In this document: piece by piece, positions 1 to 64,000 of the stretch
How the letters are laid out: each line of letters starts with the position of its first letter
Numbering within the stretch: position 1 is the first letter of the stretch
Made by a program: the position numbers and the translations under genes
Notes under the pieces: generated by a model
Databases searched by the model: none
What the model saw: the letters and a program-made list of their open reading frames with translations, nothing else
Told to the model about the DNA's origin: nothing
DNA from: Micractinium sp. NFX-FRZ
Lineage: Eukaryota > Chlorophyta > Trebouxiophyceae > Chlorellales > Chlorellaceae
DNA length: 64,000 bases
Direction: 5' to 3'
NCBI GenBank assembly: GCA_029339195.1
Contig: JAPTJF010000060.1
Span: forward strand, 62,001 to 126,000

Positions 1-189
1 CCTGTGAATCCCTTGCGCGTTGCTCCATATCGTGCTGCAATGCGCGTAACTATCCACCACACGACTGTGTGAGACATCCGAAACCACGCCTGGCATCAGC
101 TCCCACTCGAGTGCCACCACACACACCGCCTGATACTACCCCTGTGCTGCCACTGAATCTACTCCCGGAAGACATCCACCTCACGTCTG

Positions 190-420
190 CTGACCGCAAT
201 CTGCCCTGCACTCACCCCTCAGGTCCATCTGGCGCATGCCCAAGAATGCCTCCTGGCAGTTGTGTGACATCACCTGCATGTGATGCCTGCCTTGCCCCTC
301 ATCCCCTCAGTCCCACCCTCTGCTCCCCCTGTCTGCCATGGCTGATCGTACTCCTCCCACCAATTTTGCAAACCCCCACCAATTTTGCGCCTCCCCTGCG
401 CTTTTGCTTGGAAGGCTGTC
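190..420. repeat. Diverged direct repeat of the flank at 1975-2215
   Basis: Short blocks in the same order recur at about 1975-2215: CGCCCAAGAATGC, CAGTTGTGT, CCCCTGTCTGCCATG, and an AATTTTG/AGTTTTG block followed by TGCGCCTCCC/TGTGCCTCCT. The second location is just beyond the stop codon of coiled-coil gene 1. The two stretches are therefore old copies of that gene's 3' flank. No gene is visible in 1-530. Similarity was judged by eye and is patchy. Confidence 0.45.
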
Positions 421-539
421 ACTCTTCAAAACTGCTGTGTAAACCAGAAAGGAGCAGTTAGCAGAGGGTCAGGGAGTGTGTGCCAACAGCAACAGCAAAA
501 ATATACAGAAGGAGAGGGAAAGCACTACTGCATCATCCG

Positions 540-540
<1 letters not shown>

Positions 541-574
<34 letters not shown>
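541..574 (+). repeat. (AGC)11 trinucleotide repeat
   Basis: Eleven perfect AGC units. They read as polySer or polyGln depending on frame. The repeat directly abuts the duplicated gene fragment at 575-640. The 3' part of coiled-coil gene 1 also has a CAG/CTG run (about 2475-2495), where it encodes glutamines. Confidence 0.9.
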
Positions 575-575
<1 letters not shown>

Positions 576-645
576 GTTGCTGGCGAGGGACTGGCGGCAG
601 TTGACGCTGACATCAAGGGGCTTGAGGAGAGGCTGGGCCCTGTTT
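541..645 (+). pseudogene. Inverted fragment of the 3' end of coiled-coil gene 1
   Basis: After a CAG-type repeat this stretch encodes, on the plus strand, EGLAAVDADIKGLEERL. Coiled-coil gene 1 (minus strand, about 2330-2390) ends with EGLAAVEADIEGLEETL, also downstream of a glutamine run. DNA identity is high over about 65 bases and then stops. This is an inverted, truncated copy with no visible start, splice signals or continuation, so I read it as a dead fragment. Confidence 0.6.
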
Positions 646-803
646 ATGAGGTTACATATACATTTTGTGCCACTGCAGCCCCTGATCTGCCTTGGAGAAC
701 CAGCGTGAAGTAGAAGTTAAGGTGACCCTCAGTGCTGTGGATGCTGGGCGGTGACTCAGGGCGTTATCCCTGGCAAACAACGGTCTCCGACACTCCAAGC
801 GCA

Positions 804-1596
804 ATGTTCTCGGCCTCCAGGCACCTTTGGTCCCCCTCGCTCTCGGGCTCCCTGTCGGCCCCCACGTTTCCAGCTGGGCCGGAGGCAAGCCCAGCAACTG
901 CTGCCTACTCTGAGCCGACCACGCCGCTGCCCCCCGACCTAGAAATGAACCCCTGCTGCTCGCACGCACAAGAGATGTTCAGCGAGCAGTACCAAGGCGA
1001 TAGGGATGCAGCAGCGGCAGCAGTGGGACCTCGGACGCAGCCGCCGCCGCCGGCTCCGGCAGCCGCCGCGCCCGCCTCGCCCGCCACTCCTGCTGCGCAG
1101 CCGCAGCGCAGCTTTGGCTCTGGTGGTGGAGGCGTGCAGGGCCCTTGCTCCAACCAGAACATCAAGCCCCACTACGTGGATGCGGAGTGGGATTGCATCA
1201 AGGTCGGCTGCCTGCATGCCACGGTCTTTGCCCTCCTGGGGCGGTGTGCACCTGCGGTGCCGCTGCAGGGCCAGGCTGCAATCTGGCCTCAGGTTGATTA
1301 AGCTATGCCCCTCAAGTAGCATGCACAGCCTGAATGGCGCTCTGCTCGTGCACTTGGCAGCCCTGTTTGCTACACAGACCCTTGGACTCGCTTCATCCCG
1401 CCCGCCCCTTGCTACCCTGCAGGCCCAGGGCAGCCAGAGTGAGCCAAACGTTTACCAGTTTGACGACCTGCCCTCAGGTGTGGTGGTCACGTGGTTGAGA
1501 GCATGCCTTGGAGCCAATCACAGGATCACTTGCCAGCCTGGCAGACGGCGTGCCGGGCTGAGCGCATGCGTATGCTCACAGCGAAGGTGCCCGCTC
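804..1596 (+). CDS. Doubtful plus-strand gene or gene relic
   Basis: From an ATG at 804 an open frame runs to a plausible donor at 1203 and includes a Pro/Ala-rich stretch, then RSFGSGGGG and NIKPHYVDAEWDCIK. A plausible second exon starts at 1423 after GCAG and encodes AQGSQSEPNVYQFDDLPS. The most protein-like continuation (SMPWSQSQDHLPAWQTACRA, about 1500-1560) is in a different frame, with no room for an intron between them. I do not recognise the product. Either the model is wrong or this is a frameshifted relic. It lies beside the duplicated fragments at 190-645, which favours a relic. Confidence 0.22.
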
Positions 1597-2306
1597 CCCT
1601 CCCACCCCCCTGCAGCCACGCGCTCCGCCTCCCTGGGGCGCCAGATAAGCTCAGGGCCAACACACCTCGAGTTCCCGATGGCATAGGGGATGAGGCAGGC
1701 ACTAGCCAGGTCACACCCAGGCTCTCCATGCACCCTGCACCGCCAGGCTGGCTCTGCACCCTGCACCCCGGCTCGCCCTGCACCCTCGCATCTGCGACTG
1801 CGCAGGGCAATGCCTGGGCGGTACCCTCCTGTTGGTGACTGGGCGCGAGGAAACGGTGCGACACTTGCCAACACACCCAGGCGTTGGCACTATTGGCGTG
1901 CAGGCACGTCAAGCGTGCACGCCCCCAGCTATGCAAATGCCTCCATGCACCCTCCACATCACCTGCGCTGACCTGTACCTGCCGTGCGCCCACCCCTTGT
2001 TTGCCCCCAGTTCTCCGGGACGTGCGCCCAAGAATGCAGTTCAACAGTTGTGTCTCATAACCTGCAGTTCAGCGGCCACTCCTGCAGTCCAGGGGCCCCT
2101 ATTCTCACTGAACCCGCCCATGCTCCCCTGTCTGCCATGACCAAGCCTGCACACCCCAACAGTTTTGTGCCTCCTCTGGTTTGTTGCCTGAGCTGCCTGC
2201 GCTGAGTGACAGGCTGCTACATGAATGAATGTACTGTGTAGTTGGAGGGCTCGTTCAAAAATACACCAAGGCCAGGGAAGCGGTGCAACAGCGACAACAT
2301 GGGTAC

Positions 2307-5300
2307 TCAAAAGGACAGGTCTGTCAGGGCAGAACGCAGCGTCTCCTCAAGCCCCTCAATGTCAGCCTCAACTGCAGCCAGTCCCTCGCTAGCAACTCCT
2401 GCTGCTGCCGCTCCCACCCCGGGGCTGCCCTGCAGCGATACTGCCGCAGAGCGCCCACTGCTGCCGCTGCGCTGCTGCTGCTGCTGCTGCTGCCGCTGCC
2501 AACCGTGCAGCGGGCAGTTTGGATCCACTGCTGCTCCTGCTGCTGGCTGCACATACGGTGAGGCCGAGCCCGCCGGGATGGTCCAGCCCTCGGAGCCGTC
2601 CCCGCCATAGGCGTGCTCCTCCCAACCGCCTGCTGACGCCCCGCCATCCTCCTCATAGCCACCTGCCCAGGCAGCTGCGGCATCTGCTGCCGCCGTGGCA
2701 GCCCCCAGCAGCGACTCCAGCTGCCCAGCATCTGTGCCGCGCCCAAGCTCGCCGTCGGCGCCTGCCCCCCACATGTCCCTGCTGCCAGCCAGCTCATCGT
2801 TGGCACCCCAGCCCTGGCTGCCACCGGCTGCAGCCGCCGCCGCTGCGCTCTCAGCAGCTGCCAGAGCCGCCTCCCATCCTTCTGTGCCGCCATACTCGCC
2901 GCCATAGCCAGAGTCGAAACAAGACTCGAAAGGGCCGCCTTCGCCGCTGCTGCCGCCGCGCTGCCAGCCCCTTGCCTCTGCCCCAAGCAGCCCCTCATCA
3001 TCATCACCAGCCGCCGCCCCTGCCGGCCGGCTGCTGACCAGCGCCAGAGCTGCCCGGATGTCTGCCTGCTGCTCTCGAATGGTGGCCTCCAGCTGCTTGA
3101 TGGTCTGCTGCTGAGAGGCAGCCAGCTTCTCCTTGGCAGCCAGAGCGGCCTGCAGGGCCGGAAGTGGATGGAGGGCGGGCAGGCATTCTGACATGTGGGC
3201 GGCGGGCAGGCAGGCAAGCAGGTGGGCAAGCGGTGGGGATGGCTAGGGAGTGAGGTAGGCAGGCGGGACTGGGACATGCGGCCGGGAGGGTGGCGGGTGG
3301 GCGGCTGGGCAGGTGGTGGGCAGGTCAGGGGGCATGCAGGTGCGCCAGCATTTGCCACTGCATGCCACTGTCACTGCCAGGTTGCCCCTGATAAGGTATC
3401 AGCTGGCTCGGCTCGGCTCAGCTCAGCTCAGCTCAGCTCAGCTCAGGCTCAGCTGATAAGGCATGCCGCATCAGCTAGCTCAGTGGCTGCCAGGAGAATC
3501 GCAGGAGGTAGGGGTGCCCGCCCGTCTCCCCCGCACCTGCAGCCGGGACACCGTGCGCTGCGCCTCCTGCAGCCGGCCCCCAGCCTCCGTGCAGCGCCGC
3601 CGCAGCGTCTCGACGTCACCCTGCAGCCGGCTGGTCTGACACTGCAGCAAAGGGAGGCACACGGTAGGGCAAGGTGTGACGGTGTGAGCTGCACGCTGCA
3701 GGCAGGCTGCTCATCGCAGGGGGCTGATGAGCGCAGAAGCGCTGACGAGCACATAGGCACAGAGCAGCACTTTGCAGGTCAGGTTCAGGCCTCCCAGCTG
3801 CCACTGCCTGCCTCGACGCTCAGCTGGGTGCTTCCCCAGCCATCAGCAGCAGTTTGGGGAGGCACCCCACCTGGACCTGCGTGCTGGCAGCCAGCGACTG
3901 AGCCTCCCGGGTGTGCAGCTGAGCAGCGGCCTCTGCCAGCGACGCCTCGTGCCGCTGCGCTGCACCCCGCCACTTGGCCATCTGCGGCAGCAGGAACACA
4001 GCCAAGCCAGACGGCTTCCCATGTCATGTTGAGATCGGGTATCAAGAATGCATGTGCAGTTGCCCCCTTATCCGCAGCGGCTCCCCAAGACAGCAGGGCA
4101 AGAAAGGACAGCGCAGACGTTCCTCGACAGCGGCAACACCAAAGACTCACTCCCACCATGCCCCGGCACACACCTCATCCTGCAGCGCCGCTCGCTCCCG
4201 CCCCGCCGCTGCCAGCTGCTGCTTCAGCACCTCGCACTGGCCCTGCAGCGCCTTTGCTGCCGCCCGGTAATGGGGAACAACAGCGTCCAGCTGTTGCATG
4301 GCTGCCTCCACTCTGCTGCTGCTGCCCCCAGCGCCGGCGTTGGCGCCCTGGCTCCCGCACTCGCTGCCCGCTGCCGCTGCCGCCTGCTGCCGCGCCTGGA
4401 CCAGCGCTGCCCGCAGGCGCTGCACCTCTGCCACCAGGCGCTGCTTCTCGGCATCCCCGCCGGCGCAGGCGCCTGGCATGGGCGCCTGGCGGCTGCAGCC
4501 GCTGCTGGTGTTGGTGCTGGCCGCTGAGTTGGCGGGGCGGTTCTGATCCTGCCAGTGCACTTGCCGCGTCGCGCCGTTGGGCGCGGTCAGCAGCATGGGC
4601 GCCGGGTTGGCTGCCGCGCTGCCGCCTCCGCCGCCTCCACCGCTGCTGCTGCCGTCGCCGCCTCCCGAGAACATCGCCACCAGGTGGGACAGCCCAGCAA
4701 ACACGGTGGCAAACCCCTGGTGCAGCTGCTCCGGCTTGGAGGCCCGCTGCGCTGCCGCCGCGGCTGCAGCCGCCCGGCTGCCGCCGCCAGGCAGCGGCGA
4801 CTTGAGGGCCATTTGCGCCGCCGCTGCCGGCCGCGCGGCTCCTCCCCTGTCGCCAGCTGCCGCAGCCGCCGCCGCCACTGCCAGCGGCATGGCCAGCACC
4901 TGCAGCTCCTGCACGGCAGAGTGCAGGCGCTGCACCTGTCGGTGCGCCTCCACGCTGCGCCGGTGCACGCCCTGCTCCACCTCGGCCAACCGCCCGCGCA
5001 GGGACTCCAGGCCGGCGCGGCTCTTGGCGGCCGCTGCCTCCCCGCGCTCCCATACTGTGCGCAGCTCCTGATCCAGCTTGCTGCAGCAGTGCAGGGGGTG
5101 GCGTCCAGCGGGAAGCGGTGCATGACTGGGCATCTAGGGAGGGGAGGGCGGCGGCAGCTATGCTGCCTGCCTGCTGGCCCCTTGCAGGCATTTAAAGGGT
5201 GCTATACAAGGAAGACTGCAGACACATGGTCATCTGCCACCCATTGTCCTCACGTGTTTACGTAAGTGAGCGACCGATTCTTCGAATCGGCCGCCGCCTG

Positions 5301-5655
5301 GGCCTCCTGGCACGCCTTGGCGTGAGCCGCCAGTCGCTCCCGCTTGCTCTCCTCCTGCCGCAGAGCCTCGCGCAGTGCGCCCACATCCCGCGTGAGGCTG
5401 CGCACCTGCAGCAGCACGAGCAAGGCTGGGGCTTGTGTGAGCAAAGCTGGGGGAGGCCGCGAGGACGGCTGGCAGGTGGCGACACCACGGGCGACGGCGG
5501 CGGCGGAGGCGGCTGTCGCTGGCTGACAGTGTGCACCGTGGAGTTATGGCTTCCTGGGCTGTTGAATTCCACGGCTGGAGTCGCCAGGTATAGCAGCGGG
5601 CGCTGCTCGGCGCGTTGTTGCGCGCTCCCACCTGCGCCTGCAGCTTGGCCTCCAT
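2307..5655 (-). CDS. Coiled-coil protein 1, unknown function
   Basis: Spliced minus-strand gene of 713 aa. Exons in transcript order: 5655-5632, 5405-5254, 5080-4174, 3981-3871, 3641-3537, 3149-2307. The ATG at 5655 is the first in frame; an in-frame TGA lies just upstream. Exon 2 and the start of exon 3 are charged heptad-like sequence (REALRQEESKRERLAAH; AEVEQGVHRRSVEAHRQVQR), as are exons 4-5 and the start of exon 6 (AAKEKLAASQQQTIKQLEAT). The middle and C-terminal parts are low-complexity Gly/Ala/Ser with a Gln run. No catalytic domain, signal peptide or membrane segment is seen. The exon 2 donor (GTGAGG at 5253) was chosen by strength; a weaker one at 5274 gives the same phase. A structural, scaffold or cytoskeleton-associated role is possible but unsupported. 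Confidence 0.6.
3405..3455 (+). repeat. GCTCA pentanucleotide tandem repeat
   Basis: About eight units of GCTCG/GCTCA in a row inside the last intron of coiled-coil gene 1. Shorter GCTCAGCTCA motifs recur at about 6712-6740 and 6830-6840. Confidence 0.8.
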
Positions 5656-6907
5656 TTGGCGCGCTCCCCGGAGTCACGCAGGCGTCTGTAACCGCCACCC
5701 AAGCCACCGGATCGCAACGGGAAGTCCCGCAGGAGAGACGTGGGAATGGCCGAAACCGCCGCAAGCGGCGGGAGGCGAAAACGTCGCTTTTGAGCTGACA
5801 AAGCCGGCCAACCGAAGACAGGCTGCCAATTAGAGGGCGATTGGCAACATTGCATTTCACCTGCCGCCACGTCGCCGCCCAAGCGTGCGCGCCACCCCGC
5901 CTGTGCTGCCGTGCGTGGTGGAGACTGGCCACCCAGTGTGACCGCCACTTGATCATACATGCCTGAACGCAACACTCGTCAAAGTCCACAAGACTTCGCC
6001 ATGGAGAATCGAGCAATGCCTTCGCCGTAGAAGTGCAACAGCGGGAGGGGCAGCCACCTGTGTGCCGCAGCCACATGTGCAACTCCTGCGTCGCAGCCTG
6101 GCACCCCACACGCTCAGCTGTCGCGGGGTGGAGGTTATCACAGTCAAACAGGCAGTGGTACATGCATGGAGCATGAAATCGACAAAAGGTTGCTCAGACG
6201 GCGCACCAGGGCAGCCGGCAGGCACGCACATAGGGTGCCAGCGGCAGGCGGGCGCGGGGGTGTGGACACACATGGGAAAAGAGGGCTCTGCGCAGAGGGC
6301 AGCTGGAATCACTTTGTGTATTCAGGGCATGCAGGAGACTGGAATGGGACCGCCGAAGCATGCTTGCCGTAAGGATGAGTGAGCACGCGCTGACCAATGG
6401 GCAGGCAAGTCTTGAAAGCAGAGCGGAAGAGGGGTGGGGGGCGGGCGGGGGAAAGTGATGCAGACACAGCACGCCACGTGACTCGGCAGCTGGTGCCTGA
6501 TCACGAGCAGTGTTATTCGTGGATGTGCGTGTTGGTGTCCAGGTTATGGGTAAAGGCAATGAAACAAGACGTGAAACATGCATTTCATGTGCCTTGTACT
6601 AAGTGAGAATGGGGTACTTTGCATGTGTCAGGTTACTACAGTGGCCGGTTGAGCGAGTGAGGCATGCGCCCACTCGCGACCTGTGGCGAGCCGTGCCCGG
6701 CAGGGTGCCAGCTCAGCTCAATGCGTGCCGAGCTCAGCTGCCAACACATCTGAGCCCAGCTCCGCGTGTGGTGCCAGCATGGCAGTCACACGTGGCGGCA
6801 CCACGCTCGTGCCAGCCCGGCAGGGCGCCAGCTCAGCTCCTGTGCACTTTTGACCAGGGAGGCGCGCTGCAACCCGGCAGGCGCACCGGGCCCGCGCCAG
6901 CTCGGCT
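5656..6907. other. Intergenic region between coiled-coil gene 1 and the H+-ATPase
   Basis: About 1.25 kb. It must hold the promoter of coiled-coil gene 1 (both genes are on the minus strand) and the 3' untranslated region of the ATPase. I see no convincing gene. The open frames here lack protein-like composition. The part next to the ATPase stop (6838-6907) contains repeat copies described separately. Confidence 0.5.
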
Positions 6908-6945
6908 CTAGTGCACCTTGACCAGGGAGGCGCGCTGCAGCATGG
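6838..6945. repeat. Tandem copy of the ATPase terminal exon end
   Basis: The last coding bases of the ATPase (minus strand, 6910-6940, QRASLVK) recur at about 6841-6872, just past the stop codon, again reading QRASLVK before diverging. The ACCAGGGAGGCGCGCTGCA block is shared. Related CCCGGCAGG...GCGCCAGCTC blocks lie further out at 6697-6836. Confidence 0.7.
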
Positions 6946-9900
6946 CCGGGCCTGGCACCATGCGGCCTCCCACGCCGGGGATGCCCCCGCTGGTGTAGCC
7001 GCCGTGGGAGACACGGGACATGGACATGCGGGATGCGGACACACGGGACATGGACATCTGCAAGGGAAAGAGAGAGGGAGAGGGCAAGGGTGGGTTGAAG
7101 GCCAGCGAGGGTTGCCAGAATCCAGGAGGGGTGGAGGGCGGCAGGCACGCGCAAGGCATGCGTGTTAACAACCTCATTGAGAGCAGGCAACTCGGGGGCC
7201 TCGAGAGCAGGGCACGTTTGAAGGGAGGAGCGAGCACCGCCACCAACCAGCCCCCAGCTCCCGCCTCGCTCACCTTGTTGACACCGATGTTGGCGGCCGC
7301 GCCCATGTGCTCGCCGCGCTGGCGGAAGATGTTGGCAAACATGCCGCCGCCGCCGGAGCGGAAGCCCTCCTCGTCCATGATGTACATCATGATCCACTGC
7401 AGGCAGTACAGGGAAGATGTACAGTGCAGTACATTAGGGCAAGGTACTGCAGGGCAGTGCGGCAGAGCAGGACAGCGGCGCTTGTCGTGCGTGGGGCACA
7501 TCACCAACCACTGCGGCACCTCGGTGGGCCATGTCAGGGGCATGTAACCTCAACACGGCATGCGCTGTGTGCAACTGCCAGAAGCCGGCAGCATGGCCGT
7601 GACGCTGCCCACAGAGGGGTGCCAGCCCACCTTGAGGGGGTCCAGGCCCATGTGCCAGACGAGGGACCAGATCCAGGCAACCACAGCATAGTAGGTGCAC
7701 CCCAGCACTGCACATAGTGGCGGGGGGCAGGGGAGCAGGAAGCGGAAATCGGTGCACCGCCGCTCAGCAAACGCAGGGCAACAGGGCAGAGCTCGCACAC
7801 TCGCCCCCTTGCAAATCATGCAGCACTGCAAAAGCGGTGCGGGCGGCGGGTATGCGGGCGCTACACCGGGCGGGAGCGATGTGGGAGGGCATGCAAGCAA
7901 TGACCTGCCAGGCTGCGCCTCTGTTGTGCGTGCCTCCTGGCCTCCCCGCCTCCTCGCTCACATTCACCCGCCGCCTCACCACTGGCCGCATCCAAGATGC
8001 TGTACGCACTCAGTGCTTCCGCACATGCCCGCTGCTGGTAGTTGCCAGTGCATGATGAGCGGCTGCCTCCCCGCCGCTTCCCCCCAGCACAAGCCCCAAA
8101 CGAGCCCAGCTAGCTATCAATCAATGAATTTAAACTTAGTGTAGGACTGAACCGACGCACCTGAGGCGGTGAAGACGGACTCGGTGCCAGCAATGGGGGC
8201 CTCCTTGTTGGACCAGAAGGGGTGGTCGCCGCCAGAGGACAGGGTGCAGAACTGCAGGCACAGTGGTAGAGGCATGCACGTGTTGCGGCCCGCAACCCAG
8301 GGGGGCCTCTGTGCCAACAAGCAGGCGGCTGTTTGGGAGGTGCCGCACATGCAGGCAGCCGGGCAGAAGCTGTGGCATGCACAGGCGGAGCAGCTGGCAG
8401 GAAGCTGCTGACCTGGCAGTCGGAGACGTGGTGGTGCGGCGGCTCATATCCGTTGAAGCCAAAGATGGCAATCAGGGTGGCGCACATCTGCAGTGCAGCA
8501 GACAACAATGGGCAGTCGGTCAAGCATCTCCTTTGTCACAAACAACGGGCAGTCTGGGTGGCATTGGGCCAGGCGAGTGGCCAGGCAGACGATGGGGCGG
8601 TGGTGCTTATATGGGGAGTGAGGAGGCAGCTCGGGCAGCAGGGATTTCGAGGGCCCATTGTAGCATGGCATGCAGCACACAGCTTGGGAGCCGCGCACGT
8701 TTCCACCCAGCATTGTGGCTGGCAGGGTGGGCACCCCGTTCATGCCCTGCCTGCTGTGCCGCCAAAAATGCGTCCCGCGCTGAGAAACAAAGTGTGCATA
8801 TCAGCCGATTCGCAATTTCATCCTGCAGCACTTGCCTGTGCCACCACAAATGCCACGTAGGTGAGGGTGCCGGCGCGGGAGAAGAAGGAGTGCTTGATTG
8901 TGCGCACCACAAACACGACAGCCTGGCCACTGCACGCAGGCATGGGGACAGGCAGGGGCAGGCAGGCAGGGTCAAGCAGGCAGGCAGGCAGGCAGGAGTG
9001 CTTGGCGGCTCTCTAGGCACCCTCTTCTGTTTACAATGTTCGTTGCTTCTTTCCCCTGGCGCTCACCTGATGGACACCTGGAGGTACAGCAGGGCGCGGG
9101 TCATCGCACCGCGCACATACTTCTGCAAGAGGGCAACAAGCAGCAGGCGGGGCAGGTTGGGCAGGCGCCGAGGGGCGGCATGCCACTGGCCCGGGTTGAG
9201 GCAGGCGCCGCCGCCGCCGCACCCTCACGTCTCAGGCGTGGCACTTGCCGCCCACGCACGCATGCATACTGAGCGCCGCAAACACCAGCACTTTTACGGT
9301 TTGAGCTGGAGCATGCACAGGCGCTGTGCTGTTGGCCCCTCAACGCTCGGCACTTGGCACCAACTTATCGATAGATGCCAGCAACCAGCCGCGCGACCAC
9401 AACACTGTGTTGCTTACAAACAACCAATCAACACCCCCGCCTCCCACCTGCTCGGCCATGCACTGGGCCAGGTTGGTGATGCCCTGCCCGCAGTCGATGT
9501 CTTCCGGGTACACCTCGCACGCGTCGGCGGCGGGGTTGAAGCCGCGCGAGGTGAGGAAGTCGGTGCACCAGGGGGACAGCACATCCTGCATGCCGATGAG
9601 AGGTAGGTACAAGCGGAGTGGAGTGAGTGGAGCAGCGGGATGGTGAGGACGCCAAGTGCACCAGGGGGCAGCTGCCTCCCTCAGATGATGCTGATGCTAC
9701 AGGTAGCTGCTTCCACATACTCGGTATGGGCTGCCGGCCCAGGGTAGGGGGAAAGGGAGGCTTCCAGGGTGGCCCGCGGGGCACACAACAATGTGGTCCC
9801 GGGGCAGGAAAAGCGTGTGGCTGAACAAGAGTTGCATCGCAAAATCAACCGACGGAGCCAACCATGGTACCCTTCTCAACCCACACTACCCGTGTCGCTA

Positions 9901-12900
9901 CAAAGCGGGAGGCAGAGCAGCAGGCGCGCCTCACCCCGGTCTCCTGGAGGGAGAACATGCCGATGGAGCCGTCGAAGAAGTCGGTGCGGGTGGCCACGTA
10001 GTACAGGGCCCAGGAGGAGACGGTGAGGTACAGGCCGTATGCGATGCCTGCATGTGGGCAAGGGTGGGGCAAAGGATTGAGGCCAGGACATTGCATGTTG
10101 GAGACGATCAAAGGGACCAGGACGCGACGGCGCTGCAGCCCGCCCCTTGTGTTGACACCCCTCCCGCCCGGCCCCCGGGCCCACCGTCTGTGAAGATGGA
10201 GAACAGGTTCCAGCGGTTGGGCAGGCGGGAGGGGGTGACGTTGTCCTTGGACAGGGCGATCATGGCACCGTCGTTGAATACGGCCAGCAGCACAATCAGG
10301 ATGGTGGGGAAGTACCTACACACACAGGAGGGGTCGAGGGGTTGGGGGCAGCAGTTTGTTGTTTTGAGGTAGAAAGGATGGGGAGAGCGGGCAGCACAAT
10401 CAGGATGGTGGGGAAGTACCTTCACACACAGGAGGGGGTGGGGCAACATGCGATTTGTGGTTTGTGGTAGAGAGGCTGGGCAGAGGGAGCATCGCGCCGC
10501 TCTTGCAGACAGCCAGGAGCATGATGAGGATGGTGGGGTGCAAGGGTGTAGCGAGAGGTGCAACGCGCAACCATGTGTGGCGTCATCCCCAGGCGTGCTC
10601 GCCTCCTGTGACATAACCAGCCATGCCCCCAGTTGACACGGTGGAGCGAGATGTGCAACCATGTGTAACGACGTCCCCAGGTGTACTACCCTGCTGCAGC
10701 AAAACAACAAACAGCAAAACAACGAATAGCAAAACAACAAATAGCAAAACACCAAATAGCAAAACCAGCCATGCCCCCAGGTGCGCCCTCACCAGTTGTA
10801 GATGACGGTGATGAGGCCAAAGGTGAAGCAGATGCGGAAGGTCATGGCCACAGTGTAGCGCGAGTAGGTGGTCATGCGCTGGAAGATCTTGCGTGCGCCT
10901 GCAGCGGGGGCGAGGCAAGCGAATCATGGGAGTGGAAGGTTGGCCCATTCACGGAGCGGGGCTGGGAGCGGGAGCAGGTGAGAAGGATGGCAGGCAATGC
11001 GGATGGGCATGGCCAACCAAAGGGCTGGCCCACGGAGCAGGCGGCTGCCTGCCAGCCAAGAACAACAACAACCGCCTGCCCAGTTGCTTTCGGCAGCCAC
11101 ACAACCACGTAAAGGCAAAGCAGGCGGCACAGGGCATGAAGGCAAGCAAGCTGCGTGTGGAAGGCACGGCAGGCAGGCAGCACAGGGGATGGATGGCTCA
11201 CCAATGACGGCGGTGATGATGGCGGACAGGCCGGGCTGCATGGTATTGGTTTCAAGAGTAGGGGGAGGGCAGCAGGAGAGGCAGGGTGAGCGAAGAGATG
11301 CGGGAAGCAGGGCGGGGCGGGATCGCCAGGCAGTAGCGGGCGAGGCGATCAGGCACGGTGGCAGCGCTTCCAGACGCGTGAGCTGTGGCAGGCAGGTGCC
11401 TCGCTGGCACGCGCACGGCGTCGCATGCCTGCCTCATCCATCCTGCTTTGGCCACCACACCCAGCCACCTCTCCCCTCGCAGCCCCGTCCAGCCCACCCA
11501 GGTGCGGTGTCCGCGGCACCGCATGCAACGCCACTGGCACCCGCCACCACCCTTCCCCCTCCCCTGCCCTGCTGCATACAGCACCCAGCCCCTCTTCTTG
11601 CCTCTACTGCTCACAGGCCCCTGCCCCGCCCAACAGCAGCCAACTCACCGCGGTGAGCACAATGTCGGCGGCACCACGGGCGGCGTCGGTGGCACCCGCC
11701 ACCGCAATGCCCACGTCGGCCTTCTTCAGGGCGGGGGCGTCGTTCACACCGTCGCCGGTCATGCCCACCATGTGCTTGCGCTCCTGGGCAAGGGGGAAGC
11801 AACGGGGAGGGGGCAGGTGGAGGGCAGGGGGGATCAGTGGGTGAGGCGGCAAGCCGGGAAACAGCGGATTGCTGTAGTTTGGCTGGGGAATGGTGACCAT
11901 CGGGGCTCGTGCTCGATAAGAACCCGCTCGCATCCCCACCACAACCAACAGGGTGCAAGGCCTCCATGGTTGAAAGCCCGCAAATAGCAGCAAGGCACAA
12001 ACCCACCTGCAAGATCATGACAAATCACGACAGGGTGACAGCTGTACACCAACACATGTGCACCAGCAGCACGACACCAACACAGCAGTACAGCAGTGTA
12101 CCTGCAGGGATCTTGACACATGTGCACCAGCAGCACTACACCAACACAGCAGTACAGCAGTACTAGCAGTGCACCTGCAGGGACCTTGACCCATGTGCAC
12201 CAGCAGCACTACACCAACACAGCAGTACAGCAGTACCTAGCAGTGCACCTGCAGGATCTTGACACATGTGCACCAGCAGCAGTACAAGAACACAGCAGTA
12301 CAGCAGTACAGCAGTGCACCTGCAGGATCTTGACAATCATGAACTTGTGCTCCGGGAAGACCTCGGCAAAGCCGTCTGCCTCCTCAATCAGGTCCTCCAC
12401 AGAGGCGTGGCCCTCCACCAGGCCAAAGCCCTGCTTGGCCTGCACAGAACAGACGGGTGGAAAGAAAGAAGACGGCATGGCAAGCGCATGGACGTCAGGG
12501 CACGAACATTGATCATGACGACCGACAAGCCAGCACGGCAAGAGCCATTCCCCCGCCCCCTCCCAAGCCAAAGGCAGCCGAGTAGCCACACGCAGCCATG
12601 TCACGGAGGTGCGCCCGCCGCCCGCCCTGCCCCCCAGTCCCTGCCCAGCCACATCACAAATCCACACATCACACACCTTGAGCAGCGCCTCGGTTGTGAA
12701 CCTGCAGAGGGACAAAGGAGGGCGCATTGGGGCGCAGCTTTCAGCATCAAGCGCAGATGCGTCGGGCCGGAAAAGGATGCGTATGCCAGCCACGGCACCT
12801 GCCCGCGCTCCCCCCTGCCACCTGCCGGTCTCTGCACACATCCATCCGTACTGTACCCTCCCCGCTCCCAAACCAGTCGAGGCATCCCACAGCAACCCAC

Positions 12901-15900
12901 ATGTTGGTGCCCATGCCCAGCTGCTTGGCCGTCTCCTTGCCAATCAGCAGCTGGTCGCCGGTGATCATCTTCACGCTGATGCCCATCTGCAGCAGCGCAG
13001 CGAGCCACAACACAATTCCGTGCTTTCACGTCAGAAAGCTGGCACCCCCGACTGTCTTCCTGCTTTCCCGCTGATGCCCCCGCTTGCCAACAACCAAAGC
13101 GTTATGCGCCCAAAGCTGTTAAGCGCTGCTCTTGTGTTGCAAGGCACCCGGCCGAATGCAGCCAGCTTCACGCCCCCTGTACGTGCCCGCCCTCGACCCC
13201 TCCCCTCCCCCTCCACCCCCTAGCCCCACCTCGTGGCACCGCTCGATCGTCTCCTTGGTGTCGTGGCGGGGAGGGTCAAACAGCGGCACCAGGCCCACCA
13301 TGACCCAGTGCGGGCCGTTGGGGCCGTCCTCTGCAGGACAGGGCATGCAATAAAAGTGCACAGAGGCCACGTCACCGATGGGCAACAAGCAGTGCGGGGC
13401 GGCGCAGTCGCCAGCGGCTGGTGTGGGGTGGCAGGGCAGACGTGTGAAGATGGCTGGCAATTTGTGAGCTCCTAACGGGAACCAGCCGCCAACCTGTGCT
13501 GCCTCAAGGGGTGCTACTTAGCAAAGGCAGGCGCGGGGCCTCCAGCTATGCTGCGTCAAAAGGGCTGCTCCCTTGTACAGGCAGGAAGGCAGGCAGGCAG
13601 GTGGGTGTGACTCACGTGAGCCGTCGCCCTCGGCCTTGGAGATGCCCAGCCCACGGAAGCCGCGGTTGGCGTACTCTGTGATCTTCACGGTGCACTCTGC
13701 CTCGATGTCGGCGGCGTTGTGGGCGTTGCGCACCACCACCTGCGCAGATGGTGTGTGGGTGAGGGTGAGGAGGGGGTAGGGACAGGCAGGTTGGGGTAGG
13801 AGCACACGCGCTCGTGGCGGCACTGTGTGGGCTTCTGGAGGTGTCAGCACGCCACGCAGGCCTCGACTGCCTCTCCCTGCGACCATCTGTCCCACCACCT
13901 CCACCCACCTGCGGCGCCCCCTTCACCTCGCGCATGCAAGAGGAGCTTGCAACACGCTTAAACACTCCCCTGACAGGTATTGCTTCGGCAAGTAGCACAT
14001 GCTCGACTGCCTCGCTCCCCCGCCCCCGATCCCCCCAGTCCAATTGCCACAGCCCTTCCAATCCCTTTTCAAGTAAGCAGTAACCAGCAATGCCCCACCT
14101 GCGGCGCCCCCTTCATCACGCGCTCCACCTTGCCCGTCTTCTTGTCCTTGACAAAGGCGATGGTGTACTTGTCGGTGGGGTTGAAGGGGATGAACTTGAC
14201 GATCTGGTGGTCCTCCCACAGGGAGTCGCTGCACGGCAGGGGGGAAGGCACGACAAGAGTTAAGGTTTAGGGTTTAGGGTCGCTGCACGGCAGGGGGAGG
14301 CACGACAAGAGTTAGGGTTTTGGGTTTAGGGTCACTGCACGGCAGGGGGAGGCACGGCAGGGAGGAGGCAGGGGGAGGCAGGGAGGAGGCGGGGGGAGGC
14401 GAGAGGCGGATGTGGGTGTGGGCAGACGTGGGTGGGGTGGGGTGGGGCAGGAGGGGTTTGCAAGGGTGCACCGAGGCCGCAGTCAGCAACGCTGCTCATA
14501 GGAGGGCCCGCTCTTAACAGCACGGCAGAAAATGAGGGCCTGCCCCTGCCCCCCTGCCCCCTTCCCCCCCCCCCCCCCCCCCCCTTTTGCACAAATTGGG
14601 GTGAGGCTTGTGGACACCCCATCTGGCAGGGCCCGCCCTGCTCACCGGTTGGGGTACGACTCGGCGGGACCCATGCCAATGGGCTCCTTCTCAGCGCTGC
14701 ACTCACACGCAAACCGCCGGTAAACCACCTGCCCGCCCTGCTCACCGGTTGGGGTACGACTCGTGCAGCACCATGTCGATTGGCTCCTCCGTGACGATGT
14801 TGGCCGACTTGGCGCCGTACTGGACAACCTGCAGGCGGTACGGTTCGGCGCCGGGGCAGATGGGGTAAGCACTCTACTCTGATGAGGGCGGAGGGTTTTG
14901 AAGTGTCCGATGCTCAGGCTCATATAGCCCAGGCGGGCGGCGTGGTGCCAGCACGACGGCTGAGCAGCTCAGTGGAGCCTCCAGCTGCAGCCCCTCCATG
15001 CTGTGCCGTGCTGTGCCATGCTGTGCCGTGCTGTGCAGTGCTGTGCCGTGCTGTGCCGCGCTGTGCGCACCTCCTCGATGCTGTGCCCGCTGAGCGGGTA
15101 CACGTTGACGTGGTCCACCGTCAGCTTGTTCAGCGTCAGGGTGCCCGTCTTGTCGGAGCACAGGATGTCCATGCCAGCCATCTCCTCCACGGCTGTGGAG
15201 GGGGCAAGGTGGGTTAGGTGGGCATGGTTAGTCATACAATTGAAAGAAAGCAAGGTGAGGGAGGGTTTGCGGGGAGCACAGGATGCCCATGCCAGCTTGT
15301 TTACACACTCCTCCACGCCTGCGGGCGGGGGAGGGCGAGTGCAGTGGTAGTAGGTAAGACAATTCGTCATAGTAATCAAGCAGCAGTGCAAACGGCCTAT
15401 ATCCCTCCCACCCACTCCCGCCCACCCAATGTGCACGACATAAGCGCCCTGCTAGGCCGCCGTCCACCACCACCCACCCACCCACCGTTCTTTCCCCTCT
15501 CCCCCGCTCGATACATTCACGGCATCCGGCCTGCCCCGCCCCGCCCTCCCATCTTCCCCTCCCTCCCCCGCTCAGGCACAGCCTCCAGCCTGCCCCGCCC
15601 GTTTGATCACGGGGGTCCAAGGTTGCTGCTGCACCGTTTTCGAGGTTCCCGCCCGCGCCGCCCACCCACCAGACATGCGCGACACGATGGCTCCCTCCTT
15701 GGCAAGGGTGAAGGCGCCCAGGGCCAGGGTGACGGACAGCACGGTGGGCATGGCTGCAGGCAGAGGTGGAGGCAGCAGGAGGCACACAGGTGATTGATCA
15801 GGCAGAGACACGAAGCAAGGCAAGAAGCAACAAGGCGGGAGGCAGCCGAGGGCATGGCAAGGCTGCCAAGGGGTGGCCAGGGAAGGGGCGGCACAGAGGC

Positions 15901-18900
15901 AGGAGGGATGGGCAGATGAGGTGGAGGGTCGGGTCAGGTGGCGCGCGTACGTCGCAGTGCAGCCCGACCACACAACGCCAATAGGGCGGCCTCTAAACCA
16001 CATCCCGCCTGCCTCACAACTCCAACCCCACCCCGCCCAGGGGCCCCATCGACCCACACCATGGGGATGCCTCACCCACGCCCGCCTGCACCCAAAAAAA
16101 AAACACCCACACCCGCCCAGGCCCGCCACCCACCAATGGGGATGCCTCCCACGATGATCACCAGCACTGCAGAGGAAGGAGAACAGGGGAGAGGCGGGAT
16201 GGGGTGTGTGAGCGGCGGTGCTGGTGGGCCGAGGCCGGTGGAGGCAGGCTGGGGCTTGCTGAATACGTGGTTGCTTGCGGCAACGTGTTGCGCTGCCACG
16301 GCTGCTCCGGAGTGCCGGCACTCGCGCAGGGCGCGAGCAATGCGCGCTGGCACGGTGTTGCGGGATTCATGTGCATGCGCTTGTCGCACGACAGGTGCCG
16401 AGTTGAAACTCACTGTTGGTCAGCGTGGGGCAGCCACCTGCGGGGGGGACATTGGAGGTGGGTGGGAGTGGCGATGCCAGCTCGTCAGCGCAGCCGGGGG
16501 GTGAAAGTGATAACAGTGTCAAGACTGGGCTGCCGCCGGCCCTGCAGGGCCACCTGCTCCAGCAACCACCCTGGCAGCCTCCCTGTGGAAACAGGCAACA
16601 GGCACACGCGCCTCCCCCGCCTGCCTGCCGGCCGGCCGGCCGGCCCCACATGTCACGAGGCCACCAGCCTCCCTTCTGCCCACCCTTTCGAGTGACCGCT
16701 TGTAAACTGTACCGCCAGCTCGACTGACCACCCACACCTGTACTGCCCAGCTGTGCCGACCGGCAACTCACCCTCTCCGCCGGAGCAGGCGTGCTTGTAG
16801 TGCCCAAACTGCACCGCCAGCTCGATGACGATCCACACTGTGGCAATAGATGGGGATGACTTGTGATTATGGGGTGAAAGCCAATCGAGCTTGGAAATAG
16901 CTGGTTTTCTGCGAAATCTATTGAGGTAGAGCGTATCGGAGCCAAATAAAAGTATTTGGTTAGCAAGGTAAAAAGGAGGTAGAGCACTCATTGGGTGATG
17001 GTGGCCCAAAGCCTTACCTCCGATTGTGACAAGGCAGAGGGCTCCAATGCGGGTCATCACCTTTTGCAGGTTGGCCTCCTGCAAACGGTTGGTGGAGCGG
17101 GGGCAAATTGAGGCACACAGGTGAAGTTACAAAAATCCGAAATCACAACTCAAGTTATTCCGCATACTAAAAGTCAGCTGCTGCATGCTGACCTCCTGCT
17201 AAAAGTGTGCAACTGGCGCAGCATCAACGGCATGGGCACAGCGGTGGCAGGCGGGCGAATGGAGGCAGTGCCGCCGCTGTAGCAGCCGCTGGGTGCTGCG
17301 CCACACCCCTGGTTCACCTCCAAAGCCCCTGCCAATGCTGTCCCTGGAACCATCTTTGCTCTGAGTATTCCAACCGCTTGGCTGATACGGCGACGCTGCA
17401 CGCCACGCAGCCTTTACTGCAGTATCCCACACCAACACAGGTTGAGGCTCACCTGGTTGGCGGATCCCAGCAGGGCGGCGGCGCGGCCGAAGAAGGTCTG
17501 CATGCCGGTGGCGTACACCACGCAGTGGCGCTCGCCCTGCTTGATGGTGGAGCCTGCGCGGGGGCGGGTGGGGAAGGGCGGAGGGGTGCGGTGCGGTTTT
17601 GGGAGCAGCACAGGTGGGTGAGGGGCGGGGGTTGCCGCTGCCGGCACAGCCACCAGAGAAAAGCACGGCAGGCAGGAGTGGGAGCAGCTAAAGTGCGCAG
17701 GGACGGGGCGGGACGGAGAGTGCGTTGCGTGGCTCACCGGCGAAGGCGACGTTGCCGGAGAACTTCTTGACGGGCAGGGACTCGCCGGTCAGTGCGGCCT
17801 GGTCGCACTGCAGGCAGGTTGATGGGGTGGGCGGGGCAGGCAGGAGCGGGGCGGTCAGGATGGCCAGGGGTTCAACGTGCAGGAGGCAGTGACAGCAGCA
17901 GCAAGGCGGCCTGGTTGTGCCTGCACCTATGTCTCATCTTGGCAGGCCTCGCGCTGGGCCCCTCTTCTGCTAAACAGGGTTTTCGAGCTGCCTTGCATCT
18001 GGCCAAGCGATGCCTCCCCCCGTCCATACGCTCACCCCAGTGCACCCAGCACACTCAACCCACCACCCACCACCGCCGCTCCGCCCGCCCTGCTGTGTGT
18101 ATGGCGCCCCACCTGCAGCGGCGTCTCGTCCTCGGGCCGCCCAGTGGAGCCCTCCTCCGCCAGGATCTTGATGTCTGCCGGCACAATGTCGCCCAGCCGA
18201 ATGATGACCACATCACCGGGCACCAGCTCAGCGGCATCTATGGTGATCACTTGGCCGTCTCGCAGCGCCTTGGCCTTGGGGGCCAGGGCTGCGGCAGGGG
18301 CGGGACAGGGGCGTGGTGCGGGGTGAGTGCGGGGTGAGCGCGGCTTCTGTGGTGAGGTCAGAGTGCAGCCGGGGAGGAAAGAAGGCGGTGCTGCCCTTAC
18401 GAGGAAGAGCGCCTCAGTGGCCTCTCATCTGCCTTGCCCGCTGCACGGGACCGCACCCCACCCCACCACACCACACCCCGTCCCGCAACCCCAGGCGTGC
18501 CAAATTACATCATCATGGTTTGTTGTTTTTTACCATCATCATAGCTGCCCTCCCGCCCATCCCTTGTGAGCCGAGTTCCTTAAGAGGGAAGCAGTTGCCC
18601 CCGCACCTGAGGTGAGCGCCTTGATGGCCTTGTCTGCATTGGCCTCCTCCACGTAAGAGATGGTGGCGTTGACAAACAGCAGGGCGATGATGAGCGCAAA
18701 GTCGGCGTAGTCCTGATAGGGGGCAGTGAGGGAACAGTGAGCGGCGGGGTTGACAGATGGCAGCGCTGGGGCAGGGCCTGGGCAAAGTACACGAGAAGGA
18801 GGCGGCGGATGCCACCTCCCCACTCCCCACAATTCAGGAGGCCAGGCAGGCAGGCTGACAGGCAGGCGGGCAGGCACGCGGGCAGGCGTGCAAGCGGGCA

Positions 18901-20445
18901 GGCAGGCAGGCAGGCAAGTAGGCATGCATGCGGGCAGGCAGGCGGGCTCACCAGCAGGGCGATGGCGATGATGGCAGCTGCCTCCATGGCCCAGGACAGA
19001 GGGTTCCACATGTACTGAAGGGGCAGGAGAGTGGAGGGGCGGGGGAGCAGGGGAGCAGGGAGGTGAATCAGGGGGAGGAAGGCTCCACAGGCGCCGAGGG
19101 GGAGGGCTCAGCGATGCTGGGTGTTGGGACGGGCAGGGGGGCACGGGGCGGTTCCATTTCAGGCGCCCGCCGCCGCCCGGTCACCCCAAGTGTGCCAATG
19201 CACACTTTTCCCTTGCAGCCCGATGCCCCCCGCCTGTGTCCTGAACCCAGCCTCCCCACCCCGCACGAACGCGCCTCCCCGCCGACGCTCGTGCGCACCA
19301 AGCTCACCAGCAACGCTTCTGCTGCCCCTGCACGCCCCACCCCTTCCCCCTTGGGGCACAACCCAACCCCAGTTGCAGCCTTGTCCCCCCGCCCCGCCTC
19401 CCCTGGTGTGTGTGTGTGTGCCACCCCAGCACTCACCCCCAGATACACCAGCAGTGCGCTGCGGCTCTCCTCGGGAAGCTTGTTGGGCCCATACTCCACC
19501 AGCCGCCGGGCGGCTTCCTCACCGCTCAATCCCTTGTGGCTGGCCTGCAGCGGGAGGGGGCGCGCGTGGGTGCATGTGGGTGCTGAGGCCGGGCGGCAGC
19601 AGCGGCGCATGCATGTAAAATCGGGTGCGTCAAACTTGTGCCGTGCGACTGCAGGTGAGGCGGAGTGCAACTCTGTGATAGAGTGCTGGTCCCATTGCGG
19701 TTCTGTAGCAGGCATGTGCGTGCGTGGCAGGGGGGGAGGGGAGGCATGGTTCTCTGGCAGCGGGCTCAGCGTGGCAGCGAGATGAGATGTGCCAGGTGGC
19801 GAGGGGGCAGATCCTGGGGCCAGATCCCAAAGGATGAGAGCGGCGGCAGAAGGGGGCAGTTTGTGGGACATTATTTGGTGCGTTAAGCGGACATGTTTTA
19901 GTGGGGGAATTCTTGTGAGGGCTCTGCAGGCCGCAGACACTGCAAGTCCCAGGCCAAAGATGCTTTGCCCTAGGCCCTAGGGCATCAGAGGCAGCGCCAC
20001 GGTGCGGCAGCAGCGCGGGGGGCGGGCCCGCCTGGCCTGGCCCCACCTTGAGGATGGTCAGGGCCTGCTCCTCGCTGATGTCCTTGAAATCAATCTCCTG
20101 CTCCGCTTCTCCACCTACTCCGACCGCGGTCTCGCCTGCAGGGGGCGTGCAGCGGGTATGTGGGCGGCAGCTGGGGGACGCGCTCGACAGCTGGCGGAGG
20201 TGCTCCTGCGGTGGGCCCACTGCCGAGCGGGCGAGGGGCGGGCCGCGGGCGCCGGCGATGGCCTAGGAGCACGTGCCCCTTGCTGTCCAGGGCGGCAGGG
20301 CCGGGCTCGGAAGCCCAGAGAGGATGAGGGAGCACATGCAATCTGCTGGGCTAGGGCACCATATGAGGCCGCTTTAAGTTGCAATACCGATGCATTGCAG
20401 TTTGATCATGGGGGGAGGGGTGTGAAGCTCACCGTTCTTCGCCAT
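6908..20445 (-). CDS. Plasma-membrane type P-type H+-ATPase (P3A)
   Basis: ATP-driven proton pump of the P3A family; 34 exons, 1035 aa predicted. Starts of the exons (5' base): 20445, 20135, 19544, 19014, 18712, 18288, 17807, 17553, 17078, 16837, 16437, 16166, 15753, 15192, 14828, 14228, 13739, 13330, 12986, 12701, 12439, 11783, 11235, 10898, 10315, 10047, 9585, 9122, 8929, 8487, 8251, 7707, 7396, 7057. Motifs: TGES (192-195), GIPIAMPTVLS in M4 (from 300), phosphorylation site D345 in [13 protein letters not shown] (439), MITGD (525), TGDGVND (604-610). Exons as small as 13, 24, 25 and 33 nt keep phase. The start context is good, but the frame stays open upstream. An M7-M8 loop of about 46 residues carries four cysteines. 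The tail repeats RMSMSRVS and ends LVKVH, without the land-plant 14-3-3 motif. The intron at 8835-8488 has a GC donor. Confidence 0.95.
10291..10440. repeat. Duplicated acceptor plus exon start in an ATPase intron
   Basis: The acceptor and first 25 or so coding bases of the exon 10315-10185 ([10 protein letters not shown] on the minus strand) recur almost unchanged at 10389-10427, upstream in the same intron, with the CACACACAGGAGGGG flank and a GTTTGTTGT/GTTTGTGGT block also copied. A weaker third trace lies at 10508-10540. Confidence 0.75.
10695..10765 (+). repeat. 15-bp tandem repeat in an ATPase intron
   Basis: About four units of a 15-base AT-richer motif (AGCAAAACAACAAAT with variants). 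It stands out from the GC-rich surroundings and lies 30 bases from the splice donor at 10792. Confidence 0.85.
12045..12335. repeat. 72-75 bp minisatellite built on an exon end and its splice donor
   Basis: Four units spaced 71-75 bp contain CCTGCAG-GATCTTGAC at about 12101, 12173, 12248 and 12319. On the minus strand this is the exon end coding KILQ plus the donor GTGCAC. Only the last unit is the functional boundary of the exon 12439-12320. The others sit in the intron. Each unit also holds CACCAGCAGCACTACACCAA or a variant. Confidence 0.9.
13905..14125. repeat. Intronic copy of the KGAPQ exon end and donor
   Basis: The exon end coding RVMKGAPQ with donor GTGGGG (14125-14097, minus strand) recurs at about 13935-13907, coding REVKGAPQ with donor GTGGGT. 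The copy lies in the following intron. Confidence 0.75.
14225..14350. repeat. Triplicated acceptor region with telomere-like TTTAGGG units
   Basis: The acceptor block (TCGCTGCACGGCAGGGG and GGAGGCACGACAAGAGTTA variants) occurs at about 14226, 14278 and 14331. The spacers contain GGTTTAGGGTTTAGGGT (14264-14280) and a similar block at 14315-14332, matching the plant-type telomere unit TTTAGGG. Only the copy at 14228 is used by the coding model. Confidence 0.8.
14555..14590 (+). repeat. Poly(C) tract in an ATPase intron
   Basis: An almost pure run of more than 20 C residues followed by TTTTGC. Length is likely to vary between reads or strains. Confidence 0.85.
14637..14790. repeat. Intronic copy of the exon end coding SYPNR and its donor
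   Basis: The minus-strand exon end coding [14 protein letters not shown] (14788-14746) recurs at 14690-14646 as [14 protein letters not shown], with the same CGGTGAGCAGG donor context. The copy remains coding-like, so it could be read as an alternative exon end. Confidence 0.85.
15000..15066 (+). repeat. GCTGTGCCGT decamer tandem repeat next to a splice donor
   Basis: Six or seven imperfect copies of GCTGTGCCGT directly abut the donor of the exon containing the DKTGT motif (donor at 15070-15069, minus strand). Confidence 0.8.
15156..15325. repeat. Intronic copy of the acceptor and exon start before DKTGT
   Basis: GGAGCACAGGATG.CCATGCCAGC occurs at 15156-15179 (exon, coding AGMDILCS) and at 15274-15297 in the upstream intron. 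The CTCCTCCACG.CTG acceptor flank is also copied. Confidence 0.8.
16690..16838. repeat. Intronic copy of an ATPase exon start
   Basis: The minus-strand exon start coding [14 protein letters not shown] (16837-16793) recurs, decayed, at about 16737-16690 in the following intron. The shared block is CAGTTTGG/CAGTTTAC with CGAGCTGGCGGT.CAGTTT. Confidence 0.65.
16838..17017 (+). pseudogene. Mitochondrial LSU rRNA fragment forming a whole ATPase intron
   Basis: The 180-nt intron between the exons 17078-17018 and 16837-16772 reads, on the plus strand, as bacterial-type 23S rRNA domain II. Visible conserved blocks in order are GGATGACTTGTG, GGGGTGAAAG, CCAATCGAGC, AAATAGCTGGTTTTC, GCGAAAT, TTGAGGTAGAGCG and GAGGTAGAGCACT, then GGTGGCCCAAAGCCTTACC. 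The match runs from about 16849 to 17016, so it fills nearly the whole intron. The donor (GTAAGG on the minus strand) lies in the rRNA-like sequence. Base composition is far more AT-rich than the surroundings. The GGTAGAGC form and AT-richness suggest mitochondrial rather than plastid origin; this is inference from memory of rRNA sequence. Confidence 0.85.
18838..18955 (+). repeat. GGCA tetranucleotide-rich repeat
   Basis: About 110 bases dominated by GGCA units with GGCG and TGCA variants, ending at a splice donor. Similar GGCA runs occur in other introns at 8938-8998, 13580-13602 and 47298-47326, so this is a common intron filler here. Confidence 0.85.
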
Positions 20446-21122
20446 TGGTCCGCGCCCTTTTTCTGCTCTTGGCAGAACAAGGAAGCCCAGCCCGGGCTGC
20501 TGGGTCGATCTGCGAGCACGGCACAGCCAGGGGAGATCTTCCCAGTGACCGCTCAGGGCGTGCTGCCCGCAATGGCGCACGACCACCAGCGAATAACCCT
20601 CAGCCACACAACCCCACAGAACCCTGGACCCACCGGCGTGCGCCACTAGCCTTTTAGGTACCCTGTGACCGCGAAATGCAGCGGGCTGCCTGGCAGGGCT
20701 AACGATGCAGTCGGCTCCATGCATGCTGGGGCCATCTGGCACAGCACGGCGGGTCAGGGGTGTACAGCCAGTATACAGACGAATTCTCCCCAAACAACTC
20801 CGTGCCCCTCCACCCCACCCTCTGAGTGCACCTCCCTGCAAATTAACTTGCTCGGGCTGCGAAACCCTTAACCTCCGGCGGCTCACTTCCGGGGTTGATA
20901 ATGTCGACACCAGGCACACCCGGGGCTCACCGAGCCTTTACGGGACACAGGACACACCGCTGGCACACACCCCTTGCGTGACCTTCTTACACTCATGCTG
21001 CAATACCAAAGCTTCGAAATCTTCAGTGGGCCCCATGCGCGCAGGCAGGCCCCTGCTGCACACGAGCAGTGCTCAACGCACTGCCACCACTCCGCCCCGC
21101 CCATGCTGCTGCCGCCGGCCCC
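20446..21122. other. H+-ATPase promoter and coiled-coil gene 2 3' flank
   Basis: 677 bases between two minus-strand genes. No gene or clear promoter element is visible. The reading frame through the ATPase start stays open upstream to about 20919, but no evidence favours an earlier start. Confidence 0.45.
20987..20991 (-). terminator. Candidate TGTAA polyadenylation signal of coiled-coil gene 2
   Basis: TGTAA on the minus strand, 132 bases past the stop codon. TGTAA is the usual polyadenylation signal of green algae. A single pentamer is weak evidence. Confidence 0.35.
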
Positions 21123-24100
21123 TCATCCCAGCCCAAGCGGCAGCGGCTCCCCATGCCGCGAGCACAGCACCCGTATCTCCGCCTCCCAGCGCGCGCACTG
21201 CCGCCGCAGCAGCTCGTGGTCTGCCTGCAGTGCTGCCATGTCATGAGCCAGTGCCTCCTCCAGCCCTGCCAGCTCACCGGACAGCATGGCATTGTGCCCC
21301 TCCAGCTCACGCACACGTGGCCTGAGCCCACAAGGGAAGGAGGGGGCAGCGGGCATGCCCATGTTGAGAAGGGACTTGTTGGATGTGACCAACTGGCGCA
21401 CCCCCACAGGAGAGTGCTGATTGCTGGCTTCAGTGCTGCGCAACCCGGTGCTGGCAAAGGCCCGCAGCACCCGCAGGCAGCGCGCCCCGTACCTGCGCCC
21501 CTCGGCAGGCAGCACTCAAGCACTCATCAAAGCCGCAGCGCACCCACCTCAGCACCAGCAGTTCTTGGATGAGGTCTGCAGGCCGCAGCCCCTCCGCCAC
21601 AAGCACCCGCACCTCCTCCTCCACCTGCACGCAGCGCAAGCATGGCATGCACATGTGCTTAGCGCAGCAGCTGGGCGGACACGTGTGAGCATCCAAGCCA
21701 CGTGGCACTCACGCTGTGCTCGAAAGCAGCTGTGCTTGCACTCCTGGACCCTGCTGCCGCCCTGGCCTGCCGCATGGGGGGCAGCACCCATGTGCTGCCC
21801 CCCATAGGTAGCACATGTACCCCCACATGCACCCCATCAAAGGCGCCCGCCAGCTCAGTCCACACGCACCTGCTGCGTGCCCGCACTCAGAGCCTCCATC
21901 TGTGCGTCCCGCTCTCGCAGCGCGCGCTCCAGCTCAGACACCTGCGTGGGACAAGACAGGCGAACAGCATGTTAAAGTAGTGCAGTGAGGCCGGGCACAC
22001 ACCTGCATGCCACTGCCTCTTCACCATGGCGCGCCCTGTGCCGGGCACATGCAGCCAATCGGCAAGGTTGTCGCACGGTCGCTGCATCGGAGCATCCATC
22101 CATGCACCCACCTGTGCGCTCAGCATGTGCTCCCGTGCCGACGCCGCCTCCTCCCGCTGCTCCTTTGCCGCCTTGAGCTGGCTGCGCAGGCCGCTGGCGG
22201 TGCCGTGCAGCGCCCCCAGCTCCCGCTGCACCCGCGCCAGCTCATCCCTCACTTTTGCCGCATCCTCCAGCTGCGCCTCCAGCTCCTGCCATCGTGGGGA
22301 AAGCGCGGCAGCGGTGACGGCTGATGCCAACAGCAGTACTCATGAACGACACAGCCAGGCAGATTCACAAAGGTCCTGCACTCCCTCTGGGAATGTTCCC
22401 TTAGCACTGAAAGAAGGCCTCACCCAGAGCCCCTCCCACCGCACGTCCCCCAGCCCCACGCACCCACCAACCACACCAACCCCAACCTGCAGCAGCACCT
22501 GGCACCGCGCCTTGAGCTGCTTCGCCTTGTCCACCGCTGCCATGTACTTGGCGGAGCTCACACCGCTCTCCAGCCCCTTCTTGGTGCGCTCCAAAGCCGC
22601 CTTGAGCAGCGCTACGGTGTCCAGAAGCTCCTGCTCCCGCCCGCTCGGCTGGCGCCGCTTGCCAGCAGCAGCGCCGCCGCCTGCAGCAGCAGACCCGCTC
22701 TTGGCCTTGGTTCCCGGCTTGCCGCCAGGCTTGCCCGCTGCCTGCGACGGCACAAGGCATTCCTGTGGTGCGGTGCTGGGCAGCGGCGGCAGACCTGCCA
22801 GCTGGCGCGCCTCTGCAATGGCGGCGGCTGCTTCGGTGTCAGCCGGGTGGGGGCTCAGCTGTGCCAGCAGCGCGTGCAGCCGCCGGCGGTGCCGCTCCGC
22901 CTCTGACTCTGCCTGATCCCGCTGCAGCTGCGCATCAAACAGCGCGACATCTTTCTCCAGCAGCTGGGCCGCCATGTCTGGCGCCGCCACAGGCACATGA
23001 CTGCCAGGCAGCGCCGCCGCTGAGGCTGCGCCAGAGGCAGGTGGCACGGCTGCCGCGCCGGCGCCGCCCCCATAGTCGCCTGGGCAGTACGACTTGCTGC
23101 TGCTGGCACGAAGCATGCTCATGCTCATGCTTGTGCTGCTGCCTGGCGGAAGGCGCTCGGGGCCGCCAACACCAAAGCTGCTGGCACGCAGCACGCTCGC
23201 GCTGCTGCCTGGCGGAAGGCCGCCATTACTGCCGGCGCCCATGCTGCTGCAGCGCAGGGAAGCGCCACTGGGTGCAATGCCAGCAGCGGCTGCGGGAGCA
23301 GAGCGCTGCTCTTCCTGCTGGCTGCCGCTGCCGCCGCCCTCACTACTGGCCCTGCCGTCACCGCCGCTGCTGCTAGGCATGCGGTGCTGCAGTGCTGCGT
23401 ACCGCCGCTCTAGCTCATTGTACTGCTGCTGTACCGCCTCCACCTCCTGCAGCAGCTCCTGGCAGTGCCCCACAGGAACGTGTGTGCCCGGCGCCGCACG
23501 CTCTTCAGCCGCACGCAAGCGCGCCTGCGTCTGTGCCAGCGCAGCCTGCGCCTGCTGCGCTGCCGCCTGCACGGCTGCCAGCTGCTCCTCCGCCCGCCGG
23601 CGCCCTGCATCTGCTGAAACCAACGCTGTGGTCTTCTCCTGCACAGGCACCAGGGGCCCAGGATGGGAAGCAGGTGGTGCAGGTCATGGCATGCTGAAGC
23701 AAAGTTGAATGCCCAGCCAGCAGGCTTCCCTGTTTGTGTACAATGCGTGACTGCACATATCTGTGGGCTGCCCTGCATACCGCTGCCCTGCGTGATGCTG
23801 CGGGCCAGCCACTGCATCCCCACAGCCAAGCCGCATTTTAACACGGCACAGCACAGCAGCTCACCCGCAGCCGCGTCTGCAGCGTCTCCACGCGCCTCTG
23901 CAGCCGCTTGTCGGCCTCCCAGCGGGCGAAGGGTATGTCCAGCACGCTGCCGTCCTCCCCAGCTGCCCCCGCCTCCCGGTTGGGAGGGTCATTCTCCTCT
24001 GCCGCCCCCCCATCGCTGCTCGCACTGCCCTCCGCTGCAGGCTGCGGCTGCTCGTTGCCAGCGGTGCCGGTGGCCCTGCGCTGCTGGGCGCGCTCCCGAG

Positions 24101-26514
24101 CTGCCCGTGCTGCCGCAGCAGCGGCATCCGCCGCTGCAAGGTCCTCCTCCTCCTTGCTGCTCCTGGCCTGCAAGCGCAGCCGTATGTTCTGTGCTTCCAG
24201 CACCTTGACCCTCTTCTGAAGAAGCTCCACCATCTGCCCCCCTCGGCTGTCTGCTCCACTGCTGCTGCCTGCAGCCGCCGCAGCCGCCGCCTGCTCCTGC
24301 AGCCGCTTCACCATGCGCCGCTGCGACGTGGCCTCCTTGCGCACAGCCTCTGCCTCTGCCTGGGCGGAGGTGGCGGCAAACTCCAGCCGTGCCCGCTCAT
24401 CTTCCATCTGCGCCAGCCGCTGGTCCAGCGCCTCCTGCTCCCGCCAGCTGCTGTCCTTCATCAGTCTGGGACGACAACACAAGGCGGGGTACGCACGGAA
24501 AGTTTGAAGAGAGGGAAGCGGTCGCAGAGCTCAAGGGTGCCAGTACGCGTACGTCGCCAAAGCATTTGTAAGTGTACGAGTGCACTGGCTGGTAAGGGTG
24601 CTGCACTGTGGGACGAGCACTGCTGGCTGCCACTTCCGTCTGCAAAATCACCCACTGTTCCGCTGACTCAAGACAGGCTGGCTAGTACAACTCACATGTC
24701 AGCCTGCTGCTTGCGTGCCGCAATCAGCTTGCCCTCCAGCTCCTTCACTACCCCCGCAAGCTTGGCCAGCTGTTTGTCCTTCTCCTGCAGGCGGAAGCTG
24801 AGCCGCTGGCACGCCTGCGAGGCGAGCGACACGCACAAAGGGGTACAAATCAACACTGAGCATTTGCACAGCACGTGCGTGCAAGGCAGCTTTGCTCTAC
24901 ATTCGTCAGACCACACGCCCTCTGCCACAACCCACCCGACTCACTATGTGCTCCATGGATTGCGAGGCAGCGTGGCCATGCCGCTTGCCGCCAGGCGCAA
25001 GAGCTTCATTGCCGCTCCCCGAGCAGGCCTCCTCAGCCACAGCTCCCGCTGGCTGCACCTTGCCCAGCCGGCTGGCGCGCAGGTGGCTGGCATGCATCTG
25101 TGCATGCAGATGAACTGACGGCTCCGCCGGGCTGCCAGGCGCGCTGCGCGCCCTTGCCACCGCTGCCGCCGCTGCTGCTGCTGTTTCCTCTGCTGCCTCC
25201 TCAGCATCCGCCCTCTGCAGCAGTTCCACCTCATAGTCTCGCTCCAGGCTGCGGTAGCTCTCCTGCAGGCGTGCAAGCGGGCAGGAAAGCAGGGGCAGGC
25301 AGGGGACGGGGACACCCTGTTTCCACTACCTGAAGGGTAAACTAAGTTTGCGGGGGATGCGTTGCACGCACGCCCAGCAGCAGCAGGGCCTGCGGCAGCG
25401 GCAGGGCCTGCAGAGAGCAGGCCAGCTCTGAGCCATAGCATGCATCTGCGCCGACCCAAACACCGCCCGGTGGAGTTGTTCCCTTACCCACCCACCTCTG
25501 CCTCGGCCAGCCGCTGGCGCAGCGCCTCGTTCTCATGCAGCAGATCTCCCACCATCTGCCGGCTGACCACCCCCTGTGGCTCGTTCCCACCGGTCAAAGA
25601 GCTCCCATCACCAACCCGCGCATCGCAGTCTGCCTGCCACTCTGCAACAGCAGGCACCGCCACGCCTGCTTGGGCGGCCGGCGCACCACAAGGCTGCCGC
25701 TGCTGCCACTGCTGCTGTTGCTGCTGCCGCTGCAGCTGCAACTCTGCGGCTGCCAGGCGCCGCTTGTACTCTCCCAGCTGCACCTGCGCCTGCCGCAAAT
25801 CCTCCACCTTTCCTAGCAACAGCATGTGGTCTACACCGCTGCAACCACTCTGCTGGGGCGGGTGAGAAGCGCCCGCCGCGGCGTCAGTGGCTGCAGCGAC
25901 GGCTCCGTGCACTGTTGCTGGCTCCAGACCCAGCTGGGCCACCACGCATTCGAGCTGCCATTGCAGCTCCTGCAAGCCGTACATGCGAGGGGGCAGCAAC
26001 ATGCAGGGCTTCACATCTGCCGGCAACATGTTTGGCGGGCTGCATCCACAGAGCTGTTGGCCGCATACAACGAGGCCCTCACAAAGGCAGTCAAGGCGGG
26101 CTGCTCACCTGAAGCTGGTCCAGCTGCTTGGCCAGTTCCAGTTCTGTCAGCTGCTGTTTGAAACGGCTGTCGGCTGCCTCCAGGCGTGCCTCCCGCAGTG
26201 CCTCGGCCGCTGCACAGCCAGCGCCGCCAGCACAGCGCGCCGGGGCCTTGGCGTCCATGTGGTGCGGCTGCTGCTGCACTGCAGCATGCCGGCGCAAGTG
26301 GGCCAGCTCATTGCGCGCCTGCTCCAGCTGGAAGGCATAGGTCTGCGCTTCGAGGCGCGCCTGCCGGAGAGCCTCTACCTGCAGAGCGGCGGCGGCGGCA
26401 GCGGCAGGGGACGGCAGTCTGGTCACGGGCGCCGCGCAGTCTCGGCGGGCTGCGTGTGCATTCCTGACAGTTCCGGCATCACACCTCATGCAGCCGGGCG
26501 GCCGTAGAGGGCAT
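21123..26514 (-). CDS. Large coiled-coil protein 2, unknown function
   Basis: Eleven exons, 1161 aa: 26514-26485, 26378-26109, 25969-25496, 25262-24945, 24814-24696, 24465-23865, 23638-22487, 22285-22112, 21941-21870, 21624-21548, 21321-21123. Nearly all exons are heptad-rich (ALRQARLEAQTYAFQLEQAR; LQEKDKQLAKLAGVVKELEG; LEDAAKVRDELARVQRELGA). A long low-complexity Ser/Gly/Ala section follows the first part of exon 7, then a basic Lys/Gly stretch (GKPGGKPGTKAK). No motor, kinase or membrane domain is visible. The start at 26514 gives a short first exon (MPSTAARLHE) that joins the coiled coil in phase; a start at 26591 without splicing is less likely. A centrosomal, ciliary or Golgi-tether role would fit this architecture but is only a guess. 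Confidence 0.65.
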
Positions 26515-26649
26515 GCTGGCGAGCGGCAGGCAGCTCCGCCCCGGTCAACCCAGTCCAGCTGCTCCACCCACTGGATCCGGATCGGAGTCAATTGCAGCCT
26601 GGCAGCATGCAGTGTGTTTTAGAATGCGCAAGGCCTCGTATTTACGCTC

Positions 26650-27050
26650 CATTTACCTGGGGAAATGCTGAGTTGGCTGGAAACCCTCCGGCAAGAAGCC
26701 AAGCTCCGCATATACTGGCGTCACAAACGACCCAGCGGCATCCCGACACCACTGAGACAGCAGATAGCTTGCCCACCCGCAACCAGTCCCTCCTTTGTTG
26801 CCGCCCAGCGCTGCAGCGCCTTTTCTGCAAGCCCGCGTGGTGCAGCTGATCGTCCTTTCTGGGTTCAGCCGCTCAGCGGGCTCCCTGCCAGGGGTCCATT
26901 GCCGCCGCCATGCCGCCGCCATGCCGCCACCGGGCGCCGCGCCCAAGCAGTTGCCTCGTGTAGAGCTCCGCCTCAGCAGCAGGCTATGCCCCGATCCTCT
27001 GCCAGGTGCCCGTCAACACCATGAAACTGGCCTTCTGGCGGCAGCAATGA
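26650..27050 (+). pseudogene. Broken copy of the promoter and start of the enoyl-CoA isomerase gene
   Basis: Matches 36765-37180, the upstream flank and first exon of the isomerase gene. Shared blocks include TGCTGAGTTGGC, AAACCCTCCG.CAAGAAG, CCCGACACCACTG, GCCGCCGCCATGCC and CCCGTCAACACCATGAA, the last being codons for PVNTMN in the real gene. The reading frame is broken by several indels and ends after about 45 codons. No later isomerase exons follow. Confidence 0.8.
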
Positions 27051-27480
27051 AATGTGGAGTGCGTAAGGCCCTTGCGAGTCAAAGTGCCCAGCGCAAAATG
27101 CAGTGCCATTCCACTGTAACTCTGTGGCAAGCCCGCTTCCTCTGGTCTCGTGTATGTCCAGCGTTCACAACTCATACCACAACATAATGTTGTGGAGTTT
27201 GACCAGTGAATCTGCCTCCTCGTTGCTGACAGCCAGGCCCGAGGAGCCTGCGGTATCTGCCACACACAGATGCTCAGCTGCTGTCGCGATGCAGCAGAGT
27301 ACGCAAGATTCATCAGCAGGCAGTACCAACTTGGTTCTCAGCACCTCACACGCTGCACACTGGTTCATAACCATTGCATGCCTGCACAGCAGTCCCTGCT
27401 GCGGGAGCGAGAGAAGGCCCTGCTGAGGGAGTGCGGGGGGCTCAATTCTTCGGGTCATGATGTGAAGGCTTGTGCTACGG
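27051..27480. other. Gap between the isomerase relic and paralog A promoter
   Basis: About 430 bases without a supported gene. Several short open frames occur on both strands, but none has splice-consistent partners. Confidence 0.4.
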
Positions 27481-27826
27481 GATCCAACAGCGCCTTGCAA
27501 CAGTGACCCTTACTCCAGAGTTTGTAATTGCATGGGGATGCGCTTTGGGCAGGGACTGTGTTCGCCTGTGCCCAGCGCAGCGGGCCGGCGGTGATCTGGC
27601 GACGGAGGTCACTTGGCAAATCCAGCTTGCCCAGCGAGCACAGCGCCCTACTTGCGGTTTCGTTGTAATTCAGACAGTTGCTCGCTTATCACCAGTCCTT
27701 CAAACGTCTGGCACTGCAAACAAAAAAAAAGCGTCGCGCCGCTCTCCCCAAAGGCGCGTTGCAAGCAGCCGTGGCGGCCCTCTCAGCTGCGCAGTGCAGC
27801 CGCAGGCCAGTCAGCAGAGCCAGAGC
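27481..27826 (+). promoter_or_regulatory. Promoter and 5' leader of paralog A, duplicated upstream of paralog B
   Basis: Nearly identical to 30329-30667, including GGATCCAACAGCGCCTT, GGGCAGGGACTGTGTTC, GCGGTTTCGTTGTAATT, AGACAGTTGCT.GCTTATCA and CAGTCCTTCAAACGTCT. Conservation up to the start codon shows that both genes inherited the same upstream region. Paralog C has only a diverged version (33560-33900). No TATA box is evident. Confidence 0.6.
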
Positions 27827-29391
27827 ATGCGACGATGGAGCTGGGCGGGAGTAGCAGCAGCTGCCTGGGTGCTGGCCGCACTGCAGCTGCCGGCACCCAC
27901 CGCCGGCACCATTCTCGAGTATTCCTACAACATTGTGAGCCTGCCACGTGCACAATGCATTGTCATTTTGTTTTGGCAGCATGCCAGCGCACTCCATCTG
28001 GCGTTTGACCTGCTGCAACCCGATGCTGTCTTCCCTGCGTGCACTGCCGACCACATGTCCTGCCTTGGTTTCCCCTGTTCCCCATGCCCTCTTGCACAGA
28101 CCGCGCTCCCAGAGTCCTGCAGCTACCTGCACAAGGATTTTGGCTCCAAGAACTTTGAATACAATGCCTCCTATACCTTCAACTCGTCCATCCCAGACTA
28201 CTGCACTCTGGAGTGAGCTGCCGGCATTGGGTGCCGCCGCTGTGCTCCACCTCCATGGCTGCCTGCCTGCATGCATACGGGGAGTGTTTCTGTGGCTGTT
28301 CGGCCCCAGTGGTATGCCCACAGCCCCTCTCGCGGCCTTCTGCCTTGCCCACCCGTTTTTGTCGCCTGTCGCGAGAAGGCGAGAAAGCTGCGGTGCTATG
28401 CTGTGCTCCCATCCCGCTGCCCTCTGGACCATCCCTCTCCCTCCGCCCCAGGATTTCAAACCTGTTCATAGATGGCACCTGCAACCTTCGCGGCAATGAC
28501 TTTCCAGATTGGTGTGCGGGACGCAACGACGCGTCGTGCGCGGCGGCGCTGCGTGGGTGGGACGCCTCCTCCTGGTGGTCAACTGTGCACCCAAATGCCC
28601 CCGGTCAGTTAGTGTGTCTTGACGGATTGACGTGGGGGCTGCATGACGGCGACTCTTCCTGGTTGATCACCGTGCCTTCAAAATGACCTTGGCGGGTGTC
28701 CGGCGTGCGGCGTGCAGCTTGTGTTGGCGGTCGAGACGGGCGCCAGCCGCGCCTTCCTCTAACCACGTGCCCGCTCTCCCACTCGCCTGCAGCCACGACA
28801 ACCTCTGACGCCGCCGTCCTTTGCGCCAACTCCCCCGTCGGATACTTTTACATACACAACTCCTGCAACCAGACCTTCTCCTTTGTCTTCACGGTGAGCT
28901 GTGCCAAGCGGCGGCTACCAACCTGTGCTGCTCCTCCCCCGGTCGACCCACCCCAGCGCCCTGCTCCCTCTTCCGCCCAGGCAACCTCTCCTCCTGGTTT
29001 GCAGCCTCGAGCCGCTGCCCCTGCCTCTGCCTCCCCTGCTCCCGCTGCCCTGCAGATCAGCATCCAGCCCCACAGCAGCTGCCAAGTGCCGATCATTCCC
29101 GTTTGGATGCGCAACCTCCTCTTGGGCTTCGTCGGCGCATCAGCAGTATACTTGGCCGCCAATTACATTCGGCGCTGCCGCCTGCCCGCGGCGCCGCATG
29201 CGGTGCAGATGGCGAGGGGGGGGGGGGACGCAGCGCCACCTGGCGGGGCGTCTGGGCAGGCAGGCGGGGCGCCGCCCGATGCGGCGCCGGCAGCGGAGCA
29301 CACCCCTCTGCTGATCGAGAGCGCGCCACTCACGCCCAAGTCCCGCGGACTGCCTGCCATCCAACATCCGGGCAATGCCTCTTCTGACTGA
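27827..29391 (+). CDS. Cys-containing type I membrane protein, paralog A
   Basis: Five exons: 27827-27934, 28100-28212, 28452-28603, 28793-28893, 29056-29391; 269 aa. Order: signal peptide (MRRWSWAGVAAAAWVLAALQ, likely cut after APTAG), ectodomain with conserved cysteines and possible N-glycosylation sites (YNAS), WWSTVHP, a YFYIHNSCNQTFSF block, one membrane segment (residues 179-196), then a cytosolic tail with EHTPLLIES. EHTPLL fits the acidic dileucine signal ([DE]xxxL[LI]) that sends membrane proteins to endosomes or vacuoles. I do not recognise the ectodomain family. The fourth intron (28894-29055, 162 nt) has no stop in frame, so it may be retained. A glycine run at 29216-29227 sits in a homopolymer G tract. 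Confidence 0.75.
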
Positions 29392-29629
29392 CATGCTGGC
29401 TCGCTGGGCCAGTCAAATTACAAGCGAGGGGTGCATGCTCCGTGCTGCACCCTGCAGCCGGCCAACTGCCATGGCAAGCGCAGCCGCTCAGGCTGCAACC
29501 GCCGGACAGCATGTATACTTAGCTTGGATTTGCCGTGTCCTGTGTTGCCTTCCACTGCTGTGCACATCAGCGCTCGTGCCCGGGACGGGGTCAACCCTCG
29601 AGCTTTGCACTTTTGAAACCCTACCGATT

Positions 29630-29895
29630 GCATGCGTGATGTATTCTCTATCTGCCTGCCTGCCCCTCTGCATGTATACACGGCCCTCGCCGGCACTTCT
29701 GTTTTTTCGTATCCCCTGCCTGCACATATGTGTATTCATACCCCCTCCCTGCGCATCTGTTTACTCACCCCCCCTGCCTGCGTTCCTGCTCATTGGTACC
29801 CCCTGCCTGCACATCTGCCTATCTCCATGCCCCCTGCCTGCATTCCTGTGTTGTTTTGCCACCCCTGCCTGCGTTGCTGTATTACCCCGTACCTG
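29630..29895 (+). repeat. CCCCCTGCCTGC minisatellite downstream of paralog A
   Basis: Eight or so units of about 26-30 bases with the core CCCCCTGCCTGC followed by CATCTGTTTA- or GTTCCTGTT-type sequence. It is preceded by a conserved leader (CTACCGATTGCATGCGTGAT). The same leader and array occur after paralogs B and C. Confidence 0.9.
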
Positions 29896-30071
29896 TATGC
29901 GAGGTATGGCAAGGCGGAGCTGGGGCAGCGGGCTACAGGGGAAGTGCATGTGGCAGCTAACTGCGGACTGGCCTCCAGATGGCCTACGTCGCTCGAATAA
30001 AAGTCAGCCTGGCAGGGCAGGAAGGAGCAAAGAGCCCTAACAGCACGCACAGCCTCAGGCTGCAGACATAC

Positions 30072-30316
30072 CTGGTGCGCGTGAGGGGCCCATAAAGCAG
30101 CGCCGCCAGGGCGGCTGTGTCGCCGTCCCCCTCCTGTGCTAGCGCCGCAGCCGCTGCCGCCGCTGCATCGCCCTGCCCCAGGCTGCGTTGCTCACGCTGC
30201 CACTGCCGCTGGTTGATGGCGGCGGCAAGGCTCCACACAGCGGCGTCAGTGGGGGAGCAGGAGGCACCATACCCCGCCATGAGCAGGGGCAGCAGCGCCG
30301 CCTCCGCTGCCTTCAC
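30072..30316 (-). pseudogene. Orphan exon, possibly URB1/Npa1-like
   Basis: A 245-nt minus-strand block with a good acceptor (GCAG before 30316) and donor (GTATGT at 30071). It reads VKAAEAALLPLLMAGYGASC, then SPTDAAVWSL, and ends LAALLYGPLTRT. The pattern 'yGAs.SptD...' followed by 'll.GP' resembles the C-terminal part of URB1/Npa1 ribosome-biogenesis proteins, from memory only. No neighbouring exons are present: paralog A's minisatellite is on one side and paralog B's promoter on the other. It looks like a gene piece captured during the local duplications. Confidence 0.4.
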
Positions 30317-30328
30317 CTGCTGCTGCTG

Positions 30329-30667
30329 GATCCAACAGCGCCTTACGACAGTGACCCTTCACGCCAGAGTTTATGGTTGCATGGGGGCGTGTTTGGGCAG
30401 GGACTGTGTTCACCTGCGCTGGGCGCAGCGGGCCGGCGTTGATCTGGCGGCGGAGGTCACTTTGCAAATCCTGCTTGCCCAGCGAGCACAGCGCGTCGAC
30501 TTGCGGTTTCGTTGTAATTTAGACAGTTGCTTGCTTATCACCAGTCCTTCAAACGTCTAACACTGCAAACCGCGTCGCGCCGCTCTCCCCAAAGGCGCGT
30601 TGCAAGCAGCCGTGGCCGCCCTCTCAGCTGCGTAGTGCAGCCGCAAGCCAGTCAGCAGAGCCAGAGC
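30329..30667 (+). promoter_or_regulatory. Promoter and 5' leader of paralog B
   Basis: Near-identical copy of 27481-27826 (see that entry). The copy starts abruptly at GGATCCAACAGCGCCTT beside the orphan exon, which marks a duplication breakpoint near 30325. Confidence 0.6.
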
Positions 30668-32307
30668 ATGCGACGATGGAGCTGGGCGGGAGTAGCAGCA
30701 GCTGCCTGGGTGCTGGCCGCACTGCAGCTGCCGGCACCGACCGCCGGCACCAGTCTCGAGTATTCCTACAACATTGTGAGCCTGCCACGTGCACAATGCA
30801 TTGTCAATTTGTGTTGGCAGCATGCCAGCGCACTCCATCTGGCGTTTGACCTGCTGCAACCCGATGCCGTCTTCCCGGCGTGCACTGCCCGCCCACGTCC
30901 TGCCTTGGCGCCCCCGTTCCCTGTGCCCTCTTGCACAGACCGCGCTCCCCGAGACCTGCAGCTACCTGCGCAAAGATTTTAGCTCCAATTACTTTGCATA
31001 CAATGCCTCCTATACCTTCAACTCGTCCACCCCAGACTACTGCACTCTGGAGTGAGCTGCCGGCAGTGGGTGCTGCCGCCGCTGCGCTCGCTGTGCTCCA
31101 CCGCCAGCGGCAGCAGTTCCCGTGCATGCAGGCATTCCGCGGCAGCTGCTTGCCTGCATGCAGGGAGTGTTGCTTTGAATGACCCCGGGTGGCACGCCCA
31201 TAGCCCCTCCCATGGCGCTTTGCTCGTCCCACCTGGCTTGGCTTTCCGCTGGCGAGAAGGGTGCGGTTCTGCGCTGTGCTCCCACTCTGATGCCCATCTC
31301 ACCGCCCCTCTGCCTCCACCCCAGGATCTCCAACCTCTTCATGGACAGCACCTGCTCCGATCGCAGCGAAGCGTACTACTGCATGAAAGTGGGCGGCAAC
31401 AACGCGTCGTGCGACGCGTCGCTGCGTGGGCAGGGCGCCTCCGCCTGGTGGTCCACTGTGCACCCAAATGCCCCCGGTCAGTTCAGGTTCATGGTGTGCT
31501 GAAGTGACAGGGGTCTGGGACGGTTGGGCCCCCCGGGTGATCAGCGGGCATCCAAGTGACCCCGGCGGGTGGGCGCCTTGCGGCAGCGCACGGCAGCGCA
31601 GCGGCGGGGTGCGGGCGTGAGGTGCGATGGGCGCCAGCCGTGCACTCCTCAACCCACCCGCTCGCCTGCCCACTCGCCTGCCGACGCACCTGCTCTTCCC
31701 TGCAGCGTCGACAATGTTTGACGCCGTTGTCCTTTGTGCCGTCACCCCCATCGGCTACTTTTACATACACAACTCCTGCAACCAGGCCTTCTCGTTCGCC
31801 TTGTCGGTAAGCAAGTACAAGCAATGGCTGCTTACCTTTGCTGCTCCCTCCGCTGCCTGCCCACCCCTGTGCTTGCTCGCTCTTCTGCCCAGCCAGCCTC
31901 ACACCCTGCTCCCTCCCCTCCTTGGCAGCCTCAAGCCCCTGCCCCCTGCCGCCCCTGCTCCTGCCACACTGCAGGTCAGCATCCAGCCCCACAGCAGCTG
32001 CCACGTGCCACGGCACATGCCCAGAGGCCAGTGGGCCGGCATCATATTTGTCACCTTGGTCAGCGTGGCATGCCTATCTGCTTGCATTATTTACAATTGC
32101 CCGCCGCCGCGGGTGCAGAGGACGTCGGTCTGGCTGCCCCCGCCGGCGCCCGCGGTGCAAATGCCGCCGGTGGTGGCAGGCACGGCGCTGCCCGGTGCGG
32201 CGCCGCCAGGGGAACACACCCCTCTGCTTATCGAGAGCGCGCCAGGCACACCCAGACCCTTCGGGCTGCCTGCCGTCCAACAGCCTGCCAACCGCCTAGC
32301 TGACTGA
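30668..32307 (+). CDS. Cys-containing type I membrane protein, paralog B
   Basis: Five exons: 30668-30775, 30939-31051, 31325-31476, 31706-31806, 31975-32307; 268 aa. Exons 1 and 2 are almost the same as in paralog A. Exon 3 differs most (SDRSEAYYCMKVGGNNASC), so the ectodomain loop has diverged. Same plan: signal peptide, ectodomain, YFYIHNSCNQAFSF, one membrane segment (GIIFVTLVSVACLSACII), then a proline-rich tail with EHTPLLIES and TPRPFGLPAVQQ. The fourth intron (168 nt) is again a multiple of three and stop-free. Tight conservation of the tail motif against a variable ectodomain suggests that sorting is the constrained feature. Confidence 0.75.
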
Positions 32308-32929
32308 CATGCTGGCTCCCTGCGTCGGCCTAGGTAAAGCGAGGGGTTCATGCTCTGCCCAACACCCTGCCGCCGGCGCTGCACCCAGCGGCGTCGCCAG
32401 CCCCACCACGCCCCTTCCCGCTACATGCGACCCTGCCCCTGTCCCTCCCTGCATGTGACCCTGCCCCGCCTCTGCCCCCTGCGGTTGCCCTGCCCAAACC
32501 CGGCCTCCCGCACACCTCCTCAACTCTTTGCTTCCGCCAAGTACCGCCTTGATGTGCTCAACTGCTCCCTGGCCCCTCACTCTCCACCCTGCCCGCTTCC
32601 CGACACTACCTGCCTTGCAGCTGTCACTCGCCCGAGCACCCAGCCCCCGCTCCGGGCCCATGGCCAAGCCCTATCATGCCACCCCTGCCCTGCGCCTCAG
32701 CGGCAGGCGGTGGGCATCCGCCCCGCTCGCTCATGACTGTGCCTGCTGCGGTCCCAGAGCAGCAAGCTGGCGTGCCAGGCTGGCTGGCTGCATTGGCAAG
32801 GACTACCGCTGAGGGGCACAGCCGCGGGACAACACGTGCACTGGCTGACATGAACAGTGCCTCTCTTTGTTGTCTTTCGCTGCTGTGCACCGCTGCGCTC
32901 TGCGCTGTTGCGGTGCGCTTCTGGCTTTG

Positions 32930-33225
32930 CACTTTTGAAACCCTACCGATTGCATGCGTGATGTATTCTCTATTTGCCTGCCTGCCCCTCTGCATGTATA
33001 CACGGCCCTCGCCGGCACTTCTGTTTTTCCGTATACCTGCCTGCACATATGTGTATACCCCCTGCCTGCGCATCTGTTCTCTCAACCCCCCTGCCTGCGT
33101 TCCTGCTCATTGGTACCCCCTGCCTGCACATCTGCCTATCTCCATGCCCCCTGCCTGCATTCCTGTTTTGTTTTGCCACCCCTGCCTGCGTTCCTGTATT
33201 TTCGTACCGCCTGCCTGCAATCTGT
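32930..33225 (+). repeat. CCCCCTGCCTGC minisatellite downstream of paralog B
   Basis: Same leader (ACCCTACCGATTGCATGCGT) and repeat core as downstream of paralog A, with fewer or shifted units. The 620 bases between the stop codon and the repeat hold no visible gene. Confidence 0.9.
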
Positions 33226-33901
33226 TATTTGAAATCCGTGCCAAGGTACTCGTCAACATCTGGCCAGCATTGCCACCGTTCCAGCTGTGAGACATCCTCT
33301 TTGCTCACGGGTGCAGCTACCGGTGCCGAGGTGCAGGCCAGAGACTTGTAGCGGAGGCCGCCACAGGTGTTCAGCAGTTGTCGCAGTGCAGCAGCGTCCA
33401 CCCGCAGTTTGGCATGTCGTTCTAGCGCATCAGGCGTTGCACAGGCACTGCACCGCAGCCCTGCTGGCGGTTCCAACGAGGGGAGGCCCTGCTGTGGTCA
33501 TACGAGGAGCTGTGTCTGTTGGATCATGTTGTTGAGGAAGGGCCCAGGGGCACCAGCAGGGTGCATTATGCCCGTGACTCTTGCGCCAAGCTTTGTGGTT
33601 GCATCGGGGGTGCGCTTGAGGCTTGGTTGTACCTGCGCTGGGCCCGCCCGCGGCTGATGTGGCTGGCAAGGTGAGTGGATTCGGGAATCATTGCCACTGG
33701 GAAAGCACGCTGGACCAGGCGGACGCAACTTCGTATTTGGCGTTGGGAAACAATAAACAGCCAACCGCCCGGCCGCTTGAAAACCGCGTAGAGCCGCTGT
33801 CGCCAAGCCGCTCACAAGCAACGGCAGCGGTCCTCTCTGCAGGGCAGCGCAGCGCAGCGCAGCGCAGGGCAGGCGAAGGCAGCAGCAGCAGAGCCAGAGC
33901 A
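33226..33901. other. Spacer and diverged promoter of paralog C
   Basis: About 680 bases. TAGCGGAGGCCGCCACAG (33350-33367) recurs at 36592-36609 upstream of the isomerase gene, so unit borders share this element. A GCAGC pentamer run (33843-33866) lies close to the start codon. No other gene is visible. Confidence 0.5.
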
Positions 33902-35414
33902 ATGCGACCATGGAGCTGGGTGGGAGCGGCGGCGGCGGCCTTGGCCACACTGCTGCTGGCACCCACCGCCGGCGCTACTTTCATCGAGTTTTCCTACAAT
34001 ATTGTGAGCCTGCCATGCTCAGTCTGTAGAGGTCAGATGCCGGCTCGCTACCTCTGCCTTTCCACCTGCTGTGGCCCGCCTTCCCTCTGCCAACCATGCA
34101 CCGCCGGTCGGACGTCGGACGCACCACATGTCAACATGGCGCCCCCTCCTCCCTGTGTGTGCAGACTGCACTCCCAGAGACCTGCAGCTACCTGCGCAAG
34201 GAATTTGCCACCAAGTATTTCGACTACCAGGCCGCCTGGGCCTCCAACTCATCCATCCCAGATGGCTGCACGCTAGAGTGAGCTGCCAGCAGTGGGTGCT
34301 GCCGCCGCTGCGCACGCTCGTTTCTCCCCCCCCTCCCCGACGCTCTCTTGCAGTAACCCCTCTGATTCCTGGCCCTCCTCCCCAGGATCTCCGACCTGTA
34401 CATGGAAGGCACCTGCTCGAGTCGGCGCAAAGCCAACTGGGACGCCTGCGAAGCTGCCACGCGCGGCCGCACCGTGGGCGGCAGCAACGCGTCGTGCGAG
34501 GCGGCGCTGCATGACGGCGAGTCATCCTGGTGGAGCCCTGTCTCTCCACATGCCTCCGGTCAGTTGCTGGTTGCAGGCCGAAACACGTGATGTCTGTGCC
34601 GGCGACCCCTCCTTCTCGTTTCCCCCTTTGTATGCAATTGCCCCCGGTGGGCGCGCGTCACATAGCACAGGTTGTGCTTGGGCAGGCGCCGGCCGTGCCC
34701 TTCCTCACACCACCCGCCTGCCCGCACACATGCTTGCCCGCGCGCCCGCCCCTTCCCGCAGCAAAAACAACCTCTTACGCCGACGCCGTTTGTGCCGCCT
34801 CCTCAATCGGCTACTTTTACGTGCACAACTCCTGCAACCAGACCTTCTCCTTTGTCTTGTCGGTAAGCAATTGCATGCAGCGATGGCTGCCGACCTCCTG
34901 CTCCTCTTCCGCCGCCGCCTGCCCACCCCTGTGCTTGCTCCCTCTTCTCCCCAGCCAGCATCACACCCTGTCCCCTCCCCTCCTTGGTACCCTCAAGCCC
35001 CTGCCCCCTGCCGCCCCTACTCCTGCCACACTGCAGGTCAGCATCCAGCCCCACAGCAGGTGCCACTTGCCGTGGCGCAAGCGCATCTCCGCAGGCTGGT
35101 GGGCTGTCATCATCTACGTCGCCTTGTGCATCTTGGCATTGGCATCCAAATGTTGCACGCGTGATAACTACCCGCATGAAGACTACCCACCGCCGGCGGT
35201 GCAGATGACGCCGTTCGAGCTGCCCCCGCCGGCGCCCGCGGTGCAAATGCCGCCGGTGGTGGCAGGCGTGACGCCGCCCGATGAGACGCCGCCAGGGGAG
35301 CACACCCCTCTGCTGGCCGAGGACACCCCTCTGCTTGTTGAGAGCGCGCCAGCCACGCCCAGACCCTTTGGCTTGCCCGCCATCCAACAGGCGTCCAACA
35401 GCCTGGCTGACTGA
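33902..35414 (+). CDS. Cys-containing type I membrane protein, paralog C
   Basis: Five exons: 33902-34003, 34165-34277, 34386-34558, 34762-34862, 35037-35414; 288 aa. Most diverged copy. Exon 3 is 21 nt longer and rich in Cys/Arg (CSSRRKANWDACEAATRGRT). The membrane segment is AVIIYVALCILALAS. The cytosolic tail carries two dileucine-type motifs, EHTPLL and, in a local duplication, AEDTPLL, plus two copies of PPAVQM. The fourth intron (174 nt) is also in frame and stop-free. Function unknown, as for paralogs A and B. Confidence 0.75.
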
Positions 35415-36099
35415 CATGCCGACTCTCTGCATTGGCCCAGGTAAAAGCGAGGGGTGCATGCTCTGCCCAGCACCCTGCAGCGCCCTGCTGCCGGCGCTGC
35501 ACCCAGCGCCGCCGCCAGCCCCACCATGCCCTCCCCTCTTCCCTGCATGCGGCCCTGCCCCTCTCCCTTCCTGCCTGTGGCCCTGCCCCGCCCCTGCCCC
35601 CTGTTGTCATCCTGCCCAAATCGGCCTCCCGCCCACCTCCTCAACCGCTTGCTGCCGCCAAGCCCCGCCTGGATGTGCTCAACTGCTCCCTGGCCCGCCC
35701 CTCACTCTCGACCCTGCCCCCTTCCCGACACTGCCTGCCTTGCAGCTGTCACTTGCCCAAGCACCCAGCACCCGCTCCGGGCCCATGGCCAAGCGTTATC
35801 ATGCCACCTCTGCCCTGCGCCCCGCGGCAGGTGGTGGGCACCCGCCCGGCCGCCTCATGGCTGTGCATGCTGCAGTCCCAGAGCAGCAGGCTGGCGTGCT
35901 AGGCTGGCTGGCTGCATCGGGCAAGGACTGCCCCTCGGGGCTGCAGCCGGGGGACAACATTTGACTGGCTCACATGAGCAGTGCCTCTCTTTGTCGCCTT
36001 TTGCTGCTGTGCACCGCCGTGCTCTCGGCCAGGACCGCACATGCGCCTCAAGTCAAAGGCCCACTGCTGCGGTGCGCCTGGGGCTTGCACTTTCAAAAC

Positions 36100-36460
36100 C
36101 CTCAATTGCATGCGTGATGTATTCTCTATCGCCCTGCCTGTCATTATTGTCAATTTTGCCCACGCCCCTTGCCTGCATCCCTGTTTCTTTGTATCCCCTG
36201 CCTGCACATACGTTTGTTCATACCCCCTGCCTGCTCATCTGTTAACTCATACCCCCTGCCTTCGTTCCTGTTTATTCCTGCCCCCTGCCTGCTCATCTTT
36301 TAACTCATACCCCCTGCCTGCGTTTCTGTTTATTCGTGCCCCCTGACCGCACATATGCATATCTCTACGCCCCCTGCCTGCGTTCCTGTCATTGTTTGCC
36401 ACCCCTGCCTGCGTTCATGTATTTCCGTACCGCCTGCCTGCACATCTGTTAATGCTAAGC
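36100..36460 (+). repeat. CCCCCTGCCTGC minisatellite downstream of paralog C
   Basis: Third copy of the array, about 11 units of 26-30 bases (for example at 36188, 36218, 36250, 36280, 36310). It ends about 600 bases before the isomerase start codon. Confidence 0.9.
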
Positions 36461-37065
36461 CGTCCCAACGTAACTTGTCAACATCTGAAGATCTGAGCAG
36501 CATTGCCACTGTTCCAGATGTGAGATGTCCTCTTGCTCACGGTGTGCAGCTGCCGCGGCCGGCCGGTGCCGTGGTGCAGGCCAGAGGCTCGTAGCGGAGG
36601 CCGCCACAGCTGTTGCAGTGCAGCGCCGTACCAGCACGTTGGTTTGTGGTTCCGCCAGCCAGAAGTTGCACACAGTTCTCGGCCACTGCACCTGCACAGC
36701 AGCCTGTTGCAGAAGCAAGGGAAGAGTGGCAGTCAGCTGCAGGCGACGGTGACACCTGCTGAGTTGGCAGAAAACCCTCCGCAAGAAGGCAAGCTTTCCG
36801 CCAGCCAGGCTGTCGCGTATCACCCCCCAGTCACCCAAGCGTGTCACCTTCTTCTTCTTCTTCTTACTGGCCGTCACGAATCTAACCCAGCTGCTTCCCG
36901 ACACCACTGCAAGCAGCGCCGACAGCTTTGTCCACGCGCAGTCTCTTTGTGCCAACCCCTTCAGCACAAACCCTCGCAGTGCAGCCGAACGCGCTGCCCC
37001 AGCACATTTCCTCAGCGCGCTCCCTTTCCGCCCGCCGGCCGCTCGCCGCCGCCGCCGCCGCCGCC
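36461..37065 (+). promoter_or_regulatory. Upstream region and non-ATG leader of the isomerase gene
   Basis: From 36886 the frame of the isomerase stays open to its ATG at 37066. The leader would read like a targeting peptide (STRSLFVPTPS, ISSARSLSARRPLAAAAAAA) but has no ATG. An in-frame TAA at 36883 closes it upstream. It may be a 5' leader, the end of an unseen exon, or a site of non-AUG initiation. A (TTC)5 run lies at 36850-36865. The region was duplicated to 26650-27050. Confidence 0.5.
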
Positions 37066-39357
37066 ATGCCCAACGCCGTGCCCGAGCAGTTCCTGCGCGT
37101 CGAGCGCCGCCCCGCCGAGGGCTACGCCCTGATCGTCCTCTGCCGCGAGCCCGTCAACACCATGAACCTGGCCTTTTGGCAGCAGCTGGCGTCCACCCTG
37201 GATGAGCTGGAGGCTGACCCCTCGGTGCGGGGCGTCATCTTTGCCTCTGGCCTCAAGCGCGACGTCTTCACCGCTGGTGGGTGCAGGTGGAGGTGGATTG
37301 AGGTTCAGGCTATCAGAGTTCCATTTGGCTCTCCGGGGCGTTAGGGGTTTGGTTGTCCATGGGCTTGCAGTGCAGGGTCCACAGCGCCTGCTGTCGCCCT
37401 GGTGGGGGCCGCCTTGTCAGCTGCCGCCGCGTCAAGTGCTCTACCCTTGCTCACGACATTGTGCCGTGATCTTGTCGCCCCTGCCCCCCGCAGGCAACGA
37501 CATAAACGAGCTCTATGCCCCTCTGACCTCACGCGAGCGCTACAGGTGCGCGGACAGCTGCCGCCGGTGGCACTCGGGAGGCGGCGCGCTCCCGCCCCCC
37601 TCCCTGCCCCCCTCTGTGCGGCCGCTGCCTGCCTCCAGCAGTCGTCCAGGAGCTGCTGCAGCGCGCAGCACCCACTGCTGCTGGCTTGTTGCCGGAGTGT
37701 TTTCTGAGACCACACCGCGGCCCACGGTAGTGGTCCCACCCGCCCTTCCTCCGCCTTTCCCCCCACAGGGAGTTTTGGGTGGACAGCAACCGCTTCCTCT
37801 CGCGCCTCTACACCTCCCCGCTGGTCACCGTTGCCGCCATCCGAGGTGCGCTTTGGTCGGCCTGTCAGCTGAGGTGGCACCAACGGAGCAGGGCTGGCCA
37901 GCCGGGTTGGCAGGCAGCTCGAGGCACGCATGGCGCGTGTGTGCCACCAGTCCAAGTCATGGCTGGCCCACGTGCCTGCGCCCTGCTCACCTCATGCCCG
38001 CTTGTTCCCCCCCACACACACCGTGTTGTGGCGCCGCTGCAGGCGCCTGCCCCGCCGGCGGCTGCTGCCTCTCCATGTGCTGCGACTACCGGGTGATGAC
38101 GGACTTTGGCACCATAGGTGGGCTTTTCTGGTGCGGTATCAGGGGAGGCTGTGTCCCAACAATGGGGTGCAAGAGCGGGGGGCACGTGAGTAGCGAGCGG
38201 GGGCTGACTGTGGCCGCACATGCGGAGCAGCGTGGGGCAGGAGGGGGGTATCTCTGTGACCATATGTGTGACTCACACGTGCACCTGCCTCTGAGCCTGT
38301 GCGCATGCACTTCCAGGTGTGCCCACACTAGAACGGTACCACTCATGCAGGCCTGAACGAGGTGGCCCTGGGCATCGCCGTGCCCAAGATGTGGGCGGCC
38401 CTCATGGCGCGCCTGGTGGGGCAGGGGCCCTCCGAGAAGCTGCTGCAGTTTGCCGCCATGCTGGCGCCAGCAGAGGCGCGCCGGCTGGGCCTGATTGATG
38501 AGGTGGCGCCCAAGGAGCAGCTGATGGTGAGCGGGAGGGCTGCGGGAGTGAGCCGCTTTTTTCAGGGTGGGGAGGCAAGGGGTGGGAGGTGCGGCCTCGT
38601 GCCGCCGGGGGCGGGTGGACAAAGGTGTGTGCTGAAGGGGGAGCGGCTGATGAGGGGGAGGGCAAGCGGTTTTTGATTGCGTTTCGTAGGGTGGGGAGGC
38701 AAGGGGTGTGGAGGGGCGGGCGCATGCCGCCTGGGGGCGGCTGGGCGGGCGTGAGTCCCAGTGAGAGCTGCTGGTGAGAAAGAGCATGGGATAGAGCATG
38801 CGGCACACATGTCTGCCCCCCCCCACCCTTCTCTATGCAGGCAACCGCAGAGGGCGCCATGCGCAGGATGCTGCAGGCCCCAGACGGCAGCCGAGCGGTG
38901 AGCTGCTTTTGCACTTTGCTGCTGCAGAATGCACACTGCCTCTTGGCTGCCCTGTTGCCCGCACCGCAGCATCCCGCTTTGACTGCTGGCTGCCCACCTT
39001 GTGTTTCAGCCACGATGCCGCTCAATCACGTGCTGCCCCGCTGGCACGCCTCTCCCTCGCCTGGCCTCCCCTTCACCCGTCCTCCGTTGCCGCCTGCTGT
39101 CACCCTTCCTCTCACACGCACCCCCTCTTGCCCCCCTTGCCCCCTTCCCTCCTCCGTGGCTGCCGCAGGAGACCAAGCGCCTCATGCGCGGCGACTTTGC
39201 GCGCGACTGGGCCGCTTTTGCCGAGGGGGAGGCGGAGTATGCCTGGAACATGCTGAGCTCGGAGCCGGTTGTGAAGCAGCTGGGGGCGGTGCTGGAGCGC
39301 CTGTCGGGCGGGCGCAAGGCGGGGGCGGCGGCGGGCGGCGGCAGGAGCCGGCTGTAG
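37066..39357 (+). CDS. Delta3-delta2-enoyl-CoA isomerase (ECI1-like)
   Basis: Isomerises 3-enoyl-CoA to 2-trans-enoyl-CoA during beta-oxidation of unsaturated fatty acids; crotonase fold. Seven exons: 37066-37276, 37494-37545, 37769-37845, 38043-38117, 38351-38526, 38841-38897, 39169-39357; 278 aa, usual for ECI1. Visible signals: PVNTMNLAFWQQL, TAGNDINELY (first oxyanion-hole region), PAGGCCLSMCCDYRVM (second), and GLNEVALGIAVPKMW, whose E142 matches the catalytic glutamate of ECI1. The sequence is closer to ECI1 than to peroxisomal ECI2, and there is no peroxisomal SKL end (it ends GRSRL; an SRL-type end would be a weak PTS1). A mitochondrial peptide is not encoded from the ATG used. Confidence 0.9.
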
Positions 39358-39864
39358 GGTCGTGTTTGATGGTCGAATTCTCAGAATCACCCAACAGGTG
39401 TAGCGCATGTAGCTCGACCAAGTAGCGGTTGTTTTGAGGAGCTTTAAAAATAGACCAACCGATGCACGCCCTTGAGGGAGGGTGATGCGCCCTGACGGAC
39501 AGGATACTGCGGTTGCTGCACAGAGCGCTTGCCGTGGCGCTTGCCTCATGCATCCACGTCACTTGCTAATGTGACAATCCGCATCAGAGTGTCTCAAATG
39601 AGTGTCGAACCTGTCGGAGGATCTAGATTGCTACAAGTTCAGGGGTTCCAGGCAGCAGGGGGCACATCCAGCACAGTCAACACAGCTGCCTGGCCAGCGC
39701 CACGTCATCCGCATGGTCACTCTCTGCCTCTCTCTCTTGATCAGCCATCGTACGATTTAACAACTCCAAGCCATACATGAACGGGCCTCAGGAGTGCACG
39801 TCATCAGCGGGCACCCCTGCCTACTAGGATCCACAGTTCAGCTTCGCCCTTGGCAGAGCCGGCC
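39358..39864. other. Intergenic region, isomerase to RDR
   Basis: About 500 bases, less GC-rich than the genes. It holds the isomerase 3' end and the RDR promoter. No gene or clear element is visible. Confidence 0.45.
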
Positions 39865-42800
39865 ATGCCACGAGACAGCAGGAGGAGGCGCAGGAGGCGG
39901 CCAGCCTCGGCCTCCGCCTTTCCGGGTGCGACGCAGGCGGTGCTGGCCGACTTGAGCGCGCGCTTGGCAGAGGAGGAGGACCAAGACGCCATCAAGGAGC
40001 AAGTGCAGCAGTTAGGTGAGCTAGTTGGCCCGTACAAGCTTCGCTGGAAATGAGCAGGCACTGCCGTGGCTGCTGCCTGGAACCGCCGTCGCTGCTGCTG
40101 CCGCCGCCGCTGCTGTCACAGCCCGCGCTGAGTCATGTACACCAACACAACGTTCCATGCAAACCCTGCAGTCCAAGAGCGGCTGCAGCAGGGCAGCATG
40201 CACGTACGGCGCCTGCTTGCCTCCCGCATCTCCTATGCGGTCAACAAGACCATGCTGTGCAACTATTTTGAGCAGCGGTTTGGGGAGGTCGACAGGGAGG
40301 GCAGCAAGCTGCTTATGAGCAGGGGCAGGTTCAACGGCCAGGCTGTTGTGGCCTTCCAAGAGCCAGCGGCAGCAGAGGCGGCAATGCTGGCTGGGCGGGC
40401 GCAGTTTGTGCCGCAGCGCTGGGGCCTCAGGATGGGTGCAGGCGGCCTCGGCGGTGCCGCTGGCGGCAGGGCGGAGCACCACCTCAGTGCTCCGGGAATC
40501 GGCTACAAGGGCTTTGTGAGGTAAGGTGCCCCCTGACTGGGTTGGTGTGTGAGCTGGGATGTGCAGAGCAAGCTCTAGAGATACCCTGCCGGCCCACACG
40601 CCCACGCATCGCCCTGCCCGCCTGCCCATCACCATAGTAGCCCTCCTGTCTACCTGTCTGCCTGCCCGCCCATCAACGTGCCCAGCCCTCCTGCCTGCTG
40701 CCCTTCTGTGGCCTAAACCCAGCCCTCACGGCCTGCCGCCTCCAAAATCGCAGGATCCAGCTGCACCCTCCCAGACAGATCGACATTGAGGATGGGCTTG
40801 CAGGGGGCCACGCCATTGAGCTGCAGGCACTAGAGGTGCCTCCTGCCCTCCCCCCCTGCTTGGTCTCGCGGCAGCAGCTCTAGGGCAGCGTGCAGCTTTC
40901 CGCCGCTTGCTCTGCCCCCATGCTATGCACTCAAGGTGCAGCATTGGCTGGGTTTCCACGTGTGTTTGTACTTGTTACCATGCTGATGTGCTCTTGCTTC
41001 TGCCCCTGGGTGCCACAGGCTGGCAACAACGCCAGCGGTGGTGGGTTTGTGACCTGTGAGCAGCTGACAGACGAGGGCGGTCGTGCCCAGCTGCGCCTGC
41101 TGGGGCGCCGAGTGGCGCTGACTTTCAAGCGACAGGGCAAGTGGTACAAGCTGCAGGTAGGGATTAGCGGGAGTGCCTGCCCCAGAGCTGCAGATATGCT
41201 TGTGGGCGGCCTGGCAGGTGTGGCCGCTGGAAGCTGGGCATGCAGGCAGGCGTGCAGGCACCAGGGGTTGACTCACCTGCCGCCTCTGTATTCCTTGAAA
41301 GCAGGTGCCTTACAAGCATGTGGCTGGCAAGGCGGCGCTGCACAGAGCGGCGCCAGGCGAGGGTGATGCCCTGTCCCTGCTGCTGCCGCTGCGTCAGCCC
41401 CCCAAGCTCTTTACTGAAACAGCTGGAGCGCTGCCCTCTGCGCTGGCCTCCCTGCTGCTCGGAGACCTGTGAGTTCGTATTCGCAGCGACCAGCGCCAGG
41501 TCAGCATCAGTTCTGAGTGGGCCATTTCATCTCCCCCCTCGGCATGCTTGACAATGCCTGTGGCCCGCCTGCCCTCTGGCCGGCCCACTATGTCCTCTCC
41601 TTAGCTCCGCTGTGCCCTCCCCTCCGCTGTGGCTTGCAGGCCAATAGGGGGCGGCAGGGATGGCGAGGAGGACGAGCGGCAGTGGGTGCGGTGCGTCGAC
41701 TTCACTGCGCCAGGCGACATGCAGACCTTCCCTGAGGGCACGCGCCAGCAGTGCTATGTGGCCAGCGGCAACGGGGCGCTGGGGTGCTGCTTCACGCTGA
41801 GGTGCGGGTGGACACTCCAGCTATTTGGGCTGCCAGGCGCCAGCCGTACAGCCTTGTTTGTGTAGCCCCGCATGCACAGCTGGGCTAAGCCACCTTTGGT
41901 GTGCCAGTTGCAGCGCTTGCAAGCGTCCTGCCTTTGCTGCCCTCCTCCACCAACCCAGGGAGCATGCTTCTTGTGGGCTGTAATCACTGACTTCAATGCC
42001 GCGTCCCACGCCCTCCGCCCCCGCACTGCAGGCTGGTTCTGCCACCGGGGCAGGGAAAGCCTGAGCTGCAGGAGCCGCTGTTCAAGCCGCTCTGGCGCTT
42101 CAAAGTGTTCGACCTGTATGCCCCCGAGTCGCACGCCCCCCTGCTGTCCCAGCACCTGCCAGAGCCACCGCCACAGCAACCGTCTGGCCCGCAGGGCTTC
42201 ACCATGTGTGACGTGCTGCCGGAGGCGCTGAACAGCACGCACGAGGTGCGCCGGGTTCGCCGGGTGCACCAGCGCTCAGATTGCTTCCAGCTGCATGCTT
42301 TCATAAAAAGACATGCTGCCGGTCAACGACATGTGCAGATTGCAAGCTTGCAACAGATCTGCATACCCTGGTTTGCGTGCAGGTGGCCTTCTACCTGGGC
42401 TGCCTGGCGTCGCAGGGCCTTGCCTGCCTGCCGCAGCTCACACCGGAGCTCTGTGCAGCTGTGCGCTCCGCTGGGCCTGAGCCGCTGGTCACAGAGGTTA
42501 GCGGTGGATTGAGGGCGTCATGCGGTTGCTCTGGGAGGCTGAGCGATTGCACGCATTGACCCGTGCCTGCTTACTGCGAGCGAGGCAAAGAAGCGTGCCC
42601 GCTGTGCCCGCTCCGCCTGCCCCACTGCAGGCACTTCGCCGCCTGCTGGATGCCAGGCAGCGGCTGCAGGATCCGTTGGAGGCTTTCGAGCGGCAGATGG
42701 AGGAGCTCAGGCTGGAGGCGGGGGACGGCAGCGAGGAGGGGCTGGCCTCCGTCCGCAGGCAAGCAGAGAGGTTAGGGGACGGGAAAAGGGGCTGCGTCAC

Positions 42801-45800
42801 GACCGCGCTGCCCAGCGCTGCCTGCCGTGGGGCTCCCTGCTGCCCTATCGGCCGGCACCAGTGCCATGCAAAGGCCACGCCAGCAGCTGCCTGTTGGCTG
42901 CATGTCCATCACACCCCTCATCACCAAAGCCACCCAAACCAGCTGGCTTCCACACCCCGGCCCCCCTGCAGGCTGCTGCCGGAGCACTGCATGGAGGTGG
43001 CACGTGTCATGGTGACCCCCACACGCATCGTGGGGCTGGGAGTAGAGCAGGAGACCTCCAACCGAGTGCTGCGCCGCTACCAGCAGGCATGAAGCGGAGC
43101 TGGTAACAGCATGCACGGCAACCAATGTTGGCAGGGCACAGCGCCATGTCATGCACTGCATTTGAAAATCACAGTGCAATCAGCGTGTATTAGCTGCTCC
43201 CCGCATGCTGGGAGCCTGCGATTCAGCACCAACACCTCTGTCAGGAGTTTGCCGGAAGGCTGCTCCATGCGAATCCTGAGCTGCCTGTGTCTGTGGCAAC
43301 ATTGGTTTGACCCCCCAAGTGACATGCCTATGTGCCTGCCCGCCTCCCCGAACGCGCTCTGCCACAGCACGCCGACCACTTCATGCGGGTGGCATTTGCT
43401 GACGAGGACGGCAACAAGGTGCTGGGCTCGGGGGCGGCCGGTGCTAATGCGCTGTACGCCAGGTGCGGCGCAGCACCCCTCTGGCAGCGATGAGTGTAAC
43501 TGTGTGCAGACGGGGCGCAGCGCCGGCACGTGGCCACTCAAGTTGAGGCTGAGTCGTGCCCGACCTTTTGGCTGCCGGCTGCATGCCGCACCGTGCATGC
43601 ATGCAGGATGCGCGAGGTCCTGAGGCGGGGCATTCGCGTGGGCTCTCGGCACTTCCAGTTCCTGGCCTTCTCATCCAGCCAGGCGCGCAGCCGCTGCCGC
43701 TGTTGTTGATGCGGCCGCAGCGGTGCTGCTGAGAGCTCTGTCAGTGCATGCAGCTGGACCAGTTGCGCTGGGTGTGCCTGCCGCATGTGGGTGTCCAGTG
43801 GAGGAGGGAGAAACGCAGGCGCAACCCCAGCATGATCCGCTTGGCCGACTGCAGCTGCGGGAGCAGGCCTGCTGGTTCTTTGCCCCCGTGGCGGGAATCA
43901 CTCCCGCCAGCATCCGAGCGTGGATGGGCGACTTCAGCTCCATCAGCATCCCAGCCAAGTATGCCGCCCGGATGGGGCAGTGCTTTTCATCCACGCTGGA
44001 CACCGCCCGGACCCAGGTGGGTGTGAGCACACTTGTTAAGCTGCCACGCCAACATCCGGGGGGAGGAGTCGTGACCGAAGTTGTTGGCGCTACCCTGCCG
44101 GATTGCTGCATGCGGGTCGCGCCAGAGCTCAACCGAGCACTGCCGTGCCGCCGCCTCAGTACGGCCGCCTGCTCAGATCTGCTGCCTGCATGGCATGGCA
44201 TGCAGGACGACTGTGTGAAGGCCATCCCTGACATCAAGCGTGGCGGCTACTGCTTCTCAGGTGGTTTGGCAGCTTAGCTGGTCTCTCTGAGGGACTGGGA
44301 GTGGCCGGCACTGGAGGGGCTTTCACCTCGGCAGCTGCACACAGCTTCTCAGAAGATGAGGAGGCACCCCAGCTTAAACCACATCACTCCATCCCCTCGC
44401 CTCCCCTGCCACAGATGGCTGCGGCACCATCTCTCCAGCCCTGGCTTCTGAGGTAGCAGAGAGGCTGGCGGCTGCTGGCCGCCTGCCACCAGGCGCTCGG
44501 CCATCAGCGTACCAGATCCGCACGTCTGGCTGCAAGGGCATGGTGGCTGTGGACCCCTCTCTGCACGGCAGGAGGTGAGCCGGCAGCCGGTGTGGGGATG
44601 CAGTCGCACACGTGCGTGCTTGTTTGTTGTGCGCCATGCTGGGTACCCATGTATAATGTGATTCCAGACACAAGCCTTGGCTGGAAGCCTGTGAGGCAGG
44701 AAGGCGTGTGGGGAGAGCAGAAGGCACCTGCGCCTTGATAGGCACCCCTTGCCCTTGCAGGCTGTGCGTGCGCCCCAGCCAGCAGAAGTTTGAGTCGCCT
44801 CACAACATGCTGGAGGTGGTGCGCCCCGCAGGTGCGCTCCCAGGGAGCGCCACCCGGCAGCTTCCTCGATCTGCCGGCCCTGCACTGCAGCGGCGCAGCT
44901 GGGGGCGCAGCTGGATTCGATGTTCATCCAGCCTGCCTTCAACTGCCCCTGACCACTTGCCAGTGCCCCCTACCCATCTACATTGCCGCATTCCTTGCCG
45001 CCTTGCCTGCAGGCTACATGGCTGCCTACCTGAACCGCCAGATCATCCAGCTGCTGTCCACGCTGGGGGTGCCTGATGACGTGTTCCTGGAGATGCAGGC
45101 AGGCTGGGGGCAGGAGCGGGGTGGCGGTCGCCACATCTTGCTGTTGCAGTGAGGGTGGTGCCAGACGGGGGGGGGGGGTACCTTGGGAACAGGCGGCCTG
45201 ACAACGCACATTCCTGCCTGCTTGGGTTTACCCACCCAAGACGTCCAATGCCTAACTGGGAGTGGCCGCCTGGCGATGCTCGTTTCACCACTTTTCAAAG
45301 CATGCGTTGCTGTCCACCTTCCCGCCTTGCAGGGCAGCATGGTGCGGGAGGTGGACGCCGCCCTGTCCAGCAGCACGGCAGCCAGGACGGTGCTCCGCAA
45401 GTACTCAGGTACCTGAGCAAGCACCGGTGCTTGCTGCAATGGCTACGCCTGCTCTGTCCTGACTGGCCTGCCTGGCAAGCGGGTCTCCCTAGCAGCCGGG
45501 CAGCTGCAGAGGAAGAGTGGCTGGCCAACCTGACTGACAAGAAGCTGCGCAGTGTGTCCACAGATTGACCCATCACACCATATCCCCACGTGCAGGCTGC
45601 TTGGACGGGCAGCTGGCGAGCACCCTGCTCACACTGATGGAGCCAGCCAACGGCGGGGTGCCCTGCACAGACCCTTTTGTGGCCTCCGTGCTCAAGGCGC
45701 TGCGAGCCAGCCTGCTGCAGGTGCGCCGCCCGTAATGCGTGCACGTGCCCCGCTTGCTCTGAATCCGCGGTGCGGGTCGAGTCGAGCTGTCCTTGTGTCA

Positions 45801-48800
45801 CAAGCTCGGCAGCCTGTGGCGGTCGGCAAGCTAAGCCCTGACGCAGCCACACCTTGCACACCCACTGGGCCAGCTGTTCCCTTTGGGAGCACGCCTTGGC
45901 ATGAATTCGAATTCTCTACTAGACCACTAGTAGTGGTTGGCACGCCCCTTGAGCTTGCAGGGCCTGAGCCACAGGGCACGCGTGCACGTGAAGGAGGGGT
46001 GCAGCCTGATTGGCGTGCTGGACGAGTGCTCGGTGCCAGCGCTGCAGGAGGATGAGGCAAGTCGGGGGCAGGACGGGCCGCCTTTGCATGCCTCGCTTGG
46101 CCAGCTGTATGCTTGCTGACAGATCCCAACCGTGCTCTGCCATCGCTGCACTCGTCTGCCATGCCACGCCATGCCGCGCTCGGCCAGCACTACTGTGCAG
46201 TACTGTCCAGTGCAATACTTCACACGACATGACTGCACAGTCATGTCACGCTGCGCCTCCCCTGACACACCAGAACGGTCTGTGCTGTGCATGCTGTGGC
46301 ACGCCATCCTGTTGTGCTGCTTCTGCCTGCAGGAGCATGCTCAGTTCCAGGACCTGGAAACCCTTTCGTGGACCTGCCATGCTGTGCATGCTGTGGTGTG
46401 TCATGCCGTGCTGCCCTGCAGGTGTTTGTGCAGTTCACCAACCCGGAGACCCGCGTGCTGCGCGTGCTGAGCGGCACCGTTCTGGTCACCAAGAACCCAT
46501 GCTTTCATGTGGGGGATGTGCGAGCGCTGCGGGTGCGGCCAGGCAGAGGCCCGCCAATGTGGGGTGCTTTGAGACTGACCGTCTTGGGCATCTACTTGGA
46601 GCATTGCTGCACCTCCCTTGCCTGCCTGTTGCGTTGATCAGCACATGTGTCGATGCACGCAGAGGGCAGGCAAGGGAGGGCCATGCGGCTGCATACTGTG
46701 CGACCGGGGCAGGCAGCATGCATGTCACATTTGTACTTGCTGGGGCTTGGGCACTGACCGTACAGGTCGTCCCTGCTGCGCCTGACCTGCAGGCGGTGGA
46801 CTGGCCGCAGCTTCGCCACCATCGTGACGTGATCGTCTTCCCCCGCCTGGGCGCCCGCCCCCTGCCCAACCAGGTGCCCTGGGGCGCGCCATGCTTGAGC
46901 ACGGTGCCACGCTCCTTCACCCTGCTTCACCCTCTGTCAACTGCCCCACCAGCTTGTGCCGAGGCTGCGGCGCCACAGCTGGCGTCGCCCATGTGACCCA
47001 CCAGCTTGTGCTGTCTGCCCGCTATCTATCTTTGGATGGTCGACTTCCCCATTCAAAGAGAACCAATGGCATTGATATAACTGTTGTCGTTCGTGACTGC
47101 AGATGGCTGGGTCCGACCTGGATGGAGACATCTACTTCATCACCTGGGATCCCCGCCTGCTGCCGCCCCGCGACAAGTGGAACCGGCCGGCCATGGACTA
47201 CAGCGCTGTGACGCCAGTGGAGGTGGAGCAGGTGGGTGCCAGTGGCAGTGGCTGGGAGGGCAGGCGGAGGCAAGAAGACGGGCAGATTGGCACGGGCAGG
47301 CAGGCAGGCAGGCAGGTAGGCGGAGCAGAATGCAAGGCCCGGTTGCAGCCAGTACAGCAGGTGACCTGCCCTCTGCATTAGCCACCCGCTTTACACCGCC
47401 CTCCACCCCTCCCTGCTGAGGCATACACACGCACACCCACACACCCACACATAACATGCCGTGCCCACCGCCGGCCCTTCAGGTCGGCATCGATGACGTG
47501 GCAGACTTTTTTGTGCACCACGCCATGAACGACAACCTGGGGCAGATTGCCAACGCATGGGTGGCACACGCAGACATGAGCACGATGGTGGGTCACAAGG
47601 GCTGGCAGAGGTGCAAGTGGGTGCTTTCCGAAATGCAAGGTTTGTGCGCAGATCGCAGCGGCACGGGGTCCTCATATCAACAGCTCCCGGCAGGATGGCT
47701 CAAGCGAGGTCCTGTCTCTCGCTTCACCCTCCATCCATCGATTGGTTCATTTGCAGGGCGCCGACTGCAGCGAGTGCCGCCAGCTGGCAGAGCTGCACAG
47801 CCAAGCGGTCGACTTTGCAAAGCACGGGCCCCCCGCTGTCATGCCACCAGAGCTGCGGCCCAGGTGAGCGGGCAGACATCTTGCTGTGGGAAGAGGGCTG
47901 CGTCCTATGCGCATCTGGCTCCATCTGGTGCTGCCCTGCAAGCACACCTTGCCCAGTGGGGCCTTCATTCGCGAAACCTGTGCGCCAGCCCCCTGCCTCC
48001 CTGACTGTGCCTCCTCCTTCCGCAGGGAGTATCCCGACTTCATGGGCAAGCGGGACAAGTCCAACTACGAATCTCAAAAGGTGTGCACCCCAAGCACCAC
48101 TGCAGCCAGCCGACCGGGCAGACATGCACACACCGTGCGCACCACGTGACGTGGCCCAACACAGCACACCTGGGACGACTGCGGTGCCGGTGTCAGCTGC
48201 AGGGCAGGGCTCATGTCTTGATGGCTGGTCGGCTGGGTGGGCAACTCTGTATAGTTGCCTTGAAGGTGGCTTGCGTCTCTGCCGTTGCGCGGACCGCCAG
48301 CCCCGCCTGCCAGATTCGGCCATCTGCCCGTTAGCCTGCCCCCCAAACTGAATGCCCACCCCTACCACCCGCCCCACCAGCAGGTGCTGGGCGTGATGTT
48401 CCGAGAGGTGCAGCAGGCAGCCAAGGAGGCCAAGAAGGCGGTGAAGCAGCTGGCATACGGCAGCGGAGGGGGCACTAGCAGCGGCGGCAGGGGCGGTGGC
48501 GCCGGCGGCGGCAGGGGCAGCGGCCGTGGGCGTCAGGGCGGCCCGGCAGAGCCTGGACAGGAGGCGGACAGCGCGCGGTACCAATACCCTGGCTTCTGGG
48601 GAGAGGTGGAAGCAGCACTGGTGAGTGGGCTGGGGGGTGAGTGGCGGGGGCATGGAAAGGATGTCTGGCTGTGCATGTGAGGAGAGCATTACGTCGCGTC
48701 CACCCGTACACGTGCCTGCCGCCTCAACCCTGCTGCCCCCAGCTGCTAACAACACAGTCTGACAGGCCCGAACTGATTGAAGGAAGCGATGGGCTAGACC

Positions 48801-49817
48801 TACCCATTTGGTACACCTGATCCACCACACCCCGCCCTCCCCCTGCAATGCGGTGCAGTCTGTCAAGGCTGACTACGACGCCCGCCAGGCCCAGGCCATG
48901 AACCAGTTTGGGCTGGGCACGGAGGCGGAGCTGCACTCTGGGTGCGTGGTGAAGCTCAGCAAGTACTGCAAGCGGCGGGACAGGTTCGACCTCAGGCAGC
49001 AGGTGACTGCCGGAAGGGGAGTGTGGCCGGGCAGGTTGGTTCGAAGAGTGAGATGTGGGACTGAGCTAACAAACCCAATCCAATTGCCCTGCTGCCATTG
49101 CTCCGCTGCTATCCAAGTGCACTGTACTACATCACGATTTTGTTCATGATGATGATCATCCACCCTTCCGTCCCCTCAGCCACAACCGCCCTAAGGCCTT
49201 ACCTGCCACCCCTCCAGATCAGCGAGGCGGTGCGGCAGCTGCGGCGCGAGTTCCGAGACGAATTCGAGGCCGACTTGCCTGCGGACGGGCCAGCTCAGCA
49301 GCAGCCGGCACCAGCTGGCGTGCCGCCAGGCGGGGCAGCGGCTCAGGCTGGGGAGGAGCGGCAGGTGCCCGCGCAGGTGGAACGCCTGCGAACCGCACTC
49401 CAGCGCGCCTCTGGTGCGTGGGGCATGCTTTTCATGTGGCAGAGCGTGGCGGGATGCACCTCACCGGAAGCCACGTTGGGCTGCATGGCATGCAGCCTCA
49501 ATGTTCTGCATTGTTCTGCGGATCTGTGGGCAGACCCGAGGTGTGGCTGGGGATGTGCACATGAATGTGTTGCGTCCCCTGCTTGGCCCCACTCTTGCTG
49601 CCCGCCCCCACCACGTGTGCCTGCAGCCTGGCACTACGTGACGTACAGCGCTGCCTCTCTGGACCACAGCACGCACAGCAGCGGCAGCACCAGCGGCAGC
49701 AGCGGTGGGCGGGGCGTGCCGCGCTTCTATAGCTTTGCCTGGCTGGTTGCCGACTGGCTGGCTGAGGTGTACCACAGCACGAATGCATGCATGTACCAGC
49801 AGCATGGGCCCGGGTAG
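39865..49817 (+). CDS. Eukaryotic RNA-dependent RNA polymerase (RDR1/2/6 type)
   Basis: Makes double-stranded RNA from single-stranded templates for RNA silencing. 30 exons, about 1328 aa. Exon starts: 39865, 40172, 40754, 41019, 41305, 41640, 42032, 42383, 42631, 42972, 43368, 43607, 43855, 44206, 44415, 44761, 45013, 45333, 45596, 45961, 46422, 46793, 47103, 47483, 47757, 48026, 48384, 48859, 49218, 49627. N-terminal RRM-like region (exon 2), then LLPLRQPPKLF, the RdRP domain from VTPTRI and NRVLRRY, FLAFSSSQLR, AKYAARMGQCFSST, PSAYQIRTSGCKG and FVQFTNPE, with the catalytic loop GSDLDGD (Asp 946, 948, 950 in this model). The C-terminus reads WHYVTYSAAS, then FYSFAWLVADWLAEV. A Gly/Arg-rich insert sits in exon 27. 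Four introns need GC donors (43087, 43683, 45099, 46057). The first exon is the least certain. Confidence 0.92.
46321..46460 (+). repeat. Intronic copy of an RDR acceptor and exon start
   Basis: The acceptor and start of exon 21 (CTGCAG, then VFVQFTNPETRV) is preceded at 46321-46370 by a decayed copy (CTGCAG, then EHAQFQDLETLS). A CATGCTGTGG block occurs before both. Confidence 0.6.
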
Positions 49818-50208
49818 CAACCGGGGCAGCAGCAGCAGCAGACTGAGCTGCGGCAGCAGCAGCAGGGCCAGCGGCAGCAGAAAATGGGGCAACGGCGGCA
49901 GCAGCAGGGGCAACAGCAGCTGCAGGAGTCGCCGGCCGGGGCATGCAGCTGGCAGTAGCACAACGGTTTGCCAAGAGCCAGCTCGGCACAACATGCAGTG
50001 CTGGTTGACCATTGGTGCAGCAGGCGGGCCAGGGGCGCTGCTGTGCCCGCTTGCTTGCGCGCTTGCATTGAATCTTGTTGAATCACAGGCGGCCCGGAGC
50101 TCCTTTCGTGAAACGGCTCGCCCAAATGTCAAGTCATAAAACTGACGTCATACAAAAAGTTATGGGGAGAGCGAACCACACAGAACACGTGATGCAGCCG
50201 CCTGGCTT
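49818..50208. other. Convergent 3' region between RDR and SET gene 1
   Basis: Both genes end here. It begins with an imperfect CAG-rich stretch (49826-49925) just past the RDR stop codon, probably RDR 3' untranslated sequence. No gene is visible. Confidence 0.55.
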
Positions 50209-53200
50209 CTAGCCCGCCTTGCTGAGCCGCTTCCTAGACTTGCTGATTGCCCGCTCCAGCAGCCGCTTCTTCTCGAGCCGGAACTCGGCGGCCGCCCGCT
50301 GACATGGCGCCATCAGGTGCGGAGTCTGCAGAGAGGTAGGGGGGTGCAAGCAGTGGGTAGGGCAGCATGATATGTGAGGTGGGATGGGGTGGGATGGGGT
50401 GGGGTGGGGGGACAGCAATAGATGCGGGTGCGCAGGCGTGGTGGCATCAAGGCGTGGCGTCCACAGCCCAGGCCGATTGCACGCCTGCCCACCCACGCGC
50501 TGCTGCCTCCCACCAGTGCACCACAGCCGACCTGCAGTGACCGCTCGTCATCCGCATCACTGCCGGGCTTGCTGGCCAGCTTCCCCTCAGCAGCCTGCGT
50601 CACCGCACCGACCACAACGTCATGCACCCAGGCACCTGCTGCTAGTGCCGGCCACCCCACCCGCCACTGCTGCCTCCTTCCCACACAGCGCAGCGCAGCC
50701 CTCTCCCACCTGCAGCAACCGCTCGTCATCAGCTGCACTTGTTGGCTTGCTTGCCAGCTCCGCCTCTGCAGCCTCCATCAGCGCCCGCCGCAACTTTGTG
50801 TCGTCCACGCTGCTGCCTCCCAGGGCTGCCCGCGCTGCTGCCTGGCACTCTGCCGTGAAGCTGCCCTTGGCGTTCACAATGAGCTGCGGAGGGCAGGGCA
50901 GGGAGAAGCGGGAGTGAGGGAAGGGCAGCAGGCACTGGCTGCGGGCACCCTGCTGCGACTCTGCGCTTGGCGCTCACACTCCAGCGCCCGCGGGCACAGG
51001 AGAAGGGAGGTGACGATGATTTGGTTGTACAGAAGGCTGCAAACTAGGGCGTGCGGACGCAGGCAGGCTAGGCGGCTTGCAGGCACTCTCATACGCAGCA
51101 GGAGCTGGGCCTCTGCTGAGCACCATTTTGGTTGCAGCACAACTAACCATACCACCCTGGGCCACGCACAACCACCCGTGCGCCACCTTGGCCCGCGCAC
51201 AGCCGCCCACACCCCGCTCCACTCCATGCACACCCGCCCATATCCCGGTGCAGCCCGCTGCGCACAACTTCAAACCACACCCCCGCCCTGCCCCCAGCCA
51301 TGCATCCCCAGCCCACCTGCAAGGGCGCCCCTCCCAGCTGCGCCTGCCACACGTAGACGTCGTTTGGGTTGCCCAGCTCTGTGAAGGCGTAATACTGCAG
51401 CAGCGAACCGTTGCTCTGGGCTCCATACGAGATGAAGACCTGGAGGGGGGTGGGGTAGGGGAGGTGACGCGGTAGGTGGGTTGGAAGGAGGCCACGTTGG
51501 ATGGGGCAAGGGAGCTGCTCTGGGCACCGCACGAAACTGCAGACACCTCAGGGTGAGAGAAATGTGTGGATTGGGACCGGCATGCGCAAGCTGATCCACA
51601 CATGCCCTACCCGGCTGTGCAGTCCACCTGCCTGCCCACGAATGCTCACACACACGCACCTGTTGCCCCTTCTTGTAGTCTGACTTGGTGGAGAGCACGA
51701 AAGTGTCCCTGAAATACTCGTAAGCCACCTCTGACTGCACCAGGTAAAGAAGGGAGTATTGGGGCAGGGGAGACGATGTTGAGGGGGGAGGGCGGCTGGG
51801 CAGGGCCAGGAGTGAGGATACGTAAGAAAAATGGGAGCGCAGAGCAGGGCGCAGCGGTGGGCTGTGTGGGCACGGCGTGGGGCCTGCTGCCATCTAGCAA
51901 CGCTTAACGAAACATCAGCTCAGCTGCCTTGCCGGTTTGTGGCAGGACAGCTGGCGGTCCAGGCAATGCCCAGCTGTGCTGGCTAGACCAAGCCAAGTTG
52001 TGCAAAACATGTCCTGGCCAGGTCAGGCCAGGCAAGGCCCCTGACACACCACCCGCACTGAAGCCTCCACCACCACCCCGCCACCCCGCCAGTTCACACC
52101 CCTGCCACGTTTGCACAAACCTCCCTGTCCGCCTCACCTCCACAACGCTGGAGTGGTTGAGTGCGTCCACAACAGGGCACAGCGCATACCATTTGAGCTT
52201 CTTGCTGCAGGCAGGGGCCGGGGCATGGCAACGGTGAGGCGGGGCGGTTCACAGGCTGGATTGATGTGGAGGCAGGGCAGGGGCAGGCGCGGGCAGGGGC
52301 AGGCGGGAGCGGTGCACGGGCTGGATTGGTGTGCAGGCCAGCCCAAATGAAGGGAGGGCACCGTGTGGCACTTTGCCGAGCCATGGGGCTGCTCGGTGGC
52401 AGTGGGAGCAGCGCCCACTGATGCAAGGCACAGGGCAAAGTAGTTCGGCCCCTCACGACTGGAGCAGGTGACAGCTGGTGTTGATGAGCTGGAGCAAGGC
52501 GAAGCAGACACAACAGATCATGACAAGCCGCAGGAGTGAGGCAACTGGCTTTCCACCACTCACGAGATGAGCAGGTGACAGCTGGTGTTGACGAGCTGGA
52601 GCAAGGCGAAGCAGACACAGCGTGCCACAGCAACGGGCAGGAGCAGGGCAACAGCCCTTCCCACTCACGAGATGAGGCCACACATTTTGTTCAACACCAA
52701 GACAGATACGAAGCACACACACGGCAAGGAGCAGGAGTGACTTTGCTACACTGTTGAACAGCCTTTGCCCACTCACGAGATGAGGAGGTCGTAGATGATG
52801 TTGAACACCAGGACGGAGATGAAGCCGTTGAGCGCCTGCTCCAGCGGCAGCTGCTGCCACACCGCGTAGCCGCCGCCCGCCGCCAGCAGCAGGCCCAGCG
52901 TGCGAGCCTTCTCCCCCACTGCAGGAGGGGGAAAGAGCAGAGGGCGAGGCAGTTGGTGCATGGTGAGCGGCGTGCAGCACAGGGGTGCGGCCACAAGTGC
53001 CATAGCTAATTTTGCGGGGGCTGGCTTGCAGGTGCTGGGCCACCTGGGCAACGCACTTCGCTGAGCACCCGCCTAACACTCTGTCTTTGCAGCTGCCTGC
53101 CTGCCCTGCCTGCCTTACAGTGCCCGCCCTCCTGCCCACACGCCCCGACTGACTGCCGCTCCCCAACCCCCCAGGGCCCCCAACGCAAGCAAGCAAGCAG

Positions 53201-54755
53201 CCCCTTCCCAGCTCGCCCCACCTGAGCTGCCTGTGTAGGGCCCGCTGAACGCGCGGCTGCGCACGTTTTCGAGAGCCCAAAGGAACTCCTCCCAGCTGGC
53301 CGCCTGCCCCGCCGCCTGCTGTACCGCCTTGCAAAAGTTGTCGTACTGCTGCCGCCACGCCGCCTGCTGCTGCCGGATCTGCGGGGCAGGGCAGTACACG
53401 GCATCTCGTTGTACGAGTGAACGTGCGCCATACCGCATGAACACTGTTACAGTACAGTACTGCATGAAGGCACCGCAGCTCCAGCGGCACAGCCCCACCC
53501 CCTGCCATTGCCAGCTCATCAAAGCCCCTCCCAGCACCATCAAGCTAGCTGCTGTGATTAATAAACACAACACTTGCCTTGTTGATGGCGTGAGCGTCCT
53601 GCAGCAGCACAGCCCCCCCCCCTCCCATTGCCAGCGCATCAAAGATCCTCCCCAGCACCATCAAAGTGTCCGTGTACACCCGACTTGCCTCGTTGATGGC
53701 GTGAGCGTACTGCAGCTCTTGTAGCTCCGCCTCCCCCCAGCGCACGGGCGTGTCAATGCTGGTGGGCAGCTGCTCGATGTAGCCCCACACCGCGCTGCCG
53801 CGCCCCTTGCGCCGCTCCCACAGCAGCAGCACCGCCATCTTCACAAACCAGGGGGCCTCCTTGTAGAAGGCTGCACGTGCATATGGTAAAGGAAGAAAGG
53901 TTATGAGGAGGGGTGCCGGCAGCACCACAAACCAGGGAGGGCTCCTTGCAGAAGGCTGCAGGTGCATTACGGAGGGGAAGAAAGCATGCGTGCTTGCGAG
54001 GTGGCGGCATTATTACAAACCAGGGCGGGGCCTCCTTGTGGACGGCTGGAGAGGGAGTGCAGGGGAGGGGAGAGGGACGGCCAGGCGTGCAGAAGGAGGA
54101 CACAGCGCCGCCACACATCCTGGTGACGCGGTGTGCTCTTCACTGATGTGCACACCATCCAATCACAACTGCCCCTGTTCCCAACAAAAACCTCACCCTC
54201 CCACCTGCATCCACAAAGTCGGGGCAGGGGCAGCGCTCGTTGGGTGCCACCACCAGCGCCGCTCCCCTGGGCACCGTCACAAACACCTCATCGGCAGCAA
54301 TGTCCTCCACTGCCTGGCCGCCGCGCAGCTCCCCAAAGTAAGCCTGGGTCAGCTTGGGCGACAGGATGCCTGCAGGGGCAGGTGGGCAGCATGCCACGGT
54401 CGCTACAGTGGGGCCGAGCTTGGGAGGGAGGGAGATGCGGGTGGTGCCAGAGCAAAAGCCGGGTTGCAGCAAGCAGCGCAAACATGGTATTTGCTTCAGA
54501 GAGTACGGACGCACCCGAATGCTGGGCCCATGCCAGGTAGTCTTTGGTGACGGCGGCCTCACGGGCTGGTGCGGCGCCCGGCTGCGCGGAGCTGGCAGCT
54601 GCGGTGGCGGCGGAGCGGCGGCAGCGGGGGACGCAGTGCTGCGGCTGGTGCCGCAGGCTTCTGTGCAATTGTCTCGCACTGCTGGTGACGGGCATGGGCC
54701 GGTGCGAGGCAGTGGCGCCCCTGCAAGCTGCCGCTGTGTCGGCGGAAAACAGCAT
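50209..54755 (-). CDS. SET-domain protein of the Rubisco methyltransferase group, with hydrophobic insert
   Basis: Probable plastid protein lysine methyltransferase. Ten exons, 480 aa: 54755-54515, 54369-54205, 53870-53689, 53378-53222, 52918-52777, 52204-52138, 51734-51660, 51439-51317, 50883-50710, 50325-50209. The N-terminus is a basic, Ala/Ser-rich transit-like region. SET signals: PRGAALVV, RSRAFSGPYTG, YALCPVVDALNHSSVVE and VFISYGAQSNGSLLQYYAF, then NPNDVY. The C-terminal helical part ends in a Lys/Arg-rich tail and fits the Rubisco-substrate-binding domain. Exon 5 inserts about 40 mostly hydrophobic residues (LGLLLAAGGGYAVW; FISVLVFNIIYDLLI) into the SET domain, suggesting membrane association. 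The exon 3 donor is GC (GCAAGT). The start could also be the ATG at 54695. The substrate cannot be told from sequence. Confidence 0.8.
50532..50720. repeat. Intronic copy of a SET gene 1 exon end
   Basis: The last intron holds a minus-strand copy of the previous exon's end: EGKLASKPGSDADDERSLQ before a GT donor at 50539, against EAELASKPTSAADDERLLQ in the exon. It stays coding-like, but its acceptor is out of phase. Confidence 0.7.
52453..52830. repeat. Four tandem copies of an exon end and donor in SET gene 1
   Basis: The functional exon end (FNIIYDLLIS, donor GTGAGTG at 52776) is followed in the intron by copies near 52672, 52564 and 52453. Each keeps CTCACGA.(A)TGAG or CTCACGACTGGAG, the reverse complement of the splice junction, in units of about 105-112 bases. 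The two most distal copies are most similar to each other (GGTGACAGCTGGTGTTGA). Confidence 0.85.
53560..53720. repeat. Duplicated exon end with a GC donor in SET gene 1
   Basis: The exon end coding AHAINE with donor GCAAGT (53689/53688) recurs at about 53575-53610 as AHAINK with donor GCAAGT. The GC dinucleotide is kept in both. Confidence 0.75.
53840..54055. repeat. Three copies of an acceptor and exon start in SET gene 1
   Basis: The exon start coding FYKEAPWFV after GTGCAG (53870) has upstream intronic copies at about 53925-53962 (AFCKEPSLVC) and 54010-54045 (AVHKEAPPWFV). The shared plus-strand core is CACAAACCAGGG or TACAAACCAGGG, then GGCTCCTTG or GCCTCCTTG. Confidence 0.8.
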
Positions 54756-55159
54756 GTTTCGTGTGAGGCTGTCGGCTCTTCTGGAGCTTCGGCTGGCCTC
54801 CCGTGGTTGATGCACCGTGCCAGCAACACGAAAGGGCCACCCAGTCAGCGACAATCCGTGACCCCTGACCCCTGGCCCAATCCATGCTGGCCGACAGGGT
54901 GTCCATTTTCGTCATCGGACAGCGGCATTGCGCCATCGGAGGCACTTTTAGTTTGCGAGCAGAGTGCAAGCGTAGGGCGAGCTTGTTTGCAGCTGCACCT
55001 TCGCTGCACGCTTTGGCCTCCTTGCGGCCCTCGCTAGCAATTTCTGGCAGCCCGATACATTTGAGAAGGGCCCTTGGAGCCTGACGGCACGCCGGCAAAG
55101 GGTCTTCCACACTCAGCCTGTCTTATCGATCGACTTGCGGCTGCGGAACCTCGGCAGCT
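54756..55159. promoter_or_regulatory. Divergent promoter between SET gene 1 and KAS I
   Basis: 404 bases separate the start codons of two genes transcribed away from each other, both with plastid-like N-termini. It must contain both promoters and leaders. No TATA box is convincing. The head-to-head arrangement allows shared regulation, which is inference. Confidence 0.5.
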
Positions 55160-58100
55160 ATGGCGCTGGCCTGCCTGCAGCAGGCTCGCGGGCAGATGGC
55201 GGGACTCGAGCAGTCTAGAAGCGCGCTGAGCAGCCGGCAGCACGCCAGCAGCGCAGGTGAGGCAGGCGGTGCGGTGCCGCTACGCTGGCCGCTGCTTCCT
55301 TTGCCGTGGGGACAGGACTGCACAACATCGTTTGCTGTCAAACAGGCACATCTTCAATCAAGGCCCTGCTCTTCTGCTTTGCAGCCGTCTTCCGGCCAGC
55401 GGCAGCCCGCCTGCCGCGGCGGCAGCGGCGTGCCGTGGCGGCAGCGGCGGCGGCAGAGACAGCGCCCCGCCGTGTGGTGGTCACGGGCCAGGGCGTGGTC
55501 AGCAGCCTGGGGCACGATGCAGATACCTTTTACAACAACCTGCTAGCAGGCAACAGCGGCATCAGCATGATTGAGGGCTGGGACACAAGTGAGTGGAGCG
55601 GGCGCTGCTGTTTAGTCATGGGTGCAGGGGCGGAGGGGCTCTGCACGTGTGTGTTGCCACAACGCAGTCAGGCAGGCCTGCTTCAGGCATTCTGTTGTGC
55701 ACTGACAGTTGTGGGAGCAGTGGGAGCGATGCACGAGAGCAATCATGTGCAGCCCAGCCAGGTTGCTGCTTGGTCCTACTCAGGAGGAGAGCCGGCCGGG
55801 TCATTCTGGCAAGCATGCCAGCTTGCTCTGGCACCGTTCTCTCAAAGCCCCTGACACGCCCCCCTGCCCACCAACGCGCCCACCCTGCAGCTGACTACAG
55901 CACTCGGTTCGCTGGGCAGATCAAGCAGCAGCCGGACTGCGACGGGCTGGTGCTGAAGAAGTGGGAGAAGCGGATAGACGTGGGTGAGTGTGCGCACGGC
56001 GCTGGCGCTTGAACCCCTGGCAGTGGCTCTTTCATGCATTGCACTCCCTGCGGTTGCACCGTCAGCCTCGGCGCTGCCTGCATTGTCTGCCTCAAGCTGA
56101 GGCATTCTGGCACCTGCAGCGCCTGGCGCAACTGAGCGCCCAACCTCACGCAAGCGCCATTCTGGCAAGCGCCATGCTCTCATTTTCCAATAGTCTCCCA
56201 AGCTCCCTCTCTCTGCCCTACCCGGCACTAGAGAGCATCTGCATGACCTTGGCCCAGCACCACCGCTGCTGCGCTGCCCGCACTGTACTGCCCTGCACTG
56301 CAGCATTATACTACATGGTGCTGCCTGAGAACAAGGCGCTGTCGGATGCAGTACCATGACCGCTCCCCCCGTACTGCCTGCCCCACCCCCCGTGTACCGC
56401 AGTGATGAAGTACATGATGGTGTCTGGCAAGAAGGCGCTGGCGGATGCTGGGCTGCCCTGGGAGGGTCCCGAGATGCAGGAGCTCGACAGGCAGCGCTGC
56501 GGCATCTTGATAGGTGGGCCGGGGAGTTTGTGTTTGCCATATGTGGGGCTCCATTGGCCAGTGGGGTGGTTGGCTGCTTGCGGGCTGGTCCCGCCAAGGC
56601 TGGGCGGACCCCGGCACCAGAGGAGCTCAGCAGGCAGCTCTGCGGTGCCTTGCATCAGTGGGCATGTGGACCGGGCAGTGGGCAGCCATCCAAGAGCAGC
56701 ACCAACTGCCCGCCTGCCTGCCACGAAGCGCCAGGTCTCGCCCTGTGACCCAGCGCGCCCTGCATCCCCCGCCACCCCTCCCCACCCCCCCATGGTTGAC
56801 GTTCTGCAGGCACCGCCATGGGCGGCATGCAGACGTTTGCCACCGCTGTGGAGTCCCTTCAGACCAGCTTCAAGAAGATGAACCCCTTCTGCATCCCCTT
56901 TGCCATCTCAAACATGGGTGAGGCGGCTGTGTTCAAGTTGGGCTGCTGGGGGAGGTGGCAGGATGGGGTGGGGTTGCCTTGCTACAGGAGACTTGCGTCA
57001 ATGTCCCTCCCTCCTTTGGTCCCCCTCCTGCATATCATGCTGGCAATAACCCGGGCTCCATTTGCCCCAGCTACCCTGCGTCCCGCCCTCGCCCCATCCC
57101 CCTTGTACTTTTTTCCCTTCCCTCCCGCCAGGTGGCGCCATGCTGGCGATGGACCTGGGCTTCATGGGCCCCAACTACCCCATCTCCACAGCCTGCGCAA
57201 CCGGCAACTACTGCATCCTCAGGTGGGGGCCGGGAGCAGCCAATTGACGCAAACGGGGCAGCGCGGGTGGGGTCAGCGCCGGGCGCAGCGGTGGGCAGGT
57301 CGTTGTGCAGGCAAGCACTGCATCTTCATGTGGGGGCGTAGCGGGTGGGCAGATGGTGGTGCAGGCAAGCACTGCACCCCAGCTGGAGGTGGGGGCAGTG
57401 AGGGAAGCACGTGGGCAGCGCAGGGTGCAGAGAAGAGGGCATGGTGGGCTGGCAGATGGCGGTGTGTGCAGCTGCTGCACCCTCGGGCGAACCTTTCTGC
57501 CCTTCTGGCCACATTTCCAGGCGATGCCAAGCTCGTGCATGCTTCAGAGGGGGCCGACGCTCTGCTCCATGCCGACCGCCTCCCTGCCGCCCAGTCCACT
57601 GCCCGTCCTTGGCCCCCCTGCAGTGCTGCCACCCACAATCGCCGCCCTCTCATTACCAGCATGGACATCTCAATCTCTCCTCATCGTAGCACCTGCTCCC
57701 TGTTTCCCTCCACCTGCAGTGCTGCTGACCACATCCGGCGAGGCGATGCCGACCTCATGCTTGCGGGCGGCTCAGAGGCGGTGGTCATCCCCTCCGCCAT
57801 GGCTGGCTTCATTGCTTGCAAGGTGGGAGCGCGGCGGGCGGGCGTGTGGGAAGCAGTGTTGCGGACAGCCGCCACGTGCATGGGTTGTAGGATCCGCTGC
57901 CACACCGGGGTAGCTGGCATAGCGTGTGCCGGCGCCCTGCTTAGGGTTTGGATGGCGCACCCCAGTCACATTGCTGCTCCCCCTCGCCTCCCCTGGTTCC
58001 CTTGTTTTGTGAAGCATGGGGCAGCAGCCTGGGCCGGCCACGAGGCAGCTGTTCATCCAAAGCACGCCTCATTCTCTTTAAACCTCCCCTGCTTCATATG

Positions 58101-59521
58101 CCCCCAACACCGTCCCTCCAGGCCCTGTCCAAGCGCAACGAGGACCCCGCGGCGGCCAGCCGGCCCTGGGACCGCGACCGCGACGGCTTTGTGATGGGCG
58201 AGGGAGCAGGTGCGGCGGGGGGGCGTGGAGGCGGGGCGGCGGGGGTGCCTGGTTTGAAGGGTGGGTATGGAGGGGCTGCAGGGCGCAGCACATCAAGGCA
58301 GCCCTCAACGCAAGTCAGACCCTTGATCTGTAAAGCACGTGCCTGTGCTGCCGCAGGCGTGCTCGTGCTGGAGGAGCTGGAGCACGCCAAGCGCCCCGCC
58401 CTCAAGTTTCAGCCCTCCTTCTTCACATTGTCTCATACTGTCTGCTGATTTCGTGTCTGCTCCCCCGCAGGCGTGCTTGTTCTGGAGGAGCTGGAGCACG
58501 CCAAGGCACGGGGTGCGCCCATCCTGGCCGAATTTGTGGGCGGCGCCTTCACGTGTGACGCACACCACATGACGGAGCCCCACCCGGAGGGCAAGGGAGT
58601 CATCCTGTGCATTGAGCGGGCGCTGGAGCGGGCAGGCGTGGCGCCGGAGGAGGTGCGCCGGGGCCGGGGAGCGAGAGGAAGGGGTCGCGCTCGCGCTTTG
58701 AGTTGGGCAGGCTGCAAAGTGGGGGCGAGTGAGGGGGGAGCCAGGGGAGGACCGGGGGGGAGCAAGCACGGCGGGGCGCAACCTAGTGCTAGGCCGGTGG
58801 TGATCTGCCTTTTCAAACCACCTCGTCCCAATCCTGGTTCCCCCTTCTGCCGCCTCCTCTCCCCTCCTCCGCCTCTCCCTTCATGCCTCGCCCCCTTCAT
58901 CCCTCCTGCCTCCCCTCACTCCTCGGCCTGCCTCCTCCCTGCCTCCCCCCACCCCACCTTACGAGCAGGTCAACTACGTGAATGCCCACGGCACCTCCAC
59001 CCCTGCGGGCGACATGGCTGAGTACCGCGCCATCACCAGCGCCATCCCACACAAGCACCTGAAGATCAACTCGACAAAGAGCATGATTGGGCACCTGCTG
59101 GGCGCGGCGGGCGCGGTGGAGGCGGTGGCGGCGGTGCAGGCCATCCGCACGGGTGCGTGGTGCAGGCGGGCGGGCGGCGCTGGGGCGCACGAGGGGGCGT
59201 GGGGCGGGGCCGAGGGTTGCCGTGGGGCCCCTCTTCCTGCAGGCATGGTTCACCCCAACCTGAACCTGGGACCACATTGAGGAGGCGAGACTTGAACCTT
59301 AGATCCCGCATTATCTGTGAATTTGACCAGATCCCTCTTCTTCCCTACACGCAGGCATGGTGCACCCCAACCTGAACCTGGACAACCCCGAGGAGGAGGT
59401 GGACCTGAACGTGGTGGTGGGCAAGGAGGCCGAGGCTCTGGACATCAACGTCGCCCTCTCAAACTCCTTTGGCTTTGGGGGCCACAACAGCTGCATCATG
59501 TTCCGCAAGTACACAGAGTGA
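55160..59521 (+). CDS. Plastid 3-oxoacyl-ACP synthase I (KAS I)
   Basis: Condenses malonyl-ACP with growing acyl-ACP (C4 to C16) in plastid type II fatty acid synthesis. Eleven exons: 55160-55256, 55385-55588, 55891-55983, 56403-56513, 56810-56917, 57132-57222, 57720-57822, 58122-58209, 58471-58652, 58969-59152, 59355-59521; 475 aa. A transit-like N-terminus (about 65 residues, rich in Ala/Arg/Ser) precedes [15 protein letters not shown]. The catalytic triad is visible: Cys226 in STACATGNY, His366 in [11 protein letters not shown], His401 in [22 protein letters not shown] is near the C-terminus. FISP-type and [17 protein letters not shown] motifs fit plant KAS I better than KAS II. Introns before exons 4, 9 and 11 and after exon 6 carry exon-edge copies. 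Confidence 0.95.
56295..56460 (+). repeat. Intronic copy of a KAS I exon start
   Basis: [15 protein letters not shown] (56311-56356, intron) is a decayed copy of [16 protein letters not shown] (56409-56456, exon 4). Both keep TACATG.TG and AAGGCGCTG.CGGATGC blocks. Confidence 0.75.
57205..57400 (+). repeat. Three copies of a KAS I exon end and donor
   Basis: ACTGCATCCTCAGGTGGGGG (57209-57228) is the functional donor. Copies follow at 57316-57336 (CACTGCATCTTCATGTGGGG) and about 57370-57396, the latter with a large mismatch. Confidence 0.65.
58345..58512 (+). repeat. Duplicated acceptor and exon start in KAS I
   Basis: CCGCAG followed by codons for [12 protein letters not shown] occurs twice, at 58351-58391 and 58465-58505. 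The second is the functional exon 9. The first runs into a stop codon after about 20 more codons, so using its acceptor alone would truncate the enzyme. Confidence 0.9.
59238..59392 (+). repeat. Duplicated acceptor and exon start in KAS I
   Basis: GCAG followed by codons for GMVHPNLNL occurs at 59240-59270 and 59351-59381. The first copy hits TGA shortly after. Only the second continues to the true C-terminus. Confidence 0.9.
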
Positions 59522-60318
59522 TGTGACGAGAATTGGCGTACTGCAGTGGAGGGCGGGAGGTGGGAGGAGCGGAGCGAGGCGCGCGCGCACGAGGGAGCAG
59601 TAGGGGGCCGCCACCCTGGGTGGGCCCTGGCCTGAGCCGGGCGCTTGCCTGGCGAGCTGCCCAGGCCGCCACTTGAACTGTGATGAGGGGGGGCTGCCCT
59701 GGGCCCCCTTGGGTTGGATTTATTGTTGTTTCTCGCTGCACAGCACTGCGCCGTGCCAGCATGGCACGTCACACTGGCAGCAGGCCCCGTTTCGAGCTGC
59801 TGCCCGCCTGCCTCTGCCCCTGAGTTGAGCCACTGCGGAGGCCCCAGCCTTTGCTCGCTGGCACCGCCCCCCCAAGCCTGCCCATATTCGTTTTCTTCAC
59901 CTTCCTGGCTTGCCCGAACTCAAAACCTCGCGCTTAACAGTCGCCCCCTCCTGCCTCCTCCTGACGGTTGCGGCCTGCTCCCGGCCTCACGTTCCGCCGC
60001 CCGCCCGAGCCGGCGACAGTAGAGTGCACCGCCCGGTTTCCCTGTTGCCCCACTGTCCTGCCTGACCGCACCTGTCCTTCCCCCACATCAAACGCACTCA
60101 CAGCACTGAACAGCCGCATGCAAACGCACTGCTGGGCACATGTAATCTCTCAAGCTGGGTGTGCTCCCTAGGACAGCCGCCTTGCTGGCGACGCCACCCT
60201 GCAGCAGGGTTCATCTTGGCGGAGGAGAAGATTGAGCGGCTGATCGTCCTTCCTCGGCTATCGAGGCACTTTGGACAACGGCAGCTGACAGCGCGTTGCC
60301 TTCCAGGCTGCAATTGAC
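59522..60318. other. Intergenic region, KAS I to SET gene 2
   Basis: About 800 bases with the KAS I 3' region and the SET gene 2 promoter. A TGTAA at 60141-60145 could be a polyadenylation signal but is far from the KAS I stop. No gene is visible. Confidence 0.45.
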
Positions 60319-63300
60319 ATGCTGGCTGGAATGAGGGCCTCGCACGGCCTGGCGCCTCGGGCACAGCCTGCGGCGCCAGGGCTGCTGGCCCGGGGGAAGG
60401 CCTCCCAACGCCGCGTGCACACCGCTGCCTCCTCTGCCCCAGAAGCAGAGGTGGTCCAACGCCCAAGCAGGCTGATGAAGTGGCTCGAGGTGGGCCTTGG
60501 AAGGTGCTTGTGACATTTCCGAGCCTCTCGAGTGTTGCGAGCGCACTTGGTGCTGCCGCCGCCTGCTCACCGCCGCCGCCGCCGCTGCTGCCGCCCCTGC
60601 CCGTTGCAGGACAGCAATGCGCCGCAGCAGCACGCCAAGTTGATGACTGTCCACCGCAACGGTCAGGAGGTGGATGTGGTGATGGCGGCGCAGCCGCTGC
60701 AGCCGGGTGACGTGGCGCTGCGCATCCCGGAGCACCTGATAGTCACCCTGGATCGGGTGCTGGAGGATAACACGCTGGCGGAGCTGCTGACCACCGGCAA
60801 GCTGTCAGGTGGGTGCTGGCGCTGCAACGATGGGTGCCGCTGTGTACGCTGCCCCCGCATGTTTGTGATTCTGAGCGTTGGAGCCACAAGTCCCGCTGCC
60901 GTGCGACCGCGCTTGCAGAGCCCACCAGCTGGGCGGTGGGTGCTGGGCATTATTCCCAGTGTAGCCATGTGTGTGCAGGTTTCTGCCGTGCTGGTCTTAT
61001 GGTTTGATACCCTTGCGTTGTGCTGCAGAGCTGGCCTGCCTGACGCTCTACCTGGCATATGAGAAGAAGAGGGGCAAGGAGGGGTGAGAGCTGCCGTGCT
61101 GCTGTACCGCACAGAGTTGCATCATGAGATGTGTCGTGCTGCCAACGGCCCGGCCTGCCAATGCTGCTATCGTTGTGTCGCTTCACGGTGGCAGCGCTGT
61201 GGATGCCGCTCGGCTGCTGGCAGGTTCTGTCCTGGCCAATGCTGACGTGGCATGCATGCTGACGTGGCACGCTGCCCCTGCAGCTGCTGGTACCACTTCA
61301 TCAAGGAGCTGGACCGCATGCAGGGCCGCGGCTCGCAGGTACGCACAGCAGACAATTTCAGTATCAAGGCAGCCGGCGAGTCCTGGGTCCAAATCAGTAT
61401 TTTAAGGCAGCCGGCGAGTTGGCGAGTCGTCGGTCCAATTCAGTATTAAGGCAGCCGGCGAGTCCTCGGCCCGACCTTCCGGGCAGGCAGGGTGCTGACG
61501 TCAGCGGGAGACTGCTGGCGGCACATGCCACCCGCTGCGTGCGCCTGGAAGCAGGATCAAGGCTTGAGGCCTGAGGGCCACGTTGCCGGCCAGGCCAGCG
61601 CCCCCCTAGCCTTCAAGCGTGCCCCCCCCCCCCCACACACACACCACCCACCACCACCCCGCTGCCTCTTCTGCAGGGCGCCAAGTCGCCGCTGCTGTGG
61701 GACGAGGGCCAGGCTGCGGAGCTGCTGGCTGGCTCCCCCGTGGTCCAAGAAATCGAGGCCCGGCTGGCGGGCATTGAGAAGGAGTATGAGGAGCTGGATG
61801 CCGTCTGGTTCCTGGCCGGCAGGTGAGGGCGCTGAGGCTCATGAGGGGGTGGCTGGCATGTTTCACATGGGGTGGCAGCACAGCTTTCTGGAACCGAATT
61901 CATGACAGCTGAGCGGTGGGCAGATCGAGTCACGGCTGCAGGAGTGGCTGGATGCTGTCAGGTCCCGGGCGGGCAGGTGAGGACCTGGGGTGTTTCGTTT
62001 TGAGTTTCATGAAGGGTTTTGCAGCAGCACAAGTGGTGCAGGCATGAGAGCACCACGTTTTCCAGGTGGTCACGTACTGCACTTTAGGTTGCTGGAGAGT
62101 AACCCCCTTTGTGTCTCCTCCCCATCCCCCCGCCCCCTGCAGCCTCTACAACCGCCAGCCGTTTGCGCCGCCCACCGAGCAGTTCTCCCTCAACGTCTTC
62201 AAGCAGGCCTTCACGGCAGTGCAGTCGTGCGTGGTGCACCTGCAGGGCGTGCCCCTGGGGTGAGCCCCCACCCAGAATTGTTGTGGCAGGACCTGGTGTT
62301 CGGTTTGCATGTGGCACAGCTGGGGGCGGGCTGTATCTCACAAGTGACTCGAGGGCTGTGGGGCCCTCGTGTGTGCTGATGAAGCGCGTGTGTGCTTGGG
62401 CCGCGCTCGTGCTTGCCGCTTGCTGCCACACCATCAAAACTCATTTACCCCGGCTGGCGCCCTGTGCACTGCTCTTGCCTGCCAATCCGGGCTGTGCCGC
62501 ACTGCCCGCCCCGCTTCTGCCAACCCTGGGTTGCATCCCACCTTCGGGTGCCCCTCTTCTGATGCCCTTCTTCACGCCACGTGCTGCCTGCCTTGCCGTT
62601 TGCAGCAAGCGTTTTGCGCTGGTGCCTCTGGGCCCCCCGCTGCTCACCTACAGCAGCACCAGCAAGGCAATGCTCAAGTTTGACCCGGAGACCCACGAGG
62701 TGAGTGGGAGGAATGGTAGGGAGGGGAGGGAGGGAGGGAGGGGGCGGGAGGGGATGGACGGAAGGAACAGGCAAGGAGAGGCAGAGCAAGCGTGGAGCAA
62801 GGCTTTGGATCGGCTACCTGCGAGGCGGGTTTGTAATGAGAGGGAGAGGAAAGGGGACGCTGTGCCCGTATTGGGCAGCGGTCACCATGGCACCCCCTGT
62901 CGGCGGCCTGCACCCTCGCTGCACCCCGCTGCCGTGCCGTTTGTGGAAGAGCAGGTGCGGATGGCCCGCCTGCAGCCTGCTTGTTTTGCCTGTCGCCGTT
63001 GTTTAACCATGGGGTCACCTCCCCTGGCCTGTTCTAACCCGCCCGCATGCGGGCTGGCACATTTCTTGTCCTTTGTGTTCTGATGTTGCAGGTGCAGCTG
63101 GCTGTGGACCGCCCATATGCAGAGGGAGAGCCGCTGACCGCCTGGTGCGGCCCCCAGGTGAGCCCGCCTGCCCCGGCCCTGCTGCCATGCCAACCTACTT
63201 GCCACAACACATCTTCTCAACAACAGTTCACATGTGTTCAATGCTCGGCGGCATGCAGCCCAGACGGGCTACCAACAACCTGGCCTGAAAACGGCCGCCT

Positions 63301-64000
63301 CAACATGGATTCGCTTGCCCGCGTTACCCCTATCCTTGCCGAACCCCTTCCCTTGCAGCCCAACTCGCGGCTGCTCATCAACTATGGTATCGTGGATGAG
63401 GCCAACCCCTACGACAAGCTGCCACTCTCAAGTGAGCCCCCCTCCCGCTGCTGCCTGCGTGTGACGTTAAGGAGTGGTCTGCTGGCTCAGCAGGATGCGT
63501 CCTGCCTGGGCTGGCTGTGCTGCCGAGCAGTGGTGCCGCTAACCTTGCTGGTATCCTCCGCCTGGCCACTGCTGCGCCAGAGCCGCCGCCGCAGCGGCAG
63601 CATCCTCGCCACCATCTGTCTGCAGCTGAGTCAGCCCGCCTCTTGACCCCCATCTCCCTGCGCTCTGTACCGCCCTGTACCGCAGTCACCATCCCCTCGA
63701 ACGACCCCCTGTACCGCCTGAAGCGGGACAAGCTGGCGGAGCAGGGGCTCAGCACCCAGCAGGTGTGTGCCACGCCACTTGCGACCGCTCAGCAGCACGG
63801 GTTCAGTAGAGCAGGGGCGGGCAGAGCACGACCTCCGCGCCCTGCAGGTGTATCTGCGCAGCTTGCCGGGGCGGCGCAGTGCACGGCAAGGCCCTCCCAG
63901 CCCAGCGCAGCAGCCTGTTGGCAGTGCCTGCTTGTGCTCGCCCACTCTTTCAGGACTGCCTCCACCACCACCTTCACCCCTGCCATTGCCTTGCCCTCTT
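60319..64000 (+). CDS. SET-domain, Rubisco-LSMT-like protein (3' end outside the window)
   Basis: Probable plastid protein lysine methyltransferase, partial. Exons: 60319-60489, 60610-60808, 61029-61083, 61284-61338, 61677-61822, 62143-62259, 62606-62699, 63092-63157, 63359-63431, 63686-63762, then one or more uncertain exons (one may start at 63849 with VYLRS). A transit-like N-terminus is followed by SET-group signals: GDVALRIPEHLIVTL, LACLTLYLAYEKKRG, WYHFIKELDRM, FKQAFTAVQSCVV, ALVPLGPPLLTYSS, EPLTAWCGPQ, then PNSRLLINYGIVDEANPYD. The start of the substrate-binding domain reads DPLYRLKRDKLAEQGLSTQQ. The usual NHS motif after LVPLG is replaced by GPPLLTYSS, so activity is uncertain. It is not a recent copy of SET gene 1. 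Confidence 0.8.
61355..61485 (+). repeat. Tandem repeat in a SET gene 2 intron
   Basis: Three units of about 45-50 bases containing TTCAGTAT..AAGGCAGCCGGCGAGT (near 61357, 61396 and 61438). Confidence 0.85.

What the first reader, a model, noticed from the sequence alone, without database searches (positions are those of the whole stretch)
16838..17017. A spliceosomal intron made of mitochondrial rRNA
The H+-ATPase intron between the exons coding TIGVWIVIEL is, over almost its full 180 nt, an antisense piece of organelle 23S-type rRNA domain II (GGATGACTTGTG, AAATAGCTGGTTTTC, AGGTAGAGCACT and others in order). The coding phase on both sides is intact and the joined protein matches P3A pumps, so the insert behaves as an intron. 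Introns of mitochondrial DNA origin are known but rare. Here the donor GTAAGG lies in the rRNA-derived sequence itself.
Basis: partly seen in the sequence, partly recalled or inferred. Interest (0 to 1): 0.88.

Follow-up and report, generated by a model that had tools for sequence, protein, structure and literature searches.

The report
Nuclear intron made of mitochondrial rRNA
In a green alga, a piece of mitochondrial ribosomal RNA gene landed in the middle of a proton-pump gene in the nucleus and now looks like an ordinary intron whose two splice sites both come from mitochondrial DNA.

Summary
The 180 nt at 17017..16838 (minus strand) interrupt a P3A H+-ATPase gene and match the alga's own mitochondrial large-subunit rRNA gene (contig C837). 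Outside one variable hairpin, 149 columns are identical and one base is lost. Organelle genome lengths point to Micractinium rhizosphaerae NFX-FRZ. Both splice sites lie in mitochondrial sequence. Of 55 GT..AG removals tried, only this one restores the orthologous peptide; 40 of 40 homologues aligned lack the insert.

No RNA data were available. The insert is 60 codons long and open in frame, so an intact frame does not prove splicing. Its place inside a conserved hydrophobic segment makes splicing likelier than translation.

A second case supports this: a 193-nt cox1-derived stretch in a flavin-reductase-domain gene would stop the frame if kept, and its GT-AG removal restores the domain.

mtDNA-derived introns are already reported (Bigelowiella, Daphnia), so this is a new, unusually clean member. 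Gain, rather than refilling of an older intron, is likely but untested.

The parts
16838..17017 (-).
17018..17078 (-). upstream exon of the H+-ATPase, [20 protein letters not shown]; ends GGAG (phase 1)
16772..16837 (-). downstream exon, [23 protein letters not shown]; starts TGTGG
16937..16967 (+). variable rRNA hairpin: 31 nt here, 6 nt in present mtDNA; a similar hairpin is kept by another nuclear mtDNA fragment on C66
   Evidence: fold -9.1 kcal/mol; C66 copy -10.2; present mtDNA none
12440..20140 (-). approximate extent of the part of the P3A H+-ATPase gene whose exon borders were mapped by eye; further exons lie below 12440
16704..16737 (-). decayed 34-nt copy of the start of the downstream exon, inside the next intron
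   Evidence: 30 of 34 identical, one gap

Best explanation
[quoted passage not shown] In the orientation in which it landed it begins with GTAAGG and ends with TATTGCCACAG, so the spliceosome can use it directly as a GT-AG intron and the protein is unchanged. Shown: mitochondrial origin; both splice sites inside the mitochondrial sequence; exact restoration of the conserved peptide on removal; a position between pump exons on a 196-kb contig. Inferred: that it is spliced in vivo; that the site was uninterrupted before; that break repair put it there.
For: 149 columns identical to own mtDNA outside one hairpin, with one 1-nt indel. Of 55 GT..AG pairs at least 50 nt apart, 1 restores the M. conductrix peptide. 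40 of 40 homologues aligned run through the site without extra residues; they are the top 40 of 120 listed and 8000 scored. Composition is foreign: GC 0.45, against 0.57-0.71 for the 14 other stretches paired as introns; the 14 other donors mapped by eye are GTG, this one is GTA. A second whole-mtDNA intron lies on C1 (cox1, 193 nt): kept, it would stop the frame directly after VVSRM; removed, it gives VVSRMETSDHWVTYAEV, and the joined peptide aligns without a break to a Tolypothrix sequence (58% over 98 aa). Organelle scraps occur at many nuclear places: 20 matched the 38% of mtDNA searched, a lower bound, and pieces 100% identical to plastid DNA lie side by side on C2 and C134.
Against: No RNA evidence. 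The insert is a multiple of three and stop-free in frame: 8.1% of dinucleotide shuffles are stop-free, times one third for length. No orthologous DNA could be fetched, so absence of an intron there in relatives is known only at protein level. At the left junction there is no microhomology and at the right only AG, or TGTGG one base off, so the repair signature is weak. By base counts a random mtDNA fragment begins with GT and ends with AG in only about 0.24% of cases, so an instantly functional intron needs luck or selection. The odds here are for capture into an uninterrupted exon plus splicing. I put 'mtDNA-made spliced intron, gained or refilled' at about 0.9.
Confidence: 0.7

Rival explanations
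1. Replacement, not gain: the gene already had an intron at this site, and break repair swapped its body for a mitochondrial fragment, joining at the GTNAG and CAG that any intron offers. The intron is mtDNA-made and spliced but the position is old.
For: A decayed copy of the downstream exon (30 of 34 nt) begins about at the exon border rather than further upstream, and it is more diverged than the insert is from mtDNA. That would fit a border older than the insert. The gene is intron-rich, with 14 other donors mapped by eye.
Against: The whole stretch from the first GT to the last AG matches mtDNA, with no native intron remnant at either end. The other 14 donors mapped read GTG, so a native donor would probably not have read GTAAGG. 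The exon copy is only 34 nt and its start point is uncertain.
Confidence: 0.2
2. In-frame coding insertion: the 60 codons are kept in the mRNA and translated (constitutively or as a retained 'exitron'), as in reports of organelle DNA creating exon patches (recalled).
For: 180 nt, no stop in frame, so the reading frame runs through.
Against: It would put 60 residues, 29 of them polar or charged by my count, inside a hydrophobic segment that has no extra residues in 40 of 40 homologues aligned and aligns without a break at this point to AHA2 (5KSD). GT-AG signals sit exactly at its ends.
Confidence: 0.06
3. Assembly artefact or pseudogene: mitochondrial reads were misjoined into the contig, or the pump gene is dead.
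For: Near-identity to mtDNA.
Against: The insert differs from the mtDNA contig by a 31-versus-6-nt hairpin and a 1-nt indel, so it was not simply copied from it. A similar hairpin is present in a second fragment on C66. A misjoin would not be expected to start and stop at splice sites. The exons read here are open, and the joined peptide is 85% identical to the M. conductrix protein.
Confidence: 0.04

Closest known systems
Bigelowiella natans GTPase-gene intron of mtDNA origin (Curtis & Archibald 2010; known here from passages in PMC4757882 and PMC3443670, paper not read)
   Same: A spliceosomal intron in a nuclear gene derived from a fragment of the alga's own mtDNA.
   Different: Different lineage and gene. 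Here the source is LSU rRNA in antisense and a second, cox1-derived case lies in the same genome. Which mtDNA region the Bigelowiella intron came from was not seen.
Daphnia gained intron homologous to the mitochondrial 16S rRNA (Li et al. 2009; known here from passages in PMC3443670 and PMC4202315, paper not read)
   Same: A new intron similar to mitochondrial large-subunit rRNA DNA, attributed to repair of staggered breaks.
   Different: An animal, studied for gained introns; details of that intron were not seen. Here there is no presence/absence data, but the match to mtDNA is almost perfect and ends at both splice sites.
Ordinary NUMTs inside existing introns
   Same: A short mtDNA fragment in a nuclear intron; six other NUMTs of this genome look like this by eye (C61, C65, C66, C189, C420, C742).
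   Different: Here the NUMT is the whole intron, splice sites included (2 of 18 NUMTs whose edges were read are a whole or nearly whole intron).

Membership tests
Spliceosomal (U2-type GT-AG) intron | GT...AG borders whose removal restores a conserved reading frame | tested here: met
   1 of 55 GT-AG pairs at least 50 nt apart restores the ortholog peptide, and it is this one
Spliceosomal (U2-type GT-AG) intron | Removed from transcripts | not testable with these tools
   No RNA data held
Spliceosomal (U2-type GT-AG) intron | Donor fits U1 consensus; pyrimidine-rich acceptor; branch point | tested here: inconclusive
   GTAAGG and CCCCATCTATTGCCACAG look good by eye (consensus recalled); no splice-site or branch-point model was run
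NUMT (nuclear copy of mtDNA) | Near-identity to the organism's own mtDNA, flanked by nuclear DNA | tested here: met
Intron of mtDNA origin | Whole intron with both splice sites drawn from mtDNA | tested here: met
   Match runs 17017 to 16838 and includes both splice sites; 5 bp of exon past the acceptor (TGTGG) also match mtDNA after a 1-nt gap
Intron of mtDNA origin | Site uninterrupted in related species (recent gain) | tested here: inconclusive
Intron gain by double-strand-break repair | Short direct repeats or microhomology at the borders | tested here: inconclusive
   Window: none left, AG right. C1 case: CATG shared left; GCAGGG right resembles a GCATGG repeat (inferred)
Introner (mobile intron family) | Many similar copies in introns | tested here: not met
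   Whole-genome DNA search gave 3 places: itself, mtDNA, one shorter fragment (that tool skips very common words)
Group I/II organellar intron | Catalytic intron structure | tested here: not met
   No Rfam family at gathering score in the window; only LSU rRNA at E up to 0.1 around the insert

The most novel reading that the evidence does not exclude
Micractinium rhizosphaerae repeatedly turns organelle DNA scraps into spliceosomal introns through break repair: at least two introns, from LSU rRNA and cox1 and apparently of different ages, are made of mtDNA. The younger one still reads open in frame and preserves a mitochondrial rRNA hairpin that the living mitochondrion has lost. Organelle capture would then be a continuing intron source in a green alga.
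Probability: 0.55. Interest if true: 0.65.

Novelty: new member of a known kind. Interest (0 to 1): 0.52.

Why it matters
Where new introns come from is an old open question, and gains with a traceable source are few. A 2012 review lists 5 unambiguous events under double-strand-break repair (PMC3443670, Table 1, passage seen). This case has the donor DNA, target and junctions readable to the base, so splicing strength, age and repair mechanism can be tested directly. A second case in the same genome allows a young and an apparently older mtDNA intron to be compared. The insert is also, by inference, a small fossil of an earlier mitochondrial rRNA.

Tried and rejected
Plastid or bacterial origin: rejected, since the match is to the alga's own mitochondrial contig. 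Introner or repeat family: rejected. Group I/II intron: rejected. Paralogues as an uninterrupted control (C313, C265): matches do not cover the junction. Other algal mtDNA in the viral collection: 0 matches to a 29-base pattern. Plastid-derived pieces looked at in 5 places (C2, C134, C333, C255, C178), of 11 contigs besides C838 matched by one 10-kb plastid piece: none was recognised as a whole intron by eye, and the edges on C134 are unclear.

Literature: eight searches. Judged from the titles and abstract starts listed (up to 20 per search; searches had more hits than were listed), none was on mtDNA-derived introns in Micractinium or Chlorellaceae. The library is open-licence PMC only. Passages were seen of PMC4757882, PMC3443670, PMC12730881, PMC9922002, PMC4202315 and PMC2809761 (in the last only a reference-list line); no paper was read whole.

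Errors and limits of mine. The typed pump peptide left out small exons and carried one wrong residue (C before AVLVII); later peptides have GGCPTLTNM there. In one search the borders were chosen by eye, one acceptor motif was not found and others were not listed, so at least three of the listed introns (16771-16167, 16133-15193, 15070-14229) span small exons; the GC range includes these. In the NUMT count I left out matches inside C837 and one 67% match on the plastid contig C838. C805 and C819 are short contigs (about 12 and 11 kb) whose nuclear status I did not test; they are counted among the 20.

Full report
WHAT IS THERE. The window is C60:62001-126000 of a 66.07 Mb assembly in 838 contigs. 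Contigs C837 and C838 are 74,426 and 120,168 bp. Table 3 of PMC9922002 (passages seen) gives exactly these lengths for the mitochondrial and chloroplast genomes of Micractinium rhizosphaerae NFX-FRZ, so that is very probably the organism (inference from two exact lengths). That paper annotated genes with a model trained on M. conductrix transcripts; the passages I saw mention no transcripts from this strain.

THE MATCH. The 201 bases around the finding match three places in the genome: themselves, C837:41042-41203 (E 5e-55) and a shorter piece on C66. The C837 piece lies in a full-length LSU rRNA gene (RF02541, 1684 bits). Compared letter by letter, insert and mtDNA agree in three blocks of 39, 60 and 50 columns, separated by one 1-nt indel and one loop. 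At the left the mtDNA match stops at GTAAGG: the mtDNA reads ATCA before it, the exon reads GGAG. At the right it runs to CACAG, after which the mtDNA reads ATGTGGG and the exon TGTGGATC. Both splice sites are therefore mitochondrial sequence. The insert is antisense to the pump gene.

THE LOOP. The insert has a 31-nt stretch where present mtDNA has 6 nt. The fragment on C66, which has different ends and 87% identity to the insert over 90 bp, carries a similar long version. Both nuclear versions fold into a hairpin (-9.1 and -10.2 kcal/mol); the mtDNA version does not fold. The simplest reading (inference) is that the mitochondrial gene had this hairpin when both pieces entered the nucleus and has lost it since. 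It also argues against an assembly misjoin.

THE GENE. Exons on both sides belong to a P3A H+-ATPase (Pfam PF00122 and PF00690; closest protein M. conductrix, 85%; aligned to AHA2 5KSD without a break at the site). In 40 of 40 homologues aligned (the top 40 of 120 listed; 8000 scored), the segment corresponding to TIGVWIVIEL has no extra residues. Removing 17017-16838 restores it exactly; of 55 GT..AG pairs at least 50 nt apart in the two-exon region, this is the only one that does. The 14 other stretches paired as introns have GC 0.57-0.71 and this one 0.45 (at least three of the 14 span small exons); the 14 other donors mapped by eye begin GTG, this one GTA.

A CAUTION. 180 is 3 x 60 and the insert has no stop in the gene's frame. 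Shuffles of the insert are stop-free in 8.1% of cases, so length and openness together are roughly a 3% coincidence. I still favour splicing, because translation would place 60 residues, 29 of them polar or charged (my count), in a conserved hydrophobic segment, and because splice sites sit at the exact ends.

A SECOND CASE. A search with other mtDNA pieces found, on C1:61073-61264, a cox1 fragment 81% identical to today's mtDNA ('cox1' is read from the translation, recalled). It sits in the last part of a gene with a flavin reductase domain (PF01613, E 4e-17; flavodiiron-type, by recall). Its flanks are GTGGTGTCCCGCAT and GGAGACGAGC, with GTAAGTATT...TTTTTGCTGCAG between them, 193 nt, of which the last four bases fall outside the mtDNA match. 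Read through, the frame stops directly after VVSRM; spliced, it gives VVSRMETSDHWVTYAEV, and the joined peptide matches a Tolypothrix sequence without a break (58% over 98 aa). The mtDNA reads GTTAAGT where the intron reads GTAAGT, so its donor seems to have arisen by loss of one T. The GCAGGG at its end resembles a repeat of the GCATGG expected at the uninterrupted site (inference). So here the acceptor AG may come from the duplicated target rather than from mtDNA. This second intron must be spliced if the gene works.

HOW COMMON. I searched 28,060 of 74,426 mtDNA bases (38%) against the genome. Twenty places outside the organelle contigs match, including the window; the tool scores only the best candidates, so this is a lower bound. 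I read the edges of 18; two (C162, C119) were not fetched. In 2 of the 18 the fragment is the whole intron or nearly so. By eye six others lie inside a longer intron (C61, C65, C66, C189, C420, C742); for the remaining ten I could not tell. One 10-kb plastid piece matched 11 other contigs besides C838, among them three abutting 100%-identical pieces on C2 and a plastid-plus-mitochondrial patchwork on C134. Such patchworks are what end-joining with filler DNA would give (established view of NUMT/NUPT formation, recalled).

MECHANISM. Most likely a break in the exon was repaired with a mitochondrial scrap that happened to start with GT and end with AG. By base counts about 0.24% of random mtDNA fragments do; with stronger consensus ends (GTRAG, YAG) about 2 in 100,000. 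The alternative, that an older intron at this site was refilled with mtDNA, cannot be excluded. A decayed 34-nt copy of the downstream exon in the next intron begins about at the exon border, which hints weakly at an old border. I put a spliced mtDNA-made intron at about 0.9 overall, and gain at an uninterrupted site at 0.7.

KNOWN KIND. An intron of mtDNA origin is reported in Bigelowiella (PMC4757882 passages) and one similar to mitochondrial 16S rRNA in Daphnia (PMC3443670 and PMC4202315 passages). PMC3443670 counts 5 unambiguous events under break repair as of 2012. PMC12730881 (passages) reports that most plastid and nucleomorph fragments in another alga's nucleus lie in introns. This finding is a clean new member, with an apparently older case in the same genome. 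It is not a new kind.

Noticed in passing
G000:C1:61073-61264 (L051 1501-1692): Second mtDNA-made intron: a cox1 fragment, 193 nt GT-AG, in a flavin-reductase-domain gene; the donor GTAAGT differs from the mitochondrial GTTAAGT by loss of one T.
   Followed up: partly
L005 4923-5047 (C66): Another nuclear LSU rRNA fragment that keeps a hairpin now absent from the alga's mtDNA.
   Followed up: partly
L077 156-300 (C2) and L078 121-313 (C134): Mosaic insertions: three abutting plastid pieces on C2; two plastid pieces and one mitochondrial piece in one AT-rich patch on C134.
   Followed up: partly
window 16704-16737: Decayed partial copy of the downstream pump exon inside the following intron, starting about at the exon border.
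   Followed up: partly
L061 1341-1778 (C805): Compound mitochondrial insertion (278-bp piece, 89%, atp1-like by eye, plus a 62-bp piece from elsewhere in mtDNA) with GC-rich flanks.
   Followed up: no
L004 3306-3477 (C837): Group I intron hit directly beside the mitochondrial LSU rRNA hit.
   Followed up: no
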